Shown one piece after another: positions 1 through 64,000 of a stretch of DNA of 64,000 nt. The translations under genes and the position numbers were made by a program. The notes below the pieces were generated by a model, which ran no database searches, had not been told where the DNA came from, and saw only the letters and a list, made by a program, of their open reading frames with translations. How positions within the stretch are numbered: the stretch's first letter is position 1; each line of letters starts with the position of its first letter. The stretch lies in NCBI GenBank assembly GCA_025526995.1, contig JAHLKG010000018.1:620001-684000 (forward strand). The letters are read 5' to 3'. This DNA comes from Powellomyces hirtus (taxonomy: Eukaryota; Chytridiomycota; Chytridiomycetes; Spizellomycetales; Powellomycetaceae).

Positions 1-1033
1 GGCCTCTCGATTGGTAACCTTGTCTAGGAGAAGTATAAGGTGGTCTGTAGGTAATGAGGTTGCGGCTAACGCCAGGTGGATATGGAATGAGGTTGAGATT
101 GTTGAAGTCGTCCGAGAGATTATCGGGGTCGTGGTCTATTCCGGTTATTCGAGGGTTGGAATAAGGACTATATCGTTGTTGGCCACCTCGGCCACCTTGG
201 CCACGACCGCCTCCATGACCGCGACCGAATCTGCCGCGCCCACAAGAGGACGTGTTGAGAGGATTATTGTCGGAAAATCCATGAACGACAAAGGCTTGTC
301 GAGCAGCTTCTATGGCTTGTTGAATGGTAATAGGCGCAGCAGCCGCGGCGGCAAGGTTTTGATTGATTTCGAAAGGATTAATCGCGTTGTATAAATAATG
401 ACCGATGATGGGATTTTTAAGGAGATCTGCTTTAAAAATACGAATAATATCAGTAGCAGGAATAGTAGCTTGTGTAGGATCGAGACGCAAAGCAGCATCA
501 AGCTCATGACATTCATCTTGGAACTTCGTGACAAATTCTTCGAGTGAATTTCCAAGGGAAAGGTTGGTCAATCTGAGTTCGATTGCATTGCGGAGATTGC
601 GAGGAAAGAACTCAGTAATGAGGGCTGTTTGGAAGGCTGCCCAAGTGGCAGGTGGTCCTGCGGCAGAAGTAGTGTTGTACCACTCAAGAGCAGTACCCTT
701 GAGGTAGGATTGGAGAGTGCCAACGTAATCAGCCATAGGCAATGGTACGGCAGGAACTGCAGGAACAGGAGGAGGACCAACGACTGCAGGAATGGCAGGA
801 GTAGCAAGAGCCCAATAAAAGTTACTGTGGGAAGTTAAAAACTCCTCTATCTTTTTAGCAGACTTGGTGCCATCGTATTCGGAGAGCTTGGCCTTTTGTG
901 CATCGAGAAGAGTCTTAGCTCGGTTGGGGCGAGCAGGAGCTGCAGCAGCAACGACAGGAGCTGCGGCAATAACACCGGCAGTAACAGCGGCAACGATAGC
1001 AGCTTGTTGAGCGGCGGTAAGTGCAGGGGGCAT
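1..1033 (-). CDS. Gag protein of a gypsy-type LTR retrotransposon, runs off left edge
   Basis: From an ATG at 1033 the minus strand stays open for 344 codons to the window edge, so the gene is partial. The N-terminus is Ala/Pro-rich (about aa 1-45). A retrotransposon Gag core follows (about aa 50-210) with motifs LEWYN, TWAAFQ, EFFPRNLR and SLEEFVTKF, the W...F...F.P...L...F pattern of the PF03732 Gag family. An Arg/Gly-rich stretch near aa 255-280 could bind RNA. No zinc knuckle is reached before the edge. The start is chosen because it is the first ATG after the primer-binding site and LTR at 1077-1364. No stop codon interrupts the frame, so this may be the youngest element in the left cluster. 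The protein would coat element RNA in virus-like particles. Family assignment is by motif only. Confidence 0.8.
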   Translation of the reverse strand, partial: MPPALTAAQQAAIVAAVTAGVIAAAPVVAAAAPARPNRAKTLLDAQKAKLSEYDGTKSAKKIEEFLTSHSNFYWALATPAIPAVVGPPPVPAVPAVPLPMADYVGTLQSYLKGTALEWYNTTSAAGPPATWAAFQTALITEFFPRNLRNAIELRLTNLSLGNSLEEFVTKFQDECHELDAALRLDPTQATIPATDIIRIFKADLLKNPIIGHYLYNAINPFEINQNLAAAAAAPITIQQAIEAARQAFVVHGFSDNNPLNTSSCGRGRFGRGHGGGRGQGGRGGQQRYSPYSNPRITGIDHDPDNLSDDFNNLNLIPYPPGVSRNLITYRPPYTSPRQGYQSRG

Positions 1034-1076
1034 GTTGTTCAATTGGAGTGATCGTGGTTGATGGTGCTAGTGTGAG

Positions 1077-1088
1077 GTGGTGCTACCA
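1077..1088 (-). promoter_or_regulatory. tRNA primer-binding site of the gag element
   Basis: On the minus strand TGGTAGCACCAC directly follows the LTR end ...TTACA. TGG pairs with the CCA tail, and the same 12 bases sit next to the 5' LTR of the unrelated gypsy element at 48710-48721. The implied tRNA 3' end GTGGTGCTACCA resembles an initiator methionine tRNA, but the tRNA gene is not in the window. Confidence 0.65.
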
Positions 1089-1364
1089 TGTAACGTCAAA
1101 GGAAGCTTTGATAGTTGATAGTAATAAATAGTGTGTATTATCGTGTGTTGTAAGGTAACGAAAGCGGAAAGGTGACCAGCGGCTGACAGCTTTATATATG
1201 CGTGTCAGGGTGGCGCACACAATTTATCCGGGAGGCGCTTTATTGCCTATGAGTCAGGAGTCATGTGTATCACCGATGAACGGGTGGCCAGTCGGAACAA
1301 AGGATCGCGTATAACGTAGTCAGAAAAGAATGAAAAAGTATAAGAATATGAGGTTTCCCCGACA
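1089..1364 (-). repeat. 5' LTR of the gag element
   Basis: The block runs on the minus strand from TGTCGGGG (at 1364) to GTTACA (at 1089), with TGT...ACA ends, and is bounded by the primer-binding site on one side. On the other side a gypsy integrase frame starts exactly at 1365. A TATATA box lies near 1192-1199. The other LTR is outside the window, so the ends rest on the terminal motif and on the two flanks. Confidence 0.6.
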
Positions 1365-2400
1365 CTCATCGTTGACTACCTTTCATGCCGCGTGATACTT
1401 CTACCTACTAACACATACGCTACAGCTCGGGAGACGGCTCAACTCTTTCTGGAACAGGCATTTCGCCACACGGGGTTGCCCCACACCATCGTGAGCGATC
1501 GGGACCCCAAGTGGCTATCAGAATTCTGGCGGTACCTCATGCGGGCACTTGATGTCAAGCAGGAACTCTCGTCGGCACAACACCAACAGACCAACGGCAA
1601 GGCAAAAAACGCCATCAAGATGGTCAAGGGAATCATGGGCCCCTTTCTTGACTATGCCAGCTCCAACTGGAGGAGTTTACTCCCCACACTCGAGTACAAC
1701 TACAACCGAACGCCGCAGACGTCGACGGGACTATCCCCTTTCGAGATTGACCTAGGCCGCGTCCCCCGGGTACCGAACCAATGGGTAGCACCTAACCCCG
1801 GAGAGATGATAAGGCAATCGGCACAAACCGCCGTGGATAGACGGGTTAAGGAATTCGCCGACGTGAGTCGCATCGTGCAGCAACGGCTCTGAGACGCACA
1901 GGACCAGCAGGCAAAGTACTACGACCGCAAGAAGCACACGGAAGCATACCGAGAGGGTGACAAGGTCTTACTCCATTGTGAGGGTATTGCGATTACCAGC
2001 ATCACCACAACGAACAAAAAGCTGGCTGGGCAATGGATTGGGCCATTGACAGTATGCGGCAAGGGGCCGCATCCTGACCCCTACAAGCTCGAACTACCCA
2101 AGGAGTTCACCGGGTTGCACCCAGTCTTTCATGTCAGCATTCTGAGACGGTACCATGACCCGGGTGGTACCCCGTACAGACAGGTCACCGCTCCGCCTGA
2201 GCCCAAGAAGGACGAAGACGGTCAGGAGACCTACCAAGTGGACAAGATCCTAAATGCCAGATGGCACAGGAACACCGAGCAGTTCTTAGTCAAGTGGACA
2301 GGTTACAATAACACCCAGAACACGTGGGAGCCGTATGCACATGTGAAGGGAACGACTGCACTGGAAGAATGGCTCCGGGAGCACCCTGGAGAGGACCGCG
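1365..2400 (+). pseudogene. Chromodomain gypsy element: integrase, GPY/F and chromodomain remnant
   Basis: One frame runs from the integrase core (IVDYLSC, TARETAQLFLEQ, IVSDRDPKW, SSAQHQQTNGKAK) through a GPY/F-like segment (GQWIGPLTV, FHVSILRRY) to a chromodomain (YQVDKILNAR, FLVKWTGYNN, NTWEPY) at about 2238-2390. This order is typical of Ty3/gypsy chromoviruses. The catalytic Asp of VSDRD is visible, while the usual second-Asp-to-Glu spacing ends in NGKAKNA where N.hxxE is expected, so the Glu is probably lost. An in-frame TGA at 1890-1892 stands where Arg CGA is expected. The 5' part of the element is missing because the gag element is inserted at 1364/1365. The downstream boundary runs into minisatellite. 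Confidence 0.85.
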
Positions 2401-2435
2401 GCCAAAGGCTAGCAACCAGGCGACGTAGAGGACAT

Positions 2436-3400
2436 TATAGTGCGAGATCCCGGCATCGTTGGACGATGGCCGAAGGCTGCTGGGCAGCATACCTCAGTGA
2501 GAAAGATGCCAGCATCATTGGACAATGGCTGAAGGCTGCTGGGCAGCATACCTCACTGGGTGAGATGCCGGCATCGCTGGGCGATGAGCCGACGGCTTGC
2601 CGATGCAAGGTGACCGGCACCAGATTTGCATGGCGGCGTACCTCGAGATTCGCGGGGACCATGGCCGTAGTACATACCCACGCGAAGGGGAAGAGAAGGG
2701 CTCAGCCAAGATACCTGCATCGTTTGACGATGGGCCAAAGGCCGCTGGGTGGCGTACCTCACTGGGTGAGAAGGGTGATGCTGGACATCGACCGGCTTGC
2801 AAATGCAAGGTGACCGGCACCAGATTTGCATGGCAGCGTACCTCGAGACCCGCGGGGACCATGGCCGCAGTACATACCCATGCGAAGGGGAAGAGAGGGG
2901 CTTCGGCCAAGATACCGGCATTGTTTGACGATGGGCCGAAGGTTGCTGGGCGACATACCTCGCTGGGCGAGATGCTGGGATCGCTGGGCGATGAGCCGAA
3001 GACTGCGAGGCAGTAGACCTCACGAGGTGAGATGCCGGCATCGTTGGACGGTGGCCGAAGGCTGCTGGGCAGCATATCTCGCTGGGCAGGATGCCAGGAT
3101 CGCTGGGCAATGAGCCGAAGACTGCAAGGCAGTAGACCTCACGAGGTGAGATGCTGGGATCGCTGGGTGATGAGCTGAAGACTGCAAGGCAGTAGACCTC
3201 ACGAGGTGAGATGCCGGCATCGTTGGACAAAGGCCGAAGGCTGCTGGGCAGCATATCTTGCTGGGCGGGATGCCGGGATCGCTGGGCGATGAGCCGAAGA
3301 CTGCGAGGCAGTAGACCTCACTAGGTGAGATACCGGCATCGTTGGACGATGGCCGGGGAACCGCTGGGCAGTCTTCCCAATGGGGAAGTGTGATGCAGGG
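2436..3400. repeat. GC-rich minisatellite with 60-bp period
   Basis: Degenerate tandem units of 60 bp (core words GCCGAAG-CTGC, GGCAG, GATGCCGGCATCG, CTGGGCGATGAG) recur in register at about 2980, 3040, 3100, 3160, 3220 and 3280, with less regular units from 2436. A 100-bp segment at 2597-2700 is repeated at about 2797-2900. Because 60 is a multiple of three, several long repetitive antisense frames stay open; these are treated as by-products. The array lies directly after the chromodomain and may have been part of that element's 3' region. Confidence 0.8.
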
Positions 3401-3603
3401 CATCTACCATGAGCACCATAGCTGGGAGGAAGCCGAGTGACATTGGACACAGCGGACGCATACAAAATGCTACAAGGCTCAAGGGAGCACAGCGATGAGA
3501 CGGCAAGTACAGCGATGAGATTTTGGTACTGAATTTGATTACGGCCCGAGGGCCAGGCCCCAAGGGAGCAACAGACAACAATCGAAAGTATATACAAGAA
3601 ATT
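3401..3603. other. Short spacer, no feature seen
   Basis: Unique-looking sequence between the minisatellite and the poly-G tract. No coding frame or LTR ends are recognised. Confidence 0.4.
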
Positions 3604-3623
3604 GGGGGGGGGGGGGGGGGGGG
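3604..3623. repeat. Homopolymer of 20 G
   Basis: Twenty consecutive G on the plus strand, just past the stop codon of the RING-like gene. It could form a G-quadruplex and its exact length is likely to vary or be misread. Confidence 0.9.
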
Positions 3624-3631
3624 AGAACTAA

Positions 3632-4323
3632 TCAACCAATCTTGGTGAAGGAGAATTGGCACCGATTGCCGTGGCACCGGTCGCCCAACCCGCACCGGAG
3701 GGGGGTGTAATTTGCCACGTTCATCTCGCTGCGAAGAGAGCTGAGTTAGTCAGGTAAGACAGCAGCAGGCCGAAGAGTACTACTTACGCGCGGACGTGGC
3801 CCATGCAGTGGAGATGGTTGCATGGAAACATGCCGAGGTCCGCTCCGACATGGTTGCAGCCAGCGAGCTGGCACCCAGCGGGGATGGCCGCAAAGAAGAG
3901 GACCCGGCCGCAGTGGGGGGCGCCGCACGTCAGCTGGCCCTGAGGGCCATCGTTCTGGAAAGCAAAGGAACAAAGGAACCACACCGTTAGGAAGACATCA
4001 GGCCGCCTGACAGCAAAGGGGGAACATACCGTGTCGTCGGCCGCCGCCACAATGCAGGACCTGCACACCAGATGGTGGCATTCCGACATGAACATCTTGC
4101 TCTTGCGGAAAAGGTGGCACTTCCAGCAAGAGGGCAAGTCGGCCGACCTCTCGGGGGTGGACTTTTCATGGATCGAGGGGTCCTGTAGATAACAAGGGAA
4201 GACGGGGAACATGAGACGAGTTGCCACAACCGAGGATGAGCACCGACCCCTACTTACCCGGGTGGGCTGGGCCCGCTTGGTTGCGCCTTTCGCGAGTTGT
4301 TGGGCGCGCCGGCGCTTGCCCAT
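3632..4323 (-). CDS. Small Cys-rich RING-like protein, four exons
   Basis: Exons at 4258-4323, 4030-4182, 3788-3954 and 3632-3728 are joined by GT-AG introns (GTAAGT...CTACAG, GTATGT...TTCCAG, GTAAGT...TTCGCAG with a CTGAC branch-like site) and give 160 aa in one frame. After a basic N-terminus (GKRRRAQQ) comes CWKC, eleven residues, then CHHLVCRSC, which fits the first half of a RING finger (C-x2-C...C-x-H-x2-C-x2-C). Further Cys/His follow (CGAPHC, CQLAGC, CNHLHC, CGLGDRC). The layout recalls Zip3/RNF212-type RING proteins, but that is only a loose resemblance. Introns 1 and 2 are both 75 bp with no stop, so unspliced RNA would also be open. A 3-exon form ending at 3784 is possible. It lies between retroelement remnants; whether it is a resident or captured gene is unclear. 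Confidence 0.6.
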
Positions 4324-4380
4324 GGTGGTGGTGGTGGTGTCGAGGGGGAGGAGAGTTGTTGGGGGTGTCAGCCATGGTAT

Positions 4381-4396
4381 GTGTGTGTGTGTGTGT
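4381..4396. repeat. GT dinucleotide microsatellite
   Basis: Eight GT units in the upstream region of the RING-like gene. Confidence 0.85.
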
Positions 4397-4439
4397 GCTG
4401 TGTGAGTTTGTCAAGCTACAAAGAAAAGAAGAGCAAGAG

Positions 4440-4814
4440 GGGAAGATTCAACGGGCAGTACCTTTTAAAGGCTCGACCTGCCTGGGAACGCTCGGAAATT
4501 CAGTTGTTAGTGTTTCATCCCCTACGGAGCGCAGCAGATGTTACTTATCGAAATCCGCATGGAGGAAGCTACTCGTGATTCATCCAGGGCCCCTGCGACG
4601 AGAGAAATAGACTTTCCAATGACTCCGCGCACCACGAAGGGCGGAGACTATCCGCCGGAGACTACCACGACGCAACCCGCACCAGGGCCGCCTCTCCAGC
4701 CTCATCTTCCCATAACCACGTCAGCATCCGTTAACCTGCCGCCGTCCGGCTTATGCAAGCTTCGCCTCGCTGAAGAGATTCGAGCCTAAGAGATAGTCGC
4801 GAATCTAAGGGGGG
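4440..4814 (+). pseudogene. 3' tail of a gypsy-type pol plus polypurine tract
   Basis: A fragment starting RFNGQYLLK, a usual chromodomain opening in gypsy pol, quickly loses frame. A Pro/Thr-rich tail then ends in LRLAEEIRA and a stop near 4789. AAGGGGGG at 4807-4814 immediately precedes TGTAAT and reads as the polypurine tract before a 3' LTR. Together these mark the end of a gypsy element distinct from the one at 1365-2400, whose own chromodomain is complete. Confidence 0.55.
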
Positions 4815-4999
4815 TGTAATGAGGCGTGGCTCGCCAACCTAAGCCTAGACACGCATCGGGGAGGGCCCCGCGCAAGATGGATGCTAGCGTCAGCATCCCG
4901 AAGGGTACTAGACCTCAGGGATGGCCACGGATGGCCATCACGTGACCGGGACCGCCTCGCGGTCCAGAAGAAAAGTAGGAATACTCCGACAAGGGCGTA
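4815..4999 (+). repeat. Gypsy 3' LTR, left part (split by copia element)
   Basis: The block starts TGTAATGAGGCG right after a polypurine tract. It is interrupted at 5000 by the copia element and seems to resume at 10316, ending TATTATTACA at 10410. The ends TGTAAT/ATTACA are inverted repeats, giving a reconstructed LTR length of about 280 bp. No second copy is in the window, so the right end is inferred. Confidence 0.5.
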
Positions 5000-5363
5000 T
5001 TTATTGGAATGTTGAGCCTTGTGTACTCAACGTTAGTCCTTACATTGGATCCTAATTTGGAATCTCCGGCTAGAACGTGTGACCGTGATACCGGTAACGC
5101 TAAGAGCTGAATTGGATCACGTGTGATCACGTGATTGGAGAAAAAGTAGATTAGAACGCTCGAAGCGAGACATTACCGATAAGACTTTAAGACAAGAAAT
5201 ACATTCATATACATTACATCTCCGTGCATCTGACAACACTACACCGTCATCTGCATCACAGAAGAGCTCTGTAAACCCCCTTTACGAAGTATACTGGAGG
5301 CCACATCGAATTCGGCCAATCCTCTGCATTTCCGATAAAGTACTGGAAACGTCGATATCTTCA
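5000..5363 (+). repeat. Copia 5' LTR
   Basis: 364 bp, identical in length to 9951-10314. It begins TTTATTGG where the 3' copy has TGTATTGG, and ends CTTCA. The first base pair of TG is mutated. Most differences between the two LTRs are transitions. Confidence 0.9.
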
Positions 5364-5366
5364 ATA

Positions 5367-5377
5367 GGTTATGAGCC
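5367..5377 (+). promoter_or_regulatory. Primer-binding site matching the initiator tRNA anticodon arm
   Basis: GGTTATGAGCC, three bases after the LTR, is complementary to GGCTCATAACC, the anticodon stem-loop of fungal initiator methionine tRNA. Drosophila copia and relatives are known to prime from an internal cut of this tRNA, so the match fits copia biology and differs from the CCA-end priming inferred for the gypsy elements here. Confidence 0.7.
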
Positions 5378-5481
5378 TTGAGACCGGTCGAATTCGAATC
5401 ATTCTCCCTTCGTAAAACCTGCAAACTACAAGTCTTCCGTCGAAATTCAAGTGCCAAGAAAGTACCGAGCACACCGTCAAG

Positions 5482-8400
5482 ATGCCTACTGCAAGATCTC
5501 CCATTGAAGGAGTGCAGACCCGCCAACAAGCCCGTCAAGCCACACGAGAAGCCCAACGGGGTCCTGACGCTGAAGAAGACGTTAATATCGATGCCTTGAT
5601 CTACCATGATTCCCACGATGCAGATGCCGATGTGGATGAGATGAATCATGGAGAAATTCATGCAGACTCGGCGATAGTACCGTCCGAAGTACCGACTGAC
5701 ATTGTCATGGAAATTCTGCAGAGGTTCAAGATGGAAATCGACGAAAAGCTCGACCATCGGATGGACAGGTTGGAGAGGACTTTATTGACTAGTTCAAACC
5801 CTCTCGCTACATCAACTTCCCATCAACAACCCGAGAAGTACGAAAAGCCTCATATCAGTGGTCATCCTACAGCTGTTTCACCGATGAGAAGCCCAAAAGC
5901 GGGCCTTGAGTACCCTTTTCTACATCAACACATTACTCACGGCAAAGTTGAAGCCCCAGTTGCCCCTCACTTTCGTCCGTCTTCCCCAACGGAGAGCACA
6001 ACAACTACGAGCAGCAGAAAGAGCGATGATCGAGACGCACAACGTACATCATTTGCATACTTCAAATCTGCGATTGATGCAGTATCTACATTCGACGGGA
6101 CGGGAAATCTCTCAAAACTCGCCGACTTCATTGATCAGCTTACTCTAGTCTTTCGCCTAAAACCTGTATCTGAAGAAGAACAACTCTCATTCATCTTCAC
6201 AAAGCTCTCTGGCGAAGCAAAACAATGGTATCGTAATCACCAGAAAGATGCCGAACAAGGGATGGTGGAGCCCATCACGGATTGGGAATCCTTCAAGCCT
6301 CCTTTCCTCTCGCGTTACCAACCAAGCGATCACGAAGAAACTTTGCTCACTCAACTTGAAAGACTCCGACAAGGAAGTCATTCCATCTCGCAGTACAATA
6401 CCTCATTCACGAAGATTACAAGTCAAATCCCCTTGAAGGTGCCGTTCGAAATTTACAAGTGGTTTTACCTTCGCGGAATGAATGAACATCATGCAGAGCT
6501 CGTCAGAACTCAAAGTTTCAAGGATCTCCATGGCCTCATGGCAGCTGCCAAGCGTCTGGATAACGGTAGTAACAAGAGTAACCAAAACAACCGTTTCGCC
6601 AAGAAGAGCGAAAACATCGCGCTCGAAGCCCAACCTTCAAAGAAAGACGGCTCAAGTCACAAGAAGACCGACGCGAAGAAGACCACAGACTCGAAGAAGA
6701 GACAGAACTTCCCCTGTTGGTTTTGCAATTCGAATGAACATACCCCATTCAATTGTCCCCTCAAAGCCAAGGCAGTCGAAGCCTTAAAACCCGCTGCTAA
6801 TGCCAACATTGCAGAAGCACATAACGCCACTACATTGGCATACCTGGATTTGGGCTGCTCAAAGCACATGACGAATGACATTTCCATTCTCGAATCCTAC
6901 GAAGAGCACTCAATGCGCGTCAGATTTGGAAATAACGCCTTTCTTGATGCCGAAGCGAAAGGGAACGCTATCTTGAAGCTTAGTCTCTCCAGCTCTCCCG
7001 CCGGCCCCATACTCTCCAGTGAGGGGGCTGGCCAGCCCCCCACTGGAGAGTGAGAGTTGTGGGTGCTGTGGTGGGGGGCCGGCCGCCCCAAAAGCATTGG
7101 ATAATGCTGAGGATGGTGCCCCCGAGGGGGCACCATCCGCCGATGGCGCCGCCGCCGCCGCCGCTGCTTCGGCGGCTTCTTCTGGGGCTTGTTCTGGTCC
7201 CTTTTCTCCTGTCAACGAAGGAACCCTCTGGCATCACCGATTGGGCCATCCTGGCACTCACATCATGAAGCAACTCAAGCTCCCAATGACCAACGAAGTC
7301 TGCAAAGGTTGCGAGTTTGGTAAGCACAAGCGCTCACCATTCAACGGTACGATGACACGGTCCAAGACGCCACTCGATCGCCTACATTTCGACCTAAACG
7401 GTCCGCACATACCCGCGGTTGGCGATGAGAAATATGCCCTCGTTGTGATCAATGACTATTCACGCTTCACATGGATCTTCTTCTTGAAGACGAAGAGCGA
7501 ATCTACTGCAAAATTGATTGAATTCATCAATTTCATCGAAAAACAGACCAACGAAAGGGTGAGACGACTTCATTCCGATCGAGGGGGGGAGTTTGTCAAT
7601 CACGATCTGAAAGAATTCATTTCGAAAAAGGGCATTCTGCACAAACTCACCGCTGCAGATTCCCCACAGTCTAACAGTGTAGCTGAAAGGTTCAACCTCA
7701 CCCTGTTCGACACCATTCGTTCTTTGGAACACTCATACGGCATCCCGAAACAACTCTGGACCGAGTTAGCGGCTACATCAGTCTACTTACGGAATCGCCT
7801 ACCCCACATGTCCAATAACAACATTTTGCCGTACGAACGGCTCAATGGCGAAGAGCCCTCACTTTCTCACCTTTGTGTGATTTGGGCCGATGCCTTCGTG
7901 CATCTCGTCAAGAGAAAACAAGTCTCAAAGTTGGCACCGCGCACCACACGTCTCAAACTCATCGGTTACGAATTTGACGGCGCTTACCGCTATTGGGATG
8001 ACAACCGTCAAGAAATAGTCATTTCTCGCGATGTAACGTTCGACGAAAATTCAGCACTCGACCTCGCGAAAGACTACATCCGGCCCGAAGAACTCTACGA
8101 AGTCGAAGAGATTCTCGACTCACGTGATGGCCCGGAAGGCCCCGAGTTCCTCTGCAAATGGCTAGGATTCGAAGACAAAGATAATACATGGGAACCGCTC
8201 GAAAATGTCAATCATTTGACAGTCTTCGCTGACTACATCAACGAGAAGACGGCGAGCGCTCTTTCGGCTGCAAGTACCGAAGAACCCCAAACCTACAAAC
8301 AAGCGCTCTCATCAGATGACGCGCCGAAGTGGACCGAGGCCATAAATGCTGAATTGAAGTCCCTTCATACCAATGAAACATGGGAAGTCATTAACCCCAA

Positions 8401-9913
8401 ATCCTTACCGCACAATCAACGGCCCATCCGCACTAAATGGGTATTCAAGATTAAGCAAGACCTGAATGGTCAACCCCAACGATACAAGGCCCGGCTTGTA
8501 GTGAAAGGCTTCGAACAACGCTACGGCATCGACTACAATGAAACCTACGCTCCGGTTGCCAAGATTGCCACCCAACGCGTCCTTCTCGCTCTCGCCGCCA
8601 ATCTAGGCTTGAAATGCCATCAAATGGATGTAGTAACCGCATTCCTGAATGGGATTGTTACCGAGACCATCCTAATCCATGCTCCTGAAGGCTCTGGCTT
8701 TCCGCCTGGGACCATCCTTTGACTCCGAAAGGCCCTTTACGGTCTGAAACAAGCCCCGCGCGAATGGTACTCCCTACTTCACAAAGAACTGACCTCTTTG
8801 GGATTCAAGCGCCTGGCAAATGACAATGCCGTCTACATCAGAACTCTATCTGAAAGTGACTCATCGCAGTACATCTCCGTCTACGTCGACGATCTCCTCA
8901 TTTTCGCAAAGACCGAATCGGAAATCTCGTCAATCAAGACATCCCTGCACAACGAGTTCAACATGACAGACCTAGGCGAAGTCAACCACTACCTAGGAAT
9001 GAGAGTTCGACGCGATTACTCAAGGCACGTCATCTACCTCGATCAAGAGTCATATGTAAATGACATCCTCGAGCGCTTTGGTATGCAAGATTGCAAGCCC
9101 GTCAACACTCCGATGGACCAGACCAAGCTTGAACCCTACGAAGTCGAAAATACAAAGACTTCACCTAACCAGCAAGAAGGAGAATATCGCGAAATCGTTG
9201 GTTCTCTCATGTACCTGATGATATGCACGCGTCCTGACATTGCTGTCGCAGTCAGTATGCTTTCTCGCTTCGCAAGCAACCCTTCGCCTCAACATCTGCA
9301 AGCTGCAAAGCGCAATCTTCGCTACCTACGGGGAACATCAGATTACAGCCTCTGCATCGGCGGAAATAATGTCACCCTTCACGGCTACAGCGATGCCGAT
9401 TGGGGAAACAACATCATTGATCGACGGTCAATCACTGGCTACCTTTTCTACATTGGAAATGCGGGCCCCGTTACTTGGGCTTTGAAGCGCCAACCCACCG
9501 TTGCTCTCTCATCTACCGAAGCTGAATCCATGGCACTTTCCTTCGCCACTCAAGAGACAATCTGGCTTCGCTCACTTCTGCAAGAACTCCAAATCCCCGA
9601 ACATCTCGATGAAAATGCTCGACCTACAACGATCTACGAAGACAATCAGTCATGCATCTCGTTGGCAATGAATCCCGTGCATCACGCCCGTACCAAGCAC
9701 ATCGACATTCGACATCACTTGATTCGTGATCACATCGACAAGGAGATTCACCTGGAGTACTTACCCACCGCTGAAATGGTAGCTGACTCACTTACGAAGC
9801 CTTTACCGGCCCCGGCATTCAAATACCATCGCGAAAACATGTGCATCAAGCACTACGACAACACCATCACGCCAATGACGAAAGCGTCCATGACGGAGCT
9901 CCCAAATGAGTAA
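5482..9913 (+). pseudogene. Copia element gag-pol (Gag, PR, INT, chromodomain, RT, RNase H)
   Basis: The ATG at 5482 opens a frame to about 7000. A Gag core (about 6060-6560: GEAKQWYRNH, WESFKPPFL, LERLRQGSHSISQY) matches the gypsy-type PF03732 pattern. Next come a CCHC knuckle (CWFC....H....C, about 6715-6756) and a protease site in which the usual D-S-G reads D-L-G (6847-6855, TCG to TTG). After a palindrome-rich stretch the frame shifts and continues: H2C2 domain (LWHHRLGHPG, CKGCEFG), integrase with FDLNGP, LHSDRGGEF and VAERF, a chromodomain (about 8090-8245: YEVEEILDSR, CKWLGF, NTWEPL), reverse transcriptase (KALYGLKQAP, YVDDLLIF) and RNase H (SDADWG, STEAESMA, EDNQS). An in-frame TGA at 8720-8722 lies just before KALYG. 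The frame ends at a normal TAA at 9913. Confidence 0.9.
7011..7138. repeat. Cluster of GC-rich palindromes inside the copia coding region
   Basis: A near-perfect palindrome at 7011-7051 (20-bp arms beginning ACTCTCCAGTG, centred on CTGGCCAG) is followed by GGCCGGCC at about 7077-7084. A small hairpin GCATT/AATGC lies at 7095-7108. A perfect 13-bp inverted repeat, GGATGGTGCCCCC with a GA loop, spans 7111-7138. A GCC-repeat stretch continues to about 7165. This occupies the place where copia proteins normally carry about 70-100 residues between protease and the H2C2 domain, and the reading frame changes across it. Confidence 0.85.
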
Positions 9914-9943
9914 AATCCCATCATCGCGGATCGATTGCTCGGA

Positions 9944-9950
9944 CAGGGGG
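9944..9950 (+). promoter_or_regulatory. Polypurine tract of the copia element
   Basis: CAGGGGG just before TGTATT of the 3' LTR, the expected plus-strand primer site. Confidence 0.7.
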
Positions 9951-10314
9951 TGTATTGGAATGTTGAGCCTTGCGTACTCAACGTTAGTCCTTACATTAGA
10001 TCCTAATTTGGAATCTCCGGCTAGAACGCATGACCGTGATACCGGTAACGCTAAGAGCTGAATTGGATCACGTGTGATCACGTGATTGGAGAAAAAGTAG
10101 ATTAGAACGCTCGAAGCGAGACATTACCGTTAAGACTTTAAGACAAGAAATACATTCATATACATTACATCTCTGTGCATCTGACAACGCTACACCGTCA
10201 TCTGCATCACAGAAGAGCTCTGTAAACCCCCTTTGCGAAGTATACTGGAGGCCACATCGAATTCGGCCAATCCTCTGCATTTCCGATAAAGTACTGGAAA
10301 CGTCGATATCTTCA
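9951..10314 (+). repeat. Copia 3' LTR
   Basis: 364 bp, starts TGTATTGG, ends CTTCA, about 2.5% different from the 5' LTR by eye. Confidence 0.9.
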
Positions 10315-10315
10315 A

Positions 10316-10410
10316 AAGTATTCAAGACTTAGGGATCTTACAGTAGAATTAGAGAAAGGGAATTCCCGAATAGAAGACTAGACTCTGGCAACGGACCTAG
10401 TATTATTACA
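10316..10410 (+). repeat. Gypsy 3' LTR, right part
   Basis: Proposed continuation of the LTR begun at 4815, ending TATTATTACA. It rests on the TGTAAT/ATTACA end match and on the copia insertion between the halves. Confidence 0.4.
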
Positions 10411-10419
10411 GCCACAGCT

Positions 10420-10710
10420 GACCCAGTTGTGGCAGGTTACATCCGAGGCTGTGTTGTTGGAGCTGAGCCTCTGCCAAGGATCTTGGCAATGCTCAGAACA
10501 ACCTCAAAGTGCCAAAAGAGAACTCAGCATTGCTTGGCACTGCTCAGCCAGGGTCTGCCAAGACCAGGCACAGCCATACCAAGGGACTTGGCATCCTTGG
10601 CGGTGTACAGATAGTCTCCTATAAAAGACCAGTGATTCCTGGCCCCTCCCCCTAAATTAACAAGACAGTTTCCACACACAATCAACACATTGCAGACCTT
10701 CCTGATCATA
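10420..10710 (+). promoter_or_regulatory. Promoter-like block with repeated TGCCAAG/CTTGGCA words and a TATA box
   Basis: About eight copies of CTTGGCA or its inverse TGCCAAG (some partial) lie within 10460-10605. CTATAAAAG at about 10618-10626 follows, then a C-rich stretch and AC-rich leader-like sequence. The order (clustered inverted motifs, TATA, pyrimidine-rich start) looks like an LTR or promoter core. No coding frame follows except the copia RNase H fragment at 10727, so it may be the LTR of another copia-like element. Confidence 0.4.
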
Positions 10711-10726
10711 CCTATTCATCATACCT

Positions 10727-10953
10727 CAACATCTGCAAGCTGCAAAGCGTGTTCTTTGCTACTTGCAGAGGACATCCGCTTACAGCCTTTGCATCGGCAG
10801 AAAAAATGTTACCCTGCATGGGTTTAGCGACGCTGACTGGGGGAACAACATCATTTATCAACAGTCAATCACTGGCTACCTTTTCTACATTGCAAATGCG
10901 GGCCCCGTTACATAGGCTTCAAAGCGCCAACCTACCGTTGCTCTCTCATCTGA
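10727..10953 (+). pseudogene. Copia RNase H fragment, diverged second copy
   Basis: The sequence aligns with 9287-9525 of the copia element: HLQAAKR, SDADWGNNII, SITGYLFYI, NAGPVT and QPTVALSS are all recognisable. It carries small deletions and a TAG where the intact copy has Trp TGG. Both ends are abrupt. Confidence 0.85.
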
Positions 10954-11927
10954 AGACGTTTGGTTCTGAAACATGGGAAAGAAGTGTTTTGACAATGTCC
11001 GTCCACTCTTTTTATACAAATGGCTCTCAGAAACCTGCCAACTGATGTGCGGGAGATGAAAATGTTGGGATACCAAGGAGCTCCGGCTGGTCACTCAGAA
11101 GCCTTTATTCCTCTGCTTCTATTCTTCTACCATGGACACTATTGTACTGTGCCATCCACGCAACTTTGGATGACAGATGGCTATTTTTATCACTCTGCCA
11201 CCTACAAACTGTGCCACCTACACGTTTTAAGTGACACACAGTTCCATGATTAATTCTCTACCACCACGTGTCTTTGGTGGCATGGTCCCCACTTGGTTCC
11301 AATTGTTCTGTGCTCGAAACTTCACGTTTCCCGCCGTTTTTCCCGAACGTGGCCAAGTTCCAATTTTTGACGTTGCTGCGTGCCAAAAAAAGGTGCCAGG
11401 CCATGTGCGCACATGATATTGTGGCAACCACATTCGGAGGGGTTTATGGTGTAGCTAACTCCAACCTGTGTTTTATTCTGAATCAAACCACTGGCTGACG
11501 GAAATGGTCCACATTGTTACTAAGGCAGAATTTGAACACAAGGCATATGACAGAGGCTGAATCCAATTAAAAAGGCAAGGTTTTCCAAGCTGACGTCTAT
11601 TGGCTAATCAAATGCGGAGAGTGAATATATCCCTGTAAAGTCATGCTGAAAGAGGTGGTATAAGGCTGGTTCAAATCTAATGATGTGCTACAGCTGCCAT
11701 CTGGATATATCCCGATTGATTTCATGGTTCAGGTTTCTCCAAGTCCGTTTTGATAGTGGGCATATGACAACTCTTTGTCTCAATGCATGGCAGCATCTTC
11801 AACTCAAATTCATGTTCACCGCAATATTGCAAATGAGTTCCTTTTGTTGGCACATTATTTTGATTCTTTGTGAACTGTCACCTAGACACCACTGACTGGA
11901 CACAGTTGTGTGTGAGCATGGAATATA
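10954..11927. other. Gene-free stretch downstream of SPEF2
   Basis: No coding frame with recognisable content, LTR ends or RNA gene seen. It probably contains decayed repeat and the 3' flank of SPEF2. Confidence 0.4.
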
Positions 11928-12028
11928 TTAAATGTACAGAAAATCTTCCTCATTAATGATAAGGTTGTGCTTCAAGGATCTGTAATCCCGGGACTGTTTT
12001 GTCACAAAAGCGATCACATCTTGGTAGT

Positions 12029-15000
12029 CTACATAGCTGAGGACGGCCGTGACTTGATTGCAACGATTGTCGGATCCTGAAAACCACAGCAGATTAGTGC
12101 TTGGGCAAAAGGCTTGCGTCGGAGCGCAACTTACGTCGATTTGGTACAGTCCGCAAGAGTTCAGTTGTGGATACGACTCTGAAGCGCTGAGGAAATGCTC
12201 GAACGTCATTGTGGCAGGCGCGCTCTCGCCTCCCGCGGCGCCCATGTCTTCGAACATCCGGCTGAGCATTTCCTAATATAATGTCAAGACAATGAATTGA
12301 AATTCTGTCGGCATGTGGCCCTGTTGTGTATGAGGAGGTTCTTACCATCGGGAATGGATCCTCAATGCTGTGTACATGCGGCAGCCTGTGTGTCTCTTCG
12401 ACGATTGTCAAACCGAAATGGAACACCTAGCAAGGACACAGGGGAATTGCATCAGCTTGTCAGCAGTCTACTCGCTGCAAATCAACGAAAATCCATGGGC
12501 ATTGTCCACATACCTGATACACTTGTTGTAGCGTACATGCACCGTCATCATTGTCACTCGCGACCGCGAACGCTTTCTGTAGGCCAATTTTCGGCGACGG
12601 ATCCAGGCAGCAGGACATCAAGAATCCAAATGCGTCAAAGTACGACGGCAGCACCGCTGCCGTTGCCACAGATGGCGAGGGTGGTGTTGAAAGCGCGGCT
12701 CCAGACCCTGACGGGCCTTCTTGCGCCTCCGTGGCAGCGATGGACACGACGGGCGCAGAGCCCGATCGCTCGATTGTCAACAGATTCGCACTTCCGCGGC
12801 GTGACGGTACGTTGATGAATTCTCCTGTTGGCTCGTCGGTTGCGGAGCTTACGTTTTCCAGCGACCGACCGTCATAGTTGACGGGGTCTCCAGCGGCAGT
12901 CGTTATCCGTGTAGATGGATCACCACTACTTCGCATGGCCTGGTCCTCGCCGCCTGCACGTGCCAATGTCTTTCCACCACTTGTTGCGCGGGTCGTGCTG
13001 TCGCTCGCATCTTCAAAAAACGCTGTATGCTCATAGTGTCCATTTAGAGTCGACTTGCTTCTCGCTTCGAGCAGAGACAGTACTTACTGTACAGCGCCTC
13101 TTTCAGTTTTCCAGGCCGGTCGAACTTGGCATCAAAGACATCGCCACTATTTCCAGAACCACGGCCCGCATCCCCTTCTTCCTCAAACCACAACGTTACA
13201 TTCATATAGTCCGCGCGCGAGACCTTCCAAGGTCCTGTCGTTGTTGCGCTCGGCAGTGCGGCGGCGGAAAAACCGCCACCGCGACTCATGCTCCCGCTGT
13301 TGCTGTGATTACTGCTGCTGGTCTTGTAGGCACTCTTGAGCTCGAGTAGGTAGTCTATTGTTGGTACTGGAAGCACTCGCGCTGCAAGCATCAGGAATTT
13401 GCGCCAGTTGACAAATCCTGTCTCGTATGGATCCAGGGTCGCACAAATCTATAGATGATTCGCACATGTATGTCAGGTTGACCGTCTCCACTCACTTGAA
13501 TGTTTTTGTGATATATACCTGTTGCAGCTGAGATGCATCGAGTTGGGCATACTGATCAGGCAGCTGCTCTGTTCCAACTGACACGGCCGCGAGCCGCTGG
13601 AAGCAATCAATGAACTCTCTCCAGCTTGTCATACCATTCCCTGAAACACCGCGAAATTGTTGCGCCAGTGCGCCAAGCTGTGCCACCGTGAACTGATCTG
13701 ACACTGCAAACCGAGCGAAACTGCATCAGCTTGATCCTGCTGCATTGCGATGTACTCGAATAAGGGAGCCTACTTTGTTTCTCGACGGGACTCGGTGGTC
13801 GAGGCTCGGGATCTGGCTCGTACATGAGCAGTCCGAAATCAACCTTGAATTTTTCGCCATGGAGAGCCAATCGATTTGGTAGTTTCGCCTCGGCCTCAAT
13901 CGCCTCCTTGATGACATTCAGCATTTCGCGCACTGCGTCCATTTCGCAGCCAAATCGCGTAGAAATCCAGTCGTCCAGCAGGGTGAACACCTCGATGCCT
14001 TTGGACCGCAGCGACTACATGTGTCATGAATGAAGTTGTGTCATTCAATGGCATCTCCTGAAAATTGCTGGGTGACGCTGCGGCAGGAAACATACCCTCA
14101 AGTTCTCCAATGCGTGTGCTTTCAGTCGCTCCAACTTTCGTCGCAGAAGCTGGTCTTCTCGGTCCACAATTTGTTGGTACTCTGGCATCATATCCATATC
14201 TGGCTCAGCTATGCAGGATGGTAATGCACCTGTTAGTCAGCCACATTCATCCGTCAACTTTTTTTCTTCGCGCTGGTATCACGAAGAAGGGGCAAGATAT
14301 CCTGCTGCCTCACGCTCACCTTTGACCTCAGACACCTTGGCATCCGCCATTTCCGACACGACAGATTTCTTCTTATCTTTCTTGTCCTTGTCCGCAGCAT
14401 TGGCATTGCCATCATCATGTTGCCCCAACAGTCCCAGTCCAATATCGCATGCATTAAGCACATCCGCATAAACAGACAGGTCATTGTCTTGAAGCAGCAG
14501 CTCCCGGTCGTTCATCGGGCCTCCGACTATAGGTGTGAAGTGTTTGTTGACCTCAACTACCGATGCCATTCGACCCGGTGGTGCTGCTGCCGGGCCTTTC
14601 TTTGCATTGCCCAATGCCGCCGGTCCGCCCGCACCGCCACCTCCACCTCCACCAATTGCCGCGCCGCCGCCTTGCGATGCATCCTTTCCGGCATTTGCCA
14701 ACCCGCTCTTCCCTGGCGGTCGCGCTCCAGTCCCTGTCCCAGTGGGCAGACGCGAGTCCGCACTTCCGACAGCTTCCCGCCTGTGCAATTTATGTGAGCT
14801 CTCTGTCGACGAGTTTAGAACCAACGCGCCGATGTCAATCGCCGGAGCAGCATTCGTGCTGATAAGCGGAATCTTCAATGGGGTGCGGGTGACATCATTG
14901 AGAACCATCCCATACGCGTCGCGGAAGTAGTCTGCAGCCAACAGCTTGGTTCCCAAGTACCGGTCCATTTCGGCCTGGACCATGGCGATGTACACGTTGG

Positions 15001-18000
15001 CGATGATCACAAAGTGCTCCTCCACCCATTTGTCTTCGACGATTAGGACCCGTTCCGCTTCGGCTTCGTCCTTGCGCTTGTCAGACATGTCCCACAGCTT
15101 GTCACGCAGATCTTCTGCGCGCTGGTGAAGTTCGGCTTTGGCGTCCGGATCCGATCTGGAAATGTGAAAAGTTGCCTATCGTCAGTGGTATTTTAGTAAT
15201 ACACAAGACCCTCTACAGTATACACATACCGCAAGTCGTCTTCAACATGATTGAACTCGACCTGGAACAACTCGACAAGCTGCTGCTTGTGGTCGGGCCG
15301 CTCCAAGAAGCGCCGGAAATTGACTTTGGTCGTGTAAAAGTACCGCAACACTGCTTCTTTCTCACGCCGCAGCGATCGGAACGCAAACTTGAGCGTGTCG
15401 GTGTACGTACTCTCAATCGTCGCCCATTCTTCATTTGGCGCAGGAAATGGAGGAAAAGATGAGAAATAAGGCGAGCCACGTTTGCGCAATGGTGGATCTG
15501 GCCGGCAGATATTCGTTATTTACCATCTGCGAGGACCTCCGCTAATTCTTTGGACGGTAGCCTCTTCCCATCCGCAGTGGTTACACGAGTCAACATTGGC
15601 GGAGACGGGTCTGTTGACCGCTCAGTCGCTTCTGTCATTGGCCGTTCTGAACCGGCCGTCATGGGCGGTCGCTTAAGCATATCCTTCGGCTCGCCTGCCA
15701 AATTGGAGAAGAGGGCAAGAATATGTCAGCTCCTCCTAAGCCGATTTCTTCTGCAAGCAATGTGCTACGAGCTTTCGCACCTCCTGCAGCGCGATCCCGC
15801 GCACTAGCACCAGCTCGACCCGGTCCCGCACTCGCCAGACCCGCTGTGCCTGTTTTCTCAGAAGGTGCCGGGGGCGGTTTGCCTGTTGCTGCAGCAGCCG
15901 TCCCTGCTGGCGTGGCCCCCGCAGCAGATGCGGCGGGTGTGGCTGTTGCTGCCGGAGTCACAAGCCGTACTCTGCCTGACGGAGCTTTGGTCTTTTTCTC
16001 TTCGTCCATCGCGGCAGACGTCGCTAGGCGGGCCTCGCTGTCGTGGGCTTTCCCGCCGCCGGGTTCAGATTCGGGCGCAGTGATGGGTGCATTGCGGGCA
16101 GTTGCGTCCTCGGTCATGAGTTCGCCGTTGGAATGCTCTATGAGAATGCTGAAGAATCAATATCTACGTCACGTCGGGGAACCCACACACCAAACCGAAT
16201 CCGCACCTTCATCTTTCAGCGAGTCAGTACCTCCATCAAGAGTATCGGCAGCTTTCCGCTCCTTCTCGCGTTCCTTGCGTTCAATCAAGTGCGTCACAAT
16301 GATTTCGGCCGACTCGTACGCGTGGTCGAATGTGGTGCTTCCATCCACCACCTAGAGAAACACCCACAACACAACCACGAACAACAACGGTTATAAAAAC
16401 ATATTCTCATGGCGGTCATTGGAGCATGCTCGCACACCCGCAATTTGTACCTGGAGATTGTTGAACCGACTGAACCATTCCTTAAGCGGCTCGTGCTGGT
16501 CTTCAAAAGCAGTAACCTGATAGTGCACTTGGTTTCCCTCGCTTTCGTCCTCATTCAAAGTAGTGACGCGATCCATCAGTCCCTGTAGCATCTCAATTAG
16601 CTAACTGATAAACCAATCCTTGTTTCGGCCAGTTCTTGTTCATACCGGATCATCGACAGGCGGCGGGTTGCTCTCCAGATGATACATCTTTCCGGTGACC
16701 GGATCAATTCTGCGGCCAGACGCCCGATCATAGGCAACCTCGTTCGGTACGTCCAGCATGATGACCGCGTCCAGGCCCGACTGCACGTTGCCAGTTTTGG
16801 GCTCCAGTTGCTGCGGATCCGTCGGTGCGATCTGGGATCGTCGTCGAGTTTTTTCTTTGGGCGTGCGCTTTAGGTTCCCCGGTTTGACCGGTTTGGGATC
16901 CTCATAGCTGTGAAGGTATGACACGTATCAGGGAAAGCAAAGGAAGAGGAAAGCAGGATTTTGTTCGCTTTGTTATGGTCCTTCAGGCCTTACCCGGACA
17001 ACTCCTTCTCCAAAAGCTGAGCCTGCGCCCTCGTTCTCGGGAAATCCGCCAGGATGAATCCACCCGACTCGCCCGAAGCGTCATCTGGCGGCAACAGCTT
17101 TTGGATAGCTTCCACGACCAGGCTCACGAGCAAAGCATCGTCTGGCGACCCGCCCTCCAACATGTTGATCTCGACTTTGGCGCCCAGGTTGACGCGGGGA
17201 GAGGCACCACCATTGCCTTTGTTGCTGGTCCCTTTGTCCCCGTCGCCAGGCGTTGCGGGCGTTGCTGGTGGGAGGGGTTCGGCTGGGGTTCTGTTGATGG
17301 CATTTGAGATTACACGATGAGAAGCGGAAAAGAACACTACACAGGTATCTCATATATGTGGCGGGCGCACTTTACCGAATGGTGTTCTTGATGAGCTCGT
17401 CGACAGAGAGCACCGTTAAGTGGTACTTTGCAGCGAGGCGCTTCGCAACTGTGCGCTTGCCAGCAAACGGTTTCCCGATAAGAGCCAGCTTGAGTGGAAC
17501 CGCAGGCAGGCGTGCGGTTTCGATGATCGGGTCCGGCGGCGCCGTCATGTCCAGGATCGTGCCGATCATTTTTCCGAGCGCTTTGTTTCTAAGCACTTTC
17601 TGCGATCTGTTGGCAATAACCAGACCTAGTTAGAAAGAAGAAACACAAAAGCCGGACTGTTACCCGAGAAGTAAAATGGTAAAAAAAACTCACAGGTCTG
17701 TACTGTACGACCAATCCCCTTTTCCAGTCAAATAGTCCTCGAATTCCTTGTCATCCAGAACCTTAATACCGAGAGCCACCGTATCCTTCTCGGCCTTCGC
17801 GGCCGCAGCTGCTGACATGGCCGTGATCGCATCTGGAGCGGCCGCAGTGGCCGCTGCGGCGGTCAACGGCTGTACGGGCTCAGTCGTTTCGTATAACGTA
17901 GATTCTAGAACATCCTTCTCGAGATCCGGGTTGTACTGCTTTGTCAGCGGTTTGTTGTGACCAAACAAGAGTTTCCATTCTTCAAGAAACTTTTTGGGAA

Positions 18001-20276
18001 CGTCCCGGCCGTCATTCAGCGTGCGGAAGTCCGACACCTTTGATGTTTGGGGGTGATAAGTGTCCGCATCCCATTTGCATGTCTGTGCTATTAATTTTCT
18101 ACGCTTGAAACGCACCTTCATGGCCAGCTGGAGTACATCGAGCACAATATCTCTACAATCACGCTCCCTCTTGCGGTGTTTCTCGCGCTTTTTGTCCTCC
18201 AGGATCTCACGGTGCTGCTCCAGCTGCAACGCGGTTGCGCGGCGGTACTCTTTGCGCGCCCGCTCGCAGAGATCGTACTCACGTGCGAGCGCTTCTTCGT
18301 AGTCCTTTTGCCGCCGCTTGGTGTATTGGTGTTCGAGAAAGATCCGGTTCTCTCGCATCACTTGGCGTTCGTGGCGGACTTTCAAGAGACTTTGCGGAAG
18401 ATAGACGGACAACAGAATGACATGGTGAGCTAGCAATTCGCGTGCATCGCAAAGCACTCTTCCTTCTTTTAACTTACTGTTCGGCTATTCGGCGTTCCTG
18501 CTTGGATTGCCTCAGAAGTTTTGAAAGTGCCACCTCTTCCAGTTGTGCCACCTCCCGCTCTTCCTGCAATCGTTGGTCTTCCAACGCCCGTTTTCGACGT
18601 CGCTGTTCACGCTCATGCCGCGATCCTTCGTCTTCGAGTTTCCTCAGCTGAAAAAACACGAACGCAGGAAATACCGTCGGTTAGCAAGTGCATGGTACCC
18701 TTGTGATGATTGGGTGCTGCTTTAAGGAGGCTACTCACACGTATGTTCTCGAGATATTCCTTTTTCTGCGTCGCCATGTCCTGGATGGGCGGTAATGCTC
18801 GGGCCATCATCTTTAGATGATGTGGAGGGTCCATCGCTGCTTGGAGCATGACAAACTTTTTAATCGTCGCTGCATCCAGAGGTGCACTTCCATATTCGTC
18901 AATGTCGTCCTCGTCTTCCTCTTTTCGTAGTGGCTCTGGGTGGTCACCGCCACGGCTGCTGCGAGACATGCGTCGATTGGCGCGGTCGTGCGATGCGGGG
19001 TGATCATGAGACGGAGTGCTGCGTTCGTGCGAAGTCGACGAGCTGCGACGGCGGTCGCGCAGACGGTGGGCTTCGGGAGCGAGATGCTGAGGGGTTGAGG
19101 GTGTGGATGTAACTGGTGGTGCACCTGTTTTGTGGGCGCCTGGAAACTCGTGTCGAAACTCGCGCAAGCGTTTCTCGAAACCGGCGATCTCAGCTCGTAG
19201 TGTTTCGACGGATTGGTCTTTTCGTCGCTATGCAAAAGTTTGAAAACGAGAGAGCATGAACATCCTCTTGCATTTGGGAAGAGACGGAAAAGCGAACGCA
19301 TGTCATTGCTCTTTTGTCTAGTTCCTACCTGATGCTGATCTGGCTTTGCGGGTCGTTCCCGTTTTACGATGGGAGCTGGCTCATTCTCCGGGATCGCAGG
19401 GGTTGTGCTACGATCAAAGTCGACTTCCATTGGCTCTGCAGCTGAAGCACCACGGGGTCTGGATGGCGTCACCTCACTTGTGTGAGGGCCATTCCGTAGC
19501 CGATCCTGAAGCGGAACATAGTCTCGTCCCTGGAACAGCCAAGCGTTTAGTCAGTTCATCAGTGAATACCCGGGCGGAACGACGGAATGCTTACCTTCAA
19601 TGAGGGACTTTTGCGGCCCTTTGATTGGCCGCGCAGCGTGGTCTCTTTGGCCAGCTTGTCACGAAGCAAGCGAGCAAATGCTTCATGTTCGTGCTCCTCG
19701 AACGCTTTCTTGGTGTTGCGCTCGACAAAGCTGGCCACGACCGGACTGGCGACTGATGCGTGAGCGAGATGGCCGAAAGGTTTGTTTAGTGCAAGAGACA
19801 GGCAACGCAAGGGGTGATGGGTCATGGCATCTGTTACCTCGTGGACTGGACGGATAAGAGGGCAGTCGGCGCTGATCGGCGAATTCTGATGCCGTGACTT
19901 TGGCAGAGTTGGGTGGGAGTGTGGGCACCACGGGCAAGCCAAAGCCATGAGCCGACACTGCGCTCTTGATCTGGTACAGGAGCTTTGCGGCAGCACCTGG
20001 CCGGGCTCTGACCAACTCGCAGGCGTCGCTACTGCCCACGACGACCCCGAGCTTCTCACGCAAGACGCGCTCGACAATGGTCCAATTGCGCACGACGGCG
20101 TCGGAGTGGTCTGCATCGGTGATTTGTGCGGCACTGGCTTCCGGAACCAAATCAAAAGTTTGCAATAGCTTGCAGAACTGGTACCCAGATGCATATTGCT
20201 TGTCGAGATCTGCGGGTTTGACGGGTGACGGTGGATGTATTGTGGTGTTGAGCCACTGCGCTAGGATATGAGACAT
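12029..20276 (-). CDS. SPEF2: Sperm flagellar protein 2 / central pair protein CPC1, 23 exons
   Basis: Exons (high to low): 19838-20276, 19595-19752, 19329-19529, 18739-19227, 18478-18647, 17694-18389, 17376-17606, 16994-17290, 16646-16907, 16451-16582, 16231-16351, 15781-16137, 15524-15694, 15230-15428, 14320-15155, 14096-14208, 13774-14014, 13519-13703, 13088-13448, 12514-13022, 12346-12426, 12135-12272, 12029-12076. All introns are GT-AG and 58-101 bp; the joined length is 2144 aa in one frame. The N-terminus (aa 1-150: ILAQWLN, SGYQFCKLLQ, AAKLLYQI) is the CH-like CLAMP/DUF1042 domain. A charged helical region spans about aa 430-650. An adenylate-kinase-like domain covers about aa 740-980 with P-loop IGKPFAGKRT and GFILADFPRT. 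EF-hand-like segments lie near the C-terminus. In animals and Chlamydomonas the protein sits on the C1 central-pair projection of motile cilia. Low-complexity Ala/Gly inserts (exons 12, 15) are lineage features. The last exon is uncertain: another frame stays open to 11928. Confidence 0.92.
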
Positions 20277-20611
20277 GGCTCAAAAGAGGGTCCACACCGG
20301 CCAGAGTGCAATTGGTGTATTGTTTATGCCGTTGACCGTATGACGGCTCTCTATCCTCGGTCTCTCTATATATATTGTCAAGCCTACCACATGGACAGCA
20401 ATTGACAGGATTTTGAGCCCCACAGAAAGACACAAAGAAGCGCGCGTTTCCACCGTCATTACGTCAGCAAAGCCATTGGGCAAGCAAGATGTCAAACGCA
20501 GAGAATGCATGCTCTGCGAGTTGCGATGGCTCTCCCGTGCCGCCTCACAATAAACAGACCCACTGACGAATGAAAAAATGATTGAAATAGAGAGGTAAGG
20601 TTGAGTTTGCC
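20277..20611. other. Spacer between divergent SPEF2 and the lipase-like remnant
   Basis: Contains a TATATATAT run near 20367-20376; no gene seen. Probably holds the SPEF2 promoter. Confidence 0.4.
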
Positions 20612-21533
20612 ATGATGGGTATATACCAGAGGGCGTGCCTACTACTGCAGCGTACAGTGACGGACTGTCAATCACCGCGACATCAACCACTCCCCTTCAA
20701 CACCGCAGAGGCTGCACAGTTGATCTTGTATCTCACAAGCCCAATCGTGCCAGCCGACGTTTGTCCGACACAGTATGTGCGCCCTTTCGCAGAGCTCCTA
20801 GTCTCACAACTCGACGAGAGACGAGACACGTCCTTCATGTTGATCTCATCGTTTGGACGTGAAAATGGGATAGAACGTTACGTTCGTGAGGGTGGCTTTG
20901 GACCTGGACTCCAACGTACTCTGGGTCTGCTTCCGCCCAACAAACCTGGAAGGGTTAGCGGGCCTGGTTATCTTTGACGAGGTCTCGCGAATCGTTCGGC
21001 GCATCAGCCCAGAGCCGGTCAATGCTTGGGCAATCTGTACGACATATCGCAAGCCACTGATGGCCCAAGCTGTGATCCGGATGGTCTCTCAACTGGAATA
21101 AAGACTCTACTCGGCGAACCAATGGCCAACACCAAGGGATATCCTTTGATCCACAGTCTGGGCAGTCTAGTCAAGAAACATCATCGTCCTCGAGCCGCAA
21201 TAGTGTTTGCTGGCTACAGTCTGGGTGCCGCTCAAGCTCTTTGTGCGGCGTGCATGATCGATGAACCTGTCCATTGTGTGCAGATAGCGGGTCCTCGGGT
21301 CGTGCAAGCACTCAAAGCACGAGCGTTACGACGCAGACTTTGTTCATGTGCGTATATCGGGCTTGTGGGTGATCCCAATGTGCCTCTTGGGGGATGAGAC
21401 CTGGGTGGACGTCGAAAACAATACTATTGGCGAACAGATACATGAATCACGGAGTGGTAAAAATGGGGAGGATATGCCAAGGTTTGTTGTTGGCGTTGCA
21501 TTTGGATTACTGTTCCCGAATTGGAATCTATAG
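20612..21533 (+). pseudogene. Class-3-lipase-like gene, broken by frameshifts
   Basis: Protein-like segments alternate between two frames: PFAELLVSQLDERRDTS...IERYV, then VALDLDSNVLWVCFRPT, then GNLYDISQATDG...IVFAGYSLGAAQALCA, then RYDADFVHVRI, then VGDPNVPLG, then DETWVDVENNTIGEQI to a stop at 21533. GYSLG is the nucleophile elbow (G-x-S-x-G) of alpha/beta-hydrolase lipases. WVCFRPT resembles the strand before the oxyanion site, and GDPNVPLG resembles the catalytic-Asp loop (DPVP) of lipase class 3. At least four frame changes without convincing splice sites make a pseudogene more likely than an intron-rich gene. Sequencing errors are the alternative. The start is unclear because the first ATG-like codon is far from a recognisable domain edge. 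Confidence 0.55.
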
Positions 21534-22061
21534 TGCGGTCCACGATCCAGAGCTTTTCTAAAGACACATTTAGAAGCAGAAGCTATGCTGTTTCCCATTT
21601 TACGCAATATATGTTCTCCCCCTACTCAAATGGCTGGCATTACAGAAAAGATCTAACGCTGGTGCGAAAGATGATGCTTCATCACCAGTGTCTCATCCTA
21701 CAGCCTGTCACATCCATCTTTTGCAGAAAACTCCTTACAGCGGGCGTGAACCTAAAAAGCAGAAGCGTAGTTTTCCAGTGCAGCCTCGATCCACGTCCAT
21801 CCCCACAAGAAAGAGGTTGCCGTTGAATACACACCTGTCAGTGGGTATGTGTATGTGTGTGTGGGTGTGCAGGGGACTGTCAAATATGAGTGCGGTGTGA
21901 GAGAGGAATCGCGGTCTCTTCGTGTTCCTCCTTTTTCCCCCTGTCTTTCCCAGAGCGAATCCCTCATTACCCTTCTGCCCCCATCCGCTGTGTGCTTCCT
22001 ACCTGACCCCTTCTTCCCTTCGTAACAGGCTAGTACCGATACCCCTCGTTCTCGCGCAACA
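21534..22061. other. Spacer before the Ser-rich gene
   Basis: A GT-rich patch at about 21840-21870 and a long pyrimidine-rich stretch at about 21915-22060, as often seen upstream of fungal start codons. No gene seen. Confidence 0.4.
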
Positions 22062-23753
22062 ATGGACTCCAGCTATTTCCAGCACTCGCACGGAAGAGAC
22101 ACAACTGATTCGACAGACTCGTCAGGCTCGGCCTTCTGGCGTCGCTTCATTCCCCTCAAACGCTCCAAATCCCTCTCCACAAGCAACAAGGCCCGCAGAA
22201 GCAGAGCTGCTTCCGCTTCGGGATCAGCATCACCATCAGGCTCCCGATCAAGTTCCCGAACCAGGCCAGACCCAAACTCACCACTGCTTCAATGGGGTCC
22301 TTCCTCATCCCACCTCCCTTCTCCCCATCACCCCGCTTTCCCCGCTGCCGCCGGCCCACGCAGGTCCCAGTCTTCAAATGCAGTCTCTCAGCTCGGACAG
22401 AATGCCGTCATGCAGGACGTCACCAGCATAAACCACAACACACCTCAATCTCCGCTTGTCGCCCTCACCTCGCGGCAACTGGCAGATCTCGCCTTCTCGG
22501 TGATTGACCGGCTCGAGTTTGAGGAACGTCACTTGTCGTCCCCCATCGTTCCTCTTTCTGTCATGCAGGCCACCTGCGCTCTCGCCGCTACTCACCGTCC
22601 TTCCACTCCTGATCCAAATGGTATAAGTCAACATGTCGAGACCCTCGACAAGATCCGGGGGCTCCGCCCCGACCAGCTCCACCGGTTGGCCATGGACATC
22701 GAAACAGAGTCGGAACGCCGCTTCCCGGATCTCGCGTTGTCGGTTCAGTCTCTGCAACTTCATGCCGGCAAGATGGGCACCATCAGCTTTGAAGCTGCCG
22801 AAGGAAACGGCCGAACCTTTTTGTCCTTGTCTCGCGGGGTAGTAGCATCGAGCCAAAACGAACGTGGCGAGCCTTCTGCTGACGACAACTCTATGGGTGG
22901 GCGCATTGCCTCAACCATGTTTGCACGATCCGGTGCATATGGCTCGTCTTTGCCGTCTCCGCCGGCGTCCTTGTCTTCGGCGACTTCATCACCTCAGCCA
23001 AGCGCACAGGTCATCCCCAGTGTTGCCAGAACAATGGCGCAAGGGTTGCCCGTCACCCCACTCACAACCCGCCACAGTCATCTTGTCCGCAACAAATCCA
23101 AGCAAAATCGGAACCAATCTTCACTCGACCCAGAGTGGGAAATGCCAGAACAGGGGCAGTTCGGGTCCATGAATCGCAGACTCGCCCCGGCTGCTGAATA
23201 TCATGAGCGCGCCAACCACAACTCGTTGCTCTCCCCTCCCCCGTCCGCTTCTTCATCGTTGTCATCTTCGCCCTCCTCTACACCTAATCTTGACCATCCA
23301 CGCCCACCAAAGCCCAGTCCCAATACTTTGTCTACGGCCCCAGCTCCTCCTTCGACTCCTCCAGCACCATCCACCGCGCCGACGACAGGATCTTACACCC
23401 ATGAGGAATTCGTCGCTGGATTGGAGACGCTCACCACGGCGCAGCTCGTTGCCGCCGTCCGGGATGTTCAGACAGTCATTTCGCGCCAGCAGAAAGCTGA
23501 GCAGATTGAGATGGCCAGGAAGCAGAAAGTCATGATGAATGGTGGGAGAGCAAGCAGTCCTTCGCGCACTACGACCAGCACTGTCTCCCCGTCTCCGCCA
23601 GCATCGCCTTCAGTACACTCTGCAACATCCGACAGCAACAATACGCATTGCCAGAATTTGCTACTACAGCTACCGGTGCCTCGTGTCAAACTCATTTGGA
23701 CAGCGGTCGCCGAGGAAGTGAGGAAACGTGGCTTGAACGTCAATGTTCTGTAA
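22062..23753 (+). CDS. Ser/Pro-rich hypothetical protein, 563 aa
   Basis: A single intronless frame from ATG 22062 to TAA 23753. Most of it is predicted disordered: Ser/Arg-rich N-terminus (aa 20-75, with SRAASASGSASPSGSRSSS) and Ser/Pro/Thr-rich linkers (aa 290-430, 490-520). Three islands look folded and helical: LTSRQLADLAFSVIDRLEFEE (aa about 135-155), LDKIRGLRPDQLHRLAMDIE (aa about 192-212) and FVAGLETLTTAQLVAAVRDV (aa about 448-468). They share a pattern (L/T-x-x-Q-L-x-x-L/A-x-x-V/D) suggesting a repeated helical module. The extreme C-terminus VKLIWTAVAEEVRKRGL is also helical. No family is recognised. Composition suggests a phosphorylated regulatory or scaffold protein, which is inference only. 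Confidence 0.8.
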   Translation: MDSSYFQHSHGRDTTDSTDSSGSAFWRRFIPLKRSKSLSTSNKARRSRAASASGSASPSGSRSSSRTRPDPNSPLLQWGPSSSHLPSPHHPAFPAAAGPRRSQSSNAVSQLGQNAVMQDVTSINHNTPQSPLVALTSRQLADLAFSVIDRLEFEERHLSSPIVPLSVMQATCALAATHRPSTPDPNGISQHVETLDKIRGLRPDQLHRLAMDIETESERRFPDLALSVQSLQLHAGKMGTISFEAAEGNGRTFLSLSRGVVASSQNERGEPSADDNSMGGRIASTMFARSGAYGSSLPSPPASLSSATSSPQPSAQVIPSVARTMAQGLPVTPLTTRHSHLVRNKSKQNRNQSSLDPEWEMPEQGQFGSMNRRLAPAAEYHERANHNSLLSPPPSASSSLSSSPSSTPNLDHPRPPKPSPNTLSTAPAPPSTPPAPSTAPTTGSYTHEEFVAGLETLTTAQLVAAVRDVQTVISRQQKAEQIEMARKQKVMMNGGRASSPSRTTTSTVSPSPPASPSVHSATSDSNNTHCQNLLLQLPVPRVKLIWTAVAEEVRKRGLNVNVL

Positions 23754-25650
23754 CGGAAACTCTTCACGACCACCACTCCGACCGTGCAATCTTTCTTTGG
23801 TGCATCTCTGTTTTCCACCAAAGTCTGATTCGAATACCCCATCATCATGCGCGAACAAGGCATTTTTGCTTCTTTTCCCCCTTGTTCTGTTCCATGGGTC
23901 ACGTCAACCTGTGGTCGGTACACAGCTGCGGTTTGGCTTTTCTGTTGTCGCCATTTCGGTACAATTTTCGAGAAAAATTTGGAGAGAGTCTTTCCACATT
24001 GTAGTGTTGATGCGCCATTTTCGCTTAGTATATATAAATAGCAAAGTATCCCTGCAGTATTTCTTCCCCTCCTCCTTTCCCGGCACTCAAACCCTTCCCT
24101 TTCAAGTTGTTGTTTGTGGATTTAGTGTATGCGTATGGACTTTGCGTCCGTGAGTGCTGCTAGGTATTTAGAACTGTTTGCCGTCTTTTTAGAATATCCC
24201 GAGATACCAAAATACCAAAAACAATATAAATGAACATAATATATGAGTTTGAGGTAAGTAGGTTCGTGGCTCTGTGGGTTTGGGCCTGTTCATGTTTTTG
24301 TGGCGCGTTCCCTTTGAGTCGGAGGCTTACGCACGCCGCGTCTGGAAAGGATTGATTGACTGGTTTAACAGGTTCCCACCGTCTCGCCGATACTCTATGC
24401 AAGAATTGCACTGAACGCTTTTGTTGTGCTTTGGAGTTTGCCGCAATTGGGAAAATTTATCGAGATCGGCCATAACATACGAAACCGTTTAAAGGAAGAC
24501 GTGACGTTCTAGCGATGTTGTGCTAAAGCAATGTACACACGGCGACTGAGGGAATGTCGTACTAGCCCGAGCTTATTGAGCCCAGCTGTAGCAATGTACA
24601 CGGCGATAGAGGGAATGTCGTACTAAACCGAACTTATTGCGCTCAACGGCTCCTCAGGGGCCGGTGAGAGGAAACATCGACTTGTCACGGACGTCTCGTT
24701 GCCAACATGTACTTGAAAATCATATAGAGATCTTGCCGATACGCAGTAACGCAACAGCGCGACTTTCTATTTTCATAACTCAATGACGGTACAGATCAGC
24801 CACCGCGACAGACAATGTCGCTGTCGGAAGTGCTTGAATTTGTTTCACAGATGGACTTGGACAATCCGTGGTTCAGATGCGTACTCTCTGTGAAAAATTA
24901 GACGGAGAATCTTCCATAGAATTGCAAGCGATTTTTCGAGAGGATGAGTTTTAGGACACGCATGGGGCCCTTGAGTGGCCGACGGGTATGGAACGTGGCC
25001 GCTGAACAACCAAAGACATCTTGTTCCAGGTGACCAAGTCAAACAAGTTGGAAGACCCTTTCCCAGATCCTAATCCGCATGTGCTTTATCCGTCGCGATA
25101 CGTATTTGTCACTGGCGAAAGAAAGCCGCAGCTGATGAGAGGGACAAACTGTACAGTGCCTCTCGATAGGCAGAAGCAACCTTATTTGAGACATACCACT
25201 ACTATGACAGTTTCTGATCACGCTGGACATACAGTAGTAGTGGCAAAATTTTGACCTCAACCCAGTGATAGTATTTGACACTGTGTGGAGATGTCAACTC
25301 AGCCACGTTTGCTACCTTTGCTCACTCAATAGTCCGGTAACGTAAAACGACGCGTGCCCGACATCCCGGGAATCGGTCGCGTCAGGCAAAAGGTGTTCAA
25401 AACCAAAAATTTAGCGCTCCGATCCCGCTTTGCCAAGTGACGCAAAACTACAGTTACTAGTAGATACTACCTTTTGCGTGCTTATTTTGAACGCATTGAA
25501 CCAGCCAAAAGATTCGGCGCACGAATCTCGTGGGCGTTCAAGTTCGTGAATGAACGTCCCCGCGTTCCGCAGAATACTAAAGTACGGACAGCACGCCATG
25601 CTTCCCCCGGTGCAAAGCAACAACGACGATTGGAGTTTCCCCAGAAAATC
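23754..25650. other. 1.9-kb gene-free stretch
   Basis: Between the Ser-rich gene and the protease gene. It holds the direct repeat at 24528-24640; otherwise no coding frame of substance or RNA gene is seen. The 3' end near 24000-24080 is pyrimidine-rich. Confidence 0.4.
24528..24640. repeat. Imperfect direct repeat of about 50 bp
   Basis: GCAATGTACAC...GGCGA...GAGGGAATGTCGTACTA is present at 24528-24578 and again at 24591-24640 with a few differences. Confidence 0.75.
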
Positions 25651-27296
25651 ATGCTGTTTCTCCGTGCTTCTGTCATTCTTTTGACGTCGGCGCTGTGCGC
25701 GTCCGCCCAGATCCCCATCCGCGAACAGCTGCGAAGGTGAGTTGAATCATTTGCAAAGATGGGCAGGTATGCTCGTTGCAGCCGGATGAAGGCTACCAAG
25801 TCTAACGCCGTGTCCAATATCAGCGTGCTGGACGTTCTTCATCAATACCGTGGAGATGAATCGAGCTTGGTCAGCCGAAGCGTCGCCACGGCCGAAATCG
25901 ATAATCTCGTGGTGGTAATTCGATGGTGATATCGGTGTTTGATCTGTGATGACGACCCCTGACCAACCTCGGTTTGCCTTTCCAGAACACCATGTCACTT
26001 GAGCTCGGCACGCCCCCGCAAAAGTTTGATGTGATTGTCGACACTGGATCCCCTGACGCCTGGTTCTTTGGCAAAACCGGATGCTCCAACTGCGGGCCAC
26101 AGCGATTCGAGGAAACCAAAAGCTCGACGTACAAAAAAGTCAGTGACAAGCCCATCAACACTAAATATCTTGACGGAACCTCGGCTTCGGGATTCAGCGC
26201 CATGGACACTTTGATAGTCGACAACAAGACCGTGACGGACTTTGAGTTCATGTATGTAAACACGTATGTGCAACATGGAGATACGAGTAGGAGTGCCTCG
26301 TACCCCGCTATGCTCGGTGTTTCGCTGCCAGGTAAATGCTGCATTGCGTTGAAGCGTGGATGGCTCCTTACGGCCACGGAAGGCTGACCTTGACTTGAAT
26401 CCCTTTTCCGCTCCCCCACAGTCAATGCTTCCAGTCCAGCCGAACTCCGCAAGGTCACTCAGCTGGGCTCGTCCGTTACAGCACAACTATCGAAAGCCGG
26501 GATCTACTCGTTTGGCCTCCGCGGATCGGTCAACGGAGCACCTGGTAGCATCAACTTTGGCGGCATCGACGAAACGCAATTCCAGACACCCATGAAGTGG
26601 CTCAACATCGGTACCGGCAGCGGCACCCCCAAAGACATCTCGGCAATACCCTTATGGACCGCGCCGTTGAATACCGTCGCTGTCGATGGAAGGAACGTTC
26701 CGATATATTTGGCCACCAACACCACCCTGATTCTCGATACCGGAACAACTATGACTATGCTGCCCAGCAGTATCGTCATGGCCATCGGCAGCGCCCTAGG
26801 AGGCAAACTGCTCCCTGCACCCAATGGCGTCTCCGCGAGCTCATTCCCCATCGTCTATCAATTTCAATGTGCGCAGGCCGCGACTCTCCCAACTCTCTCT
26901 TTAACCTTCAATGGCGTCACCCTCGACATTCCCGCGACCGTCTACATCCAAGACTCGTTCGTCAACAGTGTGTCAGGATGTGTCATGGGGATTGTCGGCC
27001 TTCCGGGAAATGGGCAACTTGGTCTGGTGGGAATGAACTTACTCAGGTACGGACGTCCCCACTGATGATCCTGATCAACATGGGCAGTACACTGATCCTC
27101 ATATCCTTTTTTTGTGATCAGGAATTTCTACACATCGTGGCACTGGGACACTGGCCGGATTGGATTTGCGCAACTGCCGCCCCCCGCTGTGCCGCAGGGA
27201 AAAAAGGAAAGCGGTGCTTCTCTGTCCTCTTCGGCCACCGTACAAGCGACACTCCTCGCTCTCCTAGCCAGCGCCATCGCTATTTACACCTTCTAG
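25651..27296 (+). CDS. Secreted, probably GPI-anchored pepsin-like aspartyl protease (yapsin type)
   Basis: Exons 25651-25736, 25824-25914, 25986-26331, 26422-27046 and 27122-27296 give 440 aa. A signal peptide (MLFLRASVILLTSALCASAQ) starts the protein. Catalytic motifs are VDTGSPDAWF (first Asp; canonical DTGSS has Pro in place of the second Ser) and LILDTGTTMTML (second Asp). Other family A1 features are LGTPPQKFDV, YSFGLRG and LVGMNLLRNFYTSW...GRIGFA. After the protease fold a Ser-rich stretch and a hydrophobic tail (QATLLALLASAIAIYTF) fit a GPI-anchor signal, as in fungal yapsins that act at the plasma membrane or wall. Only the first 25-60 residues look like propeptide. All splice sites are GT-AG and the frame closes. 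Confidence 0.9.
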
Positions 27297-27569
27297 GAAC
27301 TACGAACCCACTTTCGTGCGGTCTTGCTTCTAACCTTGTAGTAGTTTCTAGATCCTATATTATAGAATATAGGTAGATTCCACAAATATTTTGGATGAAG
27401 ATACGCAGTTGCGCCACATCCGCCACGGTTACTTCCGGCTAGACACTGGCGGGAAGAGCCAAGTGAAGCCGCGCCGCGCATCCAAGCCGCTTCCCGTCAG
27501 TTCGCAGATTTCAACAGAACGCAAGATCCATTATTGTCGCTCATAACGCCTGTGTTCTCTCGTTTGAAA
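27297..27569. other. Spacer between protease gene and SRP68
   Basis: Contains CTATATTATAGAATATAGG, a short inverted repeat that may serve 3'-end formation of the protease gene. No gene. Confidence 0.35.
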
Positions 27570-30184
27570 ATGGACGCCATGGAGGTGGACGCACCCGCCA
27601 CCAAGAAGGTTGAGCTGTCCCTCAATGGTATGGTGACTCTTCTGGTTCGTCTATCGAGCACGAGGCCCATGTGTTCACCAACCTCACCCCCAATCAGTAC
27701 TTGCGCTCACATCGGAGACCCGAAATATGCATGGGCTGCGGCATCAAGATTATCAGCGCTATAGGTACATTACAGCGGCATTGAGGGAGTTCCAGGGGGC
27801 CGAGGCGCTTATTCATGACTGGGATCGTATTGCAGGCAATTTTGCACCAGCAAAGTCCAACACCTTCGCAAAGTAACCAGTCACACCCAATCTGCGCCGC
27901 GAAGAAAGTTTGAGAAGAAAGAAGTCACATCAGAATCGGCGTCGAGCGAAAAGTCAGTAATCTGGAGAGTTTGATAAGATGTGTTCGCGGAAGCGCTGCT
28001 GACACAAGGTGTGGGTGGTTCCTTTTGCATAGACATCTGCAGATCCTGCTCTTCATGGCTGAGCGGAATTGGGCGTATTCCATGGAGCTCAGACAGGAAG
28101 TGCGAGACGAACCGCGCAAAAGGCCACACCTTGTGAAACGATTGAAGAGGGCCGTACAAACTGCTCAGCAGCTCCAGAAAGTGTGCAATGTGTGCGGGGA
28201 TGCTAGGACTATGTTTGACGTCAAGGTCAGCAACCTGAACTGTTTAGTTCTCATACTGAACGCGAATCTCAACCCTGGACTGGCTGGAACCACATCAGGC
28301 ATACACAGCCCAGATGACAGGGTACCTCCTGTTTGAGCAGCAGAAATGGGAAGCTGCTTGGGACCAGATGGCTGTGGCAAGGTAACATCGTGACAAAGCG
28401 CACTCCTTTGCTTGCTGGTCGCGACTCACTCCCCCCTTTTTCAAAGAACAATATACGTGCAACTGTCCAAGTCTGGGACCGCCCAGCAGGCAACGATGTG
28501 CCAATCTGCAGTCGACGATATTGACCCCAACATCCGCTATTGCGCATACAACCTAAAAGTGGCTGGCGCTCAGAATACGTCTGTTGATGCCTTGGTTCAA
28601 GGCCGTGATCAGAAGGCGCAACTCGGCCTCCCATCACTTGCGGACAAAGTCAAGGTGGGTGGCGCAACGTTTGGTCAGGCGCAACCGCGAATTCATTTGA
28701 ATTTATGCTTCGCCCGTAGAGTACATTGGTGCATGTTTCATCGGAAGCAGACGTTGAAGGAGTATCGCTTGCGTGGGGCGGCAAAAGCATACCAGTTCGA
28801 AACCCTGCGGTGACGAAAATACTCGCGGATGCCGATGCTGAGTGGCCTGCTCTCAGGTTCATATCTACCGCAATCAGGGACATAGAAGAGCTAGAGGGTG
28901 AGCTGGAGATGCATGAAACTACCCTGAAGAAGGTCAACGAAGCCGTGTCCATCGCGAAAGCTGCCGTGAAAGAAGATGAGGTTTGTCTCTGTTGTATTCT
29001 GCCATTTACAAAATCAACCGCTCAATGCAATTTACGCGGTATAAAGATTGCAGTCGCAAAGGTCAAATCCTCCAAGAGTGATCAGAACACAGCAAACTTG
29101 CAACTGGTACTTGCATTCGCGCTTTTCCAAAGATTGGCAGTGGTGCTTGCACGAAATCAGGTGTCTATGGAGATCTTGAAAGCGAAGATTGGGACCCAAA
29201 GTCCCACAATATCGCGGAAGAAACAGTCCAGACCGCAAGATGTTTTGGACATGTGCGACAGATCCTCACAGGTGCGGACTGCTGTTCACTTCAATGCCCT
29301 TGATCTTAGTTTGTTCTGACCGGTGTCTCTTCATAGTATGTTGAAGAGCTGAAGGCGTTGCCCATCCTTGAGGTTGATTTGGGACTCCAGACTTTCCTGA
29401 CGGCAGTTGGCCACTTGCTCAAGGCCCAAAAGTACGTCAACCTTTATATCTGTGCTCGTGGAATAGACCGTTTTCAAGGAGAGCCAAGATGTTCTAACTG
29501 CTTTACTTTGTCTCTATTGCACAGAACCCTATACCTAGCTCGCACATTCGCATCCACCACCCAACGCGCCGAATCCCTTGTGCTCTGCGATCGAGCGCTG
29601 GAACACGTTGCCCACGCGCGCATGCAGGCCGAAGCGGCCTCTCGACTGGAGACTTCCCGGGATCTGGCCGTGAATACCCTGAAGCAGGACATTGCGGCGA
29701 CCGACTCGAGCGTGCGTGCCGCCAAAGTCCAGGAGCAGGCACGGTGGTTTCTGGAGCAGGCCAAGAGCGTCGATGCGGTCGCCACCGGTGTTGCGGAGAT
29801 GGGACTCGAAGACGTGCCGAAGCCGTCAGAGGTAAGAGATAGGGGATGGATCCATTTCCGAGACTGTAGTGAAGCATCCGACCTAATGTTCTCTGTCCAC
29901 CTCAGCTCCCTCTGGCATCTCGCCTGGACACTTATGTGGCGTCCTTTGACGAGGAGAATCCCAACCTGGTCGCTTTCCCCCCAACACTCCAACCCGCGCC
30001 GTACAAGCCGCTCTTCTTTGATATGGCGTACCACGGCATTGACTTCCCTAACCGGAACGTGGAACGACGCATTGCGTCGCAGGAGAGGAAACCACGGGCG
30101 GAATCAGGACAAGTTGAAGCGGGTTCCAAGAGTGGAGGCGGGCTGTTGGGCGTGTTTGGTGGATTGTGGGGAGGAAAGAAATAG
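27570..30184 (+). CDS. SRP68: Signal recognition particle subunit SRP68, 11 exons
   Basis: Exons 27570-27627, 27698-27764, 27851-27952, 28033-28225, 28299-28381, 28447-28654, 28720-28980, 29047-29271, 29337-29431, 29525-29831 and 29906-30184 give 625 aa, close to the 627 aa of human SRP68. Diagnostic segments: MHGLRHQDYQRY near the N-terminus (RNA-binding domain), MAERNWAYSMELR and DEPRKRPHLVKRLKRA, AYTAQMTGYLLFEQQKWEAA, and the C-terminal YKPLFFDMAYHGIDFP with GGLLGVFGGLWG, the region that binds SRP72. The protein remodels SRP RNA and helps target ribosomes to the ER. Each intron is 65-93 bp with GT-AG ends. The exon 2/3 junction (AG-GTACAT) is the least certain. Confidence 0.93.
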
Positions 30185-30524
30185 ACGGGTTACATACTTT
30201 CTCTGTGGTTCGCAATGTGCTGTGTAAATAGCAATCAAAATACGTGCATGGCGGCGACGCCGTGAAGAATCTTACGCACAACTGAGCGCAGACCAGAGAA
30301 AGCGAGGTCGCTAGAAAATGAGCAAGTGCATGGATGCGAGTAACGCTGTATTGTATACACAAAAGAGACGAGGGAAAGGAATGAGCCATCTACCACTTCA
30401 TCCACCCGATCAAAAAAATCGCAACCACCCGACAATGCAACAGAGACCCATTTGCAAAAGCCGATAATGACTTTGATTTTTGTTGTTTTTTGACAAACAA
30501 GAAGAAGGGAAGGGGGCGAATGGT
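30185..30524. other. Convergent 3' flanks of SRP68 and RPL40
   Basis: 340 bp, no gene. Both neighbours end here. Confidence 0.4.
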
Positions 30525-31665
<1,141 letters not shown>

Positions 31666-34600
31666 ATGCATTTGACGGCCTTGACCGCGAGAGGCTTGCT
31701 CACCCCACGGGTCGCCTGTCGAGGCGCCTCTGCAAGAGCTTCCCTCATTTCCACGCGCCTTGCCACCACTCATTCCATTCCACGACTCGTTCACACCACT
31801 AGCATCTCCCGCGAGGTACAGCTATGATCCCCTTTCTTTGGACTCCCTGAGAAAATGGCCAAAGAAGTGCGAAACTCATCACCGTCGGTGCTGTCTACAT
31901 AGGCTCAGACGGATGCCCCGGGGGTCAGCCTTCAAAGCACACTAAACTATCCTGACTCCACGCCCGCCGTCGGAACCACCTCAGGGACTCCTCCAAGCGT
32001 CAAGGGGACGATATGGTTCGATAACATTTTTCCAGTCCGTAAGCACGGAAATGCATGAACGCACACAGCGGCTGTATGTTTCGCGTCTTGAATGCTCATG
32101 TCCCGTCCTTCGCGCTTCTGTAGGATACTGGAAGTATGATCCGCGCTGGCTGTGGGTTCGCAAATACGCCAGTGATGCGGCAAAAGCCGCCAACAAACGC
32201 CTCATTCCCCACACTTTTCCCGCAAACTTCAAGTATCTTGGTGCCACGCCCAATTGGAAGGAAGGCGGTGTGTTCGTTCACTTTAAGTACGAGGGTCACT
32301 CCGTAGATGGTAAGCTCGGGTGATGTACCATTTGCGCTGAGTGAGCGCAGCTGGGTCCAAGGTCTTCTCTCGCCGTTGCACTTCCTCTACGTTTACTGAA
32401 GTGTACGATTGGCTTCCGATTACTAACGTGGACCATCCCATGTAGAGGCTGTCGAAACCATCCGGAATCACATTGAGAAACGTGGAATCCGATCGTGGAT
32501 GAATCTGCAGCTGGTCAGGGTGTTTCATGTAAAAGGTCGCCCATGGGTAGACGACATGATTGGTCGGCTCCCGTCCGAAGTGTTGAAAGTAGAGTTTAAT
32601 GGACCTGACGCTTCCGTGGAAGACCTCTACAAAGAGTTCCGCCCTTATGGAAAGATTGTGAACATTACTTTGCAGCCGGCAAACGTGAAAGATCTGCCAC
32701 GGTTTGCGCTGATCGAGTACATGCGAGTCCGTTCCGCAACCAGCGCCCGCAACTGTCTCAATGGAGAAGCGATTGTAGGGACTACCATCAATATCAACTA
32801 CGAGAAACGAAAGCACACTTCCGAGAGCATCTGGAACTGGATCTCCTCTCATCCGCGTATCACGGTGCCAGTCCTCCTCGGTCTTCTCGCCGGTCTTACA
32901 TACGTCGTGTTCGATCCTATTCGCGTGTTTTTCATCACCAATCAGCTCACCGACCGGTTCAGTCTGAGAAAGTACACTGGTGCCGCTGAGCAGCTGTGGT
33001 CTTCCACAACCTCAAGCATCAGCTTCATGTGGGGCCACAAACATCGAGACACAGTGGTGGCACCGGAGACTTGGACCGAGCGCCAGCAGGATCTGGCTAG
33101 GCTACAGCATCACCTGAAACAAACACCGGATACAGTGGTACTCGTCCATGGGCCAAAGGGTAGCGGAAAGTCTCAGCTGGTCAAGAAGGCGATCGAGCAT
33201 TCCAAGTACAAGCTTGTCATCCGCTGCCAGGAGTTGGCAGGCCAGCCTACGCATGTTCTCCTCAACCGGCTGGCTGCACAAATCAATTTCAAGCCCATGT
33301 TCAACTGGTATGGGTTGATTTGAGCCAATGGTACACTGCTACAATCCGCTAAATGCCATTTATTTTGTGAAGGCTGGTCCAAATGTCCGCCATGATTGAT
33401 ACGATGATCACAGGTTAGTGGGCACACAGAAGCGGAAATGGTTGAGTAAGTCGGTGCTTTTCTGACATACCATCATAGCAACCACGGGTGCCAAAGCGGG
33501 TCTCTCCACGACTAACGAAGGCCAGATTCACAAGATGTTGGAACTCCTCTCAGCCGCTGTATCTCGGGTGACCATGCAGCAGAAGGAAGCTCGAAACAAG
33601 ATTCTTTCCGAACAGCGCCTACACCAGCGCATGGAGAACAACGGTGAATCTGCATCTAGTGCAAAGGCTACTGCGGACGAGAAGAACATTGTTGAATCAT
33701 CTATCCCGGACGTCGAATACCCTGTCATTGTCATTGACGGATTCCTAGCCAGCGAAGCCTCAAAGGACAGTGTTATCTATGACTTGCTTGTAGAGGTACG
33801 TGTTTCTGAGAACAATTATAACGCGCACCTCCCGACCTTGTGTCAACCATTGTCTAATATGCAATTATTGCTTTTGGCAACAGTGGGCTGCAGTGGCTGC
33901 GGAATATCATCTGGTATGTCGTCCGTCGACCACAGATGATCGTGGAATATTTCAACCGTGCTAATAGAATATCTTGTAGGCGCACGTTATCTTGATCTCA
34001 GACAATCCGATTGCCGTAAAAACTATCAGCAAAGGTATGTATAAGATTAAACGTGGTCTTTCACTTGTTCCTTTCATTGATCGGTCTTTGCATATCTCTT
34101 GTCAACAGCTCTTCCCAATAAGACAATCGAAATGGTCTCACTATCAGACGCAACACCGGAAAGCGCCCTTGCGGTTGTCCAGCGACGGCTAGGTGACTCA
34201 ATCAACACAGACGCGCTCAAGAGATGCATTGATGGTCTCGGTGGACGCCTTACGGACCTCGAACTCCTCATTCAGAAGATCCGCGCTGGCATGTCTCCAG
34301 AAGACGCATACCAGGAGATCGTCGTCCGTGCCATCAACGAGGTTCGAAAGCTCGGACTCGGTGAGGACGCCATTGCGCATCCGTCTCCTACCACCCCTGT
34401 CGTGTCCACTCTTGGCGGGGGCAACAAAAACACGTGGACGCCCATCCAGTTTTGGAAAATCGTGCAGCTTCTCACCAAGCACGACGAGATTTCTTACGAC
34501 GGCACCCGCTTCCACGCCTTCTTCAAGGGCGACGAATCGCCGCTGCAGGCCATGGAACGTGCCGGCCTCATCTCCATCACATATGATGCCGGACGGCCGT

Positions 34601-34908
34601 ACGCGCTCCGCGCATCCCGCCCCGTCTATCGCACCGCCTTCATGCACATGCTTGCCGACCGTCGTTTGGCAGCGACCATGGGCATCCTGACCACCAAGCA
34701 GGGCATCGCGGACGAGGAAGACGCTTTCAGAAAAACCGTTGGAGAAATGAAAACCCTCATCGACCTGCACGACCACAAGACGGTCAAACGCGTCGTCTCC
34801 GATCGTTTGGCTGCTCTGAGAGACGCGTTCAAGGCTCACGTCGACAAGATTGCGCAATTGAACAACGAGCAGAAAGCTCACAAAGCAGTTGTTGCCATTG
34901 ATGAGTGA
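31666..34908 (+). CDS. YME2: Mitochondrial escape protein 2 (inner-membrane AAA-like protein), nine exons
   Basis: Exons 31666-31815, 31903-32038, 32124-32309, 32446-33307, 33373-33413, 33479-33795, 33884-33913, 33980-34034 and 34109-34908 give 858 aa; yeast Yme2/Rna12 has 850. The first 50 residues are rich in Arg, Ser, Thr and Ala without acids, a mitochondrial presequence. GTIWFDNIFPV opens the conserved part; an RRM follows (VEFNGPDAS...RPYGKIVNITLQP). A transmembrane segment (ITVPVLLGLLAGLTYVVF) precedes an ATPase-like domain with Walker A HGPKGSGKSQLV and a Walker B-like YPVIVIDGF. In yeast the protein maintains mitochondrial nucleoids and limits DNA escape. Ends with TGA, which shows that TGA is a working stop in this genome. 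Confidence 0.94.
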
Positions 34909-35459
34909 TGGTAAACAATTTGACTCTGCGGCTCAGACGCATATCCCTCTACTGTTAGACTTGCATCCTTGCTTGATTCAGGTCTATCCACCTTTCTCAC
35001 AACATCTATGCATGCCTCTTTCTCTCCCCTACCTGTGTGTGCCCATGCACTGTAAATCGACATACACTATCCTGGCACAGATATCATTTCCCATTCTATA
35101 CAATGTGCATCAAACCAGTCCCTACATATAATAATTAATCAGCGTAAACATTGACCGGCACAATGTGTGGGAGCAAATTGAGACCCTTGATTCGAATCAA
35201 TCAGTATATGAAACAGAAATGAGAAGCGGGCTCAAATGATAACGGTGAGAAGATGAGCTGAAAGACCAAAGATTAAGGTTGTTTTAGGGCCAACGACTTT
35301 CTGACACGTAGAAGCCACTTGGAAAAGTCGAAAATTCCGATTGACAAGCCCGAACGCGCTGCAGAATGTCGTTATAAGCAGCGTCGGAATTCCAAGCTCC
35401 CATTCTCAAAAATACAACCTTTCCCACTTCATTTGAAGAACTCTCTACTACTCCAAACC
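34909..35459. other. Spacer between YME2 and ATG44
   Basis: 550 bp, no gene seen. A pyrimidine-rich stretch (35400-35455) leads into the ATG44 start. Confidence 0.4.
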
Positions 35460-35750
35460 ATGGGCCGTCTTCTTCACTACGCTTTCGAAGCAGCTCTTCT
35501 GAGTACGGCCTTCTCTGGTGCCAAGCGCGCCGCCGGTGTTGGTAAGTTGGCCGCGTTTGGACATTGGCGGCTGGTGGCTCAACTAACATTAACATGCCGT
35601 CATGCAGAGTTCGACGCCCGCAAGATTGAAAACGAGACTGCACGGACAGTCTTATTTCAGTACTTTCGAATCGGAGACTGGGTCATCGACACTTCGGCAA
35701 GCCAACTGAGAAAGCACACCGATTACTTTGTACCAGTAGTGAGAAAATGA
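35460..35750 (+). CDS. ATG44: Mitofissin-like DUF1748 protein, 74 aa
   Basis: Exon 1 (35460-35541) and exon 2 (35608-35750) join across a 66-bp GT-AG intron to give 74 aa, the size of yeast and fission-yeast Atg44 (about 73 aa). The conserved start MGRLLHYAFEAALLSTAFSG, the basic turn AKRAAG, and KIENETAR...YFRIGDWVIDTS match the DUF1748 family. Atg44 (mitofissin) lies in the mitochondrial intermembrane space and divides mitochondrial membranes during mitophagy. It lies directly downstream of the mitochondrial YME2 gene, but nothing indicates shared control. Short genes like this are easily missed because the single-exon frame reads on into the intron. Confidence 0.9.
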   Translation: MGRLLHYAFEAALLSTAFSGAKRAAGVGKLAAFGHWRLVAQLTLTCRHAEFDARKIENETARTVLFQYFRIGDWVIDTSASQLRKHTDYFVPVVRK

Positions 35751-36461
35751 ACCTTGCAACCCCCACTCATTACTCTCGATGCATGATCATGTTTCCCTCA
35801 TATATTTACAATAAAGTGATTCGGCTTTGTACAGGTTGTATGGTTTTTGATGAAGCGGGCCGACAACGCCGTCGCCAGTCTCTGCCTACGGGTGAGGGTT
35901 CTTGCTGGATGATGGCACGGCCCCGTGCATTCTGCGATAGAGGTAACGATGGGTTGGATTCATGACATTGCACTAATCTTTTGAGGATCCGCGGAGGCCA
36001 ACCCACACACCGCACAGCATACTCGAAGAAGAGAGGTGCGTGCCTTACATTCCTCGTAGTGGTTGAAAAGCACGTGGGAACAATAGCGTATTCGTACCAG
36101 AGAGTGTGCTGCTCTTTGGGGTAGATACCTCGAATATCTGCCGCGAGTTGAAAAACGTGACAGGAAACGAACAAAAACACTCGACTGGTAGATGCAGGTT
36201 CACACTAGGTAAGGTATCTCCTCATCATATATTGTCTGAAAGGGGTGGATCGCAAAAGTTGAGCCACCCGTGGGACCGCGACTGCTTGTATTCGTTGATA
36301 GCGTAAACTCATAGGAGATGAAGAAAGGTGGGCCAGCCATTGGCCAAACAGTTTAAATGGAGAATGCGTGATATATGTATGTATATGCAAAAGGAGGGAT
36401 CAAAGATTCCCAGGCCTGAAATGGCCGATGGGAAGAGCAAATGGGGGTGCAACGAAGGTGT
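35751..36461. other. Convergent spacer between ATG44 and NOC2
   Basis: 710 bp, no gene, RNA or repeat recognised. AATAAA near 35809 could be the ATG44 polyadenylation signal. Confidence 0.4.
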
Positions 36462-38904
36462 CTACTCCTCGGCGTCCGAGTCTCCCATTTCGTATTCCTC
36501 TCCCTCGGCATCGCTCAGGACGAAATCCTCAACGACCTCTTCTTCATCCTCATCCTGACCCTCGTCGCCGCTTGGCACGTCGCTGTCATCATCGTCCTCG
36601 TCATCCGATGGCGGTGCTTGTTGCTTTTTGCCCTTTCGTGATGTAGTGTTGTTTGACTCCTTGGCCGCGGCCGCAGCTGCGTCAGCGTGTAACCGCTCCA
36701 GTTCCTTCTCGAGAAGGGCTTGTCGCGCAGTGTTGTGTTTGTGGAGGGGTGCGAGATTTGGGTCGGTCGAGGCCAAGAATGATGACTAGAGGGAGGACAT
36801 GAGAAAATATCCAACAAAATCAGTAAATGCAGGGGGGGAGGCATTGAATCTGGATGAACGACAAACAACGTACGGTTCTAGCTTCATCCTTGGGGCTGAA
36901 CTCGACCTGTGATCGGCAATTTTCAATGTACACAGTGTTTTGCTCCAGCTTCTCAACCAGCTGTTGGATCTGCTTGTTGACCTGGAAGTTTTTGGAACGT
37001 TTCACATATCGTTTCAACTGCAGAAGCGCAGGCACAGCAAGTTCGGGGAACGAGATGGACAGGGCGAACGCGCCATAGTAGTCAAACAAGAGCGAGACAA
37101 CCTGTTCGACGATGCCGACCTGGTACGTGCGGGTTCCGAGGTATTGGTTGGGAGCCTTGATGGCAAGTGAGAAATCGAGCTGCTTAAGTGTGGATGGCTT
37201 GGCCTTGTTTCTCAGTTCCGCGCTCTCGAGGATCTCAAACAAGTGCGATGCGACGGGGATGAATGTGTTGGTGTGCTTCATCAGGTGGACCAGAGCGCGG
37301 ACAACGTGGAAACGCAGCGGGAAGAACCGCGACGAGGGCTTGAGGCGCATGACACCGATAGACACCTGAACGATCGGGTAAATGAGGGGACGGAGAGCCG
37401 CCCCGCCGACCGACTCCAGTGGGTTTTTGGGATCGCAGTAGGTGGCCAGCACTCGGGTCCACAGCCGTAGCGAATGCACAAACTGCCAGTTGTACACTTG
37501 CTTGAACGAGTCCTTTGATTTTGTCGTGATGGCGGTTCGGAGGTGCATAGCCATTTGGCGAATGTACACGAACGCGTGCTGGTAAGTGGTCGGAACGTGC
37601 AGGCCGGCGAGTTCGACTATGCAGTTGATCATGAAGTTGATGGCGGTCCAGGTGTGGATCGATGTGTTGCGCGACTGGTCGGCAAAGGCGCGGTAAGTGC
37701 CCTTGATGACCATGTCGAGGTAGGGTGTTGGGCAGGCAATCGCTAGTCTGCGGATGCAGAGGAAGGACACAATTCGGATCTCCTCATCGGGGGAAGTCCA
37801 GAAATGCAGCAGCTGCTTGACGTAGTCTTTGCCAAGTTTCGGGAAACAGGCAAAGTATGGGGCGGAGCCATCGGATTCGCGGAGCACGAATTTGACGACA
37901 GTCGAGTCGGTCATGCTTTTCAGCAGGCGCAGGAGGTTGGTGAGGTACGATTTGACCAGGGGTTGAATCTTCTTCCATTTGGGGCTGTTTGATGGAAGTC
38001 CCTTTCTGACTTTGCCAGGCTCCACATTTCCTCCCGCAACATGGTAGTTGAAGACCGCTGGCGCGTGCTTGACACACAGCAACAGCAGGTTGTTGAACAC
38101 GGCTCCACCCTCGACTTTGTAGGTGAATGTTCCCTCGGTTTCTGGGTCCCCAGCGGCAGCGGCTGCTCGGAACGCCAACAGGGCTTTTCGGAGCGCACGG
38201 AGACTGAATGTCTGTGTCATTGACGCACGCCATTTCGAAATCATTTCCTTCGTTACTACAATTGTTCCGTCATCCGTGTCCGGGCCGTCCTCGTCGTCCA
38301 TGGCTTCCGCCCCTTCCTCGCCACCATCCACAGGCTCCTCTTCATCGTCAGTGTCCATCTCCTCTTCTTCTTTTGTGAAGGCAAGAAGTTCCTGGTCATT
38401 GTCCTGTAAAAACTTGAAGAAACTGGGATCCTTCTTGGCGAGCTCTTCCAATTCCGCTTTGTGGTCGGCGATTTCTTTGTTGAGGTCTCGCTTTGCCGCG
38501 CGCTTCAGCGACGGCATTCCCGACTCGTCCCCATCTACCTCCATCGCATCCTCGTCATTCTCTTCCTCTTCGTCGTCCTCATCGCTGTCCGAGCCGGAGA
38601 GATCGCTGAGTCCTTCCAATTCGTCCTCGTCGTCTGAATTGTCACCATCCTCGTTGTCGTCATCCGACTCTGGGCCAGCAAGACCACCATCCTCGAATCC
38701 GGCATCCGAGTCACTCCCCGATTCAGCGTCGGACAGCACGGGTTCGTCATCATCTGCCGGTGCATTCTCACCACTCCCGTTCTTTGACGGTTGTGGTTTT
38801 CCTTTTCGGTGCTTGTTGGCTGCCTGGAACTTTTTCCGCTTTGTCACCACATCGTTCAGCTTGTTCTTGACAAACTTTTTGGTCGATTTCTTTGCTTTGC
38901 CCAT
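36462..38904 (-). CDS. NOC2: Nucleolar complex protein 2 (60S pre-ribosome export factor), two exons
   Basis: Exon 1 (36874-38904) and exon 2 (36462-36785) give 784 aa; yeast Noc2 has 710. A Lys-rich N-terminus (KAKKSTKKFVKNKLNDVVTK, nuclear/nucleolar signal) leads into a long acidic stretch (about aa 50-130). The Noc2 helical-repeat core follows with diagnostic NLLLLCVKHAPAVFNYHV, SPKWKKIQPLVKSYL, MTDSTVVKFVLRES, YLDMVIKGTYRAFA and FPLRFHVVRALVHL. A second acidic tail (DDEDDDDSD, EDFVLSDAEGEEYE) closes the protein. Noc2 pairs with Noc1 or Noc3 to move 60S precursors from nucleolus to cytoplasm. A long Ser-rich frame on the other strand (38123-38926) mirrors the acidic stretch and is not a gene. 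Confidence 0.95.
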
Positions 38905-39511
38905 TATGGTGTTTTGCTGGGAATAGGAGTGTCCAACTGCGAATTCACAGTTTTCACCTTAGGAAAAAAAGAAAACAGGGTGAGGGCCTTCCTGGCAAGC
39001 ACTGGTCACGTGCTGCACACAAAGTTTGGAGTGGCTTGTTGTGGCTTGCGCTGTGGCTGCGCGTTCTTGTCTCCTCGGCGACTACTGTATGCCAGCATAG
39101 AGAGTTCTGTGTGGAGAGTCCTCAGATGATGGTAAACAACGATATGATCTCTGAGGAGATTCGAACTCCATGCTGCCAAAACAACATGTCATACATCTGC
39201 CTTCGATGTTCGAATGCAGAATAGTCTAATACCAACTGCGTTTTTCAGAATCTGTGTTCACTCAAGATTTTATATTTGCGGCGTGTGATTATTGTGATAT
39301 TGGGTCGTACAAAAGGTCTTTCATAAAGAAATAGATCAAACTAATGGAGTGGTCCAGTTGAGAAAGTAAACCTATCAAGCAAGCCTAACCTACAAAATAT
39401 CTGTTTACCTCAAATAAAAAGTCATCTAGATAGCCATCAAACGCGGCACGTGCACTATACTCAACATCGGTCAGTGAATGCAACTGTTAATAAAACGTGC
39501 TGACACGTCAG
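38905..39511. other. Spacer between NOC2 start and RTC5 stop
   Basis: About 600 bp, no gene. A tRNA-like TTCGAA motif at 39160 was checked and rejected. Confidence 0.4.
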
Positions 39512-41758
39512 TTAGGGTCCTTCATCGTGCAATGAAACAGTATAGGAAACAAACTGACCGCCTGCATAACAGCCGTGAGCGGGACGCCAGAAAAAATAGG
39601 AGAATCAAACGATTGAGGAAGTGCGCAAAGCTACGGGAACCTACCAGCCATCGCGAGAACCATCTTGGCAGCCTCCGTTCCTCCAGCCGAGTCAATATTC
39701 AACCCGTTTCGGCGGGCGGCATCTCGCGCATCGACGTCCCACCCTCGCTTCTGGTAGTCACGAGCAGCCGTCCCGCCTGAAATCACGTTCCGCCGCTGTC
39801 AGCAACCCAGGGAATCTTTCTCACGTCTCTTACACTCCACAAGCAGAAACATACCCAGACCAAAGACTTCCACATCGTCGACATCAAACACTATGGGCGT
39901 GGCGTCGGAGGACCAAGGAGACGATAGCATGTACGTCGCATGGGGAGATTGTGCAGTATACGGCGCGTACGTCGCTGTACGAAGATCAGTTGAGAAGCTG
40001 CAGCGTCATGCCGTAGCTAATTTAGCAAACAGAGGCAACGCTATGACAAAGTTAGAGTCTTGCCGCACAGGAACTTGCCCACATCCCCTCCGAAGCCCAA
40101 AATGGCCTTCTCAGCAGAAAAGTACACATAGTGATCCCGCGGCGGCTGTTCGCGGAAAGATCCTGTTGTGTGCGCTGACTTTTGTTTTGTTGCGTGCAAT
40201 GCGTTATACGCCCGATTCACGTCAACGTTGGAGTCGAGCTGAAACACTGTGCACGCCGGCGTTCCCCAAAATGACTTGCTTTTATTCCATGGGCTGAGGG
40301 CAAATGTTGATAGAAGATCAGCTGTCGCAGCCGCGGTTCCGCCAATGGATCAGTCGCAGTTTTGTAGTCTGCATACCAATCTACGTAGGCTCCGATTGTG
40401 ATCATTTGAGATGCTTCATCGCTAGACTTTGACGCGGGCATAGAGCCTGACACGAGAAGCAGCGTGGGCTTCGGATCTGAGGAGTGTACGATGTGAGAAT
40501 CACGCCGCGATGGGACAAACGTCATGGGCCGCAACATGGTTTTAGAAACGGGATGTGCCATCTTACACTTGAGAGTGTGAATCTCGAACCGATTTCTGAA
40601 TCCAATGTGCATCAGCGTACCAATAGAGGGACGAAGGATGGTCCGAACTCCCTTACATGCTATATCCCTGAAGGGAGATATATACATGAGTTTTAAAACA
40701 GTAGGCGCAAAACAACCGCCGGTACCCAGTCCTCTCCGAACCACATACATCTCTCCTAGCTGAGAACAACAAATCCCACGATTGACTACTCGACTTGCGC
40801 GTATCGAGACCCTGAGGCGACTGTGGTGCGTCCGCTGTTGTAGCAGAACCGGGTCGTGCCGAAATCTGCCTTGTCCCGGCATGGTTCATGTCCAGTATAC
40901 CAGATATTATCCACAGAAGCGCGTCGGAGAGGATCTCACTATGGTCCGAGATCGCTGGCAGGCAGAATGAAGATGAAGATCGAGGGCTGCGCTGGAAGGT
41001 TTCGGCTTTCCCAGGACGGTGATTGATGAGCTGCGTTGCGACAAAAGAGTCAAGTGGGAGCCAGAGACCAGGTAAATGATGATTTGTCCATGCACGGCAG
41101 GCTGCGACAGTTAGAGGGCCCTGCTCACTGCAGGGATGGAGTAACAGTGTGAGCAAACGTTTCTTGACTTGATCACAACGCGCATGAGAATGATACATAC
41201 GCAATGCACTTGACAATAGACTGCATTCTTCCGCCATCTTTCTCCAGATTCTCCTTCGAAACGCGGTCCTTCGTATCCTCGTCCAGCTGCTCAACCGCCA
41301 ATTTCGCAACGACGCTGAGAACAAGAGCAACATCATCTGACCTGACGTCGGCTGGCAAAAGGTAATCCCACCAGCGGTGCATCTCCGCGGATGCAGTTTC
41401 CTCTTTTATCTCGTTTATGAAAATAAGCGCTTGCAGAGCGTCAGCGAGTGCTTGCGGGGAGAGCTCAGGGTTCAAAGCCGCGGTTTTGGGTTGGTGAATT
41501 GCAATGATGCGGTGGTAAAGACGACTTGTGAGATCTGGCGGTAGATTTACAAGTTGCTGTGCATAGTGGCGGTAAAAGTAAGCACAATAAGACCCAAAAC
41601 CTGTAAGCTTTCAGCCTCGGTCTTACCTGGAATTGAGCTTCAGGAATGGTGGTGGCGGCGGGTTGAGAAGGCCGGTGTTGTGCTCCCGGGGAACCTGCCG
41701 GATCATTGCCGTTGTCAGCAGTCTTGGAACTCTCCAAGTGAGAGTGGTGTTGACCCAT
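39512..41758 (-). CDS. RTC5: TLDc-domain protein of the Rtc5/MEAK7 family, ten exons with an 11-nt microexon
   Basis: Exons 41627-41758, 41201-41556, 40749-41127, 40657-40667, 40567-40595, 40377-40476, 40075-40293, 39855-39997, 39645-39776 and 39512-39561 sum to 1551 nt, 516 aa plus stop. MGQHHSH is an N-myristoylation start, as in MEAK7 and Rtc5. LPPDLTSRLYHRI matches the EF-hand-like N-terminal half. The TLDc domain reads LLFSARRD-GYSINRFE-IHTLKYPKPTLLLVSG, ITIGAYVD, FWGTPACTVFQL, DHYVYFSAEKAILGFGGD, FDVDDVEVFGLGGG. The family acts at lysosome/vacuole membranes; yeast Rtc5 modulates V-ATPase assembly and human MEAK7 an alternative mTOR pathway. Exon 7's donor (AA-GTTCCT) is weak. The gene is invisible in single-frame view, since no exon exceeds 380 nt; the in-phase sum over ten exons supports the model. 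Confidence 0.85.
40657..40667 (-). other. 11-nt microexon of RTC5
   Basis: GGATATAGCAT between TTCAG and GTAAGG. Without it the conserved TLDc segment GYSINRF is lost and the frame breaks. Confidence 0.7.
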
Positions 41759-42352
41759 GCTCTATTGTTATTGACACGATGTGACAATGTGGGCAAACCT
41801 GTCAATCAAATTGACAGTATTTCTGCATCACCCACGAAATCACCCAAACGGCGCCTGTCATTTTCGCGCCAATTTCCACAAGCTTACAATTCATGGAACA
41901 TAGTGCTCGATACGCGCCCATAAGCAAGCTCAATATCGAATAACATCACGATAACCCCACTGTACAGGCCTTGTATCTGCTGATGTAACATTATCTCACG
42001 TGATCGATGCAGCCATAACACGCGCACTGGAACCAACCAGCCTGAACAATAGTCCAGTTTCAGACAAATCACACTCCAAACATGCCGCCAGTTTGACACA
42101 CTCCCACTTCCTCCATCCTCCCTGCGGCCGAGCAGAGCCCAGGCATTGTGTTTTTTGCCTAGATGCCCACATAGAAACTTGACGTCGCCGCATCAGGATC
42201 GATAATGAAAGCGTCGGAGCGCCGGGGCGGTGAGTGGTTGGGACCAGATATTTAAAAACAAAGGAAAGCCGTCCTTCAACCCCACCGGTTTCTCCATTGA
42301 AATACATCCTCACATTATCCTTTTTGAACCGAACACATCAAAATAAACAAAG
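41759..42352. other. Divergent promoter region of RTC5 and the secreted-protein gene
   Basis: 594 bp, no gene. ATATTTAAAAA near 42248 is a TATA-like element about 100 bp before the secreted-protein ATG. Confidence 0.45.
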
Positions 42353-42895
42353 ATGCTGGGCAAATCCTCCTTCTTGGTAATCCTTGCGCTCGTCTCCTGC
42401 GCGGCAGCCGCCACGACTGGCTTTTCTGCCGAAAAATCCTTCGGCCTCATCTCTTACACCAATCGAGCCCACCTCGACGTCGAGAACAATGACACCGTTG
42501 AGCTTGAGTGTGGCACCATGAAAAACGCTGACAGCTTTAGATTCTACCGCGATGCATTGGAGCTGAAAACCTCGGTCCCGCGCCCTGTCACGGTCCACCG
42601 CACCGGCAATTCCTTGTGCTTCACTACAAACTCTACTGTGCCATGCGTCATCCACTCAATTTTCGCCTAAAATTAAAATTGGACCACAGAGTTCAATTCC
42701 ATGCCCATGAGCATCCCGCCCTTTGACTTGTGCTTTGACAAAGGTTTCCTGGTCGTAACCCAAGGCTCCCGTCCATGCTTGGATGTTAGGGTAGCCAAAA
42801 TCCAGCTCAATCAAAAAGGCGGTGGAATGGCAACAATGGGGATTCCCGGAAACTTGGCATGGAGATGTGAGGAGAACACAGCTGAGTCCGCAGAC
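42353..42895 (+). pseudogene. Small secreted protein, cut near its 3' end by the gypsy element
   Basis: ATG 42353 opens with a signal peptide (MLGKSSFLVILALVSCAAAA). The segment to about 42637 and the segment from about 42692 are in the same frame, separated by two TAA codons inside what looks like a short intron (GTGCCA...CACAGAG, 42638-42691, 54 bp; its acceptor is weak). The second part has Cys at LCFDKGF, RPCLDV and WRCEEN. Six bases GCAGAC (42890-42895) are the target duplication. After the retrotransposon the same GCAGAC continues in frame for eight codons and TGA at 49409-49411, so the intact gene ended IVVQVDV. The present frame instead reads 15 LTR codons to a stop at 42943. No family is recognised. 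It could be an extracellular effector or wall protein. Confidence 0.65.
42890..42895. repeat. Target-site duplication, left copy
   Basis: GCAGAC directly before the LTR start, identical to 49379-49384. Confidence 0.9.
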
Positions 42896-43290
42896 TGTGA
42901 GGTGCCTGCGTTTTCAGGTGGGAGAAGGGTACTAGAAGTTTGATTCGAGCGAGAATGACAAGAGGGAATGCTGATTTAGAAGAGTGAAGTAGAGAGGAGA
43001 TGTAGAAGTCTTAAATTTTTTAAGGGGAAAGACGATCGCGTGTGTGGATTGTCTCTACTTGAGAAAAGGGGGGATCTTTTTCCCTTCCCTTTATATAGAG
43101 AAATGGGTTTCTAACTATAGTAACGTGGAGATGATCTCTTGGCAGTCATGAAACTGCGGGGTAGTTTTGGGGGTTGCTTATGAGCGACTATGGTAATTGC
43201 TTATGAGGAGCGTCTGCCTTGATGTAGGTTATGGCTTTTTACTAGCCAAAAAAGATATGTATGTATATATGCCTTTATGGCCATCTCACA
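42896..43290 (-). repeat. Gypsy 3' LTR, 395 bp (shortened)
   Basis: Matches 48722-49378 end to end but lacks about 262 bp present in the 5' LTR (roughly 48878-49138). Differences elsewhere are mostly CpG versus TpG/CpA. A TATATA box is retained. Confidence 0.92.
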
Positions 43291-43303
43291 CCCCCCTTTG
43301 CTT
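43291..43303 (-). promoter_or_regulatory. Polypurine tract of the gypsy element
   Basis: AAGCAAAGGGGGG on the minus strand immediately before the 3' LTR. Confidence 0.85.
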
Positions 43304-43572
43304 CTTGGGCTTTAGGGCAGGAGGCATGAGGTTACTGAGTCGCAGGACGAGCTCCCATGCGGCTTCAGTAGCTGGCTTGCCATAGGACGAGCTCCCATAT
43401 GGTGTCAGCTCCTGGTGCAGCGCTTAGGCTTAGACTGGCTTCAATCTCTCCGTCGAGTAGATTGGTACTCAAAACCCCGTCGGGCTCGGTATGAAGTTCG
43501 GCTCATAGCCTGGATAGGGAGCGGCTCCTGAGCGGCTTTGTCCATTGAACAGGGAGCTCAAGCTTTGTTCAT

Positions 43573-46500
43573 CTATCTAAATCTCAGCGGAGGGTTGTTA
43601 ACCCTCCATATTTCAAATGCTTTGGTATCCTTGACATTGGCTTCTGGTTGCCATGAAGGTTCCGGCCAGCCAACGTATTTTGTCAAGAACATTCGGCGGC
43701 GGTTACAGTGTTGGCCGGTTATGCGTTCGTTGAGTATGGCTTTGACAGGATATTCGAGCTCTCCTTCGATTAAGACGGGTTCTGGAGGAGGCGGCGTTTT
43801 ATTGCGGAGTGGGTGCGTAGAGGGTACGTGCTTTTTCAGGATGTTAACGTGGAAGTAGGGCCAAATTGCTTTGAGGACCGTATGGGACAGGTCTAGGCGA
43901 TATGTATCTGGATGAGGTCCTTTAGCCGAGATGGTGAATGGCCCGATCCATTTAGCTGTGAGATTGAGCGGTTTGACTTGGTCAAAGTTGATAGTGAGCT
44001 GTTCACGATTGAGATCAACAAGGTCGCCGACTTCAAAGGCGATGGGGATCCGCCCTTGATTGAAGTATTGTTCATAACGATCTTGTTCATTGCGAAGCGC
44101 CTGTTGCACCGTGAGATGAATGTCCGCAGCACGTTTTTGATATAATTGGACGAGTGCTTGGTCTGGCGGTGCCATTTGGGCGAGTTGTTCAGGATTGATA
44201 TTCCAACCGGGTGGACGCGGCATTCGATTTAGCTCGATTTCAAACAGGGCCAGACCATTGAGGTGACGTTGTGGCATGGAATTCAGGCAGAATTCCACAA
44301 GAGGAAGGAACTTGCGCCAATTTGTTCCGCTGTAATCAAGGTCTTTGCGAGTAATAAACTTAGCGACTTGGATCATTCTTTCTACTCGGCCATCCGTTTG
44401 TTGATGTCGGGCCGTGGCAAATTCATGCCGAACGCCAGTTAATTTGGTGAAGGCAGAGAAAAGGTCTGCCAGTAATCGTGGCTCTCGATCGGAGATGACA
44501 AGGACAGGTATACCGGTATGTTTCCAGACTTGGCTCAAGATGAGAGTCATCAATTCACATGTAGAGAGTGTGCTTTCCGCGGGGATTAGATGTGTTCAAC
44601 TGGATAGATAATCCACGATGCAGATGATTAAAGGGAGCTCAGAACTTCCTCGGGGTCAAGGCAACTCGAAGAGGTCGAACCCATGAGTATGATTGACTGT
44701 GGATGGTATGGGGAGTGGTCGAAGAAGGCCATTGCGTTGTGGGCGCAAAAAGGAGCGGCATTTGGTACAAGTACGAACAAAAGAACGAATGTCCTGTTGC
44801 ATCTTAGGCCAAAAGTAACGGCGTAGCATTTTGGCATAAGTGGCCAGTGGGCCTTGGTGCCCTCCGTTAGGTAGCTCGTCATGGAATTCTCGAAGTACAT
44901 GGGGTCTTATCGAGTATGGGACATAGAGACGTTCGTCTTCATATGTGATGATCCCATCCGGTCGTATCGCAAATCGTCGATATCGACCTGGTCGCTCGTG
45001 CTCAGGTTTTTGTAGTAATTCAAGAATATGATTCGCGTAATCATCTTGTCGTAACTTGCGTTTCCACTCTTCAAATCCGAATGTAGTCGGAAATGGATGT
45101 TCGGTGGCATTCATATAGGCAGTGATCATTAGCTGTTTTTGACATTCAATGCAACGTGGTGCATAAGTAGGGCTTCAAGAAAGTAGGTTGGCAATGGTGT
45201 TGAATCGGCCGGGGAGATATTGAATAGAGAAATCAAACTCCTGTAGGGTTTCGACCCAGCCGGCTTGCCGTTTGCTCAAATGTGGTTGAGTTTGTAAATG
45301 TTCTAGCGATCGGTGATCGACGAATGCAATGAAGGTCCGATTGATGAGATAAAATCGATTGGTTTTCAGGAATCTGACAAGGGCTAGGAGCTCTTGCTCG
45401 TGTACTGGATATTGAGTTTCGGCTCCATTCATTTTTCACGAAAAGAATGAGACAGGACGAAGTTTGGGAAGTTGCTCCATGGCTCGCACACGATGAATCG
45501 GTAGTGGCATCGGAAGCGGTTTCCCGTCAGGGGGCTGTCCTAGCCATCCTGAAATAGCATATCCCGAAGAATCCGTGTGGACATAAATTGGACTATCTGG
45601 ATTGAAGGTAACTAAGACTGAAGCCGTTGTTACGGCAGTTTTGAGGGCGTCGAAAGCTTCTTGTTCCTTTGATGTCCATTCGAACGCGGCTTTAGCGCCT
45701 TGTAATGCCGAGAGCGGAGACGCAATTTCGGCATATCGTTCAATGTAATCCAGGAAGTAATTGGTCAGTCCAAGAAATTGTTGAATGTGTCTTGTAGTTT
45801 GCGGAATCGGCCAATCTTGGACAGCGGTAACCTTGCTGTCTGCAATACGCATGCCTTTAACACTGAAAAGGTGTCCACAGAATTCAATTTTCGGTTGTCC
45901 CCATTGGCATTTTGCTGCATTGACGTAAAGGGAATGGTCTTCTAATCGTTGGAGCACCTCGGCTACATCTTCCCAATGTTTTGCAGGATAAGACGAGAAG
46001 ATGAGAATATTGTCCAGGTAACAAATGACACAAAGATCATAAAGATCGCCGAGGACTTGATTCATAAGCCGTTGAAAAGCGCCGGGTGCATTACATAGGC
46101 CGAAGGGCATGACGACATATTTGAAGAGTCCGAATCTTGTGCGAATAGCTGTTTTCTCGTGGTCTTCTGGAGCGATAAGCAATCGATGGTAGGCATCTTT
46201 TAGATCGATAAGAGTATAGAAGCGGGCACCCAATAGTTGGTTCCTCATTTCCTTCAAAATTGGAAGCGGAGTACGGTCCTTAATCGTCATGGCATTCAAT
46301 CCGCGATAATCCCAACAAACGCGGATTCCGCCGGTCTTCTTAACAGCAAAAACCACGGAGGCGCCCCAAGGAGACTTGGAATGTTGTATTCATCCTTTAA
46401 AAAGCAGATGATCAGGTTGTTTTCGAAGCTCAGTCATTTGATCTTGCGATAGTGGGCGTAGGGTTTGAAATACCGGTTTTGATCCAGGGACTAGATCGAT

Positions 46501-47399
46501 ATGAAAATTGTTGTCGCCTCGATCGGGAGGTAACTCGTTGCTTTCTTTGAAGAGCGTTTCTTCAAACTTTTGGAGTACTGAATCCAAGAACGTAGGCCAC
46601 GATTTATGATTGGATTCGGATGTGTCCTTATCTACTGCAGGCCGTACGTGGATTGCGAAAGCTTCACGATACTGGTTGTGTCGTAATTGTTTGTTGAACC
46701 GTTTAGTTGATACAGCAGCAATGCCTTGATAAGGTCTTTGTCTTTCTCGCTTCACGCTTTTAGCAGCTCCTCGGATGGTGAATGTTCCAGTCTTACGGAC
46801 AAAGGAATCCGGGTCTTCAGCATGTTGAGGAGATCGTAGCGAAGAACAATCAAAGGGTTGATCGTTCAACGTAAACATAATGTGATGCGGTCGTTCGAGA
46901 GTAACACATGTAAAAGTTCCTATTGCTTCAAAGAATGGTAATCCTAGAATGACAGGATTCCCGATCGGTGCAATCTCAAAATTGAACGATGCAATCGGAG
47001 CATAACTCTGCGAAATATTGTTGAAGATTGCTATCGGTTGAGTTGTAAGGGACGTAATTTGAATAGTCTGTCCTGCGCCAGCAGTGTCAATATTATAAGG
47101 ATGTTCGAGTGGTTTCCTTTGAAGTTGTCGTTCTTCTTCCGCAATTCGATCTTGGACCACCATGGTATTACAGCCAGTATCCAGAAGGGCTATAATCGGT
47201 GCATTGCCAATTTTGATACGGAATACCCAACTTGGCGCGCTCAAAGCTTTGCCTGGTATGAGGTTGGCCTCAAGATTAGCTTGGCGGATTGCAGTAGGAT
47301 TGCCCGTAGGACTCTCGGGTGGTCAATTACAAGTCATCCAAGGGATGTCGGATTCAGGGAGGACTATATGACCCCCCTTAGGCTGGGAGGAACCGATCT
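43573..47399 (-). pseudogene. Gypsy pol: protease, RT, RNase H, integrase, chromodomain
   Basis: One minus frame from about 47399 to TGA 43573 is interrupted only by TGA codons at 47323-47325, 46390-46392, 45436-45438, 45175-45177, 44656-44658 and 44596-44598. Order: protease (IALLDTGCNTMV), RT (VCWDYRGLNA, MPFGLCNAPGAFQRLM, CYLDNILIFS), RNase H (YVHTDSSGYA), H2C2 integrase zinc site (FHDELPNGGHQG, CTKC), integrase core (VISDREPRL, RHQQTDGRVERM), GPY/F (KWIGPFTI) and a weak chromodomain (YPVKAILNER, YVGWPEPSWQPE). The RT box is YLDN rather than YLDD (46009-46011), which should abolish catalysis. Gag and pol are in different frames and overlap at the 3' end of gag, so a frameshift would be needed for Pol, as in many gypsy elements. 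Confidence 0.95.
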
Positions 47400-48638
47400 C
47401 TATTCCCAGCCGTCCAGAAAATCCGTAGAATCTTTACCCGATTGATCTTCTTCAGTATATGTGTCCAAATGATCTTCTCGCCTAGATTCCATTCGGGCGA
47501 TTTGCGCATTGCGGTATGTACTGGGAGGCTCATCCCCAAGGCTATCGCCATTGACATCTCGTTTGGCAAAACAGTCTTGCATCAAATGATTAGTTCGGCC
47601 ACAACGTTTACATAACATCACGTTACCACGTCGAGGGTTAGGAGCCCTTTGTGCTGTTGTGGTGTTAGGAAATGCCAGTCGTCTTGCTGGGGTTCTCTGC
47701 TGTGCAGCATTAGGAGCCAGTAAGGTGGGTCTCCTCGCAAGCGTTTGCGGAGCTGCTCGTTGAGGGTTCTCATTTGCGGGTCTCTGTGGAGCAGCCGTAG
47801 TCGTTCACGTGGATTGAAACCCACGACGATAGGGACGAGAGGGACCTTGTTCAATACCCGAGTATGGATGAAAGCGGGTCGGCATTCGATTTTGAGATTT
47901 AGGTGCGGTAAGTTGACCATCAACCAGATTACAAGAGGCGGCTGCATTTCGAACGCAGATGACGGCAAGGGGCCAAGTCATGGCTTGACCCATAGTCAAA
48001 CGTAGGGTCATAAAATTCTGGAGGGCTTGAACAAGATAAAGGCCATACGTCGTATTTCGAAGAAGGCCGGCTCGAAAGAGATCAATCATCTCGCCCTCAT
48101 TCAAGAGTCGCTCAGTAATCGTGCCGTTGGCTCGTACGGCGATTGTTTCGAGATGGCGATAGCATTCCAATTCACGAATATAATCTTCCAAAGAGGTACC
48201 GAGAGAAAGAGCTGCCATTTCCTGATGTAAGCGAGTGGTGACATTTCGAGGCATCCAGCGTTGATAGAACTGATTAGACCACCAAGCAGTGACGCCTTCA
48301 ACGGGGGCTGCTGGCATAACACGGAGAACATTCATGATGCCCGTATGCCAGAGAATAACCGAAGGATCCATGTTGGTAACGGCATACTCGTCGAAGTACG
48401 TAAACTCGTTATAAGCAATGCCGGTATGGGCCACAACAAGGTGGTTGCATGCTCGGACATTAGTCGTAACAAAAAGGTCGATCAACTCCATATCATGTTC
48501 GCCGGAATAGTAAGGAATGGTTTTAGTATTGGCAACAAGAGTAGTTCGAAGTGTCAATTCGCCGAGTCGTTCATTGTTCTGAAGGACTGGACCAATAGGA
48601 GCTGCGATAGTCCAAGCGGCGGGGGCAGGTGCGGCCAT
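47400..48638 (-). pseudogene. Gypsy gag with CCHC knuckle
   Basis: ATG 48638; a Gag core (about aa 100-200: VTAWWSNQFYQRW, LHQEMAALSLGTSLEDYI), then a TGA at 47805-47807 where Arg is likely. The same frame continues to a CCHC zinc knuckle (CKRCGRTNHLMQDC) and a TAG at 47400. About 412 codons including the broken one. The zinc knuckle would bind element RNA. Confidence 0.9.
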
Positions 48639-48709
48639 TGCAAATGTAACTAAAGATTACTGGAAGGAAGAAGCAAAGAGGAAGTGAGTACTGTTAGGAA
48701 AGAACGGGA

Positions 48710-48721
48710 GTGGTGCTACCA
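48710..48721 (-). promoter_or_regulatory. tRNA primer-binding site of the gypsy element
   Basis: TGGTAGCACCAC next to the 5' LTR, identical to the site at 1077-1088. Confidence 0.75.
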
Positions 48722-49378
48722 TGTGAGGTGCCTGCGTTTTCAGGCGGGAGAAGGGTACTAGAAGTTCAATTCGAGCGAGAATGACAAGAGGGAATGCTGA
48801 TTTAGAAGAGTGAAGTAGAGAGGAGATGTAGAAGTCTTAAATTTCTTAAGGGGAAAGACGATCGCGTGTGTGGTTTGTGTTGTGCGTAGGTCCGGTTAAG
48901 GGGTAGTGCAACAGAGAAAAGCTAGCTCGACACTCTCGATGACAATGGAATGATTGTGTTGTTAAGTGTAAACGATGGGTGAAGGAGAGCTACGCTACGA
49001 AGAAGAAGAAGGGTGGCTGTGCAAGCAATCTAAGCATTTGCGGTCAGATGAAGCACCATTGCGCAGCGGGGGTCACGTGGAGTCTTGGAGCGCTGTCGAT
49101 TTGACAGGTTTATCTCAAAAGTCCAATCTCAACAGATTGTCTCTACTTCAGAAAAGGGGGGATCTTTTTCCCTTCCCTTTATATAGAGAAATGGGTTTCT
49201 AACTATAGTAACGTGGAGATGATCTCTTGGCAGTCATGAAACTGCGGGGTAGTTTTGGGGGTCGCTTATGAGCGACTATGGTAATCGCTTATGAGGAGCG
49301 TCTGCCTTGATGTAGGTTATGGCTTTTTACTAGCCAAAAAAGCTATGTATGTATATATGCCTTTATGGCCATCTCACA
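48722..49378 (-). repeat. Gypsy 5' LTR, 657 bp
   Basis: Full-length LTR with TGTGAG/CTCACA ends. It includes a 262-bp segment missing from the 3' LTR but present in the duplicated copy at 56351-57007. Confidence 0.93.
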
Positions 49379-49411
49379 GCAGACAACATCGTGGTGCAAG
49401 TGGACGTGTGA
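49379..49411 (+). pseudogene. Displaced 3' end of the secreted-protein gene, with right target duplication
   Basis: GCAGAC (49379-49384) repeats the left flank. The next 27 bases read eight codons and TGA in the frame of 42353-42895. A second copy lies at 57008-57040. Confidence 0.8.
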
Positions 49412-49807
49412 AGGCCCTATTGAAGCATCATCATCCTTAGCCGCTTTTTGATTGCAGCTTTCATGAACACTTGTATAGCATATATAATCGTGTGTGAGTG
49501 TGTGTATACATTAATAAAATCTCATGATAGTCTGACAACGGGACCTGGAGCCCTCAAGCTGCAGCTAGGTCGGACTGAAGACTCAGGGTGCTGCAGACCA
49601 CTATGATAATGTGCGTTTGAGGAGGAGAGATGTTTTCATTGGAAAGCTGAAGCGTTGGCCATCAAAAGTTTCTGACATAATCAATTTGACAGCGCCAACG
49701 TGACCACTTTAAGACAACGGGGTCCGTTTCGCTGCATTTATAGCGCTTCTTTTTTGCATTTTCTTCGTCAGCGTCTGTGGGAAAGTTAGCTCCAGTACAA
49801 TGTCTCT
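49412..49807. other. 3' flank of the disrupted gene
   Basis: No coding region. A GTGTGTGAGTGTGTGT run near 49489-49504 and AATAAAA at about 49512 could be the original polyadenylation region. Confidence 0.45.
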
Positions 49808-50168
49808 TGTGAGATGGCCATAAAGGCATATATACGTACATATCTAGGCAGACGCACCTCATAAGTGATTACCACAATCGCTCATAAGCGACCCCAAAAG
49901 CTGACCCGCAGTTTCATGACTGCCAAGAGATCATCTCCACGTTACTATAGTTAGAAAACTCATTTTCCTATATAAGGGGAGAGAAAGATCCCCCGCCTTT
50001 TCATAACCAGAGACAATCTACATGCGCAATTGCCTTTCCCCATAAGAAATTAAGACGTTTACATCTTTTTTTCTCTTCACACTCCTAAATCTGAACTCTC
50101 TATCGTCGCTCTTGCGTGAATAGAACCTCTAGTTCACTCCTTCCGCCTAAAAACTCAGGCACCTCACA
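49808..50168 (+). repeat. Solo LTR related to the gypsy LTR, opposite orientation
   Basis: 361 bp from TGTGAGATGG to CACCTCACA, alignable along its length to the reverse complement of 48722-49378, with a TATATAAGG box at about 49970. Flanks TCTCT and TTTCT are not a clean duplication. A second copy is at 57437-57797. Confidence 0.85.
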
Positions 50169-50298
50169 TTTCTCACCCATTGTTTGAGTTACGATCGAAA
50201 CGACCAAACCCCGAAAAAGACCTCACTTGCAGTTTATATTGTTCCTCTGCTTCTATACAAACTCCCAAACCGTATTGCACTTTGTGCAGAATAAAGTT

Positions 50299-50559
50299 TG
50301 TTGGTCTGAGAGTATCTGGGTAGATAGTTGAGGAAGCTTTCAGGGTAGTTGACTGAGCAAAACAATGAAGTAACTTAATCCTGCTCTATTGGAGAAAAAG
50401 AGAAAAGTCCCATCGATATATTAAGTATGTAAGGAAAACTACTTATATTGGAGTTGATCACGTGGTTTGCACGTAATCGCGTGACTCATCGTAGTGGCGT
50501 AGCATACGCCCTGGGATGGCGCAGTTGTGACTCGATAACAGAGTCTGTACACGCTAACA
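50299..50559. repeat. Second-family solo LTR, 261 bp, with 5-bp target duplication
   Basis: Ends TGTTGG...CTAACA, flanked by AAGTT at 50294-50298 and 50560-50564. Copies at 57928-58188 (through the tandem duplication) and 62445-62705. Confidence 0.8.
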
Positions 50560-51161
50560 AAGTTTCCTCTGCCATCCTGCGGCACACAGCTCTCTGGAAC
50601 TTTTACAACAACTCTGACACACCCACGAACTGATTTCAATGTTGTCGAAGAGTGGGTCGACTTTTCCAAGGCCGTTTTGACAAATCACGCTACTCTCAGC
50701 AAAAGTTTGTTCCAAGGAGCCATATTTATGCCAGAGACTCCCGTCTCTTCCAAGGCCAATGTCCACGCAGTTGCCGACTTTACACTTCATCAAACCTTCA
50801 CAAGCATCTTAGGAGCCCTGAACAAAATTGGTTACCACTTTATTGACATTGCTGGGCAACAAGTCAGTAGTTTCATATCTTAACCAAATGCTTGTTCATG
50901 GAAAAAAGCATATTCTGACAATGAAGTTTAAAACCCCAAGAGCATTTTCCAAACAACACAAAATTGTGCTGACCTATCAAGATTCGCTGCCAAAATCGAA
51001 AGTTTGTGGAGCTATCAACCAGATCTATGGCTACATGATATTCAACTATCATGCTTATGGAGTTCTGATGACATATGAGGAGACCTATTTTAGTCTGAAG
51101 CTGGCAGCTGTCTCTTACCAATTCTTCTTACCTTATGGTGAGCCCTCAAGCTGCCTCCCTG
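50560..51161 (+). pseudogene. Kinase/Crinkler-like gene fragment, copy 1
   Basis: Protein-like sequence in two frames: LSGTFTTTLTHPR...NVVEEWVDFSKAVL...ALNKIGYHFIDIAGQQ, then QMLVHGKKHILTMKFKTPR and INQIYGYMIFNYHAYGVLMTYEETYF. The last part resembles the segment (YGYM...YGVLTTY..TWF) that precedes a kinase-like domain in Crinkler-type and related fungal proteins; this is memory-based and weak. A frame change near 50870 marks decay or a missed intron. A matching kinase-lobe fragment lies at 60776-61190 after copy 2. Confidence 0.45.
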
Positions 51162-52951
51162 GTATGATTTTAAATTTAACTTTATGTTTTAGGGTTCTTT
51201 TGGTCTAAAGTTAATTTCAATTTACCTTGATACCGCAGTGTGGGCTACTATGAATCAGTATAATTTGATTATAAAGTGGGTTCAACAGGAGGATTTATCA
51301 TAATAACTTGTGATCAGACGGTACCACTGAGGCCCCAAACCCGATTAAGCCAGGGTATATTGATAACGGAGCATCAGTGTTGGTAGATCTACACTTTACC
51401 TTATACCTTTTCAAAGGTTGTTCTTGGTGCGTTATGGATCTGTAGACCATCATCTGTATTAAAACAAGACTACTGGTGGGATAGTCATACAACACTTCAA
51501 GCCTCCCATAAGTGAGAGCAGGCCCGACAAAATTTGGGTTCATTGAACCTAAAGTGATAATTGAAGGCAAAAGGCTCAAATGTTAACAACTATATGTTAC
51601 CACTCACAAGAGAAAAATAATTAATAATGTTAAAAAAAAAATAGTTGATCATAAACGTTTTATGGGATCACCCAATTAACAGTAAAGTGACAGTAAGAAG
51701 CTAATGAAAAACTAGATGCTAGATCAAGTAATTAACAATCTTTAGATAATTAAAATCAAATAGAGGATAGCTATAGGCTTACTCTGGTTCTACAGCTACA
51801 GTGAGGTTAGATCAGGCTTACTGAAAGATGGAACCTTTCTTTGTTTAATAACAACAATTGCAGCTACTGGATCACTTCATGCTGGTCCATGATCACCAAT
51901 ATGGTTATGCGGTGCTAGCCGCCTTTTCACTATCCTCCCACTGTAGCCCCTTTGGAGGCTCTTTGGTTGTCATTCCTAAGCTGCTATTATTAATTCCTTA
52001 TCAATTCCTGTCAATTGAGGATTTCAAGGTCATGATCTCTTTCTCTATTTGCATCTATGTGTAATATACCAAATATACAACTAGGGTTCATTAAAACCCG
52101 TTTAATAATCAAAAAGGGTGAATCTTGAATAGATGCAATTACTTCAAAGATGAAGTTCAAGTTAAGTATTTTAGAAAGTATTAATCTCGGCTGGTGTGGG
52201 CAAATCATCTTAAACTTTAAAAACTTCCACACACTCATTTTACGACATTTAAATATTAAGATTTATAATAACTGCTACCATTCAGTGAATCAAACCACTT
52301 CAATTAGCTACAGGGCTAACCTATTATTTCCAAATGTCAACAACCAACGCCAGATAAGTTAATACCAATGCTAAAGCTTCTGTTGGATCTGTTTTGTTGC
52401 CTAAGCTAACAAATTGAATTGGAAATTTAATTAATAATTGTAGGAATCTAAATTAAAGAGTACACATAGCATAAAAATAATTTAGTGGTTTTAGATTACA
52501 AGTGTTACAGATTGAATATTTTAAAGTTGTGGAGGAGGGAAAGGAAGTTCAGTTCAACCGAACAACTTCACCATGATTCTACTAACCTAATTGATAGATT
52601 TTTAATATATAGCTTGGATAATGCACCCTACAAATGGATAGCATTACATACCCCCGTGTAGGATTAGAGCTCAACTCCAAAATAAAGGGAAGCTGCACCT
52701 AATTGAAATAAAAAGCTATAGACAACTACTGGGTTTATATTGAACCAACCCTTTAAAATAAATAATTAGAATTTAGCCTTGAAACCCATTCATATAAATT
52801 CTGTAACTCCCCCAGGGGTTTAACCCTAGAAGTGTGGTAATAGAATACACTGCTACTTAATATTCTGCTACCATAGCCTATAAGTTACTGTCTGTATCAG
52901 GTGTGGTACCTGTGGTACCAAAATCACCTGTTTTTACTTTTAGGGGGATTT
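51162..52951. other. AT-rich block, copy 1 (truncated by duplication junction)
   Basis: About 65-70% A+T, many TTAATTAA-type words, no convincing coding frame. It starts GTATGATTTT directly after the kinase-like fragment and corresponds to 58791-60580. Confidence 0.7.
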
Positions 52952-55028
52952 AATGCAATGAAGGTCCGATTGATGAGATAAAATCGATTGGTTTTCAGGA
53001 ATCTGACAAGGGCTAGGAGCTCTTGCTCGTGTACTGGATATTGAGTTTCGGCTCCGTTCATTTTTCACGAAAAGAATGAGACAGGACGAAGTTTGGGAAG
53101 TTGCTCCATGGCTCGCACACGATGAATCGGTAGTGGCATCGGAAGCGGTTTCCCGTCAGGGGGCTGTCCTAGCCATCCTGAAATAGTATATCCCAAAGAA
53201 TCCGTGTGGACATAAATTGGACTATCTGGATTGAAGGTAACTAAGACTGGAGCCGTTGTTACGGCAGTTTTGAGGGCGTCGAAAGCTTCTTGTTCCTTTG
53301 ATGTCCATTCGAACGCGGCTTTAGCGCCTTGTAATGCCGAGAGCGGAGACGCAATTTCGGCATATCGTTCAATGTAATCCAGGAAGTAATTGGTCAGTCC
53401 AAGAAATTGTCGAATGTGTCTTGTAGTTTGCGGAATCAGCCAATCTTGGACAGCAGTAACCTTGCTGTCTGCAATACGCATGCCTTTAACACTGAAAAGG
53501 TGTCCACAGAATTCGACTTTCGGTTGTCCCCATTGGCATTTTGCTGCATTGACGTAAAGGGAATGGTCTTCTAATCGTTGGAGCACCTCGGCTACATCTT
53601 CCCGATGTTTTGCAGGATTAGGCGAGAAGATGAGAATATTGTCCAGGTAACAAATGACACAAAGATCATAAAGATCGCCGAGGACTTGATTCATAAGCCG
53701 TTGAAAAGCGCCGGGTGCATTACATAGGCCGAAGGGCATGACGACATATTCGAAGAGTCCGAATCTTGTGCGAATAGCTGTTTTCTCGCGGTCTTCCGGA
53801 GCGATAAGCAATCGATGGTAGGCATCTTTTAGATCGATAAGAGTATAGAAGCGGGCACCCAATAGTTGGTTCCTCATTTCCTTCAAAATTGGAAGCGGAG
53901 TACGGTCCTTAATCGTCATGGCATTCAATCCGCGATAATCCCAACAAACGCGGATTCCGCCGGTCTTCTTAACAGCAAAAACCACGGAGGCGCCCCAAGG
54001 AGACTTGGAATGTTGTATTCATCCTTTAAAAAGCAGATGATCAGGTTGTTTTCGAAGCTCAGTCATTTGATCTTGCGATAGTGGGCGTAGGGTTTGAAAT
54101 ACCGGTTTTGATCCAGGGACTAGATCGATATGAAAATTGTTGTCGCCTCGATCGGGAGGTAACTCGTTGCTTTCTTTGAAGAGCGTTTCTTCAAACTTTT
54201 GGAGTACTGAATCCAAGAACGTAGGCCACGATTTATGATTGGATTCGGATGTGTCCTTATCTACTGCAGGCCGTACATGGATTGCGAAAGCTTCACGATA
54301 CTGGTTGTGTCGTAATTGTTTGTTGAACCGTTTAGTTGATACAGCAGCAATGCCTTGATAAGGTCTTTGTCTTTCTCGCTTCACGCTTTTAGCAGCTCCT
54401 CGGATGGTGAATGTTCCAGTCTTACGGACAAAGGAATCCGGGTCTTCAGCATGTTGAGGAGATCGTAGCGAAGAACAATCAAAGGGTTGATCGTTCAACG
54501 TAAACATAATGTGATGCGGTCGTTCGAGAGTAACACATGTAAAAGTTCCTATTGCTTCAAAGAATGGTAATCCTAGAATGACAGGATTCCCGATCGGTGC
54601 AATCTCAAAATTGAACGATGCAATCGGAGCATAACTCTGCGAAATATTGTTGAAGATTGCTATCGGTTGAGTTGTAAGGGACGTAATTTGAATAGTCTGT
54701 CCTGCGCCAGCAGTGTCAATATTATAAGGATGTTCGAGTGGTTTCCTTTGAAGTTGTCGTTCTTCTTCCGCAATTCGATCTTGGACCACCATGGTATTAC
54801 AGCCAGTATCCAGAAGGGCTATAATCGGTGCATTGCCAATTTTGATACGGAATACCCAACTTGGCGCGCTCAAAGCTTTGCCTGGTATGAGGTTGGCCTC
54901 AAGATTAGCTTGGCGGATCGCAGTAGGATTGCCCGTAGGACTCTCGGGTGGTCAATTACAAGTCATCCAAGGGATGTCGGATTCAGGGAGGACTATATGA
55001 CCCCCCTTAGGCTGGGAGGAACCGATCT
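52952..55028 (-). pseudogene. Gypsy pol fragment, duplicated copy (RNase H end and integrase missing)
   Basis: Protease and RT as in copy 1, with TGA at the same sites (54952, 54019, 53065) and YLDN at 53638-53640. The frame is cut at the duplication junction, so this copy has no integrase, polypurine tract or 3' LTR. Confidence 0.93.
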
Positions 55029-56267
55029 CTATTCCCAGCCGTCCAGAAAATCCGTAGAATCTTTATCCGATTGATCTTCTTCAGTATATGTGTCCAAATG
55101 ATCTTCTCGCCTAGATTCCATTCGGGCGATTTGCGCATTGCGGTATGTACTGGGAGGCTCATCCCCAAGGCTATCGCCATTGACATCTCGTTTGGCAAAA
55201 CAGTCTTGCATCAAATGATTAGTTCGGCCACAACATTTACATAACATCACGTTCCCACGTCGAGGGTTAGGAGCCCTTTGTGCTGTCGTGGTGTTAGGAA
55301 ATGCCGGTCGTCTTGCTGGGGTTCTCTGCTGTGCAGCATTAGGAGCCAGTAAGGTGGGTCTCCTCGCAAGCGTTTGCGGAGCTGCTCGTTGAGGGTTCTC
55401 ATTTGCAGGTCTCTGTGGAGCACCCGTAGTCGTTCACGTGGATTGAAACCCACGACAATAGGGACGAGAGGGACCTTGTTCAATACCCGAGTATGGATGA
55501 AAGCGGGTCGGCATTCGATTTTGAGATTTAAGTGCGGTAAGTTGACCATCAACCAGATTACGAGAGGCGGCTGCATTTCGAACGCAGATGACGGCAAGGG
55601 GCCAAGTCATGGCTTGACCCATAGTCAAACGTAGGGTCATAAAATTCTGGAGGGCTTGAACGAGATAAAGGCCATACGTTGTATTTCGAAGAAGGCCGGC
55701 TCAAAAGAGATCAATCATCTCGCCCTCATTCAAGAGTCGCTCAGTAATCGTGCCGTTGGCTCGTACAGCGATTGTTTCGAGATGGCGATAGCATTCCAAT
55801 TCACGAATATAATCTTCCAAAGAGGTACCGAGAGAAAGAGCTGCCATTTCCTGATGTAGGCGAGTGGTGACATTTTGAGGCATCCAGCGTTGATAGAACT
55901 GATTAGACCACCAAGCAGTGACGCCTTCAATGGGGGCTGCTGGCATAACACGGAGAACATTCATGATGCCTGTATGCCAGAGAATAACCGAAGGATCCAT
56001 GTTGGTAACGGCATACTCGTCGAAGTACGTAAACTCGTTATAAGCAATGCCGGTATGGGCCGCAACAAGGTGGTTGCATGCTCGGACATTAGTCGTAACA
56101 AAAAGGTCAATCAACTTCATATCATGTTCGCCGGAATAGTAAGGAATGGTTTTAGTATTGGCAACAAGAGTAGTTCGAAGTGTCAATTCGCCGAGTCGTT
56201 CATTGTTCTGAAGGACTGGACCAATAGGAGCTGCGATAGTCCAAGCGGCGGGGGCAGGTGCGGCCAT
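55029..56267 (-). pseudogene. Gypsy gag, duplicated copy
   Basis: Same as 47400-48638 but with an extra TGA at 55701-55703, where copy 1 still has Arg CGA (48072-48074). The knuckle reads CKCCGRTNHLMQDC, Arg to Cys relative to copy 1. Confidence 0.93.
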
Positions 56268-56350
56268 TGCAAATGTAACTAAAGATTACTGGAAGGAAGA
56301 AGCGAAGAGGAAGTGAGTACTGTTAGGAAAGAACGGGAGTGGTGCTACCA

Positions 56351-57007
56351 TGTGAGGTGCCTGCGTTTTCAGGCGGGAGAAGGGTACTAGAAGTTCAATT
56401 CGAGCGAGAATGACAAGAGGGAATGCTGATTTAGAAGAGTGAAGTAGAGAGGAGATGTAGAAGTCTTAAATTTCTTAAGGGGAAAGACGATCGCGTGTGT
56501 GGTTTGTGTTGTGCGTAGGTCCGGTTAAGGGGTAGTGCAACAGAGAAAAGCTCGCTCGACACTCTCGATGACAATGGAATGATTGTGTTGTTAAGTGTAA
56601 ACGATGGGTGAAGGAGAGCTACACTACAAAGAAGAAGAAAGGTGGCTGTGCAAGCTATCTAAGCATTCGCGGTCAGATGAAGCACCATTGCGCAGCGGGG
56701 GTCATGTGGAGTCTTGGAGCGCTGTCGATTTGACAGGTTTATCTCAAAAGTCCAATCTCAACAGATTGTTTCTACTTGAGAAAAGGGGGGATCTTTTTCC
56801 CTTCCCTTTATATAGAGAAATGGGTTTCTAACTATAGTAACGTGGAGATGATCTCTTGGCAGTCATGAAACTGCGGGGTAGTTTCAGAGGTCGCTTATGA
56901 GCGACTATGGTAATCGCTTATGAGGCGCGTCTGCCTTGATGTAGGTTATGGCTTTTTACTAGCCAAAAAAGCTATGTATGTATATATGCCTTTATGGCCA
57001 TCTCACA
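56351..57007 (-). repeat. Gypsy 5' LTR, duplicated copy
   Basis: 657 bp, same ends and same full length as 48722-49378. Confidence 0.93.
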
Positions 57008-57436
57008 GCAGACAACATCGTGGTGCAAGTGGACGTGTGAAGGCCCTATTGAAGCATCATCATCCTTAGCCACTTTTTGATTGCAGCTTTCATGAACACT
57101 TGTATAGCATATATAATCGTGTGTGAGTGTGTGTATACATTAATAAAATCTCATGATGGTCTGACAACGGGACCTGGAGCCCTCAAGCTGCAGCTAGGTC
57201 GGCCTGAAGACTCAGGGTGCTGCAGACCACTATGATAATGTGCGTTTGAGGAGGAGAGATGTTTTCATTGGAAAGCTGAAGCGTTGGCCATCAAAAGTTG
57301 CTGACATAATCGATTTGACAGCGCCAACGTGACCACTTTAAGACAACGGGGTCCGTTTCGCTGCATTTATAGCGCTTCTTTTTTGCATTTTCTTCGTCAG
57401 CGTCTGTGGGAAAGTTAGCTCCAGTACAATGTCTCT

Positions 57437-57797
57437 TGTGAGATCGCCATAAAGGCATATATACGTACATATCTAGGCAGACGCACCTCATAAGCAATTA
57501 CCACAATCGCTCATAAGCGACCCCAAAAGCTGACCCGCAGTTTCATGACTGCCAAGAGATCATCTCCACGTTACTATAGTTAGAAAACTCATTTTCCTAT
57601 ATAAGGGGAGAGAAAGATCCCCTGCCTTTTCATAACCAGAGACAATCTACATGCGCAATTGCCTTTCCCCATAAGAAATTAAGACGTTTACATCTTTTTT
57701 TCTCTTCACACTCCTAAATCCGAACTCTCTATTGTCGCTCTTGCGTGAATAGAACCTCTAGTTCACTCCTTCCACCTAAAAACTCAGGCACCTCACA
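57437..57797 (+). repeat. Solo LTR (gypsy-related), duplicated copy
   Basis: Counterpart of 49808-50168 at +7629. Confidence 0.85.
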
Positions 57798-57927
57798 TTT
57801 CTCACCCATTGTTTGAGTTACGATCGAAACGACCAAACCCCAAAAAAGACCTCACTTGCAGTTTATATTGTTCCTCTGCTTCTATACAAACTCCCAAACC
57901 GTATTGCACTTTGTGCAGAATAAAGTT

Positions 57928-58188
57928 TGTTGGTCTGAAAGTATCTGGGTAGATAGTTGAGGAAGCTTTCAGGGTAGTTGACTGAGCAAAACAATGAAGT
58001 AACTTAATCCCGCTCTATTGGAGAAAAAGAGAAAAGTCCCATCGATATATTAAGTATGTAAGGAAAACTACTTATATTGGAGTTGATCACGTGGTTTGCA
58101 CGTAATCGCGTGACTCATCATAGTGGCGTAGCATACGCCCTGGGATGGCGCAGTTGTGACCCGATAACAGAGTCTGTACACGCTAACA
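57928..58188. repeat. Second-family solo LTR, duplicated copy
   Basis: Counterpart of 50299-50559, with the same AAGTT flanks. Confidence 0.8.
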
Positions 58189-58790
58189 AAGTTTCCTCTG
58201 CCATCCTGCGGCACACAGCTCTCTGGAACTTTTACAACAACTCTGACACACCCACAAACTGATTTCAATGTTGTCGAAGAGTGGGTCGACTTTTCCAAGG
58301 CCGTTTTGACAAATCACGCTACTCTCAGCAAAAGTTTGTTCCAAGGAGCCATATTTATGCCAGAGACTCCCGTCTCTTCCAAGGCCAATGTCCACGCAGT
58401 TGCCGACTTTACACTTCATCAAACCTTCACAAGCATCTTAGGAGCCCTGAACAAAATTGGTTACAACTTTATTGACATTGCTGGGCAACAAGTCAGTAGT
58501 TTCATATCTTAACCAAATGCTTGTTCATGGAAAAAAGCATATTCTGACAATGAAGTTTAAAACCCCAAGAGCATTTTCCAAACAACACAAAATTGTGCTG
58601 ACCTATCAAGATTCGCCGCCAAAATCGAAAGTTTGTGGAGCTATCAACCAGATCTATGGCTTCATGATATTCAACTATCATGCTGATGGAGTTCTGATGA
58701 CATATGAGGAGACCTATTTTAGTCTGAAGCTGGCAGCTGTCTCTTACCAATTCTTCTTACCTTATGGTGAGCCCTCAAGCTGCCTCCCTG
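58189..58790 (+). pseudogene. Kinase/Crinkler-like gene fragment, copy 2
   Basis: As 50560-51161 with few substitutions. Here the downstream half of the gene survives at 60776-61190, beyond the AT-rich block. Confidence 0.45.
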
Positions 58791-60775
58791 GTATGATTTT
58801 AAATTTAACTTTATGTTTTAGGGTTCTTTTGGTCTAAAGTTAATTTCAATTTACCTTGATACCGCAGTGTGGGCTACTATGAATCAGTATAATTTGATTA
58901 TAAAGTGGGTTCAACAGGAGGATTTATCATAATAACTTGTGATCAGACGGTACCACTGAGGCCCCAAACCCGATTAAGCCAGGGTATATTGATAACGGAG
59001 CATCAGTGTTGGTAGATCTACACTTTACCTTATACCTTTTCAAAGGTTGTTCTTGGTGCGTTATGGATCTGTAGACCATCATCTGTATTAAAACAAGACT
59101 ACTGGTGGGATAGTCATACAACACTTCAAGCCTCCCATAAGTGAGAGCAGGCCCGACAAAATTTGGGTTCATTGAACCTAAAGTGATAATTGAAGGCAAA
59201 AGGCTCAAATGTTAACAACTATATGTTACCACTCACAAGAGAAAAATAATTAATAATGTTAAAAAAAAAATAGTTGATCATAAACGTTTTATGGGATCAC
59301 CCAATTAACAGTAAAGTGACAGTAAGAAGCTAATGAAAAACTAGATGCTAGATCAAGTAATTAACAATCTTTAGATAATTAAAATCAAATAGAGGATAGC
59401 TATAGGCTTACTCTGGTTCTACAGCTACAGTGAGGTTAGATCAGGCTTACTGAAAGATGGAACCTTTCTTTGTTTAATAACAACAATTGCAGCTACTGGA
59501 TCACTTCATGCTGGTCCATGATCACCAATATGGTTATGCGGTGCTAGCCGCCTTTTCACTATCCTCCCACTGTAGCCCCTTTGGAGGCTCTTTGGTTGTC
59601 ATTCCTAAGCTGCTATTATTAATTCCTTATCAATTCCTGTCAATTGAGGATTTCAAGGTCATGATCTCTTTCTCTATTTGCATCTATGTGTAATATACCA
59701 AATATACAACTAGGGTTCATTAAAACCCGTTTAATAATCAAAAAGGGTGAATCTTGAATAGATGCAATTACTTCAAAGATGAAGTTCAAGTTAAGTATTT
59801 TAGAAAGTACTAATCTCGGCTGGTGTGGGCAAATCATCTTAAACTTTAAAAACTTCCACACACTCATTTTACGACATTTAAATATTAAGATTTATAATAA
59901 CTGCTACCATTCAGTGAATCAAACCACTTCAATTAGCTACAGGGCTAACCTATTATTTCCAAATGTCAACAACCAACGCCAGATAAGTTAATACCAATGC
60001 TAAAGCTTCTGTTGGATCTGTTTTGTTGCCTAAGCTAACAAATTGAATTGGAAATTTAATTAATAATTGTAGGCATCTAAATTAAAGAGTACACATAGCA
60101 TAAAAATAATTTAGTGGTTTTAGATTACAAGTGTTACAGATTGAAAATTTTAAAGTTGTGGAGGAGGGAAAGGAAGTTCAGTTCAACCGAACAACTTCAC
60201 CATGATTCTACTAACCTAATTGATAGATTTTTAATATATAGCTTGGATAATGCACCCTACAAATGGATAGCATTACATACCCCCGTGTAGGATTAGAGCT
60301 CAACTCCAAAATAAAGGGAAGCTGCACCTAATTGAAATAAAAAGCTATAGACAACTACTGGGTTTATATTGAACCAACCCTTTAAAATAAATAATTAGAA
60401 TTTAGCCTTGAAACCCATTCATATAAATTCTGTAACTCCCCCAGGGGTTTAACCCTAGAAGTGTGGTAATAGAATACACTGCTACTTAATATTCTGCTAC
60501 CATAGCCTATAAGTTACTGTCTGTATCAGGTGTGGTACCTGTGGTACCAAAATCACCTGTTTTTACTTTTAGGGGGATTTCCCCCTCCAGAAGGGGTCTT
60601 CCTTCTCTGTCGACGGTCTTAATCCTAAACAAACATTTTTGCCCTGTTTGCATAAGCATTGCTATTAGGTTTAATTTATAAATTTTTAGAAACAATTGCT
60701 TCATATAAGACCTGAATAACTATATATATTTCTATGTTTCCATGTGTTAATTAATTATTTTCTGTAATTTTATAG
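58791..60775. other. AT-rich 1985-bp block with GT...AG ends
   Basis: Starts GTATGATTTT and ends AATTTTATAG. The flanking sequence reads across the block in kinase-like style (GEPSSCLP before, SFAFAYHVAV after). No coding frame is recognised. It may be an intron enlarged by insertions. The final 195 bases (60581-60775) are outside the duplication. Confidence 0.5.
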
Positions 60776-61190
60776 ATCATTTGCATTTGCATATCACGTG
60801 GCTGTTCAGCTATGACAAAAGAACACTATTCACGGTTTTGGAAGCCTACACCAGTCTTTTTTTGCTGTCCATCAACAAGTTATTCTATGTGCCACTGACC
60901 ATTTTGCCAGGGCTATCCCTATCAGGATCTTTTTCTGCATTGCTGTCACCTCCCGTCTGTCCACACCCATGCCATACACTCTTACCGACATCGAGATTAG
61001 AGATGTCACGTTCATAAAAGGATGAGACTAGAGCGGCACGGGTGCAGTGGTGGGAGGCACGTTCCAGGGAGAGAATGTAATCTTCAAGATCATCAATGGT
61101 GCCAAAAACTCACAATATGTGACAGAGCTAGACAACAAACTCGACCATTATTGCGCCCTCACGCACCTCCAATCTGAGCGCTTTTTCCTA
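60776..61190 (+). pseudogene. Kinase N-lobe-like gene fragment
   Basis: SFAFAYHVAVQ at the start, then LTDIEIRDVTFIKG, a Gly loop-like GTGAVVGGTFQG, a VAIK-like NVIFKI and ELDNKLDHYCALTHLQ, in the order of a protein-kinase N-lobe. In-frame TGA and TAG before the Gly loop and earlier stops show decay. It is probably the 3' continuation of 58189-58790. No catalytic loop remains. Confidence 0.4.
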
Positions 61191-62444
61191 TCTTGCCATG
61201 TTTTCCAGCCCGAATGTCGACAAATCCAATCTTTGTGACTTTGCAAGTAGTGCTGACCTCTGTCTCGCACGTGAACAGAAGCAGCGGGTCTGTCCAAATC
61301 GTTTTTACAATGCAGAGGTCAATATTTTTGATTCTCCCAAATGGGAGTCGATGTTTGCTGTTGTACTTTGTTACTCCCCAAGTGGTAGAGCCAATCTTCA
61401 CCATGATATGGTCATAGGCTGCGTTTGCATTTGTGATGGTCATTGTTTCCTTCAGCTTGCCCACCGTTCCTAACGTAAGCAAGTAAACTTGCACACAGGG
61501 AAGAGGGCACCTGTTGAGGATGGTCAGTGCCGTCTGAAGCGGCACACCCAGAATGTCTTCATTAAGTCCCTTGCCGTTGTGATTGTCACCTGCTTTCAAG
61601 TCAAAGAACTTTTCTGTTGTCCAATCAGTGGTCTGGCAAGCAAGAGCTCTGCAAGATCGATACAGAAGTCGAGCAACCCCTGAAAATGTGACGTAGATGG
61701 TGATGATGTTGTCCTGCTGAATGCGAATGAAGTTTTCATCAGGAACAAATGCGTCCCTGTCATAGAGGATCTTGCGCAAATTGCGGAGAGTTGTGTCAAG
61801 CAGCTTTTTGGCAACTTTGGCTGCTCGGAACAGCAGTCCGTTCTTTGTGAGCTCTCTGCAAGTCTCCAGCTCCACCGGCTTTCCATCCTCATCGGACCAT
61901 TTCTGAGCATTGGTCAGAGTTACAAGATTGGGAGCAGGTGGAAGACTCTCGACGTCATCCTCAACTTGCTCATTATCCTTCAGGCTTTCTTTTGGAGATG
62001 TCAAGCGTGCAACAAGGCTCAGATTCCTTTGACCCGCGCTCTCTTTGCCGTAAGCTGCCAACGTTAAAAGGTCAGTTTCCTGAGATTCCAGAGTCGGCAA
62101 GTTATTGAGCTCCCTCTCAAGCCAATCTCACGTCACCAGGACCTTGCTGCACAACCAAATGGACAAAGCTGACGTCCATTTGGCGTGTTTGCATACTGCA
62201 AAAACATAATTGCTCTCTCTGAGAATTGGCGTCTCGTCCTCTCTCTTCTGCTTTAAAAGCTGTCAACCTTTTGCGTGCTTGGACTTGAAGTACGCCGGCA
62301 GTATGTCTTGGAGGTCATTGAAAGGTACATAATGCTGTCTGACAAGCTTGGCGACAAGGAACTGTCTCCCTTTGATGTGCAGCCTGGAATCGTTCTGCAA
62401 ACTGGATGGTTGAGGCAGATCTGCGGCCAGAGCCCCAAAACTGC
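61159..62444 (-). pseudogene. Unrecognised degenerate gene, one frame with two TGA codons
   Basis: One minus frame runs from the LTR edge (about 62444) to TGA at 61159, broken only by TGA at 62263-62265 and 62128-62130. Protein-like stretches: LVRQHYVPFNDLQDILPAYF, ESNYVFAVCKHAKWTSALS, LTKNGLLFRAAKVAKKLLD, TLRNLRKILYDRDAF, GVPLQTALTILNRCPLPCVQ, TKIGFVDIRAGKHGKIGK. Average amino-acid composition with 313 codons open after the second TGA argues for former coding. No family is recognised: no transposase, RT or kinase motif seen. Its upstream end is cut by the LTR at 62445-62705, and its 3' end abuts the kinase-like fragment on the other strand. Confidence 0.5.
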
Positions 62445-62705
62445 TTTTGGTCTGAGAGTATCTGGGTAGATAGTTGAGGAAACTTTCAGGGTAGTTGACT
62501 GAGCAAAACAACGAAGTAACTTAATCCCGCTATGTTGGAGAAAAAGAGAAAAGTCCCATCGATATATTAAGTATGTAAGGAAAACTACTTATATCGGAGT
62601 TGATCACATGGTTTGCACGTGATCGCGTGACTCATTGTAGTGGCGTAGCATACGCCCTGCCATGGCGCAGTTGTGACTTGATGACAGAGTCTGTACACGC
62701 TAACA
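62445..62705. repeat. Second-family solo LTR, third copy
   Basis: Aligns to 50299-50559 without length change; first bases TTTTGG instead of TGTTGG. Flanks ACTGC and CCCCA do not match, so no target duplication is visible. Confidence 0.8.
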
Positions 62706-62886
62706 CCCCAATCAGACCTGGCAGTCTGTCAGTGAGAGAGTTGCCCTATCTACTTTTACTACACACACCCATGCACACACTCCACACACCCCATTTATTA
62801 CATTTTTAAGAATACGAGGAATGGCTAGAGTTCGTCTATGAGATCCGCGCAAATGAGGCATAATCTCTAACTAGGTGCCGGTGTAG
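62706..62886. other. Short spacer with CA-rich tract
   Basis: CACACA-rich words at about 62761-62790. CTAACTAG...GTGTAG at 62868-62886 could be a branch site and splice acceptor leading into the next frame. Confidence 0.35.
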
Positions 62887-63501
62887 GTGTCAGGTTCGGG
62901 CAAGGCGAAGATAACGGCGAGGAAAACGGCACCGCCAGCCGCTGCTCCTGCGGCGACCACGGCTCCGGCTGTGCCGTTGGCAGTGGTGCCTTCTGCGCCA
63001 GTGGGAGGCGCACCCGCTGCGGGGTTGTCCCGAGCGGAGATTCGAACGATGTTGGCGGCGTATGTCCGACAGTTTCACCGCAAGGACCGTCAAGAGGTCC
63101 TGGAACGCCACATCAAACAAGCGAAAGACCGGGTGAAGGACCGGTCGAGGTCTGGTACGCCTCTTGGTCGCGCACGGGCGACCGGGATGCTTGATGGGCT
63201 GAGATCCTTGCTAGAGGACCGGCGGAGCCGGAAGACGCCTGTTCGCAAGGGTAAAGCCCAGGCGAAGAAGAAGACTGCGGACAAGAGGTCAGCAGCAGAG
63301 GTGAAGAGGATGTGGGACATCCTGAAGCGGAAGGCTCCGTATAATGATGAGGAAGAGGAGGAGGAGGAGGGGGAAGCTGAGGAGTTGGAGGGATCACCGA
63401 TCTCTCCAAGCCGACGCTCACCCTCAAGCGATGAGGATGATGAAGGAGGGGCAGGTCCGTCCTCCTGGGGGATAGCTTCGGGTTCCGCAATTGCGGTGTA
63501 G
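62887..63501 (+). CDS. Hypothetical basic/acidic protein, start uncertain
   Basis: An open frame of 204 codons ends at TAG 63501. Ala/Pro-rich opening, then a strongly basic middle (RQFHRKDRQEVLERHIKQAK, KGKAQAKKKTADKR) and an acidic tail (NDEEEEEEEGEAEELEGS, SSDEDDEGG). The first in-frame ATG is 63049; upstream of 62887 a GTGTAG acceptor suggests that an earlier exon supplied the start. The opposite strand over 63113-63501 is also open as an extension of the copia frame, but has low-complexity Pro/Ser content typical of antisense to this composition. No family recognised. It could belong to the 3' region of the copia element or be a host gene. Confidence 0.45.
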   Translation: MSGSGKAKITARKTAPPAAAPAATTAPAVPLAVVPSAPVGGAPAAGLSRAEIRTMLAAYVRQFHRKDRQEVLERHIKQAKDRVKDRSRSGTPLGRARATGMLDGLRSLLEDRRSRKTPVRKGKAQAKKKTADKRSAAEVKRMWDILKRKAPYNDEEEEEEEGEAEELEGSPISPSRRSPSSDEDDEGGAGPSSWGIASGSAIAV

Positions 63502-64000
63502 ATGCCAAGGTAAGCCAGTGTTGTGAGTAATTCTCCTGACATTCAGCGAGTAACACTTGGGCTCGGTGTGCTTCCGTAGGCGCGCCCTCATTGCGTATTC
63601 TCTCATCAAATATCTGAGTCCCATTTGTAATCCTCAGGACAGTGTCCTTATGTTTGACAGTGGGAAAAGGCTTCGTAAAGATGTCTGCCAATTGATCTTC
63701 CGTATTGGTGTCGATGATTTCGATAATTTGCTTCGCGAACGAATTGCGTATAGCGTGGTACCGAACGTCGATGTGTTTGGTGCGTTGGTTGATAGCCTTA
63801 GACTGAATCAAGGCCCCGGCGCTCTGATTATCGACATGGAGAGGGACCGGTCGAGATTTGAAATCCAATTGAGGTCCCAAAACTTCCGCCAAGAGTTGGC
63901 GTAGCCATTTGGCTTCGTTGTGACCGGTACTTGCAGCTATGTACTCCGCTTCGGTCGTACTTTGGGCTGTGCACTTCTGCTTGCTGCTTTTCCACAGAAC
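63113..64000 (-). CDS. RNase H end of a second copia-type pol, runs off right edge
   Basis: From the right edge the minus frame reads the copia RNase H: STTEAEYIAAST, EAKWLRQLLAE, LHVDNQSAGALIQS, NQRTKHIDVRYHAIR and TEDQLADIFTKPF. Recognisable homology ends near 63630; the frame then stays open to 63113, where the downstream part is probably not coding. It has no stop or frameshift, unlike the copia element at 5000-10314, and its sequence is clearly different from it, so it is a separate and possibly younger family. Confidence 0.85.
   Translation of the reverse strand, partial: VLWKSSKQKCTAQSTTEAEYIAASTGHNEAKWLRQLLAEVLGPQLDFKSRPVPLHVDNQSAGALIQSKAINQRTKHIDVRYHAIRNSFAKQIIEIIDTNTEDQLADIFTKPFPTVKHKDTVLRITNGTQIFDERIRNEGAPTEAHRAQVLLAECQENYSQHWLTLASTPQLRNPKLSPRRTDLPLLHHPHRLRVSVGLERSVIPPTPQLPPPPPPLPHHYTEPSASGCPTSSSPLLLTSCPQSSSSPGLYPCEQASSGSAGPLARISAHQASRSPVRDQEAYQTSTGPSPGLSLV

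Follow-up and report, generated by a model that had tools for sequence, protein, structure and literature searches.

Does the stretch between positions 5482 and 9913 of a 64,000-nucleotide window of the Powellomyces hirtus genome (the whole stretch of DNA that we analyzed) encode a true mixture of two retrotransposon superfamilies, or does it merely join pieces of unrelated elements? The question matters since the superfamily of an LTR retrotransposon is assigned from its reverse transcriptase (RT) and gene order; RT similarity and domain order are described as the basis of superfamily classification (PMC3248453). The original prediction, made by reading the sequence, had proposed a copia-order element with a gypsy-type Gag and a chromodomain.

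A broken copy of a Ty1/copia-order LTR element

The coding region 5482-9913 turned out to lie inside a larger element of Ty1/copia order, which, with its LTRs, spans positions 5002-10317 on the forward strand, the orientation of every feature described below. Alignment to the 3' LTR (9953-10317) delimits a 365-bp 5' LTR (5002-5366; ends TATTG...CAATA), and the two are identical at 357 of 366 aligned positions, including one base outside the LTR. The target-site duplication GTATT stands at 4997-5001 and 10318-10322, and a purine-rich tract, GGACAGGGGGTG (9941-9952), adjoins the 3' LTR. The primer binding site GGTTATGAGCC (5367-5377) can pair with the anticodon arm of tRNA-Met, matching three tRNA-Met genes of the genome (L129-L131) over 11 bases; such internal half-tRNA priming is a copia habit. 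The element thus has LTRs, a 5-bp target duplication and a tRNA-Met primer site, as Ty1/copia elements do, and its LTR termini are TA..TA, the usual termini being TG..CA. Scoring the best 40 of 410 candidates gave at least 41 matches elsewhere in the genome that cover the LTR wholly or nearly so.

This copy is broken: about 443 bp are gone between protease and integrase, the frame is broken, and a stop lies in the RT. The deletion junction and frame switch (6982-7023) measures 42 nt here versus 485 nt in five other copies (L007, L010, L012, L014, and L020) and 502 nt in L015, and a TGA at 8720-8722 interrupts a frame that is open in other family copies.

Copia pol with a Ty3-type capsid and a chromodomain

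Pfam searches were run on the translated frames 5416-7053, 6977-8719, and 8723-9910. The gag region (5482-6840) contains a capsid core (6070-6558) and a CCHC knuckle (6715-6756); its frame, 5416-7053, matches Ty3_capsid (PF19259; 5.4e-18), Retrotrans_gag (PF03732; 9.2e-15), and Pol_BBD, the copia protease region (8.3e-8), while copia-type Gag families (PF14223, PF14244, and UBN2) gave no Pfam match in the element at E up to 1. The protease start (6841-6981) covers Pol_BBD positions 2-49 of 81, the remainder being deleted in this copy. Frame 6977-8719 holds an integrase (7208-8053) with a D-D35-E signature, made up of a pre-integrase zinc region (7208-7327; gag_pre-integrs, 3.1e-8), an rve core (7382-7666; 8.9e-13), and an SH3-like region (7847-8053; SH3_retrovirus, 9.9e-18), and at the C terminus of this integrase lies a chromodomain (8093-8260), matched by Chromo (PF00385; 1.5e-12) at amino acids 374-414, corresponding to 8096-8218. 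The RT (8372-9115; YVDD motif at 8882-8905) matches RVT_2 on both sides of the TGA, at 1.3e-29 in frame 6977-8719 and 4.7e-29 in frame 8723-9910; RVT_1, at E 0.042, fails its cut-off. The RNase H region at the end of pol (9383-9913) gave no Pfam match for RNase H and is recognized by the motifs GYSDADWG (9383-9406) and TKHIDIRHH (9692-9718). The resulting order, PR-IN-RT-RH with RNase H placed by motif only, is that of Ty1/copia, and two traits of Ty3/gypsy chromoviruses, an RVT_1-type RT and an integrase after RNase H, are absent from the window element.

These searches bear out the copia order and the motifs on which it had been proposed, the assignment of Gag to the PF03732 type instead of the usual copia type, and a chromodomain at about 8090-8245. 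The description of this domain as standing "between integrase and RT" is correct in position; more exactly, it forms the integrase C terminus, the place that it takes relative to integrase in gypsy chromoviruses.

The mixture recurs in many copies and in other DNA collections

A nested insertion or a misassembly could in principle have joined gypsy and copia pieces; the window copy is indeed broken, and gypsy remnants stand nearby (positions 1365-3297 match the gypsy element L051). However, at least 75 copies, some with Gag in the frame as well, repeat the integrase-chromodomain-RT order, as do a second family and sequences of other assemblies; this refutes such an artifact and reduces its probability to almost nothing. 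The window family, F1, has at least 75 long matches in the 29.3-Mb genome, 82-100% identical (75 of 904 candidates scored; 75 of 76 rows used, one 29-residue row dropped), and nine of these 75 copies have stop-free frames of 1,600 amino acids or more. The second family in the same genome, F2 (L049), has the same domains in two frames and is about 43% identical over integrase-chromodomain-RT; its list uses 40 of 74 rows; of the others, 32 belong to F1 (42-43% identity) and two are second pieces of listed copies. In three full-length environmental polyproteins (P0102, P0103, and P0104), a single frame of 1,413-1,467 amino acids codes for all of these domains. The PF03732/Ty3-type capsid, a Ty3/gypsy trait, is found in the window element, in F2, and in the environmental polyproteins. 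Six P. hirtus proteins (P0001-P0006) belong to the window family, being 73-89% identical over the matched part, and carry most of the plan, but they are partial, with no capsid core seen, and bear names without any chimera (five "DNA-directed DNA polymerase," one hypothetical). The same make-up in separate DNA collections indicates that the mixture is an established lineage and not a local accident.

Ordinary copia elements are built differently. The copia element L050 of the same genome shares Pol_BBD, gag_pre-integrs, rve, SH3, and RVT_2 in order with the window family but, as a control, matches the copia Gag model PF14223 (6.6e-43) and has no Chromo match. Among the 46 protein matches listed, none of the 12 with a copia Gag (PF14223/PF14244) carries Chromo and none carries PF03732, and all three full-length matches that combine PF03732 with a copia pol carry Chromo.

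In a tree of integrase, RT, and RNase H built without the chromodomain from 26 copia rows, the six chimera rows (F1, F2, P0002 from P. hirtus, and P0102-P0104) form one branch (96/99). This tree is unrooted, with several long branches and composition warnings; it includes 26 rows, six near-copies having been removed from the 32 above the coverage bound, which P0008 and P0010 did not reach. Trees of RT alone, one with 48 rows and one with 29 of these (ten long branches and nine near-copies left out), do not resolve a single origin, for which the combined tree is needed. We consider the architecture and the lineage as described to be virtually certain and a single ancient origin to be highly probable; as the tree is unrooted, it does not fix the direction in which modules moved.

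The source of the capsid

The Gag model (mean pLDDT 81.5) has dArc1, PEG10, Arc, PNMA2, and Ty3 as Foldseek neighbors. In structure comparison, this model matches capsids of Copia, Ty1, Ty3, and retroviruses; as Copia and Ty3 capsids score alike, the structure is not decisive, and we rejected it as proof of a Ty3 origin. A capsid HMM seeded with five chimeras and one gypsy element matched none of six ordinary copia Gags at E up to 10 and all five gypsy Gags, one of which (P0129) sits in the seed. A PF03732-type capsid is likewise what the gypsy elements P0129 and four others have in common with the window family. The Gag tree comprised 19 of 20 rows; L048 was dropped, as its longest frame lacks a capsid match, which lies in a shorter frame.

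Alternatively, the PF03732-type Gag may have been kept from a common ancestor of copia and gypsy, so that only the chromodomain was gained. The broad structural matches among capsids leave room for this, as do the unrooted pol trees with their many unsettled deep copia branches. Yet the 12 matches with a recognized copia Gag are all of the PF14223/PF14244 type, and gypsy-like Gag and chromodomain co-occur in the chimeras, and we therefore judge such retention improbable.

The chromodomain: fold, aromatic cage, and origin

The best PDB sequence relative of the chromodomain is HP1beta/CBX1 (4.4e-11), and its predicted fold is HP1-like, with Rhino and CBX1 bound to H3K9me3 as top Foldseek matches (E 3.8e-4). 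The cage aromatics in the window, Y, W, and F, align with Y, W, and F of HP1beta, the criterion for a group I (classical) chromodomain; in fly HP1, one of the three cage residues is W45. The other two are Y24 and Y48 (PMC3350952). The cage reads Y/W/F in F1 and Y/W/Y in F2, P0010, P0102, and P0104; it is not fully conserved, P0103 having F for the first Y and P0008 having Y for W. The kept aromatics suggest selection for ligand binding, and the window chromodomain is predicted to bind methylated H3K9. HP1-like and Pre-SET sequences are present in the host genome.

It is tempting to derive such a domain from a host HP1-like gene, given that HP1beta ranks first in the PDB sequence search and that no retrotransposon chromodomain appears among the best 60 matches listed. 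A third copia family of the host genome, F3, does have an HP1-like chromodomain, which groups with a host HP1-like protein (93/91). In the chromodomain tree, however, the chimeras group with gypsy and are split from the few host chromodomains that were sampled (95/96), and the AU test rejects F3 together with the chimeras (p 0.012; a grouping chosen after the tree was seen). A host source for the chromodomain of the chimeras is thus unlikely, if slightly less so than retention of an ancestral Gag. This tree omits near-copies (three F1 rows, nine gypsy rows, and one F3 row) and P0002, as well as L099 (no motif match), P0001, P0005, and P0113. For F3 and the chimeras as one pol clade, AU gave p 0.50 (pol) and p 0.58 (with RT), values that neither reject such a clade nor establish it. 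The 721 bases upstream of F3 (L133) contain no capsid match, and the single zinc-knuckle match there is weak (E 0.14).

By pol, the six chimera rows stand together; by chromodomain, the sampled chimeras stand with gypsy. As for the chimeric lineage formed by gypsy-copia recombination, its members share a copia pol, a PF03732/Ty3-type capsid, and a chromodomain, and the recombination itself is what we infer. A gypsy source of both Gag and chromodomain is probable: both modules would have passed from Ty3/gypsy elements into the lineage through template switching between RNAs packaged together, ahead of the split into families. A Ty3/PEG10-like particle would hold the RNA, tRNA-Met would prime it, and the copia RT would copy it. 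Taken as a whole, a deep copia lineage that probably took its capsid and chromodomain from gypsy elements and whose integrase would bind H3K9-methylated chromatin is the explanation that we favor, with reasonable confidence.

Insertions around putative centromere blocks

The integrase-chromodomain fusion could dock new DNA copies on H3K9-methylated nucleosomes, and insertions would then accumulate in pericentromeric heterochromatin. A putative centromere block is present on the contigs of 47 of the 75 F1 copies; 25 of the 47 stand outside a block but no more than 50 kb from it. This band (its limit chosen after the bands were viewed) makes up 10.7% of the sequence of these contigs; the window copy itself lies roughly 20 kb away from the C18 block. 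Blocks merge points less than 80 kb apart, and five of 28, having one point, were unused. The block family draws on 133 of 150 rows plus 73 rows, giving 131 merged points; only the 73 were matched to L050 itself, the others being RVT_2 matches taken as that kind, and 15 rows on F1/F2 copies were left out, as were two unassigned rows within or next to a block (C16:525229 and C17:65141).

RVT_1 elements outside the sampled chromovirus family crowd near the blocks in the same way (22 of 43 versus 25 of 47 for F1; a set picked by RT domain alone), and for this reason chromodomain targeting is plausible but was rejected as an established fact. This list used all 150 listed rows; for 78 of them, the nearest listed gypsy row lies more than 6 kb away or on another contig. 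The gypsy family with a chromodomain (73 of 76 rows, three second pieces dropped) has a lower share in the band, 14 of 44. Both figures favor a reading in which the chromodomain does not aim insertion, selection removes copies elsewhere, and repeats shelter near centromeres. Against this stand the cage aromatics kept in F1, F2, P0010, P0102, and P0104, incompletely in P0103 and P0008, which suggest selection for ligand binding. We give chromodomain-guided insertion even odds and regard shelter from selection as a serious contender, at somewhat less than even.

Relation to known elements and implications

Chromodomains have been published before in Ty1/copia, for the diatom elements CoDi-A and CoDi-I (PMC2774666, PMC5348765, in the portions available), which by description resemble the window family in copia order, RT, and a chromodomain at the integrase C terminus. 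They differ in their diatom source, as opposed to the fungal and environmental one here; the window family has a PF03732/Ty3-type Gag, and no Gag type is given there for CoDi-A. Ty3/gypsy chromoviruses such as L051 likewise carry a chromodomain at the integrase end but have RVT_1 and an H2C2 integrase after RT, whereas the window family has RVT_2 and an integrase before RT. Chronos, a Ty3/gypsy group of oomycetes, also gained an integrase chromodomain outside chromoviruses, although these are gypsy elements with integrase at the pol end (PMC5348765, in part). For a centromeric copia element of Ganoderma, the accessible text describes GAG, INT, RT, and RH and discusses chromodomains in general, stating none for the element (PMC10817607). 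Elsewhere, within the text available, Chromo is found only in elements coded RLG (PMC4502367) or is a common domain of the library (PMC10691877). We found no published report of a PF03732-type Gag in copia or of chromodomain copia elements in fungi, in a search whose scope excluded most subscription journals. For the idea that red-algal PyRE10G copia elements carry chromodomains, we found no confirmation.

More tentatively, chromodomains may have entered Ty1/copia integrases on two or more occasions in chytrids and related environmental eukaryotes, in one case along with an entire Ty3/gypsy capsid, as a deep inter-superfamily chimera, and in another (F3) from host HP1; copia elements would thus be steered, like gypsy, into H3K9-methylated heterochromatin around centromeres that another copia family occupies. 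Capsid and chromatin-reading modules can cross the copia/gypsy border, as a successful lineage mixes both. In one genome, two unrelated integrases carry a chromatin reader, and a copia family that lacks it serves as the counterpart, a natural experiment. F3, with its HP1-like domain, bears on how frequently transposons take up host chromatin readers.

Structure and state of the window element

The LTR retrotransposon spans positions 5002-10317 of the window on the forward strand, as delimited by alignment of its two 365-bp LTRs (identical at 357 of 366 aligned positions), and is flanked by the target duplication GTATT (4997-5001 and 10318-10322). Its LTRs end in TATTG...CAATA, the termini (5' LTR, 5002-5366) being TA...TA and not TG...CA. 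On the same strand, a primer site complementary to the anticodon arm of tRNA-Met lies at 5367-5377, with the 11 matching bases present in three tRNA-Met genes of the assembly, and a purine-rich tract lies at 9941-9952. The protease-integrase interval measures only 42 nt, compared with 485 nt in five other copies; the reading frame shifts at this shortened interval, and a TGA stop interrupts the copy at 8720-8722.

Some 400 bp past the 3' LTR sits an extra 228-bp RNase H piece (10724-10951, 86% identical to 9287-9514), a leftover of another copy. The window also holds a remnant (1365-3297, 84-92% DNA identity) of L051, a Ty3/gypsy chromovirus. Since parts of the tandem array there (60/119/179 bp; 2445-2597 and 2910-3355) match L051 too, the array probably belongs to that element.

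The chimeric plan in other copies, families and proteins

The family of the window element (F1) has at least 75 long matches in the assembly (29.26 Mb in 60 contigs), window copy included, at 82-100% identity (75 of 904 candidates were scored), and 9 of the 75 listed are stop-free in frames 1,600 or more amino acids long. The original prediction, a copia element with a gypsy-type Gag and a chromodomain, was borne out, and the same plan recurs in a second family, F2 (40 rows used), and in three full-length environmental polyproteins. F2, represented by locus L049, is about 43% identical to F1 across integrase, chromodomain and RT. Its first frame (590 amino acids) matches PF03732 (8.1e-15), and its second (912 amino acids) holds SH3, Chromo (1.3e-9) and RVT_2 (1.5e-66), with rve (3e-6) just below its cut-off. 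Measured from one stop codon to the next, gag (258-2027) and pol (1913-4648) of L049 share 115 nt read in different frames, which suggests a frameshift or a separate start; unlike L049, open F1 copies and the environmental polyproteins have one unbroken frame.

Powellomyces hirtus supplies the nearest named proteins (73-89% identical). Six of these (P0001-P0006) are F1 members, in which the capsid core was not seen; P0003 covers the Gag end (83% identity across 32% of the window element's Gag). PF00385 was found in 8 of the 101 protein matches of the search that gave these proteins, one of them (P0072) carrying several chromodomains but listed with no retrotransposon domain. The environmental polyproteins P0102, P0103 and P0104 came from a profile search (46 matches). 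All three combine PF03732, PF19259, Pol_BBD, gag_pre-integrs, rve, SH3, Chromo and RVT_2; P0010, P0113, P0118 and P0125 hold partial versions of this set, and none of the 12 PF14223/PF14244 matches of the search had Chromo. Source labels are ncbi for P. hirtus and jgi, lgn and ena for the other relatives.

In an unrooted pol tree of 26 rows and 780 columns, built from integrase, RT and RNase H with the chromodomain excluded, all six chimeras (F1, F2, P. hirtus P0002, P0102, P0103 and P0104) fell on one side of a branch (96/99), a grouping neither recovered nor rejected by RT-only trees. The capsid tree (19 rows) split chimeras from gypsy (82/95, not starred), with the unassigned P0140 among the chimeras, and a capsid HMM built from five chimeras and one gypsy did not match six ordinary copia Gags at E up to 10. 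The chromodomain tree (21 rows, 56 columns) set chimeras plus gypsy apart from host chromodomains plus a third copia family, F3 (95/96); a chimera-only chromodomain clade had an AU p of 0.31. The direction in which modules were exchanged is argued from parsimony, as the pol trees have no root. That the chimera is a true architecture and lineage rather than an accident is well supported.

Passages of Llorens et al. (2009; PMC2774666) place a putative chromodomain at the integrase C terminus of CoDi-A Ty1/copia elements, a domain that had at that time not been detected in other Ty1/copia, and propose independent capture. Before their own Chronos, Ustyantsev et al. (2017; PMC5348765) name, in the portion concerned, only chromoviruses and CoDi-I; excerpts of a 2025 Ectocarpus paper (PMC12477816) add further chromodomain gypsy lineages, and parts of a survey of fungal LTR elements (Muszewska et al. 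2011; PMC3248453) tie chromodomains to gypsy. In our literature search, no copia element was described with a PF03732-type Gag, and no fungal copia with a chromodomain.

A third copia family with a chromodomain

Among the eight loci around the top PF00385 matches in the assembly, four belong to F3 (L021-L023 and L026, at C1:1816825, C23:552441, C12:824324 and C26:132828), with copia pol frames in which a chromodomain separates the SH3 region from RT (in L022, Chromo 2.8e-17 and RVT_2 7.1e-55); L028 is a broken relative, and L024 is gypsy-type. The L023 chromodomain is 48% identical to that of a host HP1-like protein (C12:791270-791848, chromodomain plus chromoshadow) and groups with it in the chromodomain tree (93/91, not starred). 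Forcing it with the chimeras was rejected (p 0.012, for a grouping named after the tree was seen), and placing it with chimeras plus gypsy was not (p 0.20). The F3 chromodomain is a candidate for host domain capture, and by pol a sister position to the chimeras is one possible placement of the family.

Genome distribution and putative targeting

RVT_2 matches of the kind of L050, an ordinary PF14223 copia with at least 73 rows at 98-100% protein identity, form 28 blocks in the assembly. The 23 with at least two points (e.g., C28:3106-58556, C16:511834-598453 and C8:380402-440935) are compact, lie on 22 contigs, singly except for two on C7, and may be centromeres occupied by a copia element. 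Block contigs carry 47 of the 75 listed F1 copies and 27 of the 40 F2 copies; 25 and 15 of these, respectively, are outside a block but no more than 50 kb from one, in a zone making up 10.7% of the sequence, and four F1 copies lie inside a block. In 5,000 random placements, the observed count within 100 kb was never reached for F1, F2 or all RVT_1 matches; for the chromovirus family it was reached in few of them (p 0.007). Nearness was comparable for RVT_1 elements outside the chromovirus family (22/43) and lower within it (14/44).

Chromodomains are said, after Gao et al. in 2008, to direct heterochromatin targeting. An HP1-like frame and a single Pre-SET match were found in the assembly, so the mark that such a chromatin reader would need is probably present. 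The clustering of F1 and F2 might instead reflect shelter from selection; since RVT_1 elements outside the chromovirus family lie equally close, the distribution fits this explanation and chromodomain targeting equally. Putative targeting by the chromodomain is the natural reading.
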